The position numbers and the translations under genes are program-made. From Stenocarpella maydis (Eukaryota; Ascomycota; Sordariomycetes; Diaporthales; Diaporthaceae), in assembly GCA_002270565.1 (NCBI GenBank), contig CM008199.1:113398-177397 (forward strand): a stretch of DNA of 64,000 bases, written 5' to 3'. The notes beneath the pieces were generated by a model, which saw only the letters and a program-made list of their open reading frames with translations, searched no databases and had not been told where the DNA came from. This document shows positions 1 through 64,000 of the stretch, piece after piece; the first letter of the stretch is position 1, and every line of letters starts with the position of its first letter.

Positions 1-2
1 AT

Positions 3-849
3 TTAGAAATAAAGCTTGGAATAAGTTATAGTGCTGTTATTTATCAGATTAAAACAGGTTGCTATTATCTAAATGAATTTGTTTTCTCCACTGTGCCAGT
101 TGCTACCGCCGAGACAGGGGTGTACAGTGAGGGAGAAGTTAAAGCTATGGTGGCTAAATGTAAAAAAATCTCACCGTTATATCTTTACAATAAAGATAGA
201 TCCGCTTTATTGTTTAAAGGACTGAAAGGAGATTTTTTAAAGTTAGGTATATATCCCTCAAACCAAGGAACTTAAGAATATATCGACTCAGAATCATTTT
301 ATTTAGACGAATTCATCTTGACAACTATTGAAGAATTAGACATTAACCCTACAAACCTATCTGTTGAAGAGTTAAAAGTAATGGTAGGTAATGCTAAAAA
401 AAATAAGGGGATCACTGGGCAATCACAAGGAGTTGTCTTAATAAACGTAAAAGATAATAAAACTCTTAAATTTGCTAGTTTAAGTGCCTGTGCTAATTTC
501 TTTAAAGGTCCACCCGCAAGGGGGGGGGGGGACCAACTTTTTTTTTTTTAAAGTGGGTCTTGGGTATAAAACAGCAGTGATGACATTAGTTTCTCGTATT
601 GCATCTGGGGTGGAATATAAGGGTTATATTGTGAAACGAAATGAGGACGACTCAAGTGAAATTACACAGCATCGTGCGAAAGCTATCTCTTTAACTAACA
701 CAGAAACAGGTGAAGTTAAAGTTTTTGGATCTTTATTAGATGCAGAGGATCGTTCTGGTATATGTAGAGCAACACTTAGAAAATATGCCGATACGAATGA
801 AGCTTATAAAGGGTTGGTTATATCTTATGTTAATAAGAAACATAACTAG
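3..849 (+). pseudogene. C-terminal remnant of an intron endonuclease upstream of a nad6 exon
   Basis: The reading frame is open from the window edge to a TAA at 273. It continues in the same frame to about 510, shifts frame across an inserted G-run/T-run block (about 508-551), and ends at TAG 847-849. The residues form repeated helix-turn-helix-like modules (for example KVFGSLLDAEDRSG then TLRKYADTNEAYKGL), as in the DNA-binding tails of GIY-YIG and related intron endonucleases. The catalytic domain would lie before the window. Because a nad6 exon follows at 864, this is probably the ORF of a group I intron in nad6 that starts outside the window. The stop and the frameshift indicate a dead gene. 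Confidence 0.7.
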
Positions 850-863
850 GAAGCCGATATAAG

Positions 864-2008
864 AACAATAACAATAGCATTAAATTATCCTTTATTTGTG
901 CGCCGTTTGACTGTTTAGTTTCATGGAGTCGCTGGACTCTGATCAATATCTCAATTGTGATCACAGCACCAACGTTAGGCCAGTGGGAAAGCCTCTGGCT
1001 GAACTCAGCATCGTTGGAAAGGCAAGATTAGACTAAACGGAAAAAGTCGAGTAGCTTGTCGAGCTGAATCTCCTATGGTGAATGCTGGATTGTGTTAAGG
1101 ATACTCAAGAGGGCCCTCGTGGATAGGGGTCTTGCTTGTCCGTAATAGGCAAGACAAACTGTGTTGGCGTTGGTAAATGAAACGCTAACAAGAGATCAGT
1201 TTGCCCAGGGTAGAATATCTACTCGCAAATTGGGGAAAGTCCAACCTAAGGGAGATCTAGGAACTAAATGGTACTACGGGATGGCCTAAGGAAGGAAACG
1301 ACTATGGTCACAGAGGGATCGTAGTACTTCGTTAGAAGGAAGGGTCCCAGCTCTTGTCGGATATTGAAAGTTGGTAGCGGACGGAGGTTCCGTCGAGCGA
1401 TCTCTGATCGTGCTATCGGTATCAGTGTATAAATATTCTAAGCAGGCTTCTGCGAGGTACAGGGGTGGAGAGCCGTATGATGGGAAACTATCACGTACGG
1501 TTCGGGAAAGGGGTAATATTGTCCTATTTGAATTAGATGAAACTTAACGAAACAGAAGTCGCTCTTCGCGCCGTTTAAATAAGTCTCCAGCGGATAAGTC
1601 GTCATAGATGCCAACGCTGGATAGTAGAATCTAGTTAGAAAGGATTATGTTATTCTAGTTCATAAATTGCTACCTTATGATGTGGCAATATTAAGCAATA
1701 ATTATTATATGAATAATGTTTTATACGATATATCTTTAAACAAATACAATTCAAATTATTTTAATAATTTAAATATATATGATAATAATTTATCTTTTGT
1801 TACTAGTAATATGTGAGATGGAAATTTAGCCGAAACTGGTCATATTACAAGTATAGGTAGTGTCATGTACACTAATTATAATATGTGACTTTTAATAGCT
1901 AGTTTTATTCTTCTTTTAGCTATGGTAGGTTCTATAGTTATCACTCTAAAAAGTGATAACCCTTCACATAAAAGAAGTTTTAGGGGGGGGGGGGTGCCCT
2001 ATCTTTAA
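864..2008 (+). CDS. nad6: NADH dehydrogenase subunit 6, 3' exons (partial)
   Basis: Complex I membrane subunit. A short exon (about 864-897, reading TIALNYPLF) joins in phase 0 to the last exon at 1664 (KLLPYDVAILSNN), as in fungal ND6. The last exon contains the conserved stretch TSNMWDGNLAETGHITSIG and the final membrane helix LLIASFILLLAMVGSIVITL; Trp is TGA. Earlier exons lie upstream of the window. After VITLK the frame continues through a 12-G run to TAA 2006-2008, giving an unusual tail (SDNPSHKRSFRG...VPYL). A second copy of the final helix, followed by a plausible native tail, lies at 3128-3235. The present C-terminus therefore appears to be acquired. The 5' limit of the first exon (864) is inferred from the intron-ends-in-G rule. 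Confidence 0.85.
898..1663 (+). mobile_element. ORF-less group II intron in nad6
   Basis: It starts with the group II 5' motif GTGCGCC at 898. A canonical domain V hairpin lies at 1470-1503 (GAGCCGTATG ... CACGTACGGTTC). It ends in AT before exon residue K. The last ~80 bases (AAGTCGTC..., AAAGGATTAT, TATTCTAGTTCA) closely match the 3' end of cob intron 1. It therefore looks like a relative of that intron that has lost its reverse transcriptase ORF. At 766 nt there is no room for an RT, so splicing would need a maturase in trans. Confidence 0.88.
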
Positions 2009-2020
2009 GTAGGGCACCCC
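1983..2020 (+). repeat. G-run hairpin insertion that terminates nad6
   Basis: Twelve G followed by TGCCCT, a short AT loop, AGGGCA and CCCC form a strong hairpin. It sits between the nad6 tail and the LAGLIDADG frame, supplies the TAA used by nad6, and puts the endonuclease in another frame. Without it, nad6 and the endonuclease could have been one fused frame. Confidence 0.6.
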
Positions 2021-2343
2021 ATTATCCTCCAATCTCTTCTACGGGTAATAATATTTCAAAAATATGAAATTCTACATTAGCAATTAATCGTAGTACCCTT
2101 AGAGAAGATTATAAATTAGACCCTTGATTTATAACTGGTTTATCTGATGCTGAAGGTAGTTTTTCAGTCAGTGTTTCAAAGAATAGTAAACTTAAATCAG
2201 GTTGAAGAATATTAGCTAGTTTCACTACGGGTCTTGGTAAAAAAGACCAGGCTCTATTAAATCTAAAGAGCTATTTTGGTGTGGGAGATATTTATGATTC
2301 ACATAGTGCTAACGTATCTCAGTTCCGTGTTCAATCTATAAAA

Positions 2344-2386
2344 GATCCCCCCATCCGGGGATCCCCCCCCCCCTTGCGGGTGGATC
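2344..2386 (+). repeat. in-frame GC-rich insertion with GATC repeats at its ends
   Basis: A 39-nt block (CCCCCCATCCGGGGATCC, a C-run, then TTGCGGGTG) is bounded by GATC on both sides and adds 13 codons to the LAGLIDADG frame between conserved residues SIKD and LAVI. The motif CCACCCGCAAGGGGG in reverse orientation recurs near 510-530. Confidence 0.6.
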
Positions 2387-2598
2387 TAGCTGTTATAGTG
2401 CAACATTTCGATGAATATCCTTTAGCATTTAAGAAAAGAGAAGATTATATACTATTTAGAAAGGCATTTGAAATAATAAAATCTAAACGTCATATTACTG
2501 AGGAAGGGTTTAATGAACTTCTCGCTTTAAAAAATAGTATGAATCTAGGACTTTCTTTATAGTTAAATAAAAATTTCCCTAATTTAGAACAAATTGCT

Positions 2599-2669
2599 AG
2601 AACCACCCGGCCGGGTGGTTCAACCCCCCCCCCCCCCCCCCGGGGGGGGGGGGGGGGGGGGAGTGGAAC
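2599..2669 (+). repeat. C(n)G(n) double-hairpin element, copy 1
   Basis: Layout: AGAACCACCC-GG-CCGGGTGGTTC hairpin, a long C-run, a long G-run, then GTGGAAC. Similar layouts occur at 10308-10376 (reverse) and 33535-33592. Here it interrupts the LAGLIDADG pseudogene between its two domains. Confidence 0.65.
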
Positions 2670-3127
2670 TGAAATTAAAGATATAGTAGTAAGCAATCCT
2701 CAATGAATGTTGGGTTTTATTACTGGGTAAGGTTGTTTTGTGGTTTCGGTTGAAAGTGCTCAAACAACATCTTTAAAGTACACAGTAAGAACTCGGTTTA
2801 TTCTTACTCAACATAAGCGTGATTATCGTTTAATGGAAAGTTTGAAGGAATACTTTCAATGTGGAGCCGGCTCGTGTTGTATCATCAAATAATATATCTT
2901 CTTTTATGGTTAATAGTCTATCAGATATTAATAAATATATTATACCATTTTTCAATAAATACCCGATTTTGGGTAAAAAGCATTTAGACTATTTAGACTT
3001 TTGTAAGATTGTTGACTTAAAAGTTAATAAATCTCACTTAACGGTGGAAGGTTTAAATAACATTCGTTCTATTGTAGATAGTATGAATTCAAAAAGATAG
3101 TATTTGTATTAGTATTTGAATTAGTAT

Positions 3128-3235
3128 ACAAATTACAATATGTGATTATTAATCGCTAGTTTCATTTTATTATTAGCTATGGTTGGTTCTATTGTTATAA
3201 CTTTAAAACCATTTATACCGTTAAAGAACAATTAG
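3128..3235 (+). pseudogene. nad6: second (displaced) copy of the nad6 3' end
   Basis: It encodes TNYNMWLLIASFILLLAMVG and onward. Over 27 residues it is identical in protein to nad6 positions 1871-1951, although about 14 of 81 nucleotides differ, all silently. It continues PFIPLKNN and stops at TAG 3233-3235, a normal-looking ND6 ending. It has no start and is separated from the nad6 body by the endonuclease remnant. It is probably the original 3' end, displaced when the endonuclease entered with its own replacement end. A purifying origin for both copies is clear, because no amino acid changed. Confidence 0.85.
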
Positions 3236-3320
3236 TTTTTCCTACTTATAGGTTTAAACGTTTAAAAAGGGAAGAGTGTATAACAAAAGTTTCAAGTGGG
3301 CTGCATATCTACTTCTTCAG

Positions 3321-3357
3321 CCTGCCAGCCTGACTTCTCAGAAGTCAGGCTGGCAGG
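3321..3357 (+). repeat. perfect 18-bp hairpin in spacer
   Basis: CCTGCCAGCCTGACTTCT and its exact complement are separated by one base. It belongs to the CTGACTTCT/AGAAGTCAG spacer hairpins found throughout the tRNA regions. Confidence 0.7.
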
Positions 3358-3376
3358 CAGAAGGACTCTACCCAAA

Positions 3377-3448
3377 AAGAAATTAGCTCAATGGTAGAGC
3401 AACCGTTTTACACACGGAAGGTTGGGTGTTCGAGTCACCTATTTCTTA
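3377..3448 (+). tRNA. trnV: tRNA-Val(UAC)
   Basis: Cloverleaf with acceptor AAGAAAT/ATTTCTT, D arm GCTC/GAGC, anticodon loop TTTACAC, and T arm GGGTG-TTCGAGT-CACCT. The position after nad6 is as in Pezizomycotina. Confidence 0.93.
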
Positions 3449-3619
3449 TCCAAAGATATTACGGGCATACTGACGAGTTCTCTTCTGACCGGCGACTTCG
3501 TCGGAAGAAGTACTCCGTACTCCGTACTCTAGCCTGACGAAGTATGACTGTTCCAGTCATACCCCTTTTGGGTCAGGATGGAAGAAGTCGCCGGTCAGGC
3601 TGGACGACTTTGTCTGAAA
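3449..3619. other. hairpin-rich spacer
   Basis: No gene is seen. The stretch consists of GC-rich inverted repeats (for example CCGGCGACTTCGTCGG and AGTCGCCGGTC) of the family that fills tRNA spacers in this window. Confidence 0.6.
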
Positions 3620-3690
3620 GATTCCTTGACTTAACGGTAAAGTGCATTTTTGATAAGAATGATATCAGCGTTCGATTCGCTGAGGAATTA
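3620..3690 (+). tRNA. trnI: tRNA-Ile(GAU)
   Basis: Acceptor GATTCCT/AGGAATT, D arm ACTT/AAGT, anticodon stem CATTT/GAATG with loop TTGATAA, T arm CAGCG-TTCGATT-CGCTG. Confidence 0.92.
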
Positions 3691-3691
3691 A

Positions 3692-3765
3692 AGAGGATTG
3701 ACCGAGTGGTTTAAGGTGATAAGCTTTAGTCTTATTTGATTGATTTAATCACATCCGTTCGAATC
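3692..3765 (+). pseudogene. broken type-II tRNA (Ser/Leu-like), anticodon loop reads UUA
   Basis: The 5' acceptor AGAGGAT, D arm ACC...GGT, anticodon stem ATAAG/CTTAT, extra arm GATT...AATC and T loop TTCGAAT resemble trnS(UGA) at 5537. The 7-base loop CTTTAGT places UUA at positions 34-36, which would pair with the UAA stop codon. The 3' halves of the T stem and acceptor stem are missing: a GC-rich cluster starts exactly there (3764). Both trnL genes and trnS(UGA) exist elsewhere, so this is probably a dead extra copy truncated by the GC element. Confidence 0.6.
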
Positions 3766-3819
3766 TCCCCAAGGAGGACCCCTCGGGCGCCGAAGGTTAC
3801 CGAGGGGGCGCTTCGCCCA
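3764..3819 (+). repeat. GC-rich double hairpin that truncates the tRNA-like sequence
   Basis: Contains CCCCTCGG/CCGAGGGG around GCGCCGAAGG, then GGGCGCTTCGCCC. It begins where the tRNA T stem should close. Confidence 0.6.
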
Positions 3820-4312
3820 GATGCATAATAATAATTAATGGCGAGCTCGCGCCTCCCTAAAGGACTCAGCAGGCTCTATACGATGTGTTGCTTTTCTTTG
3901 CGAAAGTACGTTTCCTTTAACTGTCGATCAGTCTCTTATCTTACTGGCCATTCCTATTTATGAATCAATATAAACAGGGAGTGATTTCTGAAAATTTAAA
4001 ATATTAACCTTTATCTAGCGTATTGCTAGCTATATCTTTCATATAGTTATAGTTTAACTTTGATTGGTGAAGCATTATATCACTCACTATATCTACCTCC
4101 GCAGGTATATCCTACCCTGCCTGCGGAGAAAGTAGTTACTATCTACTATCTTATGAAGGTCGACAAGAAAGGAGTATAGGTTATAGAAAGTTATCTATAA
4201 TTAGAAGCAGAATAGTTCATAAACGGATATATATAAGTGGCAATAGGAACAAATAGGTCAAATACATTAAGTATTATTTCCCCAAAGGGGTATTTTTTTT
4301 TTATTATTTAAA
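3820..4312. other. spacer without recognised gene
   Basis: AT-rich sequence with scattered GC hairpins (for example around CCTCCGCAGG, about 4094-4128). No tRNA or conserved ORF seen. Confidence 0.5.
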
Positions 4313-5436
4313 ATGAAGAATTTATTATTTAAACCTATATTATTGATCAGAAACTTTTCCATATATATTAAGGCTAAGCCATTGAACATTATGGATCCTA
4401 ATTTCCTTACAGGGTTCAGTGATGCAGAATCTAGCTTTAGTGTGTCAATACGGAGTAAAAGCAACAGCAAAGATGAGGTGAAGTGAACAGTAGAACCTTA
4501 ATTTCAAATCGGCCTTAGTTATAAAGATGAAGAGCTCTTGATAGCTCTCAAGGCTAGTTTTGAGTACTATAGTAGATGTCCTGGCAAAGTTGGAAGAATA
4601 CAAGTAAGTAATAACAAAAGTTTTTTCAGAGTGTCTGCAATAAGTGAATTAATAAAGATAATAGAAAACTTTGACAATTATCCCTTGCGAACCGGCTCCT
4701 AAAAAGCGTAAGGACGAGCCGGCTCCTTATTTGAAGAGAAATGATCCTAAGAATGCAACGTGGAGAGCATCAAACTTACATAGGGGTTCGGGACATAGTT
4801 AAGCTTAAATCTGGGCGCAGCGCCCCCCCCCCTGTAGGGCTACGCCCGCCAGGGGGGGGGGGGGGGGGGGGGGGCTCTTAATCTGGGATTAAGTGACAAG
4901 TTAAGAAAAGAGTTTTACATTACCTCCAAAGAGGAGAAGGCAGCAGCCTTGTATAAAGATGAGCTAGGTAATGAGCAATTATCTATAAATGCCCAATGAA
5001 TTGCAGGGTTTACTTCAGGTGAAGTAAACTTCATGATTGGGTTAAGAAAAGAGGGTAAACTTGGAAAGATCCCACAGTTACGTTTTCAACTAACTCAACA
5101 TTCGTCTAGGTACCTAGTAGTGATGTGGAGTTGTTTAGAAGATTAGCTTTGTACTTTGGTTGTGAAAAGGTGTATGTACGTAATAGCAAAGGACGTCAAG
5201 CGGTAGAGTTCACTGTACAGAACTATTCATTAATTCTTTCAAGAATTAGACCTTTCCTTCGTGATAATCCTATTCTGGGTATTAAAGCTTTAGATTTCGC
5301 AGATTGATCTGCTGCTAGTGAAATAATGAAAGTTAAAGGACATCTTCAAGGCTTTGATCACCAAATTTGTAAGTTAAAGGCACTAATGAATCAAGAAAGA
5401 AGTGTAGATGTCTCTACTTCAACTATAGAGGATTAG
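4313..5436 (+). pseudogene. decayed free-standing LAGLIDADG endonuclease
   Basis: An ATG at 4313 is followed by FLTGFSDAESSFSVSI (first motif, weakened). The usual ENFDNYPLRT helix follows, then a GC palindrome and several stops. The second domain WIAGFTSGEVNFMIGL begins near 4999. A small palindrome (CTAGGTACCTAG, about 5107) shifts the frame into FRRLALYFGCEKVYVRNS and the ending SIEDTST-like tail, stop at 5434-5436. A large C-run/G-run block lies at about 4820-4875. No host exon flanks it, so it is either free-standing or a relic of a lost intron. Confidence 0.75.
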
Positions 5437-5536
5437 TTCATCATAATATTTACTCTATTATCTATTTGAGTGTACATCTAATGGGGGTCCCAGCTAGAGT
5501 GAGTATCTCTCTTGTTGGATACCCCCCCCCCCTTCA

Positions 5537-5621
5537 AGAAGATTGGCCGAGCGGTTTAAGGCGTGCTACTTGAGATAGCAAAGGTAAATAAACCTCACCA
5601 GTTCGAATCTGGTATCTTCTG
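5537..5621 (+). tRNA. trnS: tRNA-Ser(UGA)
   Basis: Type II tRNA: acceptor AGAAGAT/ATCTTCT, anticodon stem TGCTA/TAGCA with loop CTTGAGA, long extra arm, T arm ACCAG-TTCGAAT-CTGGT. Confidence 0.93.
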
Positions 5622-6138
5622 GTAGTTCTAAGTTCAAAGATAGAATACTAGGGTATACTTACTTACAGAGATTAACTTAAAGTAAAAGGGTACTGTTTAG
5701 CAGCTGAAGGAGGTACTGCTGGTTTTTCTGTACTTTATTAGATGTACACCAGCATAACACTAAGGTCCGGTTACGCTTTAATAGTACCTACTTTCTAATT
5801 CGTATTTCTCCTGGCGACGTAGTACGTAGTAGGCTATGCTTCTTGGCGGCGACTGCCATACTGACTTCTCGACGTAGTAGTAGGCTTACTACTGGCTGGC
5901 AGCCATACTGACTTCTCCGAAGGCAGTTAGGAGAAGTCAGCATGCAGTCGTCCTTCGGTACTTCGTTGAGAGGTACTCCTTCGGTAAGGCCAGCAGAAAT
6001 ATAGGAGAAGAAGTCAGTATGGCTGCCAGTTAGGCCATTTTTGCCTTAGGAGAGTAGTATAGAAGTGCATACTTCTATGCTACCTCGTTATAAGGAAATT
6101 TAGGTAGAGGCTTCTCGACGAAGTACTACTACGTCGTT

Positions 6139-6204
6139 TTGGCTTCGCCACCCCCCCCCTTCGACGAAGTACTCCTTGAATGTAATGTAAGAGGAAGGAG
6201 GGCT
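6139..6204 (+). repeat. TTGGCTTCGCC-C(n)-CGACGAAGTACTCC element, copy 1
   Basis: TTGGCTTCGCCA, a C-run, TCGACGAAGTACTCCTTGAA, then a GGAGG-rich end. A near-identical module is inserted at 7583-7650 inside a LAGLIDADG gene, and a shorter relative starts near 24103. Confidence 0.7.
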
Positions 6205-6224
6205 AAAGAAGATAAAATTTTTAT

Positions 6225-6241
6225 ACGGATTAGAGCCAGGC
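6225..6241 (+). pseudogene. 5' fragment of trnP
   Basis: The 17 bases ACGGATTAGAGCCAGGC equal trnP positions 8302-8318 (acceptor 5' strand plus the start of the D arm). The rest of the tRNA is absent. Confidence 0.7.
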
Positions 6242-7122
6242 AAAAAATATATTAGGTTAGGTGTCAGAACATTATCTATTAGATTAATTAGAAACAATAG
6301 GCGTACGAAGTAGTACCTCGCATTAGAATTAAAAGTATTACGGTTGCTAAACTTGTCTTACGGTTGTATATATACCGGTGTTAATAGAGAAGAGATATTT
6401 GCCTTAATAGATCCTAGCGGATCTATGTGGATTTAATATTGCGTTAGCAGCAGGTAGTATTACTAAAAAAAAAATAATCCTTATGCTGAAGGTGTTTGTT
6501 AACACTAAACATAAGGTTGACTACCCTCGGGTATCTATCTAAACCACTTCTTTTGTTTAAAATCTAAACTTAGCTAGCGTATTTTGCTATAACTATTTAG
6601 CACTAAGGTTTATCTAAGGAGTGATTCCTTTAAGGAATGGACTCTTCTTCACAAATCTGTTATGGTAAAATAGATAGATAATGTTGGCTAATAGAGTCGA
6701 ATAATAAAACTTATCTTTTATTTTATTTATTTTTTTTCTGATTTCTTTTAGCATGTAATATATGGTGGTTATTTGTGATAGCATAGTTTTGAAAAAGATT
6801 ATATGTAGGCGTCAGATCCCTTTGGGGAGCCTTAGGCGTAGCCGAATTTTATTCGCCATATCCCCTCCGGGGATCAGGAGTGTATAAGTTAGTTGCAGTT
6901 TCTTAAAGTTTAGTGGATAGATAATTGAGCTAGTGTATTAATAACAGATTTTAATAAATAATAATTATTTATGGTCAATTTAAGGATTAGTCTTGTTGCT
7001 ATATAGCTGGATTAAATTTAAGTAGTCTAAATTTAATTTTATCTGGGTGATTTTGAACAAAAGATAACAGATGCGTAGTGTGTATTATGGTTTATACAGG
7101 GGGATTAAATATTTAAATAAAA

Positions 7123-8200
7123 ATGAAAATAAAAAATAACAAGGTAATAAATAAAAGATCGATCGAAGCAGGAATACCAAGGCCAGTATCCCCAATAGCA
7201 CAACCGGAAGCAGTAGTAGGGTCACATTATAAATTTAATCTTACACCTTGATTTATAACAGGGTTTACCGATGGTGAAGGTTCTTTCATTCTTAATGTAT
7301 GACAAGATTCCACTCGTTCTTCGGGTTGAAGAATTCAGGCGGTTTTTTCTATCCAACTTCACCTTAAAGATAGACCAAATTTAGAGTGTATTAAAGCTTC
7401 TTTTGGAGGAATCGGGACTATTTATAATATAGGCGAGAATAAAGTTCAATATAAGGTTGTAGCTATTAAGGAATTAGCTGTTATTATAGCTCATTTCGAC
7501 CAATACCCATTTAGAACTCAAAAGTTTGCAGATTATTTACTATTTAAACGTGGAGTTGCAATTTTACAAAGCAATCGTCAACTTGGCTTCGCCACCCCCC
7601 CCCCCCCTCGACGAAGTACTCCTCGAATGAAATGAAAGTGGAGGAGGGGAACTAAAGAAGGGTTACTAGAATTAATTAGTATTAGAGGAAGTTTAAATTG
7701 AGGTTTGACTGATATATTAAAAGATTCGTTCCCAGGAGTAATTATAGCAGAAAGGCCAAAGGTAGAAGTAACAGACCAAGCAGATCCTAACTGAGTAGCA
7801 GGTTTCGTATCAGGAGAAGGTAGTTTTTTTTATAATTATAAGAAGATCAGCAAGTTCTAAAACCGGTTTTTACATATATTTAACATTTAAAATCACCCAA
7901 GATGGCCGAGATGTGGAAGTTTTAAGAGGCTTTGAACAATACTTTAATTGTGGTAACGTGAATGCTAAAGATTCAAAAAAAGCTGCATTTGATTATGTTT
8001 GTGGTAGTTTCAAGGATAACTTAGATATAATAATACCGTTTTTCACTAAGTATCCTATTTATGGGACAAAGGCTTTAGATTTTGGGGATTGATGTAAAGT
8101 AGCCGAATTAATAAAAACGAATAATCATTTAACACCTGAAGGTCTGGTTCAAATTGAAGCTATAAAAACTGGAATGAATAGATCAAGAAACGTTTCTTAG
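7123..8200 (+). pseudogene. free-standing LAGLIDADG endonuclease with one frameshift and an in-frame GC insert
   Basis: The ATG at 7123 follows an AT-rich leader. Domain 1 carries WFITGFTDGEGSFILNV (about 7249-7299); domain 2 carries WVAGFVSGEGSFF (about 7792-7830). Both acidic LAGLIDADG residues are present and Trp is TGA. A 66-nt GC insertion (7585-7650) is in frame under code 4 and adds 22 residues before TKEGLLELISIRGSLNWGL. A run of eight T at 7824-7831 shifts the frame by one base. Seven T would keep the protein open to TAG 8198-8200. A sequencing error in the run would make this gene intact. Confidence 0.8.
7583..7650 (+). repeat. TTGGCTTCGCC-C(n) element, copy 2, in frame in an endonuclease
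   Basis: Same module as 6139-6204 (TTGGCTTCGCCA, C-run, CTCGACGAAGTACTCCTCGA). Removing 66 nt (7585-7650) restores the usual QLTKEGL helix start. Confidence 0.7.
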
Positions 8201-8302
8201 CTAATCAAGGCGCAGGCTGTTATAATTCAGTACATTTTTTTGCATATTAGGGGTCTTTTCCTTATTTGGGTATGCATCCATAAGGGAATTAAGACCTCTC
8301 AA

Positions 8303-8374
8303 CGGATTAGAGCCAGGCGGTTAGGCGCGCTCTTTGGGAGAGCGAATAGTTATGTTCGATTCATAATAATCCGA
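8303..8374 (+). tRNA. trnP: tRNA-Pro(UGG)
   Basis: Acceptor CGGATTA/TAATCCG, D arm GCC...GGC, anticodon stem CGCTC/GAGCG with loop TTTGGGA, T arm TTATG-TTCGATT-CATAA. It lies immediately upstream of rnl. Confidence 0.93.
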
Positions 8375-9350
8375 ATTAAATATAGTTTCTAGTTTATTTT
8401 TTGGCCTATCAAAATAAGGCTTAAGAGTAATTATAGATAAATAAGAAATGTAAATGATATATTTGCTATCAAATAGTATAAAAAGAGACTATTATGGAAA
8501 TATAAAGCCATGTGTTAAAGAGAGATTTGTTATCTTATGGAAACCATATAAACTCTAAGATAAATTACATGATAAACGAAGCGAATTGAAATATCTTAGT
8601 AGCTTCAGGAAAAGAAATCAAAAGAGATTTTATGAATAGTGTGAACGAAAATAAAATAGCCTATTAATAAGTAAAATGGTAGAAAAACTGTTTGAAAAAT
8701 AAATGTCAATTAGTTTTATTATTAAGACTAACTCTGGGGAACCTTCCTCAAAGGCTAAATATAACGCATGAGCATCAGAGAATTAGTACCGTAAGGGAAC
8801 TATTGAAATAGTAGTTTTATAAGCAGCTCGAGTTGTATTTGAAAACAAGAGCGTACCTTTTGCATAATGGGTCACCAAGTTAACATTAGATGCGAGCTAA
8901 TTAACATTGCGTAGTTAAAACGATCATAATGTAACAGAAAATGATAAGTGTCTAAAGTTAGACCCGAAGCCTAGTGATCTTACTATAGTCAGGGCTATAA
9001 AGGCTCGAACGGGTTATTGTTGCAAAAATATCCGATGAACTGTGGTAAGCATAGTGAAAGACAATTCTGACTAGGATAGCTGGTAAGAAATAGTGTAAGC
9101 TACTAATTAAAGCCAGTGAGTAGAAGTAAACCTTCTGTCCCCTTGGGGGACCCCCCCTCGACTCTTTGAGCCTTATAGGCGTAAGTCGAGGTGGGGCTAT
9201 AAACCATCAAATTGCGGGAAAGCCCTAAAGAAATTTCAACCAAACAAGCATGGTAACATAGTTTGTGGCACAGGTAATGACTCGTGGTATGGTAAAATCG
9301 AAATTTATTTGCGAAAGTGAAATGGGTAATCCGCAGCCAAGTACCAGTAT

Positions 9351-9410
9351 AAAACAAGAGCGTACCTTTTGCATAATGGATTTTTTATGTTCGATTGGTA
9401 ATAATCCGAA
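9351..9410 (+). repeat. chimeric insert: rnl fragment plus trnP 3' fragment
   Basis: Positions 9351-9379 are identical to rnl 8842-8870 (29 nt). Positions 9385-9410 match trnP 8350-8375 at about 24 of 26 bases. The insert sits in a peripheral loop of the group I intron, between its GGTAATCCGCAGCC and GTTCATCGACTAA segments; intron 2 lacks it. Confidence 0.8.
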
Positions 9411-9744
9411 AAGCTCTTTAAATTAATGGTATGCAGTTCATCGACTAAATGTTGGTTGGCGCTACTTTGTCCATAAAGGCAAAGAGTGCTTAAGATATAG
9501 TCAAGCCCCACTTGAAAGAGTGCAGAATAATAAAGTATTTAATCTTATCGATAATTATAATAGCCGTCCAAAATAGCTGTTCAAAATAGCCAAACACTAC
9601 CACCATAGGTACTCTAATATCGATTTAGGCGGCGAATTGTCACGCAATTAAGTAACGCAAGCTGGGTTAGCACCCCATTGTTGTTGCTCCGATGAACGAC
9701 TTAGTTATTATCTATTGGTTCGGGAGTCTTTAAAGTTAAACCTT

Positions 9745-9875
9745 CCCGCGCGGCTTCTTGTGAAGCCGCGGGGTCGCCCGTTGGGCGAAGATAATAGTAT
9801 GATATCAAGAAAATCCTCCCCCGAGGGGACCCTAAGGGTCCCTCACTCGTCGTGAGGCCCCCTTAGGGGATCTTT
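9745..9875 (+). repeat. cluster of GC-rich hairpins in rnl intron 1
   Basis: CGCGGCTTC/GAAGCCGCG, GTCGCCCGTTGGGCGAAG and GGGGACCCTAAGGGTCCC type hairpins. They belong to the GGGTCGC...GCGAAG family seen at 10706, 13457 and 14227. Confidence 0.6.
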
Positions 9876-10307
9876 ATTAGTTGTCCGCTTCTAGTTCTTC
9901 GTGTGGGCTGAGGTACGAAGACCAGATGAAGAACAAGTTTTTTCTTTATTAATAACACTCCGAACTTGTTTTTCCATTTTTCTTTCATTATATTCAAGAA
10001 AAAAGAAAAAACTAGACAGGAAACATTCACAAGATGTTCTCCCACTTACATATCCGTACCTTACTCATCAAGTTAACAGTTGGGTTAAAGGAGGTAAGTG
10101 AGGAATACAGTAAGAGATAAAAGACCTTTTGTTGTATTTGTGTTGAATTGAATCTAAACATGGTTCAAAGAATAATGTAGTAAATTATACTACACGGTCG
10201 ATAATAAATATATTAATATTGATAAAGTTACCTGTTATCTTGGCTCCCGCTTAGTGACTCATATTAAAATAAAAAGCTCGTAAAACATTCAATCTAAATT
10301 TATTTTT

Positions 10308-10376
10308 AAGTTCCACCCCCCGGGGGGGGGGGGGGGGGGTTGAACAACCCGGTCGGGGTGTTCTAGCGCATTAGTT
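10308..10376 (-). repeat. C(n)G(n) double-hairpin element, copy 2
   Basis: Read on the minus strand: GCTAGAACACCCC, CGGGTTGTTC, AACC, C-run/G-run, GTGGAACTT. The order is the same as at 2599-2669 and 33535-33592. It lies just before the GIY-YIG pseudogene. Confidence 0.65.
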
Positions 10377-10380
10377 TCAT

Positions 10381-11445
10381 GTCGCTTTTATTCAACTAGT
10401 AATGACCACTCAGGTGGTATAAAACCTGTTGTTGTTTATCGTAATTGTGCCCTAGAAAAGGCATGTATTCTTCAAGATAATAAAGGAAGAGCCGCAGTAT
10501 ATCGTTTTATCAATAATGTTAATAATAAGACATATATTGGAAGTACAATTAATATTTCTACTCCCTTCGGGAGTCCCTTAGGACTCTTGAAGGAGTCCCG
10601 CAGGGGACTAGATTTTATAAATACTTTAGTTTAAAACACCTAACTGAAAGAAAAACTCCAATTCACAATGCACTATTAAAATATGGATTTTATAAATTTA
10701 CTTTCCCCGACGGGGACTTCCGCCTGCTTTGCAGGCTCAAGGAGTCCCCCTGGGTCGCCCAAGGGCGAAGAAATATTAGAATATTGCGAAAGTGGTATAG
10801 ATCCTGTTAAAAGAGAACAATACGGGCCCGGGCTGCAAAGCAGCCCGGGTATTTTTCTAGCTTGCGTAGTTCCAGCCACCACCAGGTGGCGTCAGGAACT
10901 AAATTAAAACCAGAATATAATATTTTAGAGCAAGCGGGTTCTTCTTTAGGTTACAAACATACTGCAGCCACTCTTGAATTCTTCAAGAAAGAAAGAAAAG
11001 TTAATGAAGCCCCCTTCGGTGACTTACGTCAGCTATGCTGACTCAAGGAGTCACCTGGGGAGCCCTCCGGGCTAGACAAGAAAAAATTTATCTTTAGTAT
11101 TTTTTTTTATTATTCCGTAAATAATCCACTTTCGTGGATTATTCTACGAATAACTAAAAAAAAATCGCAACGGGACGAGTTCTTACGGAAGCAGACAAAG
11201 ATAAGATTTCGGAAGCTCGTAAAGGTATTACACTTTCAGCAGAAACTCGCTCTAAAATATCTGCAGCAGCAGTAGTACATAGAGGTGTAACTGTGAAAGT
11301 TAAAAATATGAATACAAACGTAGAGGTAGAATTTGCAAGTTTAACTGACGCAAGTAAATACATAGGAGTAAGTAGACCAGCTGTTAAGAAATATTCTGAC
11401 ACTGGTAAATTAATACAAGGAATATATTTTGTAACAACTAAATAA
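10381..11445 (+). pseudogene. GIY-YIG endonuclease shredded by GC elements
   Basis: The conserved N-terminal stretch SNDHSGGIKPVVVY is followed by AVYRFINN and TYIGST (GIY and YIG motifs, about 10500-10545). Pieces of the rest follow in changing frames: [65 protein letters not shown]. The tail carries the HTH repeat FASLTDASKYIGVSRPAVKK, ending at TAA 11445. Between the pieces sit GC palindromes at about 10559-10608, 10706-10770, 10825-10852 and 11009-11072. Removing them would rejoin a full-length family member, which shows that the elements entered a once-working gene. Confidence 0.8.
10559..11072 (+). repeat. four GC-rich palindromic elements inside the GIY-YIG gene
   Basis: At 10559-10608 (TCCCTTCGGGAG, GGAGTCCCGCAGGGGAC), 10706-10770 (CCCCGACGGGG, CTCAAGGAGTCCCC, GTCGCCCAAGGGCGAAG), 10825-10852 (GGGCCCGGGCTGC/GCAGCCCGGGT) and 11009-11072 (GGTGACTTACGTCAGC, GCTGACTCAAGGAGTCACC). 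The last shares GACTTACGTCAGCTA and GCTGACTCAAGGAGTC with the element in rnl exon 3 at 14227. Confidence 0.7.
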
Positions 11446-12505
11446 GATAAGATAATAATCAATAAATACTTTATTATTTGTTAATTGGATAGTTATAGTA
11501 CACAATAGGTGTATGTAATTATTTAGGGGGAAGAGCCTCAGCTTTGCCTATATCTTCGCCTCCGCGAAAAAGTTAGGCTAAAGAGGACTCTCTGTTTCTG
11601 CGAAACCTATAATAGTAGGCAATTTAAGTAACATCAAAGCAGGTACAGAACTTAATCTCAGACCAGATGTAAATTTTTATCCAGCCATACTGCCTTCGGA
11701 GGCGAAGGCGTTAGTATGGGGGCAAGAGTATTTACGTACTCTTTGAAAATACATTATTCAATGGTACATATCGGGGGATCGTGAAGATTTTATCGGTGAG
11801 TATGTAGACTCGGAATGGCTTAGATGGATCTTGAATGATCAGACATAGAATGATAAGGTTGTACTACAGCCTTTTTGTAGAAGTGAACCTTCTGCTAAAA
11901 ACCATCAAATTGCGGGAAAGCCCTAAAGCAATCTTAACTAACCAAGTATAGTAATATAACTTGGGGCGCAGGTAATGACTCGCGGTATAGTAAAATCAAG
12001 ATTGATTTACAGATGTAAATGGGTAATCTGCAGCCAAGCTCCTTAGTTTACTTAAGGAGTGCAGTTCATCGACTAGATGTTGGTTGGCGCAAGCTTAAGA
12101 TATAGTCAAGCCTCATTCGAAAGAATGCAATGGCAGTATAGTAATTTTTATTTTTATTTAAAGTCCATTTCCTTCGTATGCGCAAATTTTTTATATTGCT
12201 TAAAACATATGCCGACTCTTACAAAAGACTTAATACAACAGGCGACTACCTTTCGAAGGGTAATCTAGAGTGGCTGGGCTGACACCCCACACATTTAGAT
12301 GTTAATAGGTTAAGGTACTGTAAGAGGTGATGTTAAATCAGCTTGCTCAAGGAGGTACCTTGGCCGGACCTAGTGGAGACACTAGCAATCTGAGAAGTGA
12401 GCTTATAAGAATAATATTCTTATATGACCCACGTTTGTGATGAGACAAACACTAAGCTGTCGGCTTTAAACTTAAATAACATCATAAAAAGAAGTCAAAA
12501 ACAAC

Positions 12506-13267
12506 ATGAATCTAAACATAATCAATAATAAGTCCAATGGCAGTTTAATTTCTCCAGTGAAAAGTTACGACAACGCTGAATTATTAAAAACAACTATATT
12601 TTCTGAAAATAGAAATAAATCAGGAATTTATCGCTGAACAAATAACATAAATAAAAATACATATGTAGGTAGTGGGGCCAATTTAGCAAAGAGAATAGGT
12701 GATTATTACAATGAAAGTGAGTTAATTAGAAATCCTAGACCTATACATCTTGCTTTACTAAAATATAAACATAATAATTTTAGTTTAGATATTTTAGAGT
12801 ATTGCTCTAAAGATAAATTAATTGAAAGAGAGCAATATTATCTTGATATACTGGGCCCTGAATATAATATATTGAAACATGCTTATTCTTTGTTAGGTTA
12901 CAAACACAGTGAAGAAAATATAGCAAAGTTTAAATTAAAAAAGATATCAGAAGAACATAAAGAATTGTTATCTTCTATTCATACAGGTAAGGATGTTAGT
13001 CAAGAAACTAGAGATAAATTGTCTCTTGCTACTGCAAATTATAAAAATAATAATCCTCTTACCGCTGAAGCTTTAGCTAATATTAGAGCAAAGACTATTG
13101 AACGTGAGGGGGTAGCGGTTACAGTTTTAAATACTCAAACTAGAGAAGTTAAAAATTTTACCAATCAAACTGAAGCGGGATTATTTTTAGGTGTTTCTAG
13201 ACAAGCAGTGTATAATGCAATTCGAAGAGGTAAACCTGTTAAAGGTATTTATCTTATTTCAAAATAG
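12506..13267 (+). CDS. GIY-YIG homing endonuclease (253 aa)
   Basis: Intact under code 4. The GIY motif is SGIYRW (about residue 38) and YIG is TYVGSG (about residue 53), followed by the usual helices (LALLKYKHNNFSLDILEYC, EREQYYLDILGPEYNIL) that carry the catalytic Glu. NUMOD-type modules follow ([14 protein letters not shown]) and a C-terminal helix-turn-helix (NQTEAGLFLGVSRQAVYNAI). It lies downstream of the group I core of rnl intron 2, so it probably promotes homing of that intron. The start is the first ATG before the conserved region. Confidence 0.88.
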
Positions 13268-13456
13268 TGTTAGCTTTTTATTACCATAAAGGTATGTTAT
13301 TGCACAAAGGTTTATAGTCCAGTCCATACAAGTATCGTAAAACAAAAATAAAAATAAAAATAAAAATTACTTTAGTTTCGTTAGGAAACCGGGACAATTA
13401 ATCTATGATTATAAAGCCTGCTGTCTAAATGGATAGTTTATAATAAATTTAGTATT

Positions 13457-13493
13457 CCCTCCGGGTTCCTAGGAACCCTGGGTCGCGAAGCGA
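13457..13493 (+). repeat. GC-rich cluster in rnl intron 2
   Basis: TCCCTCCGGGTTCC, GGAACCCTGGG, GTCGCGAAGCGAAG. Same family as 14227-14299. Confidence 0.55.
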
Positions 13494-14226
13494 AGAATAA
13501 ATTATTTAGGGAGAAGGACCTTTACCATGCTTGATTTAAGTATAGGTCAAAGGTAGATCTGTGTATGTCAAAAGGGAAACAGCCCAGAACAAAAGTTAAG
13601 GTTCCAAAATTATTGTTAAGTGAAATTAAGAAGGTTTTTATTTGAGTCGACAAGGAGATGGGCTTAGAAGCAGCCATAATTTGAAGACCTCGTAACAGAG
13701 CGCTCGTTAAATCTTTAAAAGCATCGAAAATTTAACGGATCTAAACAATATACCGAAACTTTGTCCTCATTTAAACATAATTTTTATTATTGTTATTTGC
13801 AGGGGTAGCAGAACGTTGGGTTATATTAGATTTGATATTTTTTAAATTCAAATAAAAAAAACTCAAGTGATAATGGTGACATGAGTAACAAAAAAGATCC
13901 GGTACGAGGAGTATATACGGAACTCGCCTAAAGCTTATGGCTGAGGTAAAACGGCCTCTAAGTTTATAACCTGAAGGTTAAAACGATGAGTAATTCTTAT
14001 TACTAAACAACATTTTCTAAGTAAAGTAAAATAAAATAAGTTAATATATTTACTTACTTTTTAAGTGGGAAATGTACTGGAAAAATTAGTATAGCTATTC
14101 TAAAGTTGTACCTTGAAACTTATTTTTTGGGGGAAGCTGTATTTGTTTATAACAGGTAAGTGTTGGCATACTTATAGGTTATTTGCAAATATTTTTACCT
14201 TTACAAAAGGCGAATCTTGAATTCAC

Positions 14227-14299
14227 CTTTTGATCCCCTTCGGGGACTTACGTCAGCTACGCTGACTCAAGGAGTCCCCGGGGGTCGCGAAGCGAAGAG
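14227..14299 (+). repeat. GC-rich element inside an rnl exon
   Basis: CCCCTTCGGGG, GACTTACGTCAGCTA, GCTGACTCAAGGAGTCCCC, GTCGCGAAGCGAAG. It lies in exon 3, in LSU sequence between two conserved stretches, so it would be transcribed as part of mature rRNA unless removed. A close sister copy is at 11009-11072. Confidence 0.65.
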
Positions 14300-14499
14300 G
14301 TAGCTTGAAAAAGTGATATCTTCGCTGGGAGGTGAAGATATCAAATAAAGAATAGACGACCGTACCTAAAGACTGCCACACTAGTAAGCTAGTAGAGAAT
14401 ACGAAGGCGTAAGAGATAACAATCATAAAGGAACTCGGCAAATTGATACCAAAACTTCGGGATTAACCTACAGTTCCGTATTTGATTGGAAAGTGTGGG

Positions 14500-16292
14500 A
14501 AACTGAGTGACAAATATTCAGCTAATTCCCTATTAACTCTATCCTGTAGAGGCTTACACTAAGTCTTCTTAGTGTAAGCCAACCTTTATTTAATAAATAC
14601 AGGGCTATACTTTGACATGAATTTGTCAAAGGTAGCAGGGTATAGTTCTTATCCACTCAATAGTGAAAATTGGGATAATTTCAAGAAATTCTTGACTCCC
14701 CCTCCTGACGAAGTACCCCTCAACAAATTGAGGAGTAGCAGGCTAGGAGGGGATAAAATGGAGGTAGTGAAAGTCTACATGTTGGTAAGAGAGTTGCAGA
14801 ATATAACTATAACTAAGTGCTAACCAATTAATTCAAGAGAACTTGAAGCGAAGTTTATTTTAGCCATACATAGATAGTAAACTAACCGGACCAGAACCAA
14901 TCCGACTCAACTCAGATGATGATGGTTCAACTTTTTATAAAAAGTCTAGCGTCAGGGCTATGTAAGAATAAATAAACCCGTTCAACGACTAATAGGTGAG
15001 CGAGACTAGCAATAATCCTATCTAAGAAACCCAACACTCTATTTAAAATGTATTTGGTGGCGTACCTATAACGCAAATCGAAAATTAATTTAATAAAACC
15101 ATGAAAAATTTTACAAATATAAATAAAGACTTTTTAGCCTGATTAGTTGGATTCATTGAAGCAGAAGGATGTTTTTTTATTAACCGAAAAACAATGTCAA
15201 ACGGTAATATTCGTTACGCGTTTGGGTTAAAGATAAAATTACATATTGACGAACTAGCTCTTTTAAATTTTATCCAAAGTACACTAGGTATTGGATGATT
15301 AGAGAAACCTAGAAATAACACCTGTTGTTTTCAAGTAAATTCCGAAGCGGAATTACGTTTTCTTATAGAATTACTAGATAATACTACCCTGATGGGTATT
15401 AAACATTTAGATTATCTCAGTTTCAAGAAAGCTTTTTTATTATACTTTGATCGTGCAGGTTCGGTAACGGAAGCATTACAGAGAGAAATTGAACTAATTC
15501 GTGCAAACCATAACACAAAGCGTACTAACTTAAAGCCAACTGAAGGGTTTAAAAGTATTATTACCGACTATAAGCTATTAGGGCTTATCGAAGGTGAAGG
15601 GTGCTTCTATGTACAAAAAGCAAGTTTAACTCCTAGGTTTGAATTAGAATTAACTTCAGCCCAAAAACCTCTTCTTACTTTAATTAAAGACTACTTGTTA
15701 AGTAAACTTGCGAGTTTGTATACCACAGATACAGGAAATCCTCTTCTAGTATCTAAAGGAGGTATAAATTTGCGAGACACAAAGGCTAAGTATGAGAATG
15801 GTAAGGGAGGAGTAAGATTAGAAATCACTGGGGTTGAGTTTTTACACAGATATTTCAATACGTACCTAAAGGACTTGAAGTTTTATTCAAATAAAGAAAT
15901 AGACTTTAAAGAATTTTGTTTTATATGTGAAACACTATATAAAAAGGCTCATATTGATAAACCTGAGGTTAAACAATTATTATTGGATCGGATTGGAGGT
16001 ATGAATAAGGCAAGATTATCTACTTATAAAACAACAAAGTAGATGGTTAACCCACTATATATTCTAAGTCCTCTTTGATTTAATTACTCCGAAGGAGGAC
16101 TTTCTTCGCTAGATTAGAGCAGATGCAGATACAAGAGCATATGACAAAAATCAGATATCATAAATTGGGGTTTGCTGTTCATTAGGCGTAACATACATTT
16201 AAATAGAGTGAAGACATAGTCTGAACCAGTTATTAATAACTGGAAATTAGCAAATAGATTTCGACGAAGTACTATTTGTAAATAACAATTTG
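14500..16292 (+). mobile_element. group I intron 3 of rnl
   Basis: The 5' border is uncertain (about 14500-14548). The 3' end AATAACAATTTG matches that of intron 5. The core includes TTGAAGCGAAGTTTATTTT, GTTCAACGACTAATAGG and a late GACATAGTCTGAACC. It encodes the LAGLIDADG protein at 15101. A GC hairpin block (about 14696-14755, CTCAACAAATTGAGGAG) lies in its 5' part. Confidence 0.75.
15101..16042 (+). CDS. LAGLIDADG homing endonuclease (313 aa)
   Basis: Intact. The first motif [14 protein letters not shown] (about residues 14-27) and the second LLGLIEGEGCFYV (about 160-172) each keep the acidic residue. IKHLDYLSFKKAF is the typical inter-domain helix. It lies in rnl intron 3 between core segments, so the likely role is intron homing. 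The ATG at 15101 is the only start upstream of the first motif in frame. Only one in-frame TGA (Trp) occurs before motif 1. Confidence 0.9.
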
Positions 16293-17347
16293 AAGGTAGG
16301 CTCATTAGTCTTGGTTAATACAAGTAAAAAGGAAGAAGCATAAAAGGATGTTGTACGACTGTTTAATTAAAACACAGCACTTTGCAAAAAGATGATAAAT
16401 CTAAGTATTGAGTGTGATACCTGCCCGGTGCCGGCTGGTTAACGGAAATAACTAAATTGTCATAGGTTTGGTGTAGAAGGAAACCCCGGTTAATGGCGGC
16501 CTTATAAGTGAGGGTCCTAAGGTAGCGGAATACCTTGGCCGTTAAATGCGGTCTTTGCATGAATGGTGTAACGATACAACAGCTGTCTCTATGATTGACT
16601 CTGTGAAATTGGAATAACTGTGCAGATACAGTTTACCTCTAGTTGGACGAGAGTGCGACTAGTTAAGTGCTTGATAGCAATGTGGTGAAAACCCACCAAA
16701 TAACCCATTATTTGAACTCATGCGGCATGCATTCGAAGTAATTCTTTTGTGTGAAGCCCGTTAAATAACAATCATAAGATTGTCCAACCTTTTTCTATTA
16801 TATTCAAGTTAATAAGTATATAAGAAGGCTGGTGAGTTAGATTACTAAGGATAGTTAACACGAATCCACGTTTGAAGCGTAAAACTAGGTATTGAGAAAA
16901 AAAAATAAAATATATTTATTGATTGTAGAAAAGAGTTCTCGTTCTTTTCTTTATGGGTCTGATATCAATCTACGTATAGTGGAATCCTAAGGTAATCATT
17001 AAGGTGTTATCAAGTAAACTAGGTAAGCCCAATGTTACCCATCACGATGGATCTTTTGTTTTTAGTAGGTTTACCATATCCCCCTTCGGGGATCTGGATG
17101 CCTCTCCATTTTGATGGAAGTTTAGTCGTGAGGCTAAATATATAACAGTGGGTAAAGGATGCTCTAAAAAGCGAATGCTTTGTGGTAATAGCAAAGATAG
17201 GATCAATAATGATCTAATTCGAAAGAATGCAGACTTAGAGCAGGCGTTAATTATTATACATACAATTTATAAACAATGTGTGCCTACGAAGTCAGTCCTT
17301 CGTAGCAACTTTTCTTCTCATAAAATTCGCAGTCCAGTTGTAATCCC

Positions 17348-17794
17348 TAGATCAAAAGTCGGCGTTTTGTTGAACAGTTTATTTGCTTATTTCATTTGCT
17401 TAAATATATTTGTATATGTTCGCGGTTCTCTAAGCTTCGATATATTTCTGCCAATTTAGATTATAAAATCGACAGTTACCTCTCGACTGTTTATTCGTAA
17501 ATATTGGCTCCTTTGGAGTCTACTATTCCATAATAAGAGTTTTACTCAGAGGATGCGTAGCCAAATATGGGAAATATAATCTATATAAAAATGTAGCTGT
17601 TGTTTTCCTTTTTATTATTATAATTTTTTGTTTATTATAAGACTGGGAGGGCCCGCAAGCTAGGGATGCGTGCATTGTGGCTTCGCAGGAATGGTCTTAG
17701 AATTTACCTTTTAATCACGGAATTTTCCGTTTGATGATGTAAACATTTACAATTACTTAGTAATTTAGGAAATATATTGACTTAAAAATTAAAA
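17348..17794 (+). pseudogene. degenerate copy of the nad1 3' end and nad1-nad4 spacer
   Basis: Positions 17361-17459 align with the end of nad1 (36849-36955): GGCGTTTTGTTGAACAGTTT, TTCATTTGCT, ATATATTTGTA, TTCGATATATTTC, and a stop at the same place. Positions 17701-17787 align with the nad1-nad4 spacer (GGAATTTTCCGTTTGATGAT, GTAAACATTTA, TTTAGGAAATATATTGACTT). About 230 nt of unrelated sequence (17470-17700) separates the two parts. At the place where the original reads into the nad4 ATG, the copy reads into the ATG of a LAGLIDADG gene. Confidence 0.8.
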
Positions 17795-18745
17795 ATGGTT
17801 TTAAATAAATTAATACAAACAACTCAAAAATTTAATACCGATTCGGGTATTAAATTGGTTCCTTGATGAGTTACTGGAATATTTGACTCAGAAGGGAATT
17901 TTTCTATTTCGGCTCAAAAAGTTAAAGACGGATATAAAATTTCTTTAGCTGTAAAAGTGACACAAAAAGAACATTCTAAAGGTATTCTTTTAGCGCTACA
18001 AAATTTTTTTGGATGTGGTAATATTTATTTGGATAATAAAAAAGAAAATGCTTATAAATTTGTTGTAAATAAGATAGATGATATCGTCTTAAAGATTATA
18101 CCTCATTTTGATAAGTATCCCTTACAGACATCTAAACGTTTGGATTATTTGGATTTTAAACAAGTAGCTTTTGAGATGAAAGATAAACTTCATCTGAACA
18201 AACAAGGTATGGTTTCTATTTTAGCAGTTAAAAACAATATGAATAGTCTTCGTCCCTTTAAGGAAAGATGGGATTATTTTCAAGGTGTTGGACCTATTAA
18301 ATTGATGAATGAATGGGTTCAAGCATTCATTGATGGGGAAGGTTCATTTTTTTATGGTATTAGTCAAACCGTTAACAGAGGTAGACCATATGTAGCATTA
18401 GCTCCAACTTTAGAAGTAGCACAAAGTAGTCATGATGTGTGAATTCTAAAAGCTTTAGTGGATTTTTTTGGTTTTGGTTATTTAAAACCAAAGTACGATA
18501 TCAATAATATGGAAGAAGCAATGAATTCACGTATAGTTAATAGATTTATTATTAACCAACATTCGATTGTTACGGAATTCTTTGATAGATACCCTTTGTA
18601 TACTCGTAAACATTTAGACTATCTTGATTGAAAAAAGTTAATCGAGTTAAAATCTGAAGGGGTACACAATACTCCTGAGGGTTTAGCAAAAATGAAAGCT
18701 ATTAAAGCTTCTATGAATAAAGGTAGAGGTGATCATGTTAGCTAG
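17795..18745 (+). CDS. LAGLIDADG protein of the rnl group II intron (316 aa)
   Basis: Intact under code 4 with several TGA Trp codons. Motif 1 is WVTGIFDSEGNFSISA (about residues 26-41) and motif 2 is WVQAFIDGEGSFFYG (about 162-176); both acidic residues are kept. The protein ends KASMNKGRGDHVS. It is a candidate homing endonuclease for the group II intron that holds it. Its ATG is preceded by the copied nad1-nad4 spacer, so its transcription or translation leader may derive from nad4. Confidence 0.88.
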
Positions 18746-20069
18746 ATTAGGTTAGGTGTTATTTGCTTTTGTTTTATAGCTCTCGCACGAACCATGTTCG
18801 TGCACAATTGTATGTATAAGTTCAATTTAATTAATGCTCGAGCCGTATGCGATGAAAGTTGCACGTACGGTTCCACGAGGGGGAAGTTTTAGTAATAAAA
18901 TGACCTATCTCTACAGACCCTATGCAGCTTTACTGTTACTAATTATTGAGTATAATAACAGCAAATTTTAGAAATATAAGGTAGCCCCCGACTCGAGAGG
19001 GAAGGGTTAGACGTCGCGCCAGTGAAATACCTTTATTTGTTTATTATATTATTATGGAATAATACTGGTGCGCCGAAGGTGGCATACTTCGTTAGGAAGT
19101 ACGCTAGTATTATAAACATCCCACTCTATGAAAAGGGAGAACATTTGCTAGGAGACAGTTTATGCGGGGCACAGACCCCATAAAGAGTAGATGGGAGTGT
19201 CTAAGGATTATGATGTTTGTCGCAATGTGTTCGATGAATTTTTCGATTGCTTGCTGCAATTAATTTTTGTATATCTAGGGGCTGCAATATATTTAATAGG
19301 AGGCCTCTAAAAAGATAATTTTTGTTTGTAGTTAAATATAACTTCGTTGTATTTAATCCTTTGCTAGTACGAGACGTATAAGGGCGTACATATTATTAAA
19401 AGGGTAAGATTTTAGCTATAGAGAAATTAGCTTTAGTCAAAAAAGTGTTATGCAATATAACACTTTTTCTAGTTATTAATTTCTACTTTACAGTGTTTTT
19501 AATAATAATGTAAACTAATTATCAAGTTTAACGGCTTAATCTTGCTTTACTGTTTGATTCACAACAAATCTTACAGTCGCGTAAGCGGGGCATAGGATCA
19601 CAAGACACATTAAGGAAAGGTCTTGGATTATTGGAAAAGCTACGCTAGGGATGTTTGTCCTTTAATTTTTTTTCTTGTTCTTGTCTACTTCTATCTTGCC
19701 TGATTTTTTAGGAATAATAGATAAGAGATAAAGACTAGCAAGAAAACGATTAAGAATAATATTGGGTTAATTTCAAAGATTACTTATAATAAAAGATTAG
19801 CCGGATCCTCCTGACTTAGTAGTTAGAAGTAGGCAGATAAAAAAAAATATATATTTTTTTTTACGCCTAATCTCTTCCAGCCGTAGTGGGCCATACTAAC
19901 TTCTCCGAAGTCAGTTAGTCCTTCGTGAGTCCCCCCCCCCCTACGGGGACTACGGATGGACTTCGCAAGCTTGTCAGATAGAGTATAAGTAAATTTGAAG
20001 CGAAATTTATCTTAGCATGGCGACTTCGTCTAAAAAAGTATACATTTCTTTTTTTTTTTTAGGACGAAG

Positions 20070-20124
20070 TACTGCGTACTGCGTACTGCGTACTGCGTAC
20101 TGCGTACTGCGTACTGCGTACTGC
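20070..20124 (+). repeat. TACTGCG tandem repeat
   Basis: About eight direct copies of the 7-mer TACTGCG, flanked by GACGAAG and CTTCGCC (an inverted pair). It lies in rnl intron 5 upstream of rps3 and is expected to vary in length. Confidence 0.85.
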
Positions 20125-20274
20125 TTCGCCAATTTAAAGATAAAAACGTTCAACGACTAATAGGTGAGTAATGCTAACAATAATCCTATCTTGAAACCCA
20201 ACACTTTTTTATTATATATGTTCAAAAACAAAAGAAAAGAAAATAAAATATATTCTAATATTACTATATTTAAA

Positions 20275-23268
20275 ATGAAAACAATGAAAAAAAATAAAAA
20301 TTTTGGCCCACGGATAGAAAATGCTCGCTACGTTGGTCCCCTATCAAGGCGTAGCCGTCAAAGTATAGACTCGCCTTCTAATCCCCATGCATTGTTCGGT
20401 GAGGAGACTTTGTCGGTATCAGGCTTAAGAGAAGGGACTACAATTTTAAAAACAAATGTAAAGAATAATTCTAAATTGAGACCATTTAATAGAATATTGG
20501 GTGATGTAGGAAAGATGCAATACTTTCCAGCATGATCTAAAGAATGAAGAAATAGTGTTTACCATTATAATAGTAATTTAATCAAGAATTTTCCTGTATA
20601 CGATATAAATATTTATAAAATAATAAAAAGCTATTTTAATATGTTTTTTAATCATCAATTTCTTAAATACGATTATATTCGTCCTAAAAGAAGACGTTTA
20701 TCTTTTAATAAAATTTTTTTAGCTAGACCTGAAATTAAACATACTAACTCTAAAGCTATTATAACTCTATATGCTTTTAATAGAGAAAAGTTTGCTTTAT
20801 TAAAAAAAATGAAAATTTTAACTAAATTAACTAAAAAGATAATTAAATTTGTTCAACGAAAAAACTGTTTATTAAAGATAGAAAATATTTTTTTTAAATT
20901 TAATATGATTTTTGCGATATTAAAAAATAGAAATCTACTTCAAGATTTTTATGCTTATTATTCTACTTTAAAAACAAGTAAAATAAAGGCAAAAGAACAA
21001 GCAAATAAATGAATAAAATTGATTTTTAAGAAAGAACTTACTTTAATTAGAAAATATAAATTTAGACTAAATCTTAATAAGTATAAATTTGAAGATAAAT
21101 TATTATATGGATTAAGTAATATTATAAGAAAGCTTTATAATAAAGAAATAGAATTTAATATTGTTAATTTAAAAAATATAGTTTTTAATACAGATTTATT
21201 TACGGAAATATCGACATTAAAAATTAAGAAAAGAAATGCTAAAATTGTCAAAATAATGAACATTATGTTAAATAAAGCTAACTTACCTTATTTTAACAGA
21301 ATCCAGGAAACAGGTAGATTAGATAATAATGTAAGTCTTAAGTTAGTAGAAAATAAATATAAAACTCTTAATATAAGAAATATTTTAGGTACTAAATTTA
21401 AGGCGCAAGCTCTAGATAAACTATTAAATAAAATATATATCAGTATTAATGATAAATTATCACCACAACTAACTTTAGCTCGCCTTGGACCTAAAAATAG
21501 AATAAAGGGATCTAATCATCGGTCGGGTAGCTTACGTGGCTTTATTTTTGAAAAAAATATAGAAGCCTTATCCTTTGCATCAGGGTTGTATGATATGGTA
21601 TTTAATTCTATTAAATATAAAAACATGGCCGGAGTTAGAATGGAAGTAAAAGGAAGGTTAACGAAACGTTATAGAGCTGATCGTAGTGTTTATAAACTAC
21701 GTTGAAAAGGGGGTTTAAAAAATATCGACTCTTCTTTTAAAGGATTGTCGGTAAGAAAAAACCGTGGTCACCTTAATCCTAATGTTGGTTATTCTATTTT
21801 TGCATCTAAACGTCGTGTTGGTGCTTTTGCTGTAAAAGGTTGAATGGCCGGAAAGTCATACTCAACAGTAGCTAATCAGGTAAATAATTTAACTTTAGCT
21901 ACTAAATCGAATGATCTTCCTATTTTAAATCCATGAATTGTTACTGGGCTTTTTGATGCAGAAGGTAGTTTTAAGATTGCTATTGTTAAAAATAACAATA
22001 GTAAAACAGGTTGAGTTATTAAATTCTGTGTTGCAATGTCTATGCTAAAGAAAGATAGATCTACACTAGAACAATTAACAAATTATTTTGGTGTAGGTTG
22101 TATTCGTGAATTAGATCAAAAAAATTTACGATTTTACATAGAATCTTTGCAAGATTTAACCGCAGCTATAAGTCATTTTGATACGTATCCTTTGTTTACT
22201 AAAAAGCATGAAGACTACTTACTTTTTAAACATGCTTTTGAGATAGTTAAAAATAAAAATCATTTAACTATGGAGGGATTAAGACAAGTAGTAGGGATAA
22301 AAGCTTCTCTAAGAAATAAAGGATTCTCAGATAATTTAAAGGAAGCTTTTCCAGATATTATTCCTAGCATTGTTTCAGTTACAAATACTACCTCTGGTTT
22401 AGTCGGGATAGATCAAAGTATTTTTTCTCCTTGATTATCTGGTTTTACTTCTGGAGATGGTTGTTTTTATGTCAGTATTACCGAATCAGGAAAGCATGTG
22501 CAAGTACAACTAGTTTTTTCAATTACTCAACATATTCGTGATAAAGCTTTAATGAACAGTTTAATATCTTATCTTGGCTGTGGAAACATAAAACACCATG
22601 AAAAATATTCTTGATTGCAATTAGTTGTAACGAAATTTTCGGATATAGATGAAAAGATCATTCCAATTTTTAGAGAAAACAAGATATTAGGTGATAAATT
22701 TAAAGATTTTCAAGATTGATGTAAAGTAGCTGAATTAATGAAAAATAAAGCTCATTTAACTACTGATGGTTTAGAAGAGATACGTAAATTAAAAGGAGGT
22801 ATGAATATAGGAAGAAGTTTGCTTTTACCTGTATCAAACCAGCCCGTGTTAAATAAAGCGAAGTTACCTAAAGGTATACATTATTATAGTACGGGGGCGC
22901 AAGCTCCACCTGGTAATGGTAATGTCATTCTTGCAGCTCACTTGATAGGTCAAGGTGTATATATTATTCCATCTTATCATAGCGATGAATTCTGAAATTA
23001 CTTAGAGGAGTGTGTAAGAGGTACTATATTTTATTATCCAAGAATAACCGGATCCTTTGACTTATGTTTCCTTTTTAGTACTAAAGATGGTAGTGGTGAA
23101 TTAAAGGGTGGATTCTTAGCTTATAATACAGATTTTCAACCAACTTCAGTTTCAAGTCCTACGCAATACATAAACAGTCTTCGTAGTATTTTAGATAATA
23201 AACACATTGAGTATTCATCTAAGTTTCCTTTAACAGGAGGAGGTAGTTTATTTGTTGGAAGTAAGTAG
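20275..23268 (+). CDS. rps3: ribosomal protein S3 fused to a LAGLIDADG endonuclease plus extra C-terminal domain (997 aa)
   Basis: One open frame under code 4. Residues 1 to about 540 are Rps3 of the small mitoribosomal subunit: a basic N-terminus, a Lys/Asn-rich middle, and the conserved C-terminal part LAALG-like LTLARLGPKNRIKGS, GVRMEVKGRLTKRY, and AFAVKGWMAGKSYST. In-frame LAGLIDADG follows: motif 1 WIVTGLFDAEGSF (about 555-567), motif 2 WLSGFTSGDGCFYV (about 721-734). A further ~145 residues (about 850-997; GQGVYIIPSYHSDEFWNYL, GELKGGFLAYNTDF, NSLRSILDNKHIEYSS) match nothing I recognise. Endonuclease insertions in rps3 are known in other ascomycetes. The tail may be a displaced or new domain. 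Starts upstream at 20218 or 20164 are also possible; ATG 20275 is chosen because it precedes the Lys-rich start. Confidence 0.88.
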
Positions 23269-24074
23269 ATTATATTGGAAGTAAGTAGATTAATTTAGTA
23301 CACTTCTTTTTTTTGGTCAATCGCAGATATTACACAGTAGGTTGGTAGGTAGTTTTAAATGTAGGCGTGTTATATATAATAAAAAAGTGAATACATAGTC
23401 TGAACCATTTTGTAAAAAATGGAAATATTTGGTGGCTTGACTGCCTTCGGAGCAGCCAGCCACAAATTTAATGATAACAATTTGAACAGGCTAATTTGCG
23501 CAAGAGTGTACAAAATGAGTGCGCGGTTTGGCACCTCGATGTCGGCTTAACTTATCCTCCGGGATGCAGGACCTCGGTAGGGTACGACTGTTCGTCGATT
23601 AAAAAGTTACATGAGCTGGGTTAAATACGTCGTGAGACAGTATGGTTTCTATCTTCTAGAGGGAATTAGAATAAAATAAGGAATAACCTAGTACGAAAGG
23701 AACGTGGGGAATTAAGTTATTCTGGGTAATACCAGGGTACACTTTATTAACCTCTGGTTTACCTGTTGTTTATACGCCCAATATTAATTTATGTATAGGT
23801 TTAAAAACCTCTTTATACAGGGATGTTACTTTCACTTAGGTAGATAAATAGTATAGGCACGGCAGGAAAGCTAAGTTAGTCCAAGATAAGTGCTGAAAGC
23901 ATCTATGCACGAAGCTTACCTTAAGATATTTCTTAAATATGCGTAGTACACTACTACGAAGGAAATTATCATCATAAACATAATTTCAATAGGCTTTACT
24001 TATAAGAATCAAGAGATTTTGAGGGATAAAGTACTAATTTTATAATTTACTATTTTAGCATATATATTACATTT

Positions 24075-25855
24075 CACCACCTACCTTTGGTGGCAGTTCT
24101 TGGCTTCGCCACCCCCCCCCCCGCTTCACTCCTTGAGCCCTAAAGGGCGTAAGTGAAGCGAGGGTACAAAAAAATTCTCTTTTTTTTTAATGAACATATT
24201 TTTTTTAATAAAAAAAAAATAAGTTCTTTGATTTTTGGAGAGGAGTAGGCATAGATTAATTTAAACATATCAGAAATGAGGAGCTTGCGCCCCGTTTATT
24301 CTTATAATCTAAGTTTGGTTTAATTACTCTTATACTTAAATAAGCACCAGATAGTGCAATATGAATTCACTCTCTCTCTTCTACGTTAAACTCCTATTCA
24401 GTAGGTGAGATATCAATGATTTACTTTAACACGTAAATTGTTGCACAGATGTTCGATTCATCTATGGAGTTAAATAATGTGATCGTTGTAGAGAATCTTA
24501 CGCAGTAGCTTGTGTGTTGCAAGCTTTGCAACACATATTATCTTTTTGGCCAAAGGAGGTTTTTCATTAAACATTACGCAATAACACCTTTCTGCATCGG
24601 TTACGCAGCTGGCTACGCAGCGGTTATGGCTCAGTAGAGGGGAGTTGCGGTATATATAAATCAAACTAACTAGTAACAATGAAATTTTTAATTCAATGAA
24701 CACAAATTTTGATAATTTTCGGTTACATCCGGCATGAGTAACTGGCTTCAGTGATGCGGAGAGTTGTTTCAATATAGCAGTTTTTAAAAGTTCCAGCAAT
24801 AAAACAGGGTGAGGGGTTAAGCCCACATTTCGAATTGATTTGCACAAGAAAGACGCGGATCTCTTAAAACTTATTAAGACATATTTTGAGTCACTTAGCG
24901 CCAATGGGGACATCTTAAATAAGACTTCAGATTCTAATGGCATGTTAACTGTTAATAGATTGCAAGGTTGCAGCATAGGAAATTTATCTGTATCAGGTAG
25001 TGCCGAAAAAGCTTCTTACGTAGTATCTTCTCTTGAAGAGTTAAATTTATCATTGCTCACTTTGATGGTTACCCACTTTTAACTGAAAAACGGGAGAGCT
25101 GGCCTACGGAGGGTTTTAAGAGAAATAGTCTTTATGATAGAACGAAAAGAACATTTAACTATCGAGGGACTTAAAAAAATTGTTAAACTTAAAGCTACAT
25201 TAAATTGAGGTTTATCTGAAGCACTAATAACAGCTTTCCCTTTCCAGATAGACACTTTAGAAGATAATATCACAAGTAAAGAGGCTGTGATTAAAGGAGA
25301 TTTAAAGGGTGCGGAGGCATTAGGACATAGTACAGCAAGTTCCCACACTGAAAAAGTTACCTTTAATCCACAATGGCTTGGTGGGTTTGTTTCAGGAGAC
25401 GGGTCTTTTATGATCCAGGTAGAAAAGAAATACGGAAAGTATTTTCCAAGATTAATTTTTCAATTAACTCAGCATTCATGTGATACGGTATTAATGGTAA
25501 ATTTAACTTCTTACTTAGGTTGCGGAGGGGTATCGAAAAATTCAGAAAGTACATCGGCGGTTAAATTAAGAGTAACGAAATTTTCAGATATCTCTACTAA
25601 GATTATACCGCTGTTTCATTAAAATCTTATACTTGGTATCAAATCTAAGGACTTTGCTGATTGATGTATAGCGGCAGATATTATTAAAAATAAAGGTCAT
25701 TTGACTCAGGCTGGATTGGAAAAAATACAACAATTAAAAGCTAACATGAATAAAGGAAGAGGCTAATAAATTTTAGCCTGGTGTTACGGAAACGTTGGTC
25801 AAAGGGGGGGGGGGCAGGGAGGGAAAAGAACAATATGAGAAGTTAAGGTAGGTAA
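24075..25855. mobile_element. inserted segment between the two copies of the rnl 3' end
   Basis: Bounded by the copies at 23907-24074 and 25856-26008. It contains a GC element near 24103-24165 (TTGGCTTCGCCA, C-run, CTTGAGCCCTAAAGGGCGTAA), an AT-rich stretch, a dead LAGLIDADG gene (24696-25766) and a G-run at about 25805. Same architecture as the nad6 3' region. Confidence 0.65.
24696..25766 (+). pseudogene. decayed LAGLIDADG endonuclease next to the rnl 3' end
   Basis: ATG 24696; motif 1 reads WVTGFSDAESCFNIAV. The frame is lost after a GC insert GGCCTACGGAGGGTTTTA (about 25100; the same 18-mer occurs near 30447). It recovers with HLTIEGLKKIVKLKATLNWGL, then motif 2 WLGGFVSGDGSFMIQV (about 25373-25420), then a TAA at 25620 inside PLFH-NLILGIKS. 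The final stop is at 25764-25766. At least one frameshift and one nonsense change make it non-functional. Confidence 0.8.
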
Positions 25856-26008
25856 GCACGAAGCTTACCTTAAGATATTTATTAAATATACGTAATATAA
25901 CATTACGAATACTATATAGGCTTTTTTTTTTTGTAAGAATCAAGAGATTTTGAGGAATGAAGTACTAATTTTATAAAATACTTATATAGTTAATATATAT
26001 TACATTTT
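25856..26008 (+). pseudogene. rnl: second copy of the rnl 3' terminus
   Basis: GCACGAAGCTTACCTTAAGA, TTAAATATACGTA, ATAGGCTT, AAGAATCAAGAGATTTTGAG, AAGTACTAATTTTATAA and TATATTACATTT follow in the same order as at 23907-24074. They correspond to the last LSU helices. This copy is contiguous with trnT, as the native end should be, so it may be the original displaced by the insertion; the copy joined to the rnl body would then be the incoming one. Confidence 0.8.
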
Positions 26009-26013
26009 TATAT

Positions 26014-26085
26014 GCCTGGTTAGCATAAATAGTAATGCAATTGTTTTGTAATCAATAGAAGGGGGTGCAATACCCCCACTGGGCT
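26014..26085 (+). tRNA. trnT: tRNA-Thr(UGU)
   Basis: Acceptor GCCTGGT/ACTGGGC, anticodon arm ATTGT-TTTGTAA-TCAAT, T arm GGGGG-TGCAATA-CCCCC. First tRNA after rnl, as expected. Confidence 0.9.
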
Positions 26086-26157
26086 ACTACCGACTTCATA
26101 GCTACCGTGCTATACTGGCTGCCTAGCAGCCATGCTTATGAATGGCTGCATACTGAC

Positions 26158-26240
26158 TTCGTAGTCAGCCAGCAGTACTTCTTTATCCCCTCCTTCCTCC
26201 TCAACAAGTTGAGGAGGAAGGAGGGGATAAGAAGCAGTCA
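26158..26240. repeat. long near-perfect hairpin between trnT and trnE
   Basis: TTATCCCCTCCTTCCTCCTC and its complement, joined at CAACAAGTTG, form a stem of about 27 bp with one bulge. Related shorter forms occur in rnl intron 3 (about 14696-14755). Confidence 0.7.
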
Positions 26241-26292
26241 GTATAGGACAGAGGAGTGACCTTCGGAGGCGGCTTGGCCGCCGTCCGAAGGC

Positions 26293-26369
26293 GGACTGGA
26301 TTAGTAGTCAAGTGGTATGACACAGCTCTTTCAATGCTGGGATCGCGGGTTCGAATCCCGCCTAGTCTA
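26293..26369 (+). tRNA. trnE: tRNA-Glu(UUC)
   Basis: Acceptor GGACTGG/CTAGTCT (two G-U pairs), anticodon loop CTTTCAA, T arm CGGG-TTCGAAT-CCCG. It sits directly downstream of a GC hairpin block (26240-26290). Confidence 0.9.
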
Positions 26370-26594
26370 CAAGGTAGATAGCTCCTATGGTACTTTGAGT
26401 GACATTTCGCATTTTTTTATCCTTCCTGCTTCCGAAGTCAGGAAGGATAGTTGACTTTGTTATCTCTATGATTAGGTGCGTCTGGATCCTACCTGGCTGG
26501 CCTCCGGAATACTTCTCGACGTAGTAGGCCTACTACGTCTAGAAGTATGGCAGTCAGCATGGGTAGATGCGGGAAACTCTATTGTCTCCCTAAA
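26370..26594. other. hairpin-rich spacer
   Basis: Inverted repeats (CCTTCCTGCTTCC/GGAAGG, CGACGTAGTAGG/CCTACTACGTC, CATACTTCT/AGAAGTATG). No gene seen. Confidence 0.55.
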
Positions 26595-26667
26595 GAGGCT
26601 ATAACTTAATTGGTAAAGTGTACTGCTCATAACAGTTTTTATAAGTGTTCAAGTCACTTTAGCCTTA
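26595..26667 (+). tRNA. trnM: tRNA-Met(CAU), probably elongator
   Basis: Acceptor GAGGCTA/TAGCCTT, D arm ACTT/AAGT, anticodon arm ACTG-CTCATAA-CAGT, T arm AAGTG-TTCAAGT-CACTT. Confidence 0.9.
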
Positions 26668-26670
26668 TAG

Positions 26671-26742
26671 TGCGGGTTGATGTAATAGTTAACATATTTG
26701 GCTCATGCCCAAAAATTAAAGGTGCGAATCCTTTACCCGCAT
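26671..26742 (+). tRNA. trnM: tRNA-Met(CAU), probably initiator
   Basis: Acceptor TGCGGGT/ACCCGCA, anticodon stem TTGG/CCAA with loop CTCATGC, T arm AAAGG-TGCGAAT-CCTTT. GC-rich anticodon stem pairs next to the loop favour the initiator role; the assignment between the two Met tRNAs is an inference. Confidence 0.88.
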
Positions 26743-27387
26743 AAGAGGGGGGGGGGGCTTCGTTGTAAGTTCCTTATATAATATAATTCCTAGTTTTGTA
26801 TAGGATAGTAAACTTGTTTGTTTGCTGACAAAGTATGCCAGCTATACTTCAGCCTGGCGAAGCACCCATACTTCTGCGTACGAAGTCGCCAAGAAGTATG
26901 GTTGGACAAAAAATATATTTTTTTTTATAAGACTTCTCTTGACTGGCTGCTTCAGCCTGCCTTCGAGTACTACTAAGTACTCATGTCTGGCCATGCAGAC
27001 TTATCTACGAAGTGGCTATACTGACTTCGTAGTCAAGAGAAGTACCGTAGGTCTACTACGGTACTACTGGCGAAGCAGCCAGCCAGGAGTACTTCGTCAG
27101 AAGATGCATTCGTGCCGACTTTTCCTAAGGTACGGAGGAGTACGGAGTACGGAATCCAGACTGACTTCGTACTTAGGTTGGAGTACGGAGTACTTCGTCG
27201 TTAAGTACCTGCCTGCCATATCCCTAAAAGGGGGGGGGTATGGCAGTCGGCAAGGAATCAGGAGCCTATATATAATTATAAATTTATAAGAAAGGAATAA
27301 AAATGTTATTTGAATACTATAAATAAAAAAAAAACAAATAACATGATTGTTAAATATACTAGGTTTAACTAATTTATTCAATTTTTA
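26743..27387. other. spacer of stacked hairpins
   Basis: Dense GACGAAGTAC, CTGACTTCGTAGTCAG and GGTACGGAGTACGG-type repeats with a G-run near 26747 and 27228. Reading frames here arise from the repeats and show no protein family. Confidence 0.55.
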
Positions 27388-27470
27388 ATCTGAGTGCTGG
27401 AATTGGTAGACAGTGGGCACTTAAAATGCTCTGATTTAATATCGTAGGTGTTCAAGTCACCTCTCAGATA
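27388..27470 (+). tRNA. trnL: tRNA-Leu(UAA)
   Basis: Type II: acceptor ATCTGAG/CTCAGAT, anticodon stem GGGCA/TGCTC with loop CTTAAAA, long extra arm, T arm AGGTG-TTCAAGT-CACCT. Confidence 0.93.
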
Positions 27471-27675
27471 AAATTATTATAGTGATTTTTTATTTTAAGT
27501 GGACCTACATCGTCGTCAGTATGACTGGCTGGACATATTTTTATGAATCTGCTCTTAATTCATAAAAAAGTAGTAGCAACCTCCTAAAATTATAGCATAC
27601 CAGCAAACTTTTTAGGTACCTATACTTGATCAGGCTAATATATAGGACCGAGTAGGGGGGGGTGAGGTTAGGTTA

Positions 27676-27748
27676 GGGGATATAGTCTAGTTTGGTAAAA
27701 CTCTAATTTTGCATATTAGTATCCCAGGTTCGATTCCTGGTGTCTCCA
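27676..27748 (+). tRNA. trnA: tRNA-Ala(UGC)
   Basis: Acceptor GGGGATA/TGTCTCC with wobble pairs, anticodon arm CTAAT-TTTGCAT-ATTAG, T arm CCAGG-TTCGATT-CCTGG. Confidence 0.92.
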
Positions 27749-28095
27749 TCCTTTGTTTATTAGTAAATGGTACCTTTGTATCCAGCCTGACGAAGTCTGG
27801 ACTGACTTCGAAGACAGGACTCCTTCGTACCCCCCCCCTGGGGGGGGGGGGGGTTAGGGGATTAATAATTTTTATTCCTTTATATACATTATATAGGTAA
27901 TATATAATGGGGGTAGCTTCATATTCTCCTGCGGAGACTTGAAGTGTAGTGTGGTAGAAGGTAGGAGGTTACACACGGGTTACACACATACCTTGACACA
28001 ATGGCGGAGCGTCAGGGGGGGGAGGGGGGGGGGTCAGATCTTATAACCAAATAGATATTATGACAGTATTTATAGTTAAAACTAGGGTGTGTATC
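27749..28095. other. spacer with C/G runs
   Basis: CCAGCCTGACGAAGTCTGG hairpin, a C-run/G-run pair (about 27831-27853) and another G-rich run (about 28015-28033). No gene seen. Confidence 0.5.
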
Positions 28096-28168
28096 GCTCG
28101 AGAAGCTCAATTGGTAGAGCAGAGCATTGAAGCTGCTTTGGTTGTAAGTTCAAGTCTTATCTCGAGCA
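28096..28168 (+). tRNA. trnF: tRNA-Phe(GAA)
   Basis: Acceptor GCTCGAG/CTCGAGC, D arm GCTC/GAGC, anticodon loop TTGAAGC, T arm GTAAG-TTCAAGT-CTTAT. Confidence 0.92.
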
Positions 28169-28994
28169 AAATATCCGTAATTAGTATATGGCCGAAGGAC
28201 TATTTTATAATTATCTTTATTATTTTTTTTTTGTTTGTAAAAATTATAGCAGCCTTGACTTCGTAGGGCTAGGACTAGGTCATTAGCCCTAGCCCGTAAA
28301 TCAAAAAGCTACCTTTTGATTTACCCGACTTCTCTGCCAGCCTCCTGCAGGAGGCTGGAGGCAGGAGGCAGAATGGATGGAGAAGTGGCTATACTTCTGT
28401 CGACGAAGTCGCCATGCTTCAGCAGTGCTTCGCCAGGCTCGCTCCAACAAGTTGGTATTTCGCCCACTCAAGCCCGAGCTTGCGGATCCTTCGGATACCG
28501 ATAATAGGAATGAATGCTCTCCGGCTAAAGATTAGAGGTAAACTCCCGCTGAGCAGACTGATCGATCCATTAGACGTGCAACTCGTCTCCAGGGCATAAG
28601 ACAACGAGGTCCATAAACCAGGTACGGGCGAAGCCGCTCATATGAAATGACAGCCCCTTATTTTGTAGACGCTGTCCTAAATCGAAAATGAAAAGCCTTT
28701 CGAAGCAAAGGCCAATTAGTTAAGACTAAATTAGCTAACAATAAAAAATGGGTTCGGAACTATTTGTCCGACGATGAGAAAGTGGAATCGTAAAGAGCCC
28801 CCCCCCGTCCTTGTCTTATTTTTTAACGAAGGATTAGTAGCCTTTAGTTATCATATCAATTTTATCCGTACGCCTATAAACAAAGATTTTACTAGTCTTA
28901 GCCCAGTCAGGCGGAGGAGGGGACTATAAAATTGTCGAATTTAGTTAGGGGGGGGGGGGGCTAGCTCGTGGTGGGGTAGTAAACCCTTCTTATC
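28169..28994. other. 0.8-kb spacer with dispersed repeat module; trnK not found
   Basis: Contains palindrome CCAGCCTCCTGCAGGAGG (28337-28358 with its complement) and the repeat module at 28573-28650 that recurs at 30210. It also has a C-run (28801) and a G-run (28950). Frames on both strands around 28316-28604 overlap one another in repeat sequence and resemble no family. Confidence 0.5.
28573..28650 (+). repeat. dispersed module, copy 1
   Basis: GACGTGCAACTCGTC, CATAAGACAACGAGGTCC, ATAAACCAGGTACGGG and CGAAGCCGCTCATAT match 30209-30290 in order with point differences. A partial third copy (ATAAGACAACGAAGTC) is at 30310-30336. Confidence 0.65.
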
Positions 28995-29078
28995 AGGGAG
29001 ATGAAGAAATTGGTAAACTTAGGTAATTTAGGCTTATCTGATCGCGAGATCTTGCAGGTTCAAGTCCTGTTCTCCCTA
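28995..29078 (+). tRNA. trnL: tRNA-Leu(UAG)
   Basis: Type II: acceptor AGGGAGA/TCTCCCT, anticodon arm GGTAA-TTTAGGC-TTATC, extra arm GATCGCGAGATC, T arm GCAGG-TTCAAGT-CCTGT. Confidence 0.9.
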
Positions 29079-29563
29079 TGTATTTTATTTTTTGTCTTGC
29101 GAACTCCAGTTATAAATTAGTTAATTTGGGCTCTTATACTGGCTGACTTCGTAGTGCTAAGCAGTATGTCTACTTTTCCTTATTAGTTAGGAGAAAAACT
29201 CTCTACCTGGCTCTTTTTATAATAATAAAAAGGGGTAAATAAGCAGCAGGTAAATTCATTACCTTAGTATAAAATACCCTTCATAGGGGTTGTTCTAGTT
29301 ATATTATTTTAGTTTTAGGGTAGGAAGTTTATTTGTATTATTTTTAAGGTTATGAATTAGATAGAGATTTTTTTAGCCTAATTTATCATTATGAGATAAC
29401 TTTAAATTAATTAATCGTAATATTGTGTAGGTTATGAAGGAGTTCACCTGCTCTTTTATCTAATTTATTATTTTAAAGTTATAATAAAAAGGTATTTATT
29501 AAATAATGTACGTGTCTTCGTATAAACCAAGTATACTTCGTAAACAGAAATATTTACCCTAAA
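29079..29563. other. AT-rich spacer
   Basis: No gene, tRNA or strong repeat recognised in this 0.5-kb stretch. trnH, expected near trnQ, was not seen. Confidence 0.5.
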
Positions 29564-29636
29564 TATCTTGTGGACTAAAGGGTAAGTCTAGAATTTTTGG
29601 TGTTCTACAATGTGCGTTCGAATCGCGCCAAGATAA
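29564..29636 (+). tRNA. trnQ: tRNA-Gln(UUG)
   Basis: Acceptor TATCTTG/CAAGATA, anticodon arm AGAAT-TTTTGGT-GTTCT, T arm GTGCG-TTCGAAT-CGCGC. Confidence 0.88.
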
Positions 29637-29868
29637 ATTGGAAAAATTTAGCCATACTGACTGGCATACTTCGTTAGCTAGAAGTACTCCTGACGAAGCC
29701 GTTAGTATAGTAGTTATTATGGCGGCTTCGCCGGGGGTAAGCTAGGGAGAGAAGTCGCAGCAAAAGTGTACTTCGTCGTTAGGCAGTGCAGTCACGACGT
29801 ACTATTAAAATAATAATGTCTTTTTTACTACTAGGTACCTAATTGGGTGGTGGTACTCCATCCCTAAG

Positions 29869-29939
29869 TTCTCATTAGCTCAATGGTAGAGCCGGATACT
29901 TCTAATATCCTGATTTTAGTTCGAATCTGAAATGAGAAA
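29869..29939 (+). tRNA. trnR: tRNA-Arg(UCU)
   Basis: Acceptor TTCTCAT/ATGAGAA, D arm GCTC/GAGC, anticodon stem GGATA/TATCC with loop CTTCTAA, T arm TTTAG-TTCGAAT-CTGAA. All stems pair, so this is the best candidate for the functional gene. Two diverged copies with other anticodons lie at 30508 and 38799. Confidence 0.92.
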
Positions 29940-30208
29940 CGGTAATAGCTTTTTTTTTTTATTGGTGGTAGTCGTATAACTAAGATTATTAATACTACTA
30001 CTACTACGCATGCATTATTGTTATTTCGGTAATAGGTAGCTAATAGTAGGTAGCAGGAGGTTTGTTAGTTAGCTGCTTTATGATTAATATTTAGTTTACT
30101 TTAAATTTGTATAAACTAATAAGAGGTAATATTTTTTATTTTAAAATATTCTTTAATGTTTTTTGAGATATGTTAGGTGCTCATAGTTATCCCTATAAAA
30201 TAAGGATC

Positions 30209-30290
30209 GGACGTGCAAATCGTCCACGGGGGCCAACAAGACAAGGAGGTCTATAAACCAGGCAAGGGCGAAGCCGCTTATATTAAAAGT
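30209..30290 (+). repeat. dispersed module, copy 2
   Basis: GGACGTGCAAATCGTCC, GACAAGGAGGTCTATAAACC, GGCAAGGGCGAAGCCGCTTA; see 28573-28650. A partial copy follows at 30310-30336. Confidence 0.65.
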
Positions 30291-30507
30291 CCCAAAAATT
30301 AATCGATTCATAAGACAACGAAGTCTATAAATCAGGATAAACTTATAGCAGCCGACCCGCTTTAATCCCTGCCTCATTATTTGATTCTTCTACGAAGGTC
30401 AGAGGTTAGTTTGCATTAGTGCTTGACTAGCATGATAGTAATGTTCGGCCTACGGAGGGTTTTAGTCACAGGTGGCCTAGATAGAACTGGGCCACCCCTC
30501 ACTTAAG

Positions 30508-30577
30508 TTCTTATTAGCTCAATGGTAGAGCCGGATATTCCGAATATCCTGATTTAGTTCGAGTCTGAAATGAGAAG
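30508..30577 (+). tRNA. trnR: trnR-like copy with anticodon CCG
   Basis: Same body as trnR(UCU): acceptor TTCTTAT/ATGAGAA, D arm GCTC/GAGC, T arm TTTAG-TTCGAGT-CTGAA. The anticodon loop is TTCCGAA, which would read CGG (Arg). The loop bases extend the stem into a perfect palindrome (GGATATTC C GAATATCC), so the loop may not present the anticodon. It may be a new Arg tRNA for CGN codons or a decaying duplicate. Confidence 0.65.
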
Positions 30578-30888
30578 ATCAACTCTAAATTTAGAACAGT
30601 TTTTGATTTGTTTTAAGGCATCGTTCGTCAGGCTTTGTAAAGCACCTTGCGTATGAAATTTGTTAGTTTCATTTATAGCTTTGTTAAGACTACTTCGTAT
30701 AGCCACCTATATATTAGTTAAACATATAGAATAAATATTATTAATAAATAATAGATTTACGTTATTAAATGTATCCCTTATATTCCTTTGCACCTGTCAA
30801 ATAAGTGGCCTTGGGACATATTGCTGAAGGGTAGTAAGGATTTCTTAAATATGCTAATATAGTCTATACATAAAAGTGGCTGCTGGTT

Positions 30889-31065
30889 TTCGGTGGTTCT
30901 TTTATTAAATACTTTAAGCAAAGTGTTAGCGACTTAACTGAAAGAGAATTCTTTTTACTCTTGGTTTTAGCATTCTTCACTGTGTTATTTGGGCTTTATC
31001 CTAGCTCTAGGTTAGATGGTTTACACGACGGTGTTTTTAGCTTAATTAACAATTTTTCTGAGTAG
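30889..31065 (+). pseudogene. nad4: isolated copy of the nad4 3' end
   Basis: Encodes FGGSFIKYFKQSVSDLTERE, then the nad4 helix FFLLLVLAFFTVLFGLYPS, LDGLHDGVFSLINNFSE and TAG. It is colinear with nad4 38504-38660, long runs being identical in DNA (for example GTGTTATTTGGGCTTTATCC), then diverges. It has no start or upstream nad4 sequence. The ending looks like a normal ND4 C-terminus, unlike that of the intact gene, so it may be the original 3' end left behind by a rearrangement. Confidence 0.8.
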
Positions 31066-31077
31066 GGGGGGGGGGAA

Positions 31078-31261
31078 GGAGATTTAGCTCTAACAGTTGC
31101 AGGGATTTTCTTCGTTGGTTCAGCTAGAAAGAGTAATATAAAAATTGGGGGGGGGGGGGATATTTTACCATTTCCCCACTTCTATTTTTCTTTAAAGCAA
31201 ATTATTTCTGTAACCAAAGGTTTTACGGCTGCTTTTTTGTTTTTAGTGTTGTGATATAATG
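31078..31261 (+). other. unidentified hydrophobic coding remnant
   Basis: A frame reading GDLALTVAGIFFVGSARKS, a G-run, then FPHFYFSLKQIISVTKGF and AAFLFLVLW looks like part of a membrane protein using TGA for Trp. It follows the nad4 fragment and precedes nad1. I do not recognise the source gene. A nad-gene or displaced-tail fragment is possible, but so is chance in AT-rich DNA. Confidence 0.3.
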
Positions 31262-31428
31262 AAAATCAATACTAGCTTGTATGTTTACGAAAAAAAATAA
31301 TCTATAATGTAGAAAGAGCGTTTACGCCTTAAAGTTATAGTTGACTAATTATTTTATCTCTCTGAAGATATACAAATGAGTATATGCTATCATGTGTTTA
31401 TAAAATAATATTTTTATATAATAAAAAA

Positions 31429-34400
31429 ATGTTTATGATTCCAACAATAGTATCGCTTATCGAGGTTGTTTTAGTGCTGGTGCCTGCTTTACTTGCGGTA
31501 GCTTATGTGACAGTGGCAGAAAGAAAAACTATGGCCAGTATGCAAAGAAGATTAGGTCCTAATGTTGTAGGTTACTACGGACTACTTCAAGCATTTGCTG
31601 ATGCCTTAAAACTTCTTTTAAAAGAATATGTTGCACCTACACAAGCTAATATGATATTGTTCTTTTTAGGACCCGTAATTACATTAATTTTCGCACTTTT
31701 AGGTTATGCAGTTATACCATACGGACCAGGTTTATCTATTAATGACATGAATTTAGGTATATTCTATATGTTAGCAGTTTCATCTTTAGCTACATATGGA
31801 ATACTATTAGCTGGATTTTACCTAAAAAAAAAGTCCTTCCATAATGAAAATTATGGATTATTACCCAAATGAATTTCAAGAAAAACTTTCAATAAGTCAA
31901 CTTGAAGCGAAGGATGTTTTTTTAATAATAGATTTATTAAAAATAGCTTTAGTTTCTACAACGGTTATTTATTAATACGCTTATTAATAATTAAACATCA
32001 ACGTTCAACGACTAATTGAGTTTATAGAATAATAAACTCAATTTCAGTATTTGGGGGTTTTTGCCTTTTTATTTTGTTCTTAGGTATAATAATATGGCAT
32101 GATGCGGCCTGATTTTATTTCAATTTTTATATTTTACATATTCTTATAGAAGAGTACTTTATTATTTTATATATTTATAATAAATCTCTATATTCATTAA
32201 ATAGAGAAAATTTGTCTAATAAGCCATTAATAAGATTATTAAGTACTAAATCTAATACAGGTAAATGTTTTTATTCAACTAAATCCAGAAGTACTTTTCC
32301 AGAGGATAATAGTAAGGAGAATAGTTACTTGACTGAAGAGATAAAATCTTTACATACATTATATATAAAAGATGTATATAGAGATAGGATAGCCCCAGTT
32401 ATTCCTTTCGATACTAATTTGATTTTAGACTCTTGTAGTAATTTCTCGGATGTTAAAGAAAAATCGTATTTCTTAAAAAAATGAGGATCAAAAGGGGGAA
32501 TTTATATTATAGAATATAAACATAATCCTCTTATTTACTATATAGGTAGAACAACTCTTTTCAAAAGAAGATTTAATAATCACATTAAAGCAGAAACAAA
32601 CAGTAAATTTCATTTATTTTTTAAATTAGTTGGTTTAGAACATTTCAAATTTTCTATATTAGAAGTTTGTTCACCTAATGAGCAGGGAATAAGAGAAAAC
32701 TTTTATCTACAAAAATTTTTACCTATATTAAATTCGACTTTTTCTTCTTCTTTTTCTGAATCTGCTATTTATACTAGTTTGAGTGACAAATTAATGAGTT
32801 TGAAATCTGTAAGTTTCCCACTAGAAAAGAATAGTAATAAACCTTTATCTGTCTTTGTATATAGTATTGATGATAATTCTATAAATCCAAATTTTGTTAA
32901 ATATAACAGTATGGCTGAAGTAATTAAAAAAGAGGATATATCTTATAATACTTTATTATTATTTCGAAATAGTAATGTACCTTTTAGAAGTAAATTGTAT
33001 TTTACTAGAGCTATAATCGATTTTTAATCTACCTTCAATAAAATTCAAGAGATATTAAAAGAAGTGAATATTTAGGACAATACAGCTCAAACTGTTTGAG
33101 CTTACCACGCTCAAACTTTAAAATTAGTAGAAGGTAGTCCGAGCTTGCGCCCTCCTCAAAAACATTAGCTTCTAGTGAATTAGGTTTTAGTCGTAATGTT
33201 ATTAATTATTTTATAGATACAGCAAAACCTGAAGGGGGGGGGGGGGGTTAAAGGTACCTATTTATTTAGCAGACAGCTGGAAGACAAAGATATTGATAAT
33301 CTTTTAAGTGTTTCAGAATCTATTTCATTAGGTAATAAATTAAAAGTATGAGCATATGATGCTGATACGTTCAATTTAATAAATAATGAACCTTTTTCTA
33401 GTTTATCCGCAGCGGCTAATTTTTTTAATGTTGATTATAGAACAATAAGTAGACATTTGGATACTAAAGTAGCTACAAATCATAATAATTTATCTGTTTA
33501 TTTCTTAAAAAAAGAAGTAAGTTTAGATTTAAAAGAAGAACTACCCCGTAGGGGTTGTTCAACCCCCCCCCCCTCTGGGGGGTGGAACTTTAAAAAAATA
33601 CACCTAAACTTTCTTCTTATGCTCGGATAGAAATTTGAGTTTATAAAAGAGATGAAGAGGGAAAAATGAATTTATTGCCTAATCAACCTTTTAAAACAAT
33701 GCGGGAAGCTGTTAGTATTTTACATATGCATAATACTGTTATTAAAAAATATATAGATACTAATAAAGAATATAAAGGACTATTCTTATATAGTAGACGT
33801 GTAAATTAACGTTTATTTTAGTTTTAACTGCTAGTAGATAAATAAAAGTAAGATTAAGTTATATAATTAAAAATAGAAATTGATAAAATCATTAGTTTCG
33901 CATTATATCACCTTTTCATTAGCATATTTAAGCCATGTATCTTTTTATAGTAGGTTAGCTAGCATATCTTGTATGCAACATTCTACTAAAATTTACGTAC
34001 ATAAGGTTCAAACTAAGACATAGTCTGAACTAATTTGTGAAAATTAGAACTAATATTTAAATAATATTACAGTAACAAAATTTGGAAGTGCTAATAGTAA
34101 ATATGCATTCTTAGGGTCATTAAGAAGTACAGCTCAATTAATTAGTTATGAATTAGTATTAAGTTCTGCTATATTAATTGTTATTATGTTAACAGGTAGC
34201 TTAAATCTTACTGTTGTTACAGAAAGTCAAAGAGCTGTTTGATTCATATTACCTTTATTGCCTATTTTTCTTATTTTTTTCATAGGATCGATTGCCGAAA
34301 CTAATCGTGCTCCATTTGATTTAGCTGAGGCTATTAACTAATAGGATTTGGCCTCATAAAAGATCACAAATTGCTGGAAAGTCCTATTATGGGTAAGTAG

Positions 34401-36955
34401 TTATCGTTATATAGGAAAATCAGCAGGGAAGCTTTTTTATTAATTCCTTAACAAAAAGAACCTTCAGAGACTAGACGTGATCATTTAATATAATAATATA
34501 TATTAAATAAGGTATAGTCCTAATTTGAGCGTAAGCTTAATAATTTAAATAACTTATTGTAATTTAAATATGAAATCTGTTACTACTTTAGATAGAAGTT
34601 GCTTAGTTTATTCACATTTTTTTAACGGTATGCCTAAATCAAAAGTTCGTTCAATCTTTAGTTCTAGATACTATTCTACTTCAAGTTCAAATTCAGATTT
34701 ATCTGATTTACCGGTTCCTGTTTTAACTCTTAATAATTTAAATAATCCAAATTTTATCGAATCTTATAGAAAAATACTAAAAGATAAAGGAGGTATTTAT
34801 TCTTTTATAAACATAATGGTAATCAATATATTGGAAGTGCTAAAGATTTTTATTTAAGACTTAATGAGCATAATTAAAAAAAAAAATAAGTTCTAAAGCT
34901 TTGACGGACTTAGAGACCAGTTATATTTTTAAATTTAATTTTAATACTCTTTATAATTTTAAGGTTATTGCAACTAGCTCTTTAGGTTATAAACATAGTG
35001 AAGAAGCAAGATTAAAGATGGTAGAGTTTTATAAAAATAAAAGTCATCATCCTAAGTTCGGTCAAACTCATACTAAAGAAGCACTTGCTTTAATTAGTAA
35101 GCCTGGGGAGTTAAATCCTATGTTTGGGAAAAAACAAAGTGAAACAAGTAAGGCTATTATGAGTGACAAAAAAAGAAATATTATTTAGGTGTCCTTCGGC
35201 GGGATTTATGATTTAGATAATAATTTAATATCTCGGCTCCGCCGCTCCCAGCCGCAGGCGCCCGGGAGTAAATTTAAGAATAATGTAGAATTAGCTAAAC
35301 ACTTAAATATTTCGAAGGTTACGGTAGGTAAGTATTTAAATTCAGGTCCGGCGGCCGCTTGCTGCTGCCTGACCTACCCCCTCTGGGGGGGGGGGGTAGG
35401 TCTTGTATATAATAAAACTTATTATTTTAAACCTATACAAGATTAATATAAAATATCAAGCCAGGCTGACGAAGTATGCCTGGCGGCTACCCAGATAACA
35501 ACTTTTTAGGTATTTAACTAAAAGTTGTCATATAATTACAGAGAATTGTTTAAATATAATAATTAGGGATCAGTTTTAGTGGGATTTAATCATTGTCTTA
35601 TTCATAAGACAAGTTTACCTTTAAAAAGTCATTACAATTTACTATATACTAGTTGTAGGTATTATTCTACAAGTAATTCCTCTTCACGTCCTTTAGGTTA
35701 TGATTCTACTCCTAAACCGATAATTACTTTAGATTTAAATGACAGGGCTTCTATAAAATCACATGAAAGTATATTAAAAGGTAAAGGTGGAATTTATTCT
35801 TTGGTTAATACTGTTAATGGAAAACAGTATATTGGAAGCGCTAAAGACTTTTATATAAGACTTAACGAACATTTAAAATATAAAAATAATTCAAATGCTG
35901 CGTTACAAAAAGCATTTATTAAGTATGGTGTCGATAAGTTTAAAATATATATCTATGAGTATTTCACATACGAAAGTAAAATTATAAGTCATAAATCTTT
36001 AACTGAGTTAGAAACTAGTTATATTTAAAAATATAACTTGAATGTTCTCTATAATTTTAGTCTTATTGCTCAGAATAATTTAGGTTATAAACATACTGAT
36101 GATACTAAATTAAAGATTAGTAAACCAGGTAAGTTGAATCCTATGTTTGGAAAAAGTCATAGCGAAGAATCCAAAGCTAAATTGAGTGAAAGAAAGAATA
36201 AATACCCATTAGGTGTAGGTATTTTTGATTTAAAAGGTAATTTAATCACAAAGTTTACAAATAATGTAGAATTAGCTAATCATTTAAATATATCTAAAGT
36301 TACTGTAGGTAAGTATTTAAATTCTAATCTTATATACAAAAATTCTTATTATTTTAAAGCTATCGTTGATTAGATAAGTTTTATTATACTGATAACCAAT
36401 CAATCAATGGAATCAGAGTTAGTTAGTGGATTTATGACAGAACACGCTGCAGTTGTTTTTGTATTCTTTTTTTTAGCAGAATACGGAAGTATAGTATTAA
36501 TGTGTATATTAACTAGTTTATTGTTTTTAGGAGGTTACTTACCAATATACTCTATTTCTTATTTAATAAGTTTTATAGATTATATTTATTTTGAATTATT
36601 TTTTGATAGTTGATTAAATTTTTATGGTTATAGTGGCGGCTATGTTTATGAAATTTCGAATAATCCTTGTTTTTATTTTATAGAAAATAGAGGGCCAGCG
36701 CAATATTATATAGAATATATATTAAATAATCCTAATTTAGAAGGGTTATTATATGGTTTAACTTTAGGACTGAAAAGTTCTATTATGATTTTTGTTTTCA
36801 TCTGAGCTAGAGCATCTTTTCCTAGAATACGTTTTGATCAATTAATGGCGTTCTGTTGAACAGTTTTATTGCCTATTTTATTTGCTATAATTATATTTGT
36901 ACCTTGTATTTTATTTAGTTTCGATATATTTCCAGTTAGTATAAACTTATTTTAG
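31429..36955 (+). CDS. nad1: NADH dehydrogenase subunit 1, three exons
   Basis: Complex I membrane subunit that forms part of the quinone site. Exons: 31429-31816, 34085-34332, 36410-36955; 1182 nt, 393 aa. Landmarks: [20 protein letters not shown] in exon 1, [15 protein letters not shown] then [14 protein letters not shown] across the exon 2/3 join, and [14 protein letters not shown] near the end. The first join makes a TGA Trp codon from T plus GA, which fixes both splice sites. ATG 31429 is chosen over upstream 31384 because [13 protein letters not shown] is the usual ND1 start. A degenerate copy of its 3' end is in rnl intron 4. Confidence 0.95.
31817..33027 (+). CDS. GIY-YIG endonuclease, in frame with nad1 exon 1
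   Basis: The frame of exon 1 stays open under code 4 through the intron to TAA 33025-33027. GIY is GGIYIIEY (about 32494) and YIG is IYYIGRTT (about 32537), followed by KRRFNNHI and the helix [18 protein letters not shown] stretch [12 protein letters not shown] (about 32257) resembles a mitochondrial presequence cleavage site and may mark where the endonuclease is cut from the ND1 part. The C-terminal DNA-binding repeats appear cut off: similar sequence continues after the stop. Confidence 0.8.
33060..33809 (+). pseudogene. detached C-terminal repeats of the nad1 intron 1 endonuclease
   Basis: Three helix-turn-helix-like repeats ([58 protein letters not shown]) are separated by a G-run (33235-33247) and a C(n)G(n) element (33535-33592), which break the frame. 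It ends at TAA 33809. It is probably the former DNA-binding tail of the upstream ORF. Confidence 0.65.
33535..33592 (+). repeat. C(n)G(n) double-hairpin element, copy 3
   Basis: AGAACTACCCC, GTAGGGGTTGTTC, AACC, C-run, TCT, G-run, GTGGAACTTTAAAA. Same order as at 2599 and (reverse) 10308. It interrupts endonuclease sequence here too. Confidence 0.65.
34570..35445 (+). pseudogene. GIY-YIG endonuclease copy 1 (degenerate)
   Basis: ATG 34570, the presequence-like [16 protein letters not shown], then GGIYSFIN. Frameshifts near 34818 and 34875 follow, before [15 protein letters not shown] and the tail [18 protein letters not shown] block with C/G runs (about 35236-35265 and 35350-35400) disrupts the C-terminal [20 protein letters not shown] repeat. 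It is homologous along its length to copy 2 at 35579. Confidence 0.8.
35579..36373 (+). pseudogene. GIY-YIG endonuclease copy 2 (one nonsense codon)
   Basis: Contains [47 protein letters not shown] and, after a TAA at 36026-36028, [36 protein letters not shown] and [20 protein letters not shown]. The stop is in frame and replaces the Phe codon of copy 1 ([10 protein letters not shown]). The rest is intact. No clear ATG starts it. Confidence 0.8.
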
Positions 36956-37058
36956 ATTAATAGAATCTACTTTTTTATCATGGAATTTTCCATTTGATGA
37001 TGTAAACATTTTTACTTCTTTAGTAATTTAGGAAATATATTGACTTTTAACCAAAAAA

Positions 37059-38798
37059 ATGTTATTATCCAGTTTATTATTCATACCTCTTTTAGGTATA
37101 CTTTTAATTTGTGCCGGAAGATCTACCCTTCCTTTGGAAGGGTTGATCCCCCTCTTGGGTGGATCTCATGAAAGATCAATCCTGCGTATCCAGCCTTCGG
37201 GCACGGGGGATCAGGTTTTTGCTTTATCTAATCTTCAGATAGATGAGAATAAAGCTATAGATTTCGCCTATTCTAGTCGTGTCGGTGTAAGCTCCGATTT
37301 TAAGATATTAAAATTGATTGCTCTAGGTACTTCTATTCTTAATTTAATTATATCTCTAATTATTTATATATCATTTGATTTTAGCAGTAACCAATTTCAA
37401 TTTGTTTCTTCTTTGGGTGAGACTAGTTTATGTAGTTTAGATATTGGAGTTGATTCTTTATCTTTATATTTTGTTTTGTTAACTACTTTTATAGCCCCCA
37501 TTGCTTTGTTATCTAATTGAAATTCAATTAATAACAATGTTGTAACTTTCAATATTATAGTATTATTATTGGAATCTTTACTATTAGGATCATTTATGGC
37601 TTTAGATTTGCTCCTGTTCTATGTTTTCTTTGAAAGTATCTTGCCAGTTTTCTTTATTTTAATTGGTATTTTCGGTTCTGTTAATAGAGTTAGAGCTGGA
37701 TATTACTTATTTTTATATACATTAGGTAGTTCTCTCTTTATGCTGCTTTCAATCCTTACTATTGGTTCTGTGGCAGGTTCAACGTCTTTTGATGTAATAT
37801 TTAAAACCAATTTTGAATTTTCTTTGCAGATAGTCTTGTTTGTAGGAATCTTTGTGGCTATAGGGGTAAAAACTCCACTTTATGGTTTAAATTCTTGACT
37901 GTTAAAAGCTCACGTAGAATCGCCATTATCCGGTAGTATTCTTTTAGCTGCTATAGTTTTAAAATTAGCTTTATACGGAATATTTAGATTGCTTCTACCT
38001 ATTTTACCTAAAGCTTGCTTATTTTTCACTCCTTTCATATTTGTCTACGGTGTTATTACTATTGTTTATGCTGCTTTTAGTACCCTTCGTACTACCGATA
38101 TTAAAGAAATAATAGCTTATAGTAGTGTAGGACACGCGGCAGTGTATTTAATGGGTGCATTCAGTAACACGGTTCAAGGTATAGAAGGTTCTATTTTATT
38201 GGGGTTAGGTCATGGTTTTGTTAGTTCAGCACTATTTATTATAGTAGGTGGTATTCTTTATGATCGTACCGGTACTAGAAATATTGCTTTTTACAGAGGT
38301 CTTGCACAATTAATGCCATTGCTTTCAATCTTTTTCTTCATATTTACTTTAGCAAATTGCGGAACTCCTTTAACTTTAAATTTTGTAGGGGAATTCATGA
38401 GTTTATATGGATCATTTGAAAGACTTCCGGCTGTTGCTGCTTTAGCTTGTTCATCAATTATACTATCAGCTGCCTATTCAGTTTATCTATTCAATAGAGT
38501 AGTTTTCGGTGGTTCTTTTAGTAAATATTTTAAGGAAAATATTAGCGACTTAACTAACAGAGAATTCTTTTTACTATTGGTTTTAGCATTCTTCACTGTG
38601 TTATTTGGGCTTTATCCTAGCTTTATCTTAGATGGTTTACATTATAATGTATCTAGTTTAATCTATAGTACTTCTGAATATAGTTTATTAGCAACTATGC
38701 CAGTTCTTATACTTAAGGGGGCTCGTGGCTACAGTACTCAGGCACTTAATAAGGAGTCAGGGGAAATAGCCAATAGAAGTCCCCCCCCCCTCTTATAA
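37059..38798 (+). CDS. nad4: NADH dehydrogenase subunit 4 (579 aa), with inserted N-terminal block and unusual C-terminus
   Basis: Proton-pumping complex I subunit. Conserved: DSLSLYFVLLTTFIAPIALL, LLLFYVFFESILPVFF, WLLKAHVESPLSGSILLA, IIAYSSVGHAAVYLMGAF, LGLGHGFVSSALFIIVGG. No introns; TGA is Trp. Between LLICAG (residue about 20) and LKLIALGTSILNL (about 88) lies an extra block whose DNA (about 37118-37215) is GC-rich with GATC-bounded hairpins. After LDGLHYNVSSLIYS the protein ends ILKGARGYSTQALNKE..., which is not a usual ND4 tail. The TAA abuts the trnR-like copy at 38799. A second nad4 3' end lies at 30889-31065. Confidence 0.93.
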
Positions 38799-38869
38799 TT
38801 CTCATTAGCTCAATGGTAGAGCCGGATACTCCTAATAACCTGATTTCAGTTTGAGTCTGAAATGAGAAG
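38799..38869 (+). tRNA. trnR: trnR-like copy with anticodon CCU
   Basis: Body as in trnR(UCU): acceptor TTCTCAT/ATGAGAA, D arm GCTC/GAGC. The anticodon stem GGATA/TAACC has one A-A mismatch, the loop CTCCTAA gives CCU (AGG, Arg), and the T loop is TTTGAGT. It starts at the base after the nad4 stop. It may be a third Arg isoacceptor or a decaying duplicate. Confidence 0.6.
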
Positions 38870-39200
38870 CTTAACTATAAATTTAACCGAAGGCTACTTT
38901 ATAAAAATTCTAAAGGTGTCCTTCGTGAGTCCAGGAGAGTAGTCTAGCCTGCCTTCTCCTGACTGCCATACTTCTCCGTAGGCCAGGATAAGTCGTCAGT
39001 ATGGTGAAGCCGTCGTCAGGCAGGATGGCTCCTTCGGAGAAGCTAGGCCAGCACTACGTAGTCATAAAAGGGTTATAAGAAAGCGCTGTCATTTCGACGT
39101 AGTACTAAAAGCGCGCTTTTGTACATCTTATAACAGGACATGTAGATTATTAAATTATCATGATGATCACGAAAAATAAAGCAGTCCAATTTCGTACTAC
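38870..39200. other. hairpin-rich spacer at the edge of the nuclear-like segment
   Basis: CTGACTGCCATACTTCTCC-type spacer hairpins of the mitochondrial kind up to about 39110, then AT-rich sequence. The junction with the foreign-looking DNA lies somewhere at about 39110-39400. Confidence 0.5.
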
Positions 39201-39402
39201 CTACAGCTGAAAAAGAAGTTTCATGTTTTCTAAGTCCGTTGCAAAACCTTTAAGCAAGATAACTTGCATTGTTTCTTAATAATGATACAATTGTTTTTAT
39301 GATTTTTTTTCCAAAACTGGCTACACATGTTTCCTATTTAACCTAATCCTACTTAGAATATGAGAGTTAACAAGATAGAAAATAAAAAAGTTCAATCTTA
39401 TC

Positions 39403-39430
39403 CCAGGTTGACTATGCATAGTCAACCTGG
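39403..39430. repeat. perfect 28-bp palindrome downstream of the aminotransferase
   Basis: CCAGGTTGACTATG and its exact complement without spacer, 56 bp beyond the aminotransferase stop. It could act as a 3'-end or terminator-like hairpin for the minus-strand gene, or be a GC element. Confidence 0.7.
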
Positions 39431-39485
39431 TCACATTTTACCACCCAAAGTGGACTTCAAACAAGACTTTCCACACTTTTCGGTT

Positions 39486-40868
39486 TCAACCTTCCAACTC
39501 CAAAAATACTTGCTCAACCACTTCCGAGATCACCCGAATAATATGGTCCACATCATTCTTATCAACCCTATAGGGAGGAGCAAGAATGATATGATCCCCA
39601 CGAATTCCATCGGCAGTTCCAGTTCCTGGGTAGACAGTCATGTTGAATCGGGGTGAGAGAGCCAAGTCGAGGTTTTGCTGAGCAACCCCGAGTTTCGGAT
39701 CGAACGGTTCCTTGGTCGCTTTATCCTCCACGAACTCTAGACCCCATAAAAGACCTTTGCCTCGAATGTCTCCAACATTTGGATGATTGCCTAGCTTAGC
39801 TTTCAACCCTTCTCCCAAGTATTTACCTTGTCTGATGACATTCTCCATCAAGTTTTCTTCCCGGATGATTCGCTGAACCTCCAGAGCAGCTGCTGCCTGT
39901 ACCGGCATAGCCTGGTAAGTCAACCCATGAACGAATTGTCCACTTCCCTCCACCATCCTATTTAAAACCTTTGGTGATAGCATCATAGCACCAATGCTTT
40001 GATACCCGGCACCAAGTGCTTTAGCGATGGTTTGGGTGTCAGGTACAACATCCTCTGCTTGCCATGCATGCAAAGTGCCAGTTCGACCCATTCCGCACAT
40101 GACTTCGTCAAGTATGAAAAGAGCGCCGTGTTTGTGGCAAACGTCCCGCATAGTTCGAAGGTAGCCCGGGACATAGGGAACACAACCAAGGGCGGCGCCC
40201 ACAACCGGCTCCGCAATGAAGGCGATCACTGTATCCGTCCCTAGCTCTTGGAATTTGGCCTCAAGCTCGCCGGCTTTACGGGACACGAAGGCAGAATCCG
40301 ATTCACCCTCTAGTTGTTGACGATAAGGGTAACATGGAGAAATGTGGTGAACTTTATCCATAAGCAATGGAGTGTAGGGTGCTCTCCGAGCAGGAAATCC
40401 TGAGATGGATAAAGCCCCAAGTGTGTTGCCGTGGTATGAAGAGAAACGGGTGATGAAGTTGACACGAGGCGTTTCCTTGTCCTTTTCGTAGAAATATTGA
40501 CGAGAGAGCTTGATGGCAGCTTCCATCGCCTCGGAACCAGAGCCCGTTAAGTAGGCTCTGGCCATTTCCCCGTCGGTGCCATCAATAAGATCCCTGCACA
40601 ACTCCTCAACAACACGATTCTTCCAAAATGCCGAAGATAGGTAAGGTGTTCCGGTAGCCAACTGCTTAGAAATTGCCTGGTTGACTCTCTGGTCTCCGTA
40701 ACCGAGACAAGAAACAGCAGCACCTGAAGCTGCGTCAAACACCTCCTGCCCATCACTTGTGAAAAGGAAATTTCCTTTTCCACCCGTAATCTCGGGATAA
40801 GCCTTGTTGAGGTTGCGGAGAAAAGAGTACTCGGAAGTAGATTGAACGATCTTAGATGAAGAAGCCAT
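39486..40868 (-). CDS. class III (PLP-dependent) aminotransferase, nuclear-type, 460 aa
   Basis: Complete, intron-less frame. Family marks: LTGSGSEAMEAAIKLSRQY (108-125, cofactor phosphate loop), SYHGNTLGALS (144-154), AFIAEPVVGA (216-225), LFILDEVMCGMGRTG (250-264, with D254 for the pyridine N), TIAKALGAGY (280-289, with K283 as the PLP lysine), HGLTYQAMP (314-322). Class III enzymes move an amino group from an omega- or alpha-amine to a keto acid; the substrate cannot be read from sequence. All three Trp codons are TGG, whereas mitochondrial genes here use TGA, and the base composition is clearly richer in G+C. No mitochondrial homologue is known to me. Transfer from the fungal nucleus is the simplest origin. 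No N-terminal presequence is evident. Confidence 0.92.
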   Translation of the reverse strand: MASSSKIVQSTSEYSFLRNLNKAYPEITGGKGNFLFTSDGQEVFDAASGAAVSCLGYGDQRVNQAISKQLATGTPYLSSAFWKNRVVEELCRDLIDGTDGEMARAYLTGSGSEAMEAAIKLSRQYFYEKDKETPRVNFITRFSSYHGNTLGALSISGFPARRAPYTPLLMDKVHHISPCYPYRQQLEGESDSAFVSRKAGELEAKFQELGTDTVIAFIAEPVVGAALGCVPYVPGYLRTMRDVCHKHGALFILDEVMCGMGRTGTLHAWQAEDVVPDTQTIAKALGAGYQSIGAMMLSPKVLNRMVEGSGQFVHGLTYQAMPVQAAAALEVQRIIREENLMENVIRQGKYLGEGLKAKLGNHPNVGDIRGKGLLWGLEFVEDKATKEPFDPKLGVAQQNLDLALSPRFNMTVYPGTGTADGIRGDHIILAPPYRVDKNDVDHIIRVISEVVEQVFLELEG

Positions 40869-41400
40869 AGTGCTGGATGGTGTTGCTGAGGAATTTGATT
40901 ATGCTGATTGTGCGGATACAAAAGTTGTTTGTGGTAATATAGATTGATTCGACTTGATTTGGCCTTCGAGGTGATTGATGGGGATTGACTGTGAATAAAG
41001 ATAAATGAAATAAGATGATTCGACTCCTATATATAGTTTTCGGTAGCCAAAATCACGCCAGGAGAGCTCGTAATTAAAAGTCGAGATATCTGGCTTTAAC
41101 CGAGGTATCAAAGGTAATTTGAGGTTAGGGCTAGGCATCATTAGGCAGAAAGTTTCTATGACTCATAATTGAACTATATGACATCATGATTGCCATGTGA
41201 ACTAGTCAGAAGACTAATAATCGAACCATATGACATCATGACCGTCATGTGAACTGGTCATAATATTGGAAAATGAAACAAGAGATAGATAAATAATTGA
41301 TCTTATAGGTGGATGCTACGTAACAAAAGCTTGGCTAGTGTGATAAATTCAAGCCTGCCTGATGATATATTAGGTGATAGATATGGAAACAAGTGGCGGT
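40869..41400 (-). promoter_or_regulatory. probable nuclear-type 5' flank of the aminotransferase
   Basis: The 0.5 kb before the ATG has no mitochondrial gene and is of mixed composition. It contains a direct repeat with TATGACATCATGA and CATGTGAACT in each unit (41171-41222 and 41223-41262), resembling bZIP (TGACATCA) sites. Whether anything here works in mitochondria is doubtful. It suggests that a genomic segment moved, not a processed transcript. Confidence 0.4.
41171..41262. repeat. imperfect 52-bp direct repeat
   Basis: Two units, each with GAAC(T/C)ATATGACATCATGA, a short variable core, GTCATGTGAACT(A/G)GTCA-like sequence. Confidence 0.7.
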
Positions 41401-41408
41401 GTGACGAA

Positions 41409-41490
41409 TCGAAGTGGGGGGAGAGGCCTCCTTTTCAAGGAGGCCTCTCCATGCTGACTTCTCCGTAGGTCAACCAGGCGGCTGGGATTA
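41409..41490. repeat. mitochondrial-type GC hairpins inside the nuclear-like segment
   Basis: GAGAGGCCTCC/GGAGGCCTCTC around TTTTCAA is followed by CATGCTGACTTCTCCGTAGG, the motif of the tRNA-spacer hairpins elsewhere in the window. Its presence here suggests the foreign segment has lived in this mtDNA long enough to be invaded. Confidence 0.55.
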
Positions 41491-41616
41491 CCTTGCTGTT
41501 TTTCACCACTAAGTATATTTAAGTAAGATCCCCTTCGATTTCTTCAAGGAATATCCCTGATCATTACTCAAGTTTTCTGCTCTTTTCATATATCTCTTCA
41601 GACGCTAAATCATAAT

Positions 41617-42462
41617 TTGTTTACTTATCCCTGCTGGTGGTATACAATGGCTTCTCAAGTCCAATCCAGACTTCTTTCTACTTATTTGTCTTCCTCTTCC
41701 TCTTCCTCTTCCTCTCCCCTTCTCTCTGTCCGCGACATTAAGCAGGAGGAGGGGATTAGTGAGGAGGACTGGATCATAACGGAGGATGGTGGTCCTACTT
41801 CATTTCAGCCACCTAGACCTGAAGCTCTTCTGGCGGATGGTCTTCCTCGTTCATTTCAGTCACCTTGTCGTCGATTGCGTGAACCTCTTTCTAAAGGTGG
41901 GAATAATGTTTCTTACCTTAGGATTACTGGTTGGACTAATTCTTGTTCGTTTTTAGTATAAATCTCGATCAATAGAGATACCCACCGGTATTCTAACGAT
42001 TGCTCTTGCTTTTGGTGTGAAGACGAGCGCGATACAATTCCGGAGACTCTTAATACTCCTCGTCTGCCTGCAAATCCAAGCGTTGCTCACGAATTTTCGG
42101 TCTATTGCCCTTGCTTATCATGCGATGATAGGCGCGAAGAAACGTTGGGCAGCCCCTCCACTCGTCAGCAACCGAATCCCTTTTTGGACTTGGTTCCCTG
42201 TGATTCAATCCTTGTGATTGAATCACCCGAGCTTTTGTCTCCTCCTTTACCTCCAACCTCTTTTTCCCACGATAATCCTCAGGATCGTGAGGGCTTTTCC
42301 TACGACGATGTGCGCATTGAAAACCAACCCAGCCTGGCTTCTCTTGAGTCTGCTTTGCCTATACAACCCCGATCAGCGGTTCGGGTTGCACCTGCTATTT
42401 CCGGAATAAGGATAAATCCTTCAAGGCGAGCCAAGAAAAAAGCTCTGGTTATGATTCGGTAA
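41617..42462 (+). pseudogene. unidentified nuclear-like protein with Ser run and CxCxxC motifs, one in-frame stop
   Basis: A single frame broken only by TAA 41959-41961. The first part has ATG 41647, a Ser run encoded by a TCTTCC microsatellite (about 41690-41718), then acidic and Pro-rich stretches (GISEEDWIITEDGG). The second has two Cys motifs, DCSCFWCEDERD and YCPCLSCDDRRE, about 34 residues apart, then a Pro-rich region ending RAKKKALVMIR. Base and codon use resemble the aminotransferase, not mitochondrial genes. GTATAA at 41956, CTAAC at 41994 and an AG at 42021 could mark a small spliceosomal intron, though that would change frame. I do not recognise the family. Confidence 0.45.
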
Positions 42463-42647
42463 TGTTTAGGGAAAAAGAGTAAGTTCTACCTAGTAAATCG
42501 TTCCAAAGGCGGTAAACCCTCCCCGGCTTCTGATCCCCTAGGGGATCAGAATTAAGAATTTTACTAATATTTTTTGCTAGTTGGGCAAAAATCGAGAGCA
42601 CTCCGGGGGAAATCAGGCGCAGTTAGAGACAGAAAGATGTGAGAGTT

Positions 42648-42871
42648 GATTTCACCTTCTTCAGCTGGAGCCGGTTCGGGAATTAACTAAACAGGTTATC
42701 CAAAAGCGCCGTCATTTCCAGTCGCTTATGGATATCTTAGAGCAATATGCGGTAGAACATTTTAAGGAAAATGGGTATTTTTATTTGCCTTGTTCAAGGG
42801 TGGCTTCACCACAAATTGTTTCATTACGCCGAAGGAGAAACATCTGGTGGAGATATGGAGGAAAATCCTAA
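42648..42871 (+). other. coding-like fragment downstream of the Cys-motif frame
   Basis: A frame reads LQLEPVRELTKQVIQKRR, MDILEQYAVEHFKENGYFYL, PCSRVASPQIVSLRRRR and stops at 42869-42871. Its amphipathic, non-mitochondrial look suggests more of the foreign segment. No family recognised. Two GC hairpins (GATCCCCTAGGGGATC near 42532) precede it. Confidence 0.35.
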
Positions 42872-43054
42872 GATTACGGAGTTGGGCGTTGCTTTTAAAT
42901 TTATTAGTTATACATAGTTGCACAATTTAGTAAGGCAATATTTACTTAGAACTCGATTTTTGTGATTTTGCAGCAATATCGGCTACGCCGAAAAGGGTTA
43001 AATATATTTATTTAGTGTAAAGGCCTGGCTTCGCTATGTAGAGTAAAATATCTC

Positions 43055-43110
43055 CTGCGGAGACAAACTGGATCACTGGTAGCTAGCTGAAATGCTGTTT
43101 AATTTACAAT
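43055..43110 (+). pseudogene. relic of a group I intron core upstream of cob
   Basis: ACTGGATCACTGGTAGCTAG and CTGAAATGCTGTTTAAT parallel the core of cob intron 5 at 56104-56150 (ACTGGGTCACTAATGGGTGG, CTGAAATGCTGCTTAAT). No exon or ORF is near, so it looks like a leftover from duplication or rearrangement. Confidence 0.55.
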
Positions 43111-43756
43111 TTAAATATTTCTATATATTTTTGTTATATAAGATTTATAGCACGACCAAGTCGCACTATACTATATTCAATTATAGTTTACATTTATATG
43201 TACCGGTGTTTTCTCATATATGAAATATAAACAGCTAGTCGTATTGTAAAATTAAATTTATTAGTGTACACGATTTACTTGTTTTAAAGACGGAAGTTCT
43301 CATTTAAGATTTTCCGTTATTTTTATTATATAATAAGTAAATTAAAGATTTAGTTACAGTACAAATTTAATTATTTCTGATTCCTCCCCCCCCCCCCATT
43401 TTATTTTCCGAAGGCGGGATTTATATATAAGTTTGCGATTAATAAGAAGCTTAGTTTAGGATTATTGGTATATTATTATAAGTATCCTTCGTATTCCCCT
43501 TCCTGACTTCTCCTGCCTGGCCTACGGAGGAGAAGTCAGGATGGCCAGGGTACTTCGTTGGGATTAGGAATAGTGAGTAGCGCTTCCCTCGCTATATAGG
43601 CGGCTTACCCACGTAGTGGTATAAATAAATAAAAGGTAATATGTTCAAAAATCTTATTTAATTAAATATATTTTATTAAAGGAATAAGAGGTGTTTATAT
43701 ACAAAAAAAAATTCTTTAATTAAATGTATACTATACACGATAGAGTATTATAATTA

Positions 43757-43782
43757 AAACAATCGATTTAAATCGATTGTTT
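43757..43782. repeat. perfect 26-bp palindrome before cob
   Basis: AAACAATCGATTT and its exact complement, 60 bp upstream of the cob ATG. A possible processing or regulatory hairpin; function unknown. Confidence 0.65.
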
Positions 43783-43841
43783 AAGCTGGTCTATTGGTTT
43801 AACGATCTTTATAATCTGTTAATTATAAAAAAAAATACAAA

Positions 43842-46800
43842 ATGAGAATATTAAAAAGTCATCCTTTATTAAAATTAGCTAATGGATATCTTATAGATGC
43901 TTCACAACCAAGTAATTTAAGTTACATGTGAAATTTTGGTTCATTATTAGCTGTTTGTTTAGTTATACAAATAGTAACTGGAGTAACTCTAGCTATGCAC
44001 GTGCGCTGTGATAACAGGATAATGTCGGGTGATTCAATCACATTAGTTCCTTACTCTGCTAATAGATCATCTGAATTAAGTGAGGGGGAAAGCCCTAAGC
44101 CGAACTTAGCATTTCAGCTAGAAGCGGTGGTTTACGATAAACCGATAATCGTATTAACTGCTGCAAGATCTTTCTCCTATGATGAGACTCATACTAGTCG
44201 AACAATAATAACCACTGTCCTCAAGCTAGGGGAAGCACTCGTCGGTAACAGGTGCATTAATTCCTTAGAAGATTGTAGTGCATGATCTTCTATAGAAGGA
44301 GGAATTACAGATTTTTCAACAAGAATAAGCAAGGTTATAGGTTTTGCATCTAAGGGAGATGAACGAACATTATTCCTGAGCACAGGATTGCCTAAGGGAG
44401 GCAACTCCTATCGGCAACGGAACATTGGTAGTACCTGCCTCCTAAATAATCGGAGATACGCTTCAGGTAACTCTGACGGAAAGGGAAGCAATGTAGCTTT
44501 ACTATCATTCAGAAGGTCTTACGTCTCCGGAGGAGATACGGAATTAAAGTCCAACGTAGGCTCTAAACTGAATGAACTTGCTAACAGATCTAGATCAAAT
44601 CCTAAACAAATAATCGATCGTGAACTATTCAGGTTAACCACAAGTATAGACACTTTGATATACTCTTACGAAAATATAAAGAGCAAACCCGGTAACATGA
44701 CTCCAGGGATAACTCCTGAGACACTAGACGGAATCTCCATGGAAACATTCGTTAAACTATCTAGAAGTCTTAGAGACGAAAGCTTCTCCTTCACACCGAG
44801 TAGAAGAGTACAAATCCCTAAGGCTTCTGGTGGAACTCGCCCACTTTCTGTTGCTTCCCCTCTAGACAAAATAGTTCAGGAGGCTATGAGACTGGTATTG
44901 GAGGCTGTTTTTGAGCCTCTATTTAACGACAATTCACACGGATTTAGACCGAACCGGGGTTGCCACACTGCGCTTAAAAGAGTCAGTCAAAATTTCCAAC
45001 CTGTCCAATGGGTAATAGAAGGAGACCTGGCAAAATTCTTTGACACGATTTCACACCACAAATTAATGCATTTAATAGAAAATAAGATATCGGACAGAAG
45101 ATTTACCAAGTTAATCTGGAAAGCCCTAAAAGCAGGTTACTTTGAGTTTAAAACATACAAGAGTAATATCGTTGGTACTCCTCAAGGATCCATAGTCAGC
45201 CCCATCCTAGCGAATATCTTCTTACACCAATTAGACGAGTTTGTCGACTCTCTTAAAGAAAGTTTCGATAAAGGAAAGAAAGCTCCTAGAACTAAGGAGA
45301 GCAGATATTTCGAATACCATATACTAAAAGCCAGAAAAGAAGGCGACCTAAACAGGATGCAGAAACTAATTGCCGAAAGATCGCTAGTACCAGCGATTGA
45401 CTTTGGCTCGGAGGACTTTAAAAGGCTGGTATACGTTCGTTATGCGGATGATTGAATCATTGGTATTAGAGGAACTCGAAAGGAGGCCGTTGAAATTTAC
45501 AGCAAAGTTAAAGATTTCTGTACATCTATCGACCTAAACCTAAGCGAAACTAAAACTAAATTGACTAGCTTTAATTCTGAATCTGTACTTTTTCTCGGTA
45601 CAAAGATTTCAAGGTCTAATCACGTTAGATTTAGTAGATTGGGTTCGGTAAGGAGATTGAAACGTAATAAATTGGGTATTAGAATGGAAGCACCTATGGA
45701 CCGAATAAGGAAGAAACTATCTCGGACCAGCTTTATGTCACAAGGAAAATCGGCCCCTAAGTTCTTATGACTGCATAACGAACATGACCAAATCATACTC
45801 CTATACAACGCTGTGATGAGAGGGTTTCTTAACTACTACAGCTTCGTGCACAATTACCCTAGACTCGTGAGTTACCTAGAGTTCATTCTCAAACAGTCCT
45901 GTGCCAAGCTACTGGCAACGAAGTTCAGTCTCGGAACAATGGCGAAAGTATACAAAAAGTTTGGTCCTACCTTAGCTGGACCTAAAGGAACGGCTATCTT
46001 AAAACCAAGCTATAAGACTTCCCTGAAATTCCTAGTGAAAGGATCTCCGTTGATCGGAGCCCTTTTTCAAGAGAAATCAACGGCTACCCTAGATAATCTT
46101 GAATGTAGCATATGTGGATCAACTCATAGAGTTGAGATGCACCACATCCGGGCGATGAAAAATCTTAATCCAAAGATATCATATATGGATCGGATGATGG
46201 TGAGAATCAATCGTAAGAGAATCCCTTTATGTAGAGCGTGCCATATGCTAAAACACAGGAAGAAAGAGACAACCCTTGATCGCAGAGTAAACAATTGAAA
46301 GACCTAGAGGGATTAAATATCTCCCGAATCGTTCAATTGCCCGTCTACGATATCAGGGTTGGATTCTTTAATATACCGAGTCTCGGAGTATCGACGTACC
46401 GATACATTGTAATAGGTTTAAGAGTATCCTAATCCTCAAGCAAGGTATAATATAGATTATAACAAAATCGATTTGATCGCCCATCCTAAGCAAGATTAGT
46501 AAGGTGGAGAGCCGTATGAGGGGAAACTTTCACGTACGGTTCGGGAAAGGGGTATTATCGTCCCAATCGATTTAGACTAAACTCGGCGGAACATAAACCG
46601 TCCAACACGTCGTTAACCGAGTCTTCCGCCAATAAGTCGTCTCCGACGCCTGAGCTGAATATTAGAAACTAAAGAGAAAGGATTATAGTATTCTAGTTCA
46701 CTACAATCCTAGTGTTTTAGAAGCATTTAACTCAGTTGAGCATAAATCATAATGTGCTCATTAAATCAGGCTGTATGCTGGAAGATCTTAAGATTATCTT

Positions 46801-49800
46801 ATCTTTGTATAATTTAAGAAAATCAGCAGGAAACCAATGGATATATATCCAAATAGGATCCTCAGAGACTAATACGCTTGACTACGTATTTATATTTAGA
46901 CTATGTAGATGATATAGTCCAACCTTTTCTGTAAGGAAAAGAATAATAAAGAAGGATTATCTTTTTATCCTTGACAGATAATATACATTTACTAATGTAT
47001 ATATTTGCAGAGGGTTCTAAAAATAAAATGGAGTCTAAACGCTTTTCAACTATTTATAATATCTTCTCTGTGAAAGTAAACAGCAGTCCTTTATCTTTAG
47101 TTTCGTGTTCAGTTTGCTCTAACTTGAGCACAAATAGATTAGGCTTTGCACGAAGAAACTTCTCTACTAAATTAAATGAAGGCGCAAGCTCTAAATTAAA
47201 AGTTAGTGAATAATTTCTATTCTGATTTTCAGGGTTTACAGACGGAGAAGGTAATTTTTCTATTTTCTTAGATCGTACTTATATTAGATTTAGATTTAAA
47301 ATTAATTTGCATATAGATGATTTACAAGTTCTTAATATTATTAAATCTAATTTAAATATAGGTAGAATTATAATAGAAGAAAAAAGAAGTAGTTGTGCAT
47401 TTGTAGTACAAGATTTTTCAGAGTTAAAAGATGTTTTATGCCCTATATTCCTAAATTTTCCTTTACATACTAGTAAAAAATTAGATTTCCAAGATTTTTA
47501 TACAGCTATTCTTATTAAAGCTAATAGTAAAAATGGAAATCTCTCTGATTCTGATAAAGGAAAAATTTTATCCATTAAAGATGGAATGAATTCAGGTAGA
47601 ACAATCTTTAAATATGAAACTACTAGACCTCAAATTACAATAAACCCTAATTGATTAATTGGTTTTATAGAAGCAGAAGGTACTTTTGGTATAAAAACTG
47701 GATCTTCTTTATATTTTCAAGTAGCTCAAAAATTTACAAGTCAAGATAGTTTAAATGCAATAATAACTTTCTTAACTGAATTACGTAATTTAGAGATACC
47801 TAAAGATAGCAAAATATTACCTATAAATGTTACAAGTGCTACAAATGTTAGAACAAATGTGGTATCTGTAGTAGTTAGTAACATAGATGCTTTATATTAT
47901 TATATTTTACCTTGATTAGATTCTTCTAGTTTTTTTTCACGTAAATATGTGGATTTTAAACTATGAAAATTAGCTATATTATTAAAAATAAATGGGTATT
48001 ATTATCTAGCTGAAGGTAAAAAATTATTTTTGGATATTTCAGATGTTCTTAATAAGAGATATAGTACAAGTAATAATTCATTGGATATAAATAAAGCTAT
48101 TGAAAATATATATGAAAGATATGAAAATATTTCCAAATTAGAACCTGTTTTTAATGTAAAACTTTTTATCCCTCATGCAAGTAATGCGCTTAATTTTAGA
48201 ATAGCAAATAAATCTGATAAACCTAGAGTTGTGTATATATATACAAATGATGGTTTAGTTGAAGGTTCTCCTTTTGCTTCTTTTAGTTTGGCTCAAGCTT
48301 GCAGCCGAAGGACGCCACCATTTAAATTAGGTTTATATAATTAGAGGCCAAAATTCCATTTTATATAAACAAAGAACTCTCCGTAGGCGACAATGAGGGT
48401 AATCGGATAATCATGTCTATTTTGATTATGAACTATGATAGTTTATCTGTGGTAGGTTTAGTGTCATTTAATAATGCTGACGTACAAAAGGCGGAAATTA
48501 TAAAAGAAATAAAAGGAAAAGCTGGTATTTATCGTTGGATAAATAATAACAATGGTAAAAGTTACGTAGGAAGTAGTGTCGATTTATCTAAACGTCTTTA
48601 TAGGTATTTTAGTTTAGCTCATATTATGGTCGAATCAAAAAATAGTGCTATATGTAAAGCATTAGTTAAGTATGGTTACGGTAATTTTAGTTTTGAAATC
48701 TTGGAGTATTGTGATAAGAAGGAAACTCTTATTCGAGAACAATATTATTTAGATTTATTAAAACCTGAATATAATATTTTGAAAAAAGCTGGTTCTCCAT
48801 TAGGCTTTAAGCATTCAGATGAGGCTAAAGCCAAAATGAGAGGGCCAAAAAATCGGAGTCTTGAACATATCCGAAAATTAAAAGAGCATATTGACAGATT
48901 AAATAGTCAACATTCAATAGCCATTGAAGTCTTAGATATTGAAAAAGATACTAAAATTGAGTATGCTTCCATACGTTTAACTTGTCGAGAGTTAAATTGT
49001 GCCGATGTTACGGTTAAAAATTATCTAGATAGTAATAAGCTTTTCCGAAATCGCTATATTTTTACTTCTAAAATTAATAAAAATGATTAATATTCAGTCG
49101 GAATAGTAATAATGAAATGTGATATTTCCAATATAATAGTACTACAAATTTACGTTAGTCATAATTTACCCTTTTGAATTAGTCTTAAGATAACCGTTTA
49201 GGAGATCGAACAGGATTAAAATCAAGTAGTAATACATGTAATCGTTATATAGATACTAATAGATTATATAAGGGTAAATATATTTTTTCATCTAAACCCA
49301 TAGATAGTGCGTGTAGGGATTAATGAAAATAGATAATTTTCGTGATTATGAGAGATGTAAACAATGGGTGATTAGTACGTTATTTACATGGTGCGCCATG
49401 CGACGATTGTTCAGGGAAAATGTGGGTCATCGGTTTAATCCCACACCTGTTACTAATACTAACCAATTTGCTAATAACTATTGGTTCAGGAATGCAATTA
49501 GTAGACTCCCGGGAGATCGGTCTGCCCCGAAGGAGCGGGATAATAGGAAGAGTACAAGATGAGGTTCACAAACTTGATACATCAAGACGGGCAGAATATT
49601 CCCTTCTGATCCTAAGCAGAATATGTCGGTCAGAATCTTTCATATACGGCCTGGTGCATGTAACTGGCCTAAATACCGATGTGAAAGACGTCAACTTTAT
49701 AGAGGAAAATAATTGGTGCAAGCATCTAAATACTCATCAAGCCTGAACACATAAACCATGGGAACGAACCGCCTATGCTTCGGGGATCCTCGAAAGTACG

Positions 49801-52800
49801 CGGAGTCGGAACCTTCGTAGTAGTCCCTCACAAGGGGCGAAGGGAGGTAGCCTAAGTAAGCTATACTCTTCATCAGCTCCTAAACAAATAAAAGGGACTC
49901 TAGGGCCTGACTCACCCTCGGGTGAACGTCCAACAGTTCCCGTTTCTAGCTGACTGAGGGAACGTATAGACAGTCAACCTAAAGTTGATGATAAGATCCG
50001 AAATTTAATTAGTATTATTTCAGACCCTGAATTCTTATTCGCGGCTTACGAGCTTATTAAGAGCAAAAAAGGAAATATGACTCCTGGAGTTGATAAGAAA
50101 ACTCTGGATGGAGTCGACTGGGATTTCTTCGTGACTCTTGGGAATCAAATTAAAAAGGGACAATTCGATTTTTCCACATCTCGTAGAGTGATGATCCCTA
50201 AAGCTGGTGGAGGTAAAAGACCGCTCAGCGTCGGGCCACCCAGAGACAAAATCGTCCAGAAAGCGTTGGCTTTAGTACTTGAAACCATTTACGAACCTTT
50301 ATTCCTAGACAACTCCTTTGGGTTCAGACCGAAAAGGAGTGTACATATGGCTTTAAAGGAATTGTACCTGAAAGGAGGAAGTTACGCTTGAGCAATAAAT
50401 GGAGACATCTCTCAGTGTTTCCCTTCAATTCCTCATGGAGTGATTATGGATCTTCTGGGCAAACGTATAACCTGCCATAGAACCTTAGAGCTTATACACA
50501 AATCACTGAAAGCCAAAATACGAGAGGAAAACGGTCAAGTCCATAGTTCAGACTTAGGTACCTTTCAAGGAAGTGTGGTCAGCCCGATCCTCTCTAACAT
50601 CGTGCTTCACGAGTTAGACGCTTATATGGATAAATTCAAAACTAAGTTTGAGGTTGGTAAGAGCAGGAGAGTTAACAAAAAATACCACTCGCTTAATGCT
50701 GGTCGATACAAAACGAATAACCGGGAACTAAGAGCACGTAAGCTTGCTTTAATGCTTAAGATGAATCCCAAAGACACCCAAGATCTTAATTTTAAGAGAG
50801 TCCTTTACGTTAGATATGCTGACGACTTTGTAATACTACTCATCTGCAGCCTTGAAGAGGCGTACTCGTTACGTCGAGCCCTTCGAGACTTTTTAAAAGA
50901 TAAGCTGGGATTGGAACTTAATATGGATAAAACTTCCATAGTTAACACTAAAGAAGGATTTGAATTCCTGGGAGCTTCCATAACTAGGGCCAATCAAATC
51001 ATAACCAGAACTAGTATTCGTAATCGTACCAACAATATTGTACGTAAACGTACTAACCGTAGATTAATCGTCAATGCCCCTCTGGACAAAATTATCAGTA
51101 AACTTATTAAGAACAATTTTGCGAGAAGAAACCATCTGAACAAAATATTAGCCAAAGGACGTAAAGACCTGGTTAACCACTCTCATTATGACATAATAAG
51201 GTTCTATAATTCCAGAATTACTGGACTGCTCAATTTTTATTCTTTCGCCGCAAACTACTCTTCGCTAAGGAGCATTATTTGATTGTTTACTCTTTCCTGT
51301 GCCTTAACTTTAGCGCTTAAGCATAAGCTTAAAACCGCTAGTAAGGTCTTTGGCAGATTCGGCAGATATTTAGAGGACCCGGAAACCGGCGTCGTTATAT
51401 ATCACGAGGACGTCATGAAAGTCAAACATGACTATAAAACCTCGGTTATTACTGAGACTGAGTTAGATAAAAAGCTGCAAGGTTCTCCACATGGTACCCT
51501 TACCAAGAAATTATTGGATGCCAAATGTGCGATATGTGGGTCTAACAACAAAGTTGAAATGCATCACGTACGTAAAGCCTCCGATATTAGAAGTAAGATT
51601 CGTACTGGGAATTCTACCTACCACCAATGAGTGGGTGGGTTCCTCAGAAAACAGATACCGCTGTGTAGATACCATCACTTACTCCTTCACCAGGGTCGTC
51701 TAAATCACTTAGACTTCCAAAAGATGAGTAGATGAATTGAGCCCAAGGCGCAGAGACTCTCTCCCCCAAGAGAATGACGAATAATTCTATAGGATCTTTG
51801 AATTAGATTATTGAGTGAGCAGTCTAGAGACCCGGAGCTATCGCCGTACCGATACATTGTAACGAAGGTAAGTAGGACCTTCGATCCTCAGAAGTGTTTC
51901 CAGAAGCTTAGTCCGATACCCAAAATAAAAATTTTACTTTTTTCCCGTGCCTAGAATAAGCTCTTCTACGAACGAGATTCACTCAGCTTTAGTAGTCTGG
52001 AATTACTTAGGTGGAGAGCCGTATGATGGGAAACTGTCACGTACGGTTCGGAGGGCAGGGTAACCAATCCTCTGACCCTACCTAACACTGCTTCAGCATT
52101 TTTCTTCTTAGTGTACTTACACATAGGAAGAGGTATATATTACGGATCTTACAGAGCTCCAAGAACATTAACTTGAGCTATAGGAACTATAAGTGCGCCG
52201 AAAGGGTGCGAAGTTGCAGATACATCCGGGTATCCGCTCAAAAGTGTTCGTGGTCAATTCCCCGTTGAGCGCCGCATTTTCCCGCCACTAGTTAGACCAA
52301 CAATCAACTGGATCGGTATAGCAGGGAATAAAAGCATTGTCAAGACTATCCTATTTAACGTCGAATTCATTGCAAGCGGACTTTGCAAAGGTCAGGATAA
52401 CAAACTTGATACATTGAAGTGCCATACACCTAGGGGGAATGATCTTAATAGGAGCAGTCATCATTTCTATGGAAGTCTGCCTGAGATATTATGGGCTCAG
52501 GTGGGAAACACCACTCCATACACGACTTCCAGCAGATTTAATCAGTGCAAGGACCTAAAGCAAACAGGGATTAACAACTTCACACTACTACGGGATCTAA
52601 CCGCCTCTACCGAATTTTCTTCGGTACTGCGGGGACGGAGCTTCCATACGAGAGGTAAAGTCGAAAGACTTCTCCAGAACTCAAAGGGAAGCAACCTAGA
52701 ACAGAAGCATCAAGCAACTAAAGCACTCGAGATTTCAAAGGTCTCAGGTTTAACTCCTTACAAAGTCCGTAAGGCGGGGAAACCTGCTTCCCTCGTTGCT

Positions 52801-55800
52801 TTAGTTCAAAAAGAACTTCAACTTTATATGAACAAGCAAGGTATCTATAATGGACTAATAGAAATCTTGAGAAAACCAGAATTTCTGGTCGCTTGTTACG
52901 AAGCCATCAGAGGTAAACCTGGAAACATGACCAAAGGTAGCATAGAAGGGACATTAGACGGTCTAACCTGAAGTTGATTCGAAAAACTAAGCAACGACCT
53001 TGTCAGAGGAAAATTTTCCTTCTCACCTGCTAGAAGAGTTCTTATCCCTAAAGCTAATGGGAAAACCAGACCCTTAGGTATCAACTCTCCTAGAGAGAAG
53101 ATTGTGCAAAAGGCATTAACTGTGATCTTAGAACAAATTTGAGAGGGTTACTTCTTGGATTCTAGCCACGGATTTAGACCCAAGCGTTCGGTACACTCTG
53201 CTTTGAAAAGTTTATACTTAGAAGGAGGAAACTACAACTGAGTAATTCAAGGGGACATCAGTAAATGCTTCGACTCTATTCCGCATGATATCATTATGAA
53301 AAGAATAGGGAAAATCATTAGATGTCAGAGAACCCTCGAGCTGATTGGAAACGCTCTCTCAGCTGGTTATATAGATCCTCAAACGGGTGTCCTTTGTAGA
53401 GAAAATGTAGGTACTCCTCAAGGTAGCGTTCTTAGCCCATTGCTTTGTAACATCGTTCTACACGAATTGGATAAGTTTATCGATGGTTTAGGCAACGACT
53501 TCAAATCCGGAGCGAAGAGAAGACCAAACCCTGCCTACGTTAAACTAAATAGCAAACGTAGATACATGAAAGACCTCAAGGCTCGAAAACAAATTCTTTC
53601 AGAAATTAGAAGCATGCCTGCATCCGATCCTATGGACCCAAACTTCAAAAGGATTAAGTACGTAAGATATGCCGACGATTTTGTTATTCTGGTCATTGGT
53701 TCACACGAAGATGCTATGAAAATTAGAGCCAAAGTTAAAGACTTTCTCATAAATAAATGCGGTCTAACGCTAAATTTGGAGAAGACGGTCATATCCAATA
53801 TCCGCAAGCCGGGCTTTAAGTTTCTTGGGGCCTATTGCAAAAGGGCCGACATGACTAAAAACCATGTAGTTATACTTAAACGGGATGTCTCTATTAGAGC
53901 TACAACAAGGCTAAGAGTCAATGTCGATCTCAAGAAGGTATATGAAAAGTTGGTCTCTACTGGAGTAGCAAAATGGGACGATAATAACAAAATGGTTCCT
54001 AGAGGGACTGCTAAGAACGCACTTATCAACCTCTCTCACGCAGACATAGTAGCCTTCTACAACAGTAAGATTAGGGGATTACTCTCCTTCTACTCTTTCG
54101 CGGGTAATAGAAAAAGACTTAACTTAGTCTTCTGAATTCTTACAAGTAGTTGTGCACTAACTCTGGCCAAGAAGTACAAATTCAAGACTCAAGGAAAGGC
54201 ATTTAAAGTTTTCGGTCCTTTTCTAATTTGTCGGGAAACAGGTGTTAAGATCTTTAAACCTGCCACTCTTAGAGCAATACATGAATATAATGTGACGAAA
54301 GGGGTGCCACAAAGCCTACAGTTCTTGGATACTTCCTGAGCCGCTAAACCTACTGAATCTAATATTAGTAAGGTATGTGCCCTTTGTGGAACGGGTGTTA
54401 ATGTTGAAATGCATCACCTCCGTGCCGTTAAGGACGTCAGAGAGAAGATAAGAACAGGTAACGCCACTTATGCCGAATGAGCTGGTGCTTTCAAACGTAA
54501 ACAAATTCCTCTTTGTAGTTACCACCATGACTTATACCACAGTGGTAATCTTAACCACGCGGACATAAAGCATATAAGTATCTTTACAAGTTCTCTTTCT
54601 CCTACCAATAAATCATAGTTAAAGTACCCTGAAATGAACGAGTCTCTTGTTTAGAATTAGGCTAAAAGTATGGGGGCGCAAGCTCCCCAGCACCATAATT
54701 TAGCGAATTTACAAGCTAAAGGCAAGGGTAAATCCTGCACTTGTAAATAGCTCGCAATAGCGAGACCTCACTACAAACGTTTCGGTTAAAGTTAGTCTAG
54801 GCGGAGAGCCGTATGATGGGAAACTGTCACGTACGGTTCGGAGGGCAGGGTAACCAATCCACTGACCCTACTATTTATTGCATTAGTTGTTACAGCTTTC
54901 TTGGGTTACCAAGATAGCCCAAAATGGTTTAATATAAATATAATGTGTAATAAATTAAATAATAAAACATTATCTCAGGTTTGTCTTAACGATATTGGTG
55001 TAAGAAAATATAGTACAACAACTAAAAGTAGTTATGGCGGCTACGCCGCCGAAACAGGATATGAAAGATTGAATACTATATTAAATGAATTAGGTTTAGA
55101 TCCTGTTTATAGTTTTGAAAATTTAAGCTTAGAAACAACTAGAAAAGAAATTTTAGATAAAACTAAAGGTTTAAGTGGAATCTATATGATAATTAATAAA
55201 ATAACTAAAGATTACTACATAGGTTCTGCGGCTACTAATAGATTTTATGCTAGATTTAGTAATCATTTAATTTATTATCGTGGTAGCAAAATAGTGAAAT
55301 TATCGGTAAAAAAATATGATTTAAGTAATTTTGCTTTTATTATATTAGAATTATATCCTAATATTGTTACAAAAGAAAATAATAAAGAATTACTGGATTT
55401 AGAAGATAAATATTTAAAATTATTATTGCCTAATTATAATATTTTAACTGAAGCAGGTTCTAGTTTTGGTTATAAACATACTGAGGTAGATCGTCAAAAA
55501 ATGAAATATTTATACAGCGATACAAGACGAGAAATGATAGGTAGTTTAAATAGAGGTAAAAAGCTTTCTTCTGAAACAATAGAGAAAATCAGAGAGAAAG
55601 CTTTGAACAGACCTCCTATGTCAGATGAGACTAAAAAAAAATGTATTGCACACACAAGACCTGTCGCCGAGCGACCCCGCTCCAACGAACGTAGTGTTGG
55701 AGCGAGGGTTGTTTTATATAATCTTAATGGTACTGTTTACGGTGAATATTTTACTATATTAGATGCAGCTAAATCTATAAACTGTGACGAAAAAACGATT

Positions 55801-58800
55801 AGAAGAGCACTAAAGACAGAAAAAAATTTAGTTAAAAAACAGTGAATAGTAAAAGATTTCTTAAGTAAATAATTATCTTATATTATATTATTATTTTATT
55901 ACGGGCCTCCGGCCTCTTAATTTATATTAAATCATAGTCCCATGAGTAAGAATCTTTTTGCAATTTTTATAGAAAAAAAAAGATTAAAGTGGTATATCCC
56001 GACAGGGATATAGAATAGTCTTTAGGATTATTTGGCTATATTAGTGAAAACGATCAAAGAAATTTCAACTTTAAGATCGTCGGTTGTATAAACAATCGCG
56101 ACAGACTGGGTCACTAATGGGTGGCTGAAATGCTGCTTAATGCACAGGCGAAACTTTTAGTTAAATAGATTTAACTAATAGAATATACGAATTCAAAGTT
56201 ATTCTAGCTTATTAAACATAATTTGTTAATAAGTAAGTATGTATGTATTACCTGACGGTTATGGTGAAGGCATTGAGCTTATGTCTGTATATATTAGTAC
56301 AGTGAGACAAGAACTAAACACTGTAATTAATCAGACGGAAGAAACTTGATTAAAGGAAAGAGAATTTGAACTAGAGTGATTCAGTGGATTCTCGGAAGCA
56401 GAATCGATGTTTTTTATATCTACTACAGGGGCTTTATCATTTAAAATAAAGTTACATTGAGATGATAGACAAACTTTAGAATATATAAAAAATTTATTAA
56501 GTAGATTGGTAAATCGAGAGGTAGGTGTTATTGTAGATTCAAAAAATCTTGATGAATCTTATTATACAATAGCCAAGTTTCAAGATATACTAGAAATTCT
56601 TATTCCTATATTTTCAAAATATTATCATACAACATCTAAATTTTTAGATTTCCAAGATTTTAAGGCAGCAGTAGAAATAAGAAAAACATCTTATATAGAA
56701 AAAAGAACATTAAATAAAGAGGAATTAAACAAAATATTAAAAATAAAATCAGGTATGAATAGTAAAAGATTGCAATTTAATGTTAATGATCTTCCTAAGA
56801 GATCCTTAAGTCATTCTAGATTATTAGGATTTGTAGAGGGGGATGGTTCATTCTATATATCTAACATGGTTCCTACCTTTTCGATTAAACAGCACTCTAA
56901 AAATGTACATTTTTTCTATGAGATTGCGGAATTTTTAAATAAGTTACCTTATTGCCCAGAGATAGGTCCTAAAATTGATATATTGAACACTAGACCTACT
57001 CCTGGTATTTATCAAGATAGCCCTAATTCATGTAATTTAAGTATTGCTAATATACTTCAAATTTATAATTATATTTTACCTTTTTTTAAGTCATTAAGAT
57101 TTATATCTAAAAAAGGTATAGATTTTGAATTATGAGAATTAGCAGTAAAACTTAAAACTTTAGGGCATACAACAAATTCTGAAGGTAAAAAATGTTTCAT
57201 TGAAATAACTAAGTATATTAATAAACGATATACAACGAATGCTCAGGTAGCGGAAGCTCCAAGTATAAAAAAAATTAATGAAATATTAAACAAACCTCCT
57301 GTATTTGATATATCTTCAGGGTTATCTTATAAAGCTTTATCTGATCTTGTTAAAATATCTAAAAAAGGTAATTCGGGATTTGGTGTAAATGTTTATGATA
57401 ATGGTAAATTATTAGAAGGTTCTCCTTTCTCTTCTTATACTCAAGCTGCTTTAGCTATGGGTAATATTAATGTTTCTTCCGTGATATCTAAAAAAATAGA
57501 TACTGACAAGCTTTATAAAGGAAGATATAAATTTGAATCTTCTTTTTAGCCTAATATTTTATAACAAGATTAAATACTATAAACTTACAATAAGTAAGTA
57601 TGTATGTTTTACCCTACGGGCAAATGTCACTGTGAGGTGCTACAGTTATTACAAATTTAATTAGTGCTGTTCCATGAATTGGGCAAGATATAGTTGAGTC
57701 AAAAATTATCATAACAATTATTAGTTTATGCTTTTTTGCTATTGTTTTATTTTCATTAAGTAAGGATATTTCTCTACCTACAATTGGTACTATTCATAAA
57801 AATGCCTTAAGAAAAGGGAATAAAACCTTAAAATTAGATAAACAAGAATATTTATCAATCCCTGGATCTTTTTTAGCTTTTTTAGTAGGATTAATTGATG
57901 GAGATGGATATATTCAAGTTACTAAAACATCTAAAGGTTTTATAGCAATTAAATTGGTAATATCACTTCATTTAGAAGATATTTCTACTTTAGAGTATAT
58001 TCATTCCGTTTTAAAAATAGGTAAAATTAATGTTTATAAGGATTTAAGAAGTCCAACTTGTAAATTAGTAATTAATAAAACAGATTTACAAGAAATCTTG
58101 TTTCCTTTGCTTATATACCATAATATTTTCTTTTTAACTATTACTAGAATGGATCAGTTTAATTTAGCTATGTATATTATGAAGAACGATATTAAATTAT
58201 ATAGTCAAATTCCAAGTTTAAATAATATACCAGCTGTTTTTGAAAAACCTCAAAATCCAATTGATTATACATTGTTACATTTTTTTAAAAATTGAATTGT
58301 AGGATTTGCATGTTCTTCCCTATACCCCGGTGTAATTGAATTTGCCAAAGCAAACCCTCTTACATATAAAAGGGTAAAAAAAGACTTTAAATTATTATGC
58401 TCTAACCGAGAGAGTTATCATATTCTCAAGGGATTCTACTTAAAACAGCAAAGGGAGATTAATGCTATGAATAAGAAACATTATTCTACCTATGTGGTTA
58501 AACCAAAGAATACTCAAATTGTAGTTTGAGGTTCTAATTTGAGTTCTACAGCTGGAACAGGTCGTCTTACAAACATCGTTAAAAATATGATAACATTACC
58601 ACAGTATCAAAAAAGTGTGGTAGTAGGAATACTTTTATCTGATGGTAATTTATCTTCTGCTAAACCACATGAAAATCCTCATTTAACGTTTAAACAAGGT
58701 TTAATTAATTCAAAATATGTTTGATTTGTTTATTCTATACTTTCTCATTATTGTAATCTTTATCCTAGTGAGTCTAAAAGTTTTATAAAAGACCAGACAT

Positions 58801-61800
58801 ATATTGGCGTATATTTCCGTACTAGAGGGTTACCCTGTTTTAGTGAATTAAGATCTTTATTTTATATTGATAAAAATAAAATAGAATAGTTCCTGTAAAT
58901 ATATATGATCTTTTAACTCCAGTAGCCTTAGCGCATATTATTATGGGGGACGGGGTAGCCAAAGAATACGGTTTAATTCTTTGTACTGATTCTTATAACT
59001 TGGTTGACGTAATTCGTTTAATGAATGTTTTAATGATTAAATACAGATTAGAATGTACATTACGATACCATACACCAACTCAACCTATAATTTACATTAG
59101 ACAGCGTTCTATGTCTATTTTACGCGAATTAGTTAAACTTCATATGGATAAATCAATGTTGTATAAAATTGGATTGTAATACTTATGAATATTAAAATAG
59201 TAGTTTTGAGTGGTTAGTTTTTTTTTAAGATATACTCCTTCGTGTGGGCTCCACGGGGGGGGTAATATGTAAGTTATATAAACAGCTTTACCTATAATAA
59301 ATATATATTTATTGATAGTAAATATTGTATAATCATTTTATTTAATATATTTATACTACGTACCTGTGTTTTTAGGATTCGGGGAAGAAGGTTCATTTTT
59401 TATTAAAAGTAATAACGATGGTTGTTTTCAATTAAGACAAAGAATACATACTAATTTATTTGAAGCTTTTAAACTAATATTTAATACTAACAGAAAAATA
59501 GATACGACAAATAATTTTAATCAACGGGAAAGTTCTCGTTATAGTACTTTAAATTATCCTGATGAAAAATAATGCTGCAATATAGCAAAATATCTAAATT
59601 AATAAATGTAAATGGGCTCCCTAAAAATAGTAAGGTTTTAATCTTATTATATTTTAGAGATCAATGGGGAAAATTACAAGGACATTTAATAAATTACCTC
59701 CGGTTTATTAGATTATTTGTAGCGGAACTTAATTCGGTATATACAGAAGGAATTAAGAGCGTTCAACGACTAATGAGTGAGTACTACTAACAATAAGCTC
59801 GACACGATACCCCCAAAATCTCCGTATTATTGCGAAGGTTTAAGATATAGTCTAAATATACCCGTAAGGGTAGTAAAGTATAAGTTAAATATTATACGTA
59901 TTACATACGTCATTTGAGGAGGTTTAAATACAGATGAACCACATTATAGTGATATAGTGTTAAAAATCCTGCTTAATGCTGAGAAATCTCCAACTTTTGA
60001 ATTTGCATACGGTTTATTTTTGATTAATTCACCAACTATTAGCGTTAAAACTGCAAAAACAGGGAGACAATCAGCAGGGGTGAGAAGATTACATACTTCA
60101 GAAGCCTCTCAGAGACTACATGCAGGAGATCTCCAATATGCTTATTTAGTTGGTCTATTTGAAGGTGATGGTTTTTTTAGTATTACCAAAAAAGGTAAAT
60201 ATCTAACATACGAACTAGGTATTGAATTATCAATTAAAGATGTTCAACTAATATATAAAATTAAAAGTTTATTAGGTGTAGGTATTGTAAGTTTTAGAAA
60301 AAGAGGTGATATTGAAATGGTATCTTTAAGAATTAGAAATAAAGATCATTTAAAAAATTTTATTTTACCTATATTTGATAAATACCCTATGTTTTCTAAT
60401 AAACAATATGATTACTTAAGATTTAGAGATGCCTTACTATCTGGTATTATTTATTCTAAAGATTTATCTGAATATATTAGAAGTAGTAAACCTCTAAATT
60501 CTATAGAATCTATTTTAAGTACTTTTTATTTTTCGGCTTGATTAGTTGGATTTATAGAGGCTGAAGGTTGTTTCAGTATTTATAAATTATCTAACCCCCG
60601 GGGTTACCGCGAGAACCCAGGGGTTCCCCCTGGGAAAGATAAAGATTACTTAGTAGCTAGTTTCGATATTGCTCAAAAAGATGGAGATATTTTAATATCC
60701 GCTATCTGTGAATATTTATCTTTTACTAATGCTATACACTTAGATAAAACTAATTGTTATAAATTAAAAGTTACTAGTGTTAGATCAATAGAAAATGTAA
60801 TTAAATTTTTAAAAAATACCCCTGTAAAGTTATTGGGTAATAAGAAATTACAATATTTATTATGAGTAAAACAATTACGTACAATAGTTAGATATTCAGA
60901 AAAAATTCAAATACCATCAAACTACTAAAAAAAAATAAGGAGATCATAATATAGTCCGATCAATAAAGAAATTTATTGAGTGTAATGATAGTTTATGTTG
61001 GCTGGCATACTTTGGCTGCTGCCTCCTTACGAAGTATGCCAGGTTGCATGCATGCCAGCCTGCTAAATGAAGTTACCAACATTAATGCTCTGTGAATAAT
61101 GCAACTTTAAACAGATTCTTTGCTTTACATTTTGTATTACCCTTAGCTGCTGCTCCTTAAGGAAAATAGGGGTATTAAAATTTGTCAAATTGCTTGGAAG
61201 ACAAAATAACAATAATACTAGTGTTTTGTAAATAAGCAGCAAAATATAACGAAAATTTAATTTTTAATACATAACCTTCACCGAAAGGAGTATCCGTGTT
61301 TAGTCCTTTGGTTTTTAGGAGAAATAGTAAGCTATTTAGGCATAGCACTAAATTAAAGTTAGTTTTAGTTATATACGTTCAACGACTAAACGGCAAAATA
61401 AAATATATTAAGTATTTTATATGATATAGTCTAAACATTATTGTGAGATAATGAAATATATTCTTGGGCTTTTTATTTTTTTTTTCTAAAAAAAAATGAA
61501 GCAAGCTCTAAATTATGGATATAATAATATTTAAATATTGTATTATCACTTTCCTTCTTTGCCGTAGTAGTAGCAAAGTCTTATAATTTAAAGATTAGAA
61601 CTGAGGATTATTGAGTTTATAAATTAGAGTTAACTAAGACTCATGTTACTAGGAAAAGGGAAATAATAGAACCTAATGTTGATGTTAGATTTTTAAGTTT
61701 TTTTGTTGGTCTTATAGATGGAGATGGTTATATACAAGCTAGAAAATCTAAAGGATATCTAGAATTTAATTTAGTCATTACCTTTCACAACAGAGACTTA

Positions 61801-63558
61801 GCGACTTTCGAATACCTTTTAAGTAAATTACATTTTGGAGTTATTGGTAAAATAAACTCAACTACAAGTAAATTTATTATATATAATTTTGAGTTAAAGT
61901 ATATTTTAGTTCCTCTTTTACTAAAACATAACTTGTTCTTTTTAACAAATAACAGAATTAATCAGTACAATTTGTTATTATATACAATAGAGAACAATAT
62001 TAAAAAGTGGGAATTTTTACCTGAGGTTATTCCTAATTATATACCTTGAGTTGTGGAGACGCCTGAGGATATAATGCAAAATGTTTCATACTTAAAAGAT
62101 TGATTTATTGGTTTTGTAGTTGCTGAGGGTTCTTTTTATGTGCAAGCTAATAAGGAAATCTGTTTCAATGTAGGTCAGAAAGGTAATAGTGTTTTAATGA
62201 AGACTATTTATTTATTATTTGAACCTAGTAGAGCCCTCGATTATACTAAAAGCAAAGATTTATCAATTGTTCGTATGTCATCTGTAAAAGATATACAAAA
62301 GGTTATTAATTTCTTTTCTTTTGAGAACCATTATCCTCTTACAGGTTATAAAAAAGAAAGTTATTTAATTTGATTAAAAGCTTTAAGAGAATCTGACAGA
62401 TACAAAAGTCTAAATTTTCCTTTAACAGAGTTGGAAGTAGGAGTTCTAGACTAGTGCGAACCAAATATTATAATGCTTATTATAATATAGGCGTTTACCT
62501 ACCTAGGTTATTCTACAAGGGATATTATTACTATAAATAAAAATAGTAATAATATAATTGTTATTTTAGCAGCTTTAGTATTAATGCACATGATTGCTTT
62601 ACATGATACAGCAGGATCTGGAAATCCTTTAGGACTTTCAGGTAATTATGATAGAATCCCTATGGCCCCATATTACTTATTTAAAGATTTAATTACTATT
62701 TTTATCTTTATTTTTGTATTAAGTATATTTGTATTCTTCATGCCTAATGTTGAAGTCTATGTCAGCAGTAGACATTTCAGCATATTATAGCCAAACTCCG
62801 GGGAAGCCCTAGAACTTTTGCTACCAAGCTATAGTTGAAAGACTATAAGTGGATGAACTAATCACTCATGTATGGTAACAAGGCAAAAGGCTTTTTAAAA
62901 GAACGTGGGGTAATCGCGGATCTAAGTCAGTAGTATATAACAATATTACTGTAAAAGAGCAGAGAGTAGATGGTTATACAATATGTATTATTTGAGTCTC
63001 CCTTGTAGGTTATACTGATACGTGACTATAGATAGTATATTATTGTAAGGTGTACTCCAAGAGCCTTCGAAAGAAGACGTTATGCGAGAAGCTGTACCTA
63101 AGTTAGAATAATAAGTATTATATAATAAGGTAAAATCTCGTCAGACCTGGTTAGGAGATAGCGACAATTACCAAATGGCAAACCCTATGCAAACTCCTCC
63201 AGCTATAGTTCCAGAATGGTACCTTCTGCCCTTTTATGCAATTTTAAGATCTATACCTAATAAATTATTGGGTGTTATTGCTATGTTAAGTGCAATCTTA
63301 ATAATTTTAGCTTTACCTATAGTTGATTTAGGAAGATCAAGAGGTTTACAATTTAGACCCCTTAACAAAGCGGCGTTCTTCATATTTGTAGCCAACTTTT
63401 TAATTTTAATGCAAATAGGAGCTAAACATGTTGAGGACCCTTTTATTCTTTTAGGTCAAATTAGTACAATTCTGTATTTTGGACATTTCTTAATCATAGT
63501 TCCATTTTTAAGTATATTAGAAAATACTTTAATAGATTTAAAAAGTAAAAATAACTAA
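43842..63558 (+). CDS. cob: cytochrome b, ten exons
   Basis: Complex III subunit carrying both b hemes. Exons: 43842-44000, 46702-46743, 49345-49390, 52082-52192, 54872-54909, 57606-57699, 59910-59925, 61088-61143, 62561-62751, 63151-63558; 1161 nt, 386 aa. The joins restore the family sequence: [157 protein letters not shown]. Several codons are split by introns, which fixes those sites. The exon 6 start is the least certain, because the intron would not end in G. Confidence 0.96.
44001..46298 (+). CDS. reverse transcriptase-maturase-HNH protein of cob intron 1
   Basis: About 765 residues encoded in the intron, continuous with exon 1 under code 4 (TGA Trp at 44283, 45453 and 45768). RT domain: [74 protein letters not shown], and YADD at 45441-45452. 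A thumb/maturase region follows ([17 protein letters not shown]). The C-terminal HNH zinc nuclease has CSICGS...VEMHHIRAM...[10 protein letters not shown]. All catalytic motifs are present, so retrohoming competence is plausible. Release from the cytochrome b part probably needs proteolysis. Confidence 0.93.
44001..46701 (+). mobile_element. group II intron 1 of cob
   Basis: Starts GTGCGCTGTG after AMH and ends GTTCAC before YNPS. Domain V is at 46509-46542 (GAGCCGTATGAGG ... CACGTACGGTTC). It encodes an RT-maturase-HNH protein in frame with exon 1. Its 3' end is closely related to the ORF-less nad6 intron at 898-1663. Confidence 0.93.
46971..48344 (+). pseudogene. LAGLIDADG endonuclease of cob intron 2 with one stop after a presequence-like leader
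   Basis: The leader contains [12 protein letters not shown] and ends at TAA 47211-47213. The same frame then continues [17 protein letters not shown] (motif 1) and [16 protein letters not shown] (motif 2, about 47652), with both acidic residues. Next comes a C-terminal module KRYSTSNN...[23 protein letters not shown], ending at TAG 48344. The nuclease part is intact but lacks an ATG before motif 1. Translation would need readthrough or an alternative start. Confidence 0.75.
48413..49090 (+). CDS. GIY-YIG homing endonuclease (225 aa)
   Basis: Intact. GIY is AGIYRWINN (about residue 38) and YIG is [17 protein letters not shown], followed by [17 protein letters not shown] with the catalytic Glu and [20 protein letters not shown]. 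The NUMOD3-like [14 protein letters not shown] and a C-terminal HTH ([18 protein letters not shown]) follow. ATG 48413 is the first in frame. It shares cob intron 2 with a LAGLIDADG gene, suggesting sequential invasion. Confidence 0.9.
   Translation: MSILIMNYDSLSVVGLVSFNNADVQKAEIIKEIKGKAGIYRWINNNNGKSYVGSSVDLSKRLYRYFSLAHIMVESKNSAICKALVKYGYGNFSFEILEYCDKKETLIREQYYLDLLKPEYNILKKAGSPLGFKHSDEAKAKMRGPKNRSLEHIRKLKEHIDRLNSQHSIAIEVLDIEKDTKIEYASIRLTCRELNCADVTVKNYLDSNKLFRNRYIFTSKINKND
49391..51792 (+). CDS. reverse transcriptase-maturase-HNH protein of cob intron 3
   Basis: About 800 residues, in frame with exon 3 through split codon GGT, open under code 4 to TAG 51790-51792. [75 protein letters not shown] at 50815-50826. 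A thumb domain with [20 protein letters not shown] follows. The C-terminal HNH is [17 protein letters not shown]...[11 protein letters not shown]. The motif before SVVSP reads GTFQGS where GTPQGS is usual (Pro to Phe), which could weaken RT activity. Confidence 0.92.
49391..52081 (+). mobile_element. group II intron 3 of cob
   Basis: Starts GTGCGCCATG after RYLH plus one base and ends CCCTAC. Domain V is at 52016-52049. Its last ~70 nt differ from those of cob intron 4 at only about two positions (AGGGCAGGGTAACCAATCC, CTGACCCTAC), so introns 3 and 4 are close relatives. Confidence 0.93.
52193..54618 (+). CDS. reverse transcriptase-maturase-HNH protein of cob intron 4
   Basis: About 808 residues, in frame with exon 4, open under code 4 to TAG 54616-54618. 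[83 protein letters not shown] at 53668-53679. A thumb region with [20 protein letters not shown] follows. [21 protein letters not shown]...[17 protein letters not shown]. All motifs are intact, making it a likely active maturase and perhaps the trans-acting source for its relatives. Confidence 0.93.
52193..54871 (+). mobile_element. group II intron 4 of cob
   Basis: Starts GTGCGCCGAAAG, ends CCCTAC. Domain V is at 54806-54839. Only 111 nt of exon separates it from intron 3, and their 3' ends are almost identical. Confidence 0.93.
54910..55872 (+). CDS. GIY-YIG endonuclease in frame with cob exon 5
   Basis: About 320 residues in the intron, open under code 4 to TAA 55870-55872. The presequence-like [11 protein letters not shown] comes first, then [20 protein letters not shown] (GIY and YIG) and [25 protein letters not shown]-like [13 protein letters not shown] and a C-terminal HTH ([19 protein letters not shown]) follow. 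Two in-frame GC inserts are visible: GGCGGCTACGCCGCC (about 55036) and a CGCTCCAAC/GTTGGAGCG hairpin (about 55678-55705). Confidence 0.88.
56245..57549 (+). CDS. LAGLIDADG endonuclease following a mock cob exon start
   Basis: Open under code 4 from GTA 56245 ([13 protein letters not shown], imitating VLPYGQMSL) to TAG 57547-57549; 434 codons. Motif 1 [16 protein letters not shown] has a weakened acidic position. Motif 2 [14 protein letters not shown] (about 56818) is normal. The C-terminal module (KRYTTNAQ...[25 protein letters not shown]) matches the module of the cob intron 2 LAGLIDADG gene. It would be translated as a cob fusion if splicing used the 56245 junction. Confidence 0.82.
57700..58872 (+). 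CDS. chimeric frame: LAGLIDADG_1 N-half joined to LAGLIDADG_2 N-half
   Basis: In frame with exon 6 and open to a TAG near 58888. A hydrophobic helix ([16 protein letters not shown]) precedes motif [17 protein letters not shown] (about 57885). The second domain begins NWIVGFA (about 58290-58308) and then changes to unrelated sequence. This includes [13 protein letters not shown] and [20 protein letters not shown], the start of a LAGLIDADG_2 endonuclease. The missing remainder of the first gene ([12 protein letters not shown]) appears 1.1 kb later at about 59373. The end coordinate is approximate. Confidence 0.75.
58550..59179 (+). pseudogene. LAGLIDADG_2-type endonuclease nested in another endonuclease
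   Basis: First part: [60 protein letters not shown]. After a frame break near 58888 (GAATAGTTCC) it continues [39 protein letters not shown] and [20 protein letters not shown], ending at TAA 59177-59179. Both acidic motifs (LLSDGN, IMGDG) are kept. The frame break suggests recent loss or a sequencing error. Confidence 0.75.
59366..59574 (+). pseudogene. separated C-half of the cob intron 6 LAGLIDADG_1 gene
   Basis: [20 protein letters not shown] then [20 protein letters not shown] resembles the second LAGLIDADG domain of cob intron 8 ([18 protein letters not shown]...). It fits directly after NWIVGFA at 58308. A stop occurs at 59570-59572. The sequence further downstream to about 59790 is open but not recognisable. 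Confidence 0.7.
59926..60928 (+). CDS. I-AniI-type LAGLIDADG maturase/endonuclease
   Basis: In frame with exon 7; a leader ([20 protein letters not shown] ... [17 protein letters not shown]) precedes the folded protein, as in the Aspergillus protein. Motif 1 [19 protein letters not shown] and motif 2 [17 protein letters not shown] are intact, and the ending EKIQIPSNY fits the family. Known members both cleave DNA and assist splicing of their own intron. A GC palindrome adds about 15 residues ([15 protein letters not shown], about 60593-60637) between SIYKL and [12 protein letters not shown], exactly in frame. The insert lies after motif 2, probably in a surface turn. Confidence 0.95.
60593..60637 (+). 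repeat. in-frame GC palindrome inside the I-AniI-type gene
   Basis: AACCCCCGGGGTT, then AACCCAGGGGTT and CCCCCTGGG. About 45 nt, divisible by three, with no stop in the used frame. Confidence 0.75.
61144..62560 (+). mobile_element. group I intron 8 of cob
   Basis: Follows LP plus T and ends in G before TTATTTTAGCAGC, together making [11 protein letters not shown]. Core pieces AAATTGCTTGGAAGAC, TTCAACGACTAAACG and GATATAGTCTAAAC occur before the ORF. Confidence 0.87.
61528..62454 (+). CDS. LAGLIDADG endonuclease of cob intron 8
   Basis: Open under code 4 to TAG 62452-62454. The N-terminal hydrophobic helix ([15 protein letters not shown]) resembles the intron 6 ORF. Motif 1 is [17 protein letters not shown] (about 61692) and motif 2 is [16 protein letters not shown] (about 62102). 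The start is uncertain: no ATG lies in this frame after the last upstream stop (61525-61527). Confidence 0.8.
62752..63150 (+). mobile_element. ORF-less group I intron 9 of cob
   Basis: 399 nt between MPNV and LGDSDNY, starting after T and ending in G. Core pieces AACTCCGGGGAAGCCCTAGA, GGTAATCGCGGATC and ACTATAGATAG are compatible with a compact group IA intron. No ORF. Confidence 0.8.
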
Positions 63559-63702
63559 CTTTAATTGTTTTTTATTCTAAAGTTTGTATTAAACTAAGGG
63601 TAGTCTATTTTTTTTATTGTTAAAATAGAAACTTGAATTTTAATGCGGAATTTAGTTTGGGGGGGGGGGTAACCTATTTATATGGGTTATCCCCCCCCCC
63701 CC

Positions 63703-63733
<31 letters not shown>

Positions 63734-64000
63734 AATTTTTTTTTTTTTTTTTTGCCTTTTAATTTAACGTTTATTTCAAATAACCCCACCCTGAAAATAA
63801 AGCAAAAATTAAATATAATGTTCTGTGTCTTTTGGATAATTAATCATATAGCTGTTAAATTAAAGTGGAATTAGGATTATAAATAAGGGTTTTTAATACT
63901 TTATTATTTTAATATAATGATATTTAATTACTATATATATTTCTTTTTATTTTCCTGCTCGATAAGACATGCTATATGCTGGAAACTTCTAAAGGTTTAA
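63559..64000. other. spacer after cob with homopolymer palindrome
   Basis: A G-run, GTAACCTA, a short loop, TGGGTTA and a long C-run (about 63660-63711) form a hairpin, followed by long T-runs (63712-63754). The last 35 nt (GCTATATGCTGGAAACTTC) resemble the 5' core of a group I intron, but no exon is visible before the window ends. Confidence 0.5.

What the first reader, a model, noticed from the sequence alone, without database searches (positions are those of the whole stretch)
39110..42900. Intact nuclear-type aminotransferase gene inside mitochondrial DNA
A complete 460-codon class III aminotransferase with all PLP-enzyme motifs lies on the minus strand between nad4 and cob. It uses only TGG for Trp, has GC-rich codons and carries a nuclear-like 5' flank. 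Movement of DNA from nucleus to mitochondrion is rare in fungi, and an undamaged gene is rarer still. Mitochondrial-type GC hairpins inside the segment (41409-41490) argue that it resides in mtDNA and is not an assembly join.
Basis: partly seen in the sequence, partly recalled or inferred. Interest (0 to 1): 0.9.

Follow-up and report, generated by a model that had tools for sequence, protein, structure and literature searches.

The report
Roving aminotransferase gene in fungal mitochondria
A fungal mitochondrial genome carries one intact and one damaged copy of a metabolic enzyme gene, and both belong to a family that seems to move between the mitochondria of different fungi; it probably did not jump recently from this fungus's own nucleus.

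Summary
An intact standard-code ORF of 460 aa (window 39486-40868, minus strand; class-III PLP aminotransferase) lies inside the 177 kb mitochondrial contig (C312) of a fungus, most likely a Diaporthales.

The host nuclear genome has no close parent: the nearest nuclear homologues are 55% identical or less. The best relative in the genome (64%) is a second, decaying copy on the same contig. GC3 (0.48) lies between five host nuclear ORFs (0.60-0.79) and nine long mitochondrial ORFs (0.34-0.43). The Trp-codon argument rests on three codons.

In trees both copies fall in a 76-row clade that holds the two rows labelled mitochondrial, a nad4L fusion, and some probably nuclear rows. Named Diaporthales rows do not group together and the two copies are not sisters. 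The copies share a 114-bp exact tract in otherwise 71%-identical genes (0 of 20,000 shuffles), which indicates gene conversion and so shared residence in mtDNA.

Aminotransferases in fungal mtDNA are already in print (Annulohypoxylon, Pestalotiopsis), so this is a new member of a known kind. New here: two lineages in one mtDNA, conversion between them, and a case for horizontal spread. Direction of movement, expression and substrate are unresolved.

The parts
39486..40868 (-). Copy 1: intact class-III aminotransferase ORF, 460 aa by the standard code (P0001)
39438..39485 (-). Extension of the frame if TGA is read as Trp (mitochondrial code): 476 aa, stop TAA
39674..39787 (-). 114-bp exact tract shared with copy 2 (C312:32695-32808, outside the window), read as a gene-conversion tract
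39403..39430 (.). Perfect 28-bp palindrome 3' of the gene (hairpin, z -6.1)
40869..41400 (.). 5' flank of copy 1; GC falls from 0.41 (40800-40999) to 0.36-0.38; no nuclear match
41420..41450 (.). GC-rich hairpin in the segment; next to an exact copy of ACTTCTCCGTAGG at 41457-41469
41647..42459 (+). Decayed ORF (in-frame TAA at 41959), divergent from copy 1; seven relatives found, best two 80% (a 6975-bp contig; Diaporthe sojae); no Pfam match for two sub-frames
42528..42551 (.). Perfect 24-bp palindrome
38799..38870 (+). tRNA-Arg (anticodon CCT), paralogue of the TCT and CCG tRNAs at 29869 and 30508
37059..38798 (+). Upstream mitochondrial ORF with Proton_antipo_M (nad4 by recall)
43842..46307 (+). 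First exon of cob continuing into a group II intron reverse transcriptase/maturase ORF

Best explanation
Copy 1 is a mitochondrially resident member of a family of omega-type class-III aminotransferases that moves between fungal mitochondrial genomes and sometimes sits in nuclear ones. Shown: the gene is intact; it sits in the mtDNA contig; a second, separately derived and decaying copy lies on the same contig; the two share an exact tract; both fall in one large clade; named Diaporthales members are not one group. Inferred: the gene came in from another fungus's mitochondria (after hyphal fusion, or on a plasmid or intron) and recombined into the nad4-cob spacer. Copy 1 then overwrote part of copy 2 by gene conversion, or the reverse. 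If expressed, the protein is made by mitochondrial ribosomes (TGA read through, 476 aa) and works in the matrix as a PLP transaminase that moves amino groups between an omega-amino compound and a keto acid. Substrate and expression are unknown.
For: Own genome: besides itself, copy 1 matches copy 2 (64%) best; the next are nuclear C45 (up to 55%, in exons) and C218 (44%). DNA searches of 38900-41900 and 41300-43700 found no nuclear relative of the gene.
Clade: in the 113-row tree, 76 rows form one starred clade (SH-aLRT 99) with both copies, the two Apiospora rows labelled '(mitochondrion)', Juglanconis and a row fused in frame to nad4L. In a careful 55-row tree the branch parting 22 outside rows from the clade's 32 rows has support 100/99.
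Tests: holding copy 1 with five named Diaporthales rows costs 137 log units (AU p 3.4e-43); with Cytospora and Juglanconis only, leaving out the Diaporthe rows, 84 (p 0.0002); with Juglanconis alone, 75 (p 0.001). Copies 1 and 2 as sisters cost 253 (p 6.4e-8). Host placed in Diaporthales by a nuclear acetylornithine aminotransferase tree (99/95).
Conversion: 114-bp exact run against 71% overall, 0 of 20,000 shuffles (largest 52); dS 0.04 in the tract against 0.86 outside. By protein identity to copy 1, copy 2 ranks 1st of 75 in the tract and 64th of 75 outside it.
Constraint: seven motif residues kept in 75-76 of 76 rows; dN/dS between the copies 0.34 outside the tract. The clade leans to AT-rich-codon residues (median FYMINK/GARP 1.05 in 76 rows against 0.82 in 34).
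Against: No reads, transcripts or protein data. Most of the 76 rows are proteins without genomic context, so their compartment is unknown. Some are probably nuclear (Diaporthe batatas on a 2.9 Mb contig, Diaporthe sp. on 650 kb), so the five-row Diaporthales test mixes compartments. The DNA of the relatives could not be read. The root is unresolved (AU p 0.516 for the mt-type rows as one clade against bacterial outgroups). Hidden paralogy with loss could mimic horizontal transfer. A union of Apiospora and Hypoxylon rows was not rejected (p 0.274), so vertical descent there remains possible. Copy 1 is on the strand opposite to all 26 tRNA genes found and to the rRNA and intron matches, which speaks against ordinary expression. 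Both copies have TGG at all 7 Trp codons and end in TGA, as a standard-code gene would, and copy 1's own FYMINK/GARP ratio (0.83) is like that of the rows outside the clade. The tract is conserved in protein across the family (next best 34 of 39 residues), so the protein rank alone is weak. The databases list predicted ORFs, so conserved motifs are partly ascertainment.
Confidence: 0.6

Rival explanations
1. Recent nucleus-to-mitochondrion transfer in this fungus or its near ancestors: a nuclear gene inserted whole and is still fresh.
For: All 3 internal Trp codons of copy 1 are TGG and it ends in TGA; its FYMINK/GARP ratio (0.83) is near the median of the 34 rows outside the clade (0.82) and below that of the 76 clade rows (1.05); some clade members are probably nuclear, among them Diaporthe, likely of the same order as the host.
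Against: No close nuclear parent in the host assembly. GC3 0.475 against 0.60-0.79 in five host nuclear ORFs. Best listed relative 80%, so no fresh parent is known. Three Trp codons carry little weight (chance about 0.03 at the TGG share of nine long mitochondrial ORFs).
Confidence: 0.2
2. Assembly chimera: nuclear DNA joined into the mitochondrial contig.
For: Chimeric joins may occur in this assembly: the first ~1.25 kb of C312 has GC 0.51-0.70, looks nuclear, and has no other copy in the assembly beyond a 75-bp, 76% match. GC is raised over most of 39.4-42.8 kb. No reads could be checked.
Against: Hairpin elements of a kind found elsewhere in the window lie inside and beside the segment; copy 1 shares an exact tract with a second copy elsewhere on the contig; its composition is unlike five host nuclear ORFs; the neighbouring ORF has only seven relatives found, one of them in Diaporthe sojae.
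Confidence: 0.06
3. Inert passenger: the gene does reside in mtDNA and spreads by recombination, but it is neither expressed nor selected; it looks intact only because it arrived recently. (Compatible with the mobile part of the best explanation, not with its enzyme part.)
For: Opposite strand to the other genes found; no TGA Trp codon gained; copy 2 and the neighbouring ORF are already decayed.
Against: dN/dS 0.34 between the copies, and motif residues kept in the 11 AT-biased members looked at. Both are open to ascertainment bias, and constraint on the copies could predate arrival.
Confidence: 0.35
4. The whole contig is a nuclear copy of mtDNA.
For: GC-rich left end of C312.
Against: The one mtDNA region tested (nad4) occurs on no other contig; 177 kb with many long frames open under table 4 and 26 tRNA genes.
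Confidence: 0.02

Closest known systems
Aminotransferase class-III-like gene in the mtDNA of Annulohypoxylon stygium (PMC6140425; passages read)
   Same: Class-III aminotransferase free-standing in mtDNA, between two mitochondrial genes (atp9 and cox2); an aminotransferase-related fragment elsewhere in the same mtDNA
   Different: That gene is described with two short introns and as vertically inherited in Xylariales; here an intronless frame, a full-length decaying second copy of a different lineage, and a conversion tract. The sequences were not compared directly.
Aminotransferase of Pestalotiopsis fici mtDNA (PMC11277600; passage read) and intron-encoded aminotransferases and N-acetyltransferases (PMC7902536 and PMC8393795; one passage each read; a paper they cite was sought under a recalled DOI and is not held)
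   Same: Metabolic enzyme ORFs in fungal mtDNA, intergenic or intronic
   Different: No tree of the aminotransferase and no second lineage was seen in the passages read
N-acetyltransferase of Phialocephala subalpina mtDNA (PMC3434094; passages read)
   Same: Extra transferase gene in mtDNA whose relatives at the time were nuclear
   Different: Another protein family
PRK07483 / NF005685 aminotransferases and solved omega-transaminases (3i4j; 9qgh)
   Same: Passes the NF005685 cut-off; fold match TM about 0.9; 3i4j is the best by sequence
   Different: 28-33% identity to the 50 solved chains listed by fold; substrate unknown

Membership tests
Class-III PLP aminotransferase (PF00202) | Domain match over full length | tested here: met
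   Residues 27-450, 252 bits against a cut-off of 30.5
Class-III PLP aminotransferase (PF00202) | PLP lysine and pyridine-binding aspartate (roles recalled) | tested here: met
   K283 and D254 present; D in 76 of 76, K in 75 of 76 clade rows with one gap
Class-III PLP aminotransferase (PF00202) | Aminotransferase fold | tested here: met
   pLDDT 92.5; TM about 0.9 to omega-transaminases
Class-III PLP aminotransferase (PF00202) | Transaminase activity | not testable with these tools
   needs expressed protein
BioA (the JGI name on relatives) | TIGR00508 curated cut-off | tested here: not met
   257.3 bits against 405
Mitochondrially encoded fungal aminotransferases | Lies among mitochondrial genes on the mtDNA contig | tested here: met
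Mitochondrially encoded fungal aminotransferases | Groups with known mitochondrial members | tested here: met
   76-row clade with both Apiospora rows labelled (mitochondrion) and the nad4L fusion; split 100/99; the clade also holds probably nuclear rows
Mitochondrially encoded fungal aminotransferases | Groups with the published A. stygium and P. fici genes | not tested
   those sequences were not identified among the 120 listed hits
Recent nuclear-to-mitochondrial transfer | Close parent in the host nuclear genome | tested here: not met
   best nuclear homologue 55% over exons; no nuclear DNA match to the gene
Recent nuclear-to-mitochondrial transfer | Host-nuclear composition | tested here: not met
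   GC3 0.475 against 0.60-0.79 in 5 nuclear ORFs
Gene conversion between resident copies | Exact tract far longer than chance at the overall identity | tested here: met
   114 bp, 0 of 20,000 shuffles; dS 0.04 in the tract, 0.86 outside

The most novel reading that the evidence does not exclude
This aminotransferase is a mobile cargo gene of fungal mitochondria. It escaped once into the mitochondrial gene pool and now spreads horizontally between mitochondria of different orders and classes of Pezizomycotina, is homogenised by gene conversion where two lineages meet, and has crossed between mitochondrion and nucleus at least two or three times, so that the Leotiomycete nuclear genes could even be mitochondrial returnees.
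Probability: 0.3. Interest if true: 0.75.

Novelty: new member of a known kind. Interest (0 to 1): 0.5.

Why it matters
Metabolic genes in mtDNA are mostly reported genome by genome. Here one mtDNA, most likely of a Diaporthales, holds two separately derived lineages of the same enzyme that have recombined with each other, and the tree rejects simple vertical descent within that order, whereas the Annulohypoxylon paper preferred vertical descent for its genes. If confirmed with genes of known location, fungal mitochondria would share a gene pool of metabolic enzymes as well as introns, and the movement of genes between nucleus and mitochondrion could be two-way in fungi.

Tried and rejected
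Root: the quick tree put the 76-row clade inside a grade of Leotiomycete genes, which suggested nucleus-to-mitochondrion, and my note says so. A careful tree with 12 bacterial outgroups put the Leotiomycete genes inside the mt-type rows. The AU test could not decide (p 0.516, and the held tree was 0.53 log units better than the free one, so the free search was not exhaustive). No direction is claimed, and that note is superseded.

Looking for mtDNA relatives with DNA context: viral contigs gave one locus on a contig that looks bacterial (L038, 47%) and then none; the 80 loci kept from genome contigs are bacterial, 12 of them used as outgroups.

Pfam gave nothing for two sub-frames of the neighbouring ORF. 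A 12-mer sharing count had faulty controls (the control regions counted themselves) and is not used. The script counted 71 clade rows instead of 76; the composition comparison was redone with 76 against 34 rows.

Rows dropped: of 120 listed homologues (of 7,999 scored), 12 shorter than 400 aa were left out of the 113-row tree (one 346-aa row was kept); subsets of 55 and 57 rows were chosen by hand for the careful trees. Alignment A1 holds 75 of the 76 clade rows (without copy 2). Nine long ORFs used as a Trp and GC3 yardstick were taken to be group II intron ORFs by size and were not checked by profile. The five nuclear ORFs are the longest open frames at five loci found with the aminotransferase profile. 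Compartment labels (minimum 3 changes, 2 without P0058) were set by me from source labels, contig length and recall.
Full report
What is there. The window is C312:113398-177397 of an unnamed 53.5 Mb assembly; C312 is 177,397 bp. It carries mitochondrial genes and 26 tRNA genes, and the window holds LSU rRNA pieces and group I and II intron matches. The one mtDNA region tested (nad4) occurs on no other contig. On the minus strand at 39486-40868 lies an open frame of 460 codons. It matches class-III aminotransferases over its full length, keeps the motif residues and is predicted to fold as an omega-transaminase. It is not BioA by the curated model. By the mitochondrial code its TGA stop reads as Trp and the product is 476 aa.

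Host. A nuclear acetylornithine aminotransferase from the same assembly groups with Cytospora and Cryphonectria (99/95), and nearer Cryphonectria (95/93), so the host is most likely a Diaporthales (the order of Cytospora, of Cryphonectria from recall). This is one gene only.

No parent in the nucleus. The best match in the assembly is a second copy on the same contig, C312:31638-32990, 64% identical, with one TAG stop inside the match and no ATG in frame ahead of the domain. Nuclear homologues are up to 55% (C45, in exons), 44% (C218) or less. A DNA search of 3 kb around the gene found only the two mitochondrial copies and a self-palindrome. Copy 1 has GC3 0.475 and copy 2 0.37; five host nuclear ORFs have 0.60-0.79, nine long mitochondrial ORFs 0.34-0.43, five other mitochondrial ORFs 0.16-0.25. 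Copy 1 has 3 Trp codons and copy 2 has 4, all TGG; the nine ORFs have 34 TGG and 72 TGA. Seven of seven TGG has a chance of about 0.0003 at that share, copy 1 alone 0.03, and the sites are homologous, so not independent. This hints at a standard-code past but does not date it.

Relatives. 7,999 homologues were scored and the best 120 listed. A 113-row tree has a starred clade of 76 rows with both copies. It includes the two Apiospora rows labelled (mitochondrion), Juglanconis oblonga (whose mitogenome is among those compared in PMC11889515, passages read; that this protein comes from it is inferred), a row fused in frame to nad4L, Lachnellula, Cytospora, Hypoxylon, Annulohypoxylon, a lichen MAG, and Diaporthe rows on contigs of up to 2.9 Mb that are probably nuclear. 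The named rows outside the clade are Leotiomycete genes (class by recall), on contigs from 41 kb to 8 Mb. Of the 34 rows outside, 33 have 25 or more residues ahead of the shared core, against 21 of 76 in the clade. The clade's core is shifted towards AT-rich-codon residues (FYMINK/GARP median 1.05 in 76 rows against 0.82 in 34). The 55-row careful tree supports the split at 100/99. The root is unresolved.

Not vertical. Copy 1 with the five named Diaporthales rows (Cytospora, three Diaporthe, Juglanconis) as one clade is 137 log units worse, AU p 3.4e-43. Because some Diaporthe rows are probably nuclear, I also held copy 1 with Cytospora and Juglanconis only (84 worse, p 0.0002) and with Juglanconis alone (75 worse, p 0.001). 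Including copy 2 in the seven-row set it is 503 worse, and the two copies as sisters are 253 worse, p 6.4e-8. As a counter-result, a union of Apiospora and Hypoxylon rows was not rejected (p 0.274), so descent within that group remains possible. Copy 1's sister is P0002 (80%; 99/90) and copy 2's is P0071 (92%; 100/99), both from unnamed sources.

Gene conversion. Copies 1 and 2 are 71% identical over 460 codons but share one exact 114-bp run, window 39674-39787 and C312:32695-32808. None of 20,000 codon shuffles reached it (largest 52). Silent divergence is 0.04 in the tract and 0.86 outside. In protein, copy 2 is the closest of 75 clade rows to copy 1 in that stretch (37 of 39) and ranks 64th elsewhere; the stretch is conserved, the next best having 34 of 39, so the DNA is the stronger evidence. 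Four relatives of copy 2 differ from it there. The direction is uncertain. Recombination between the copies is best explained by shared residence in mtDNA. A consensus artefact of assembly cannot be excluded without reads.

Neighbourhood. A plus-strand frame at 41647-42459, broken by a TAA at 41959, has seven relatives found, the best two 80% identical (a 6975-bp contig; Diaporthe sojae), one on a 22.7 kb contig. Thus two ORFs with relatives in Diaporthe lie side by side. Hairpins and copies of a 13-base element lie in and around them.

Literature. Ten searches of the open-access library and passages of seven papers; an eighth held none of the terms. An aminotransferase in mtDNA is reported for Annulohypoxylon stygium in all six isolates (PMC6140425) and for Pestalotiopsis fici (PMC11277600); PMC7902536 and PMC8393795 mention intron-encoded ones. 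PMC6140425 prefers vertical descent. I found no report of two lineages in one mtDNA or of conversion between them in these searches; most subscription papers were not searchable.

Verdict. The reading as a recent nuclear insertion is not supported; a mobile mitochondrial lineage explains more. Function is inferred only.

Noticed in passing
window 29869-29940, 30508-30577, 38799-38870: Three tRNA-Arg paralogues with anticodons TCT, CCG and CCT; the CCT copy is 93% and 90% identical to the other two: duplicated tRNAs whose anticodons have changed.
   Followed up: partly
C312:1-1250 (outside the window): The first ~1.25 kb of the mitochondrial contig has GC 0.51-0.70 and looks nuclear; no other copy in the assembly beyond a 75-bp, 76% match on C282. 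Chimeric contig end or another insertion.
   Followed up: partly
window 43523-43676: 154 bp of mitochondrial spacer, 99% identical to contig C284:112695-112848: perhaps a recent mitochondrial fragment in the nucleus.
   Followed up: no
window 41647-42459: Decayed ORF of a small family with repeated Cys-rich motifs (H-x-[YF]-S-x2-C-x-C-x2-C or close), known here from seven sequences, one of them Diaporthe sojae.
   Followed up: partly
P0053, P0110, P0113 (metagenome proteins): Aminotransferases fused behind a long hydrophobic N-terminal part that looks membrane-spanning by eye, in AT-biased sequences.
   Followed up: no
P0022, P0094, P0042, P0065: N-terminal extensions rich in Arg, Ser and Thr that resemble mitochondrial import signals by eye, within the mt-type clade.
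   Followed up: no
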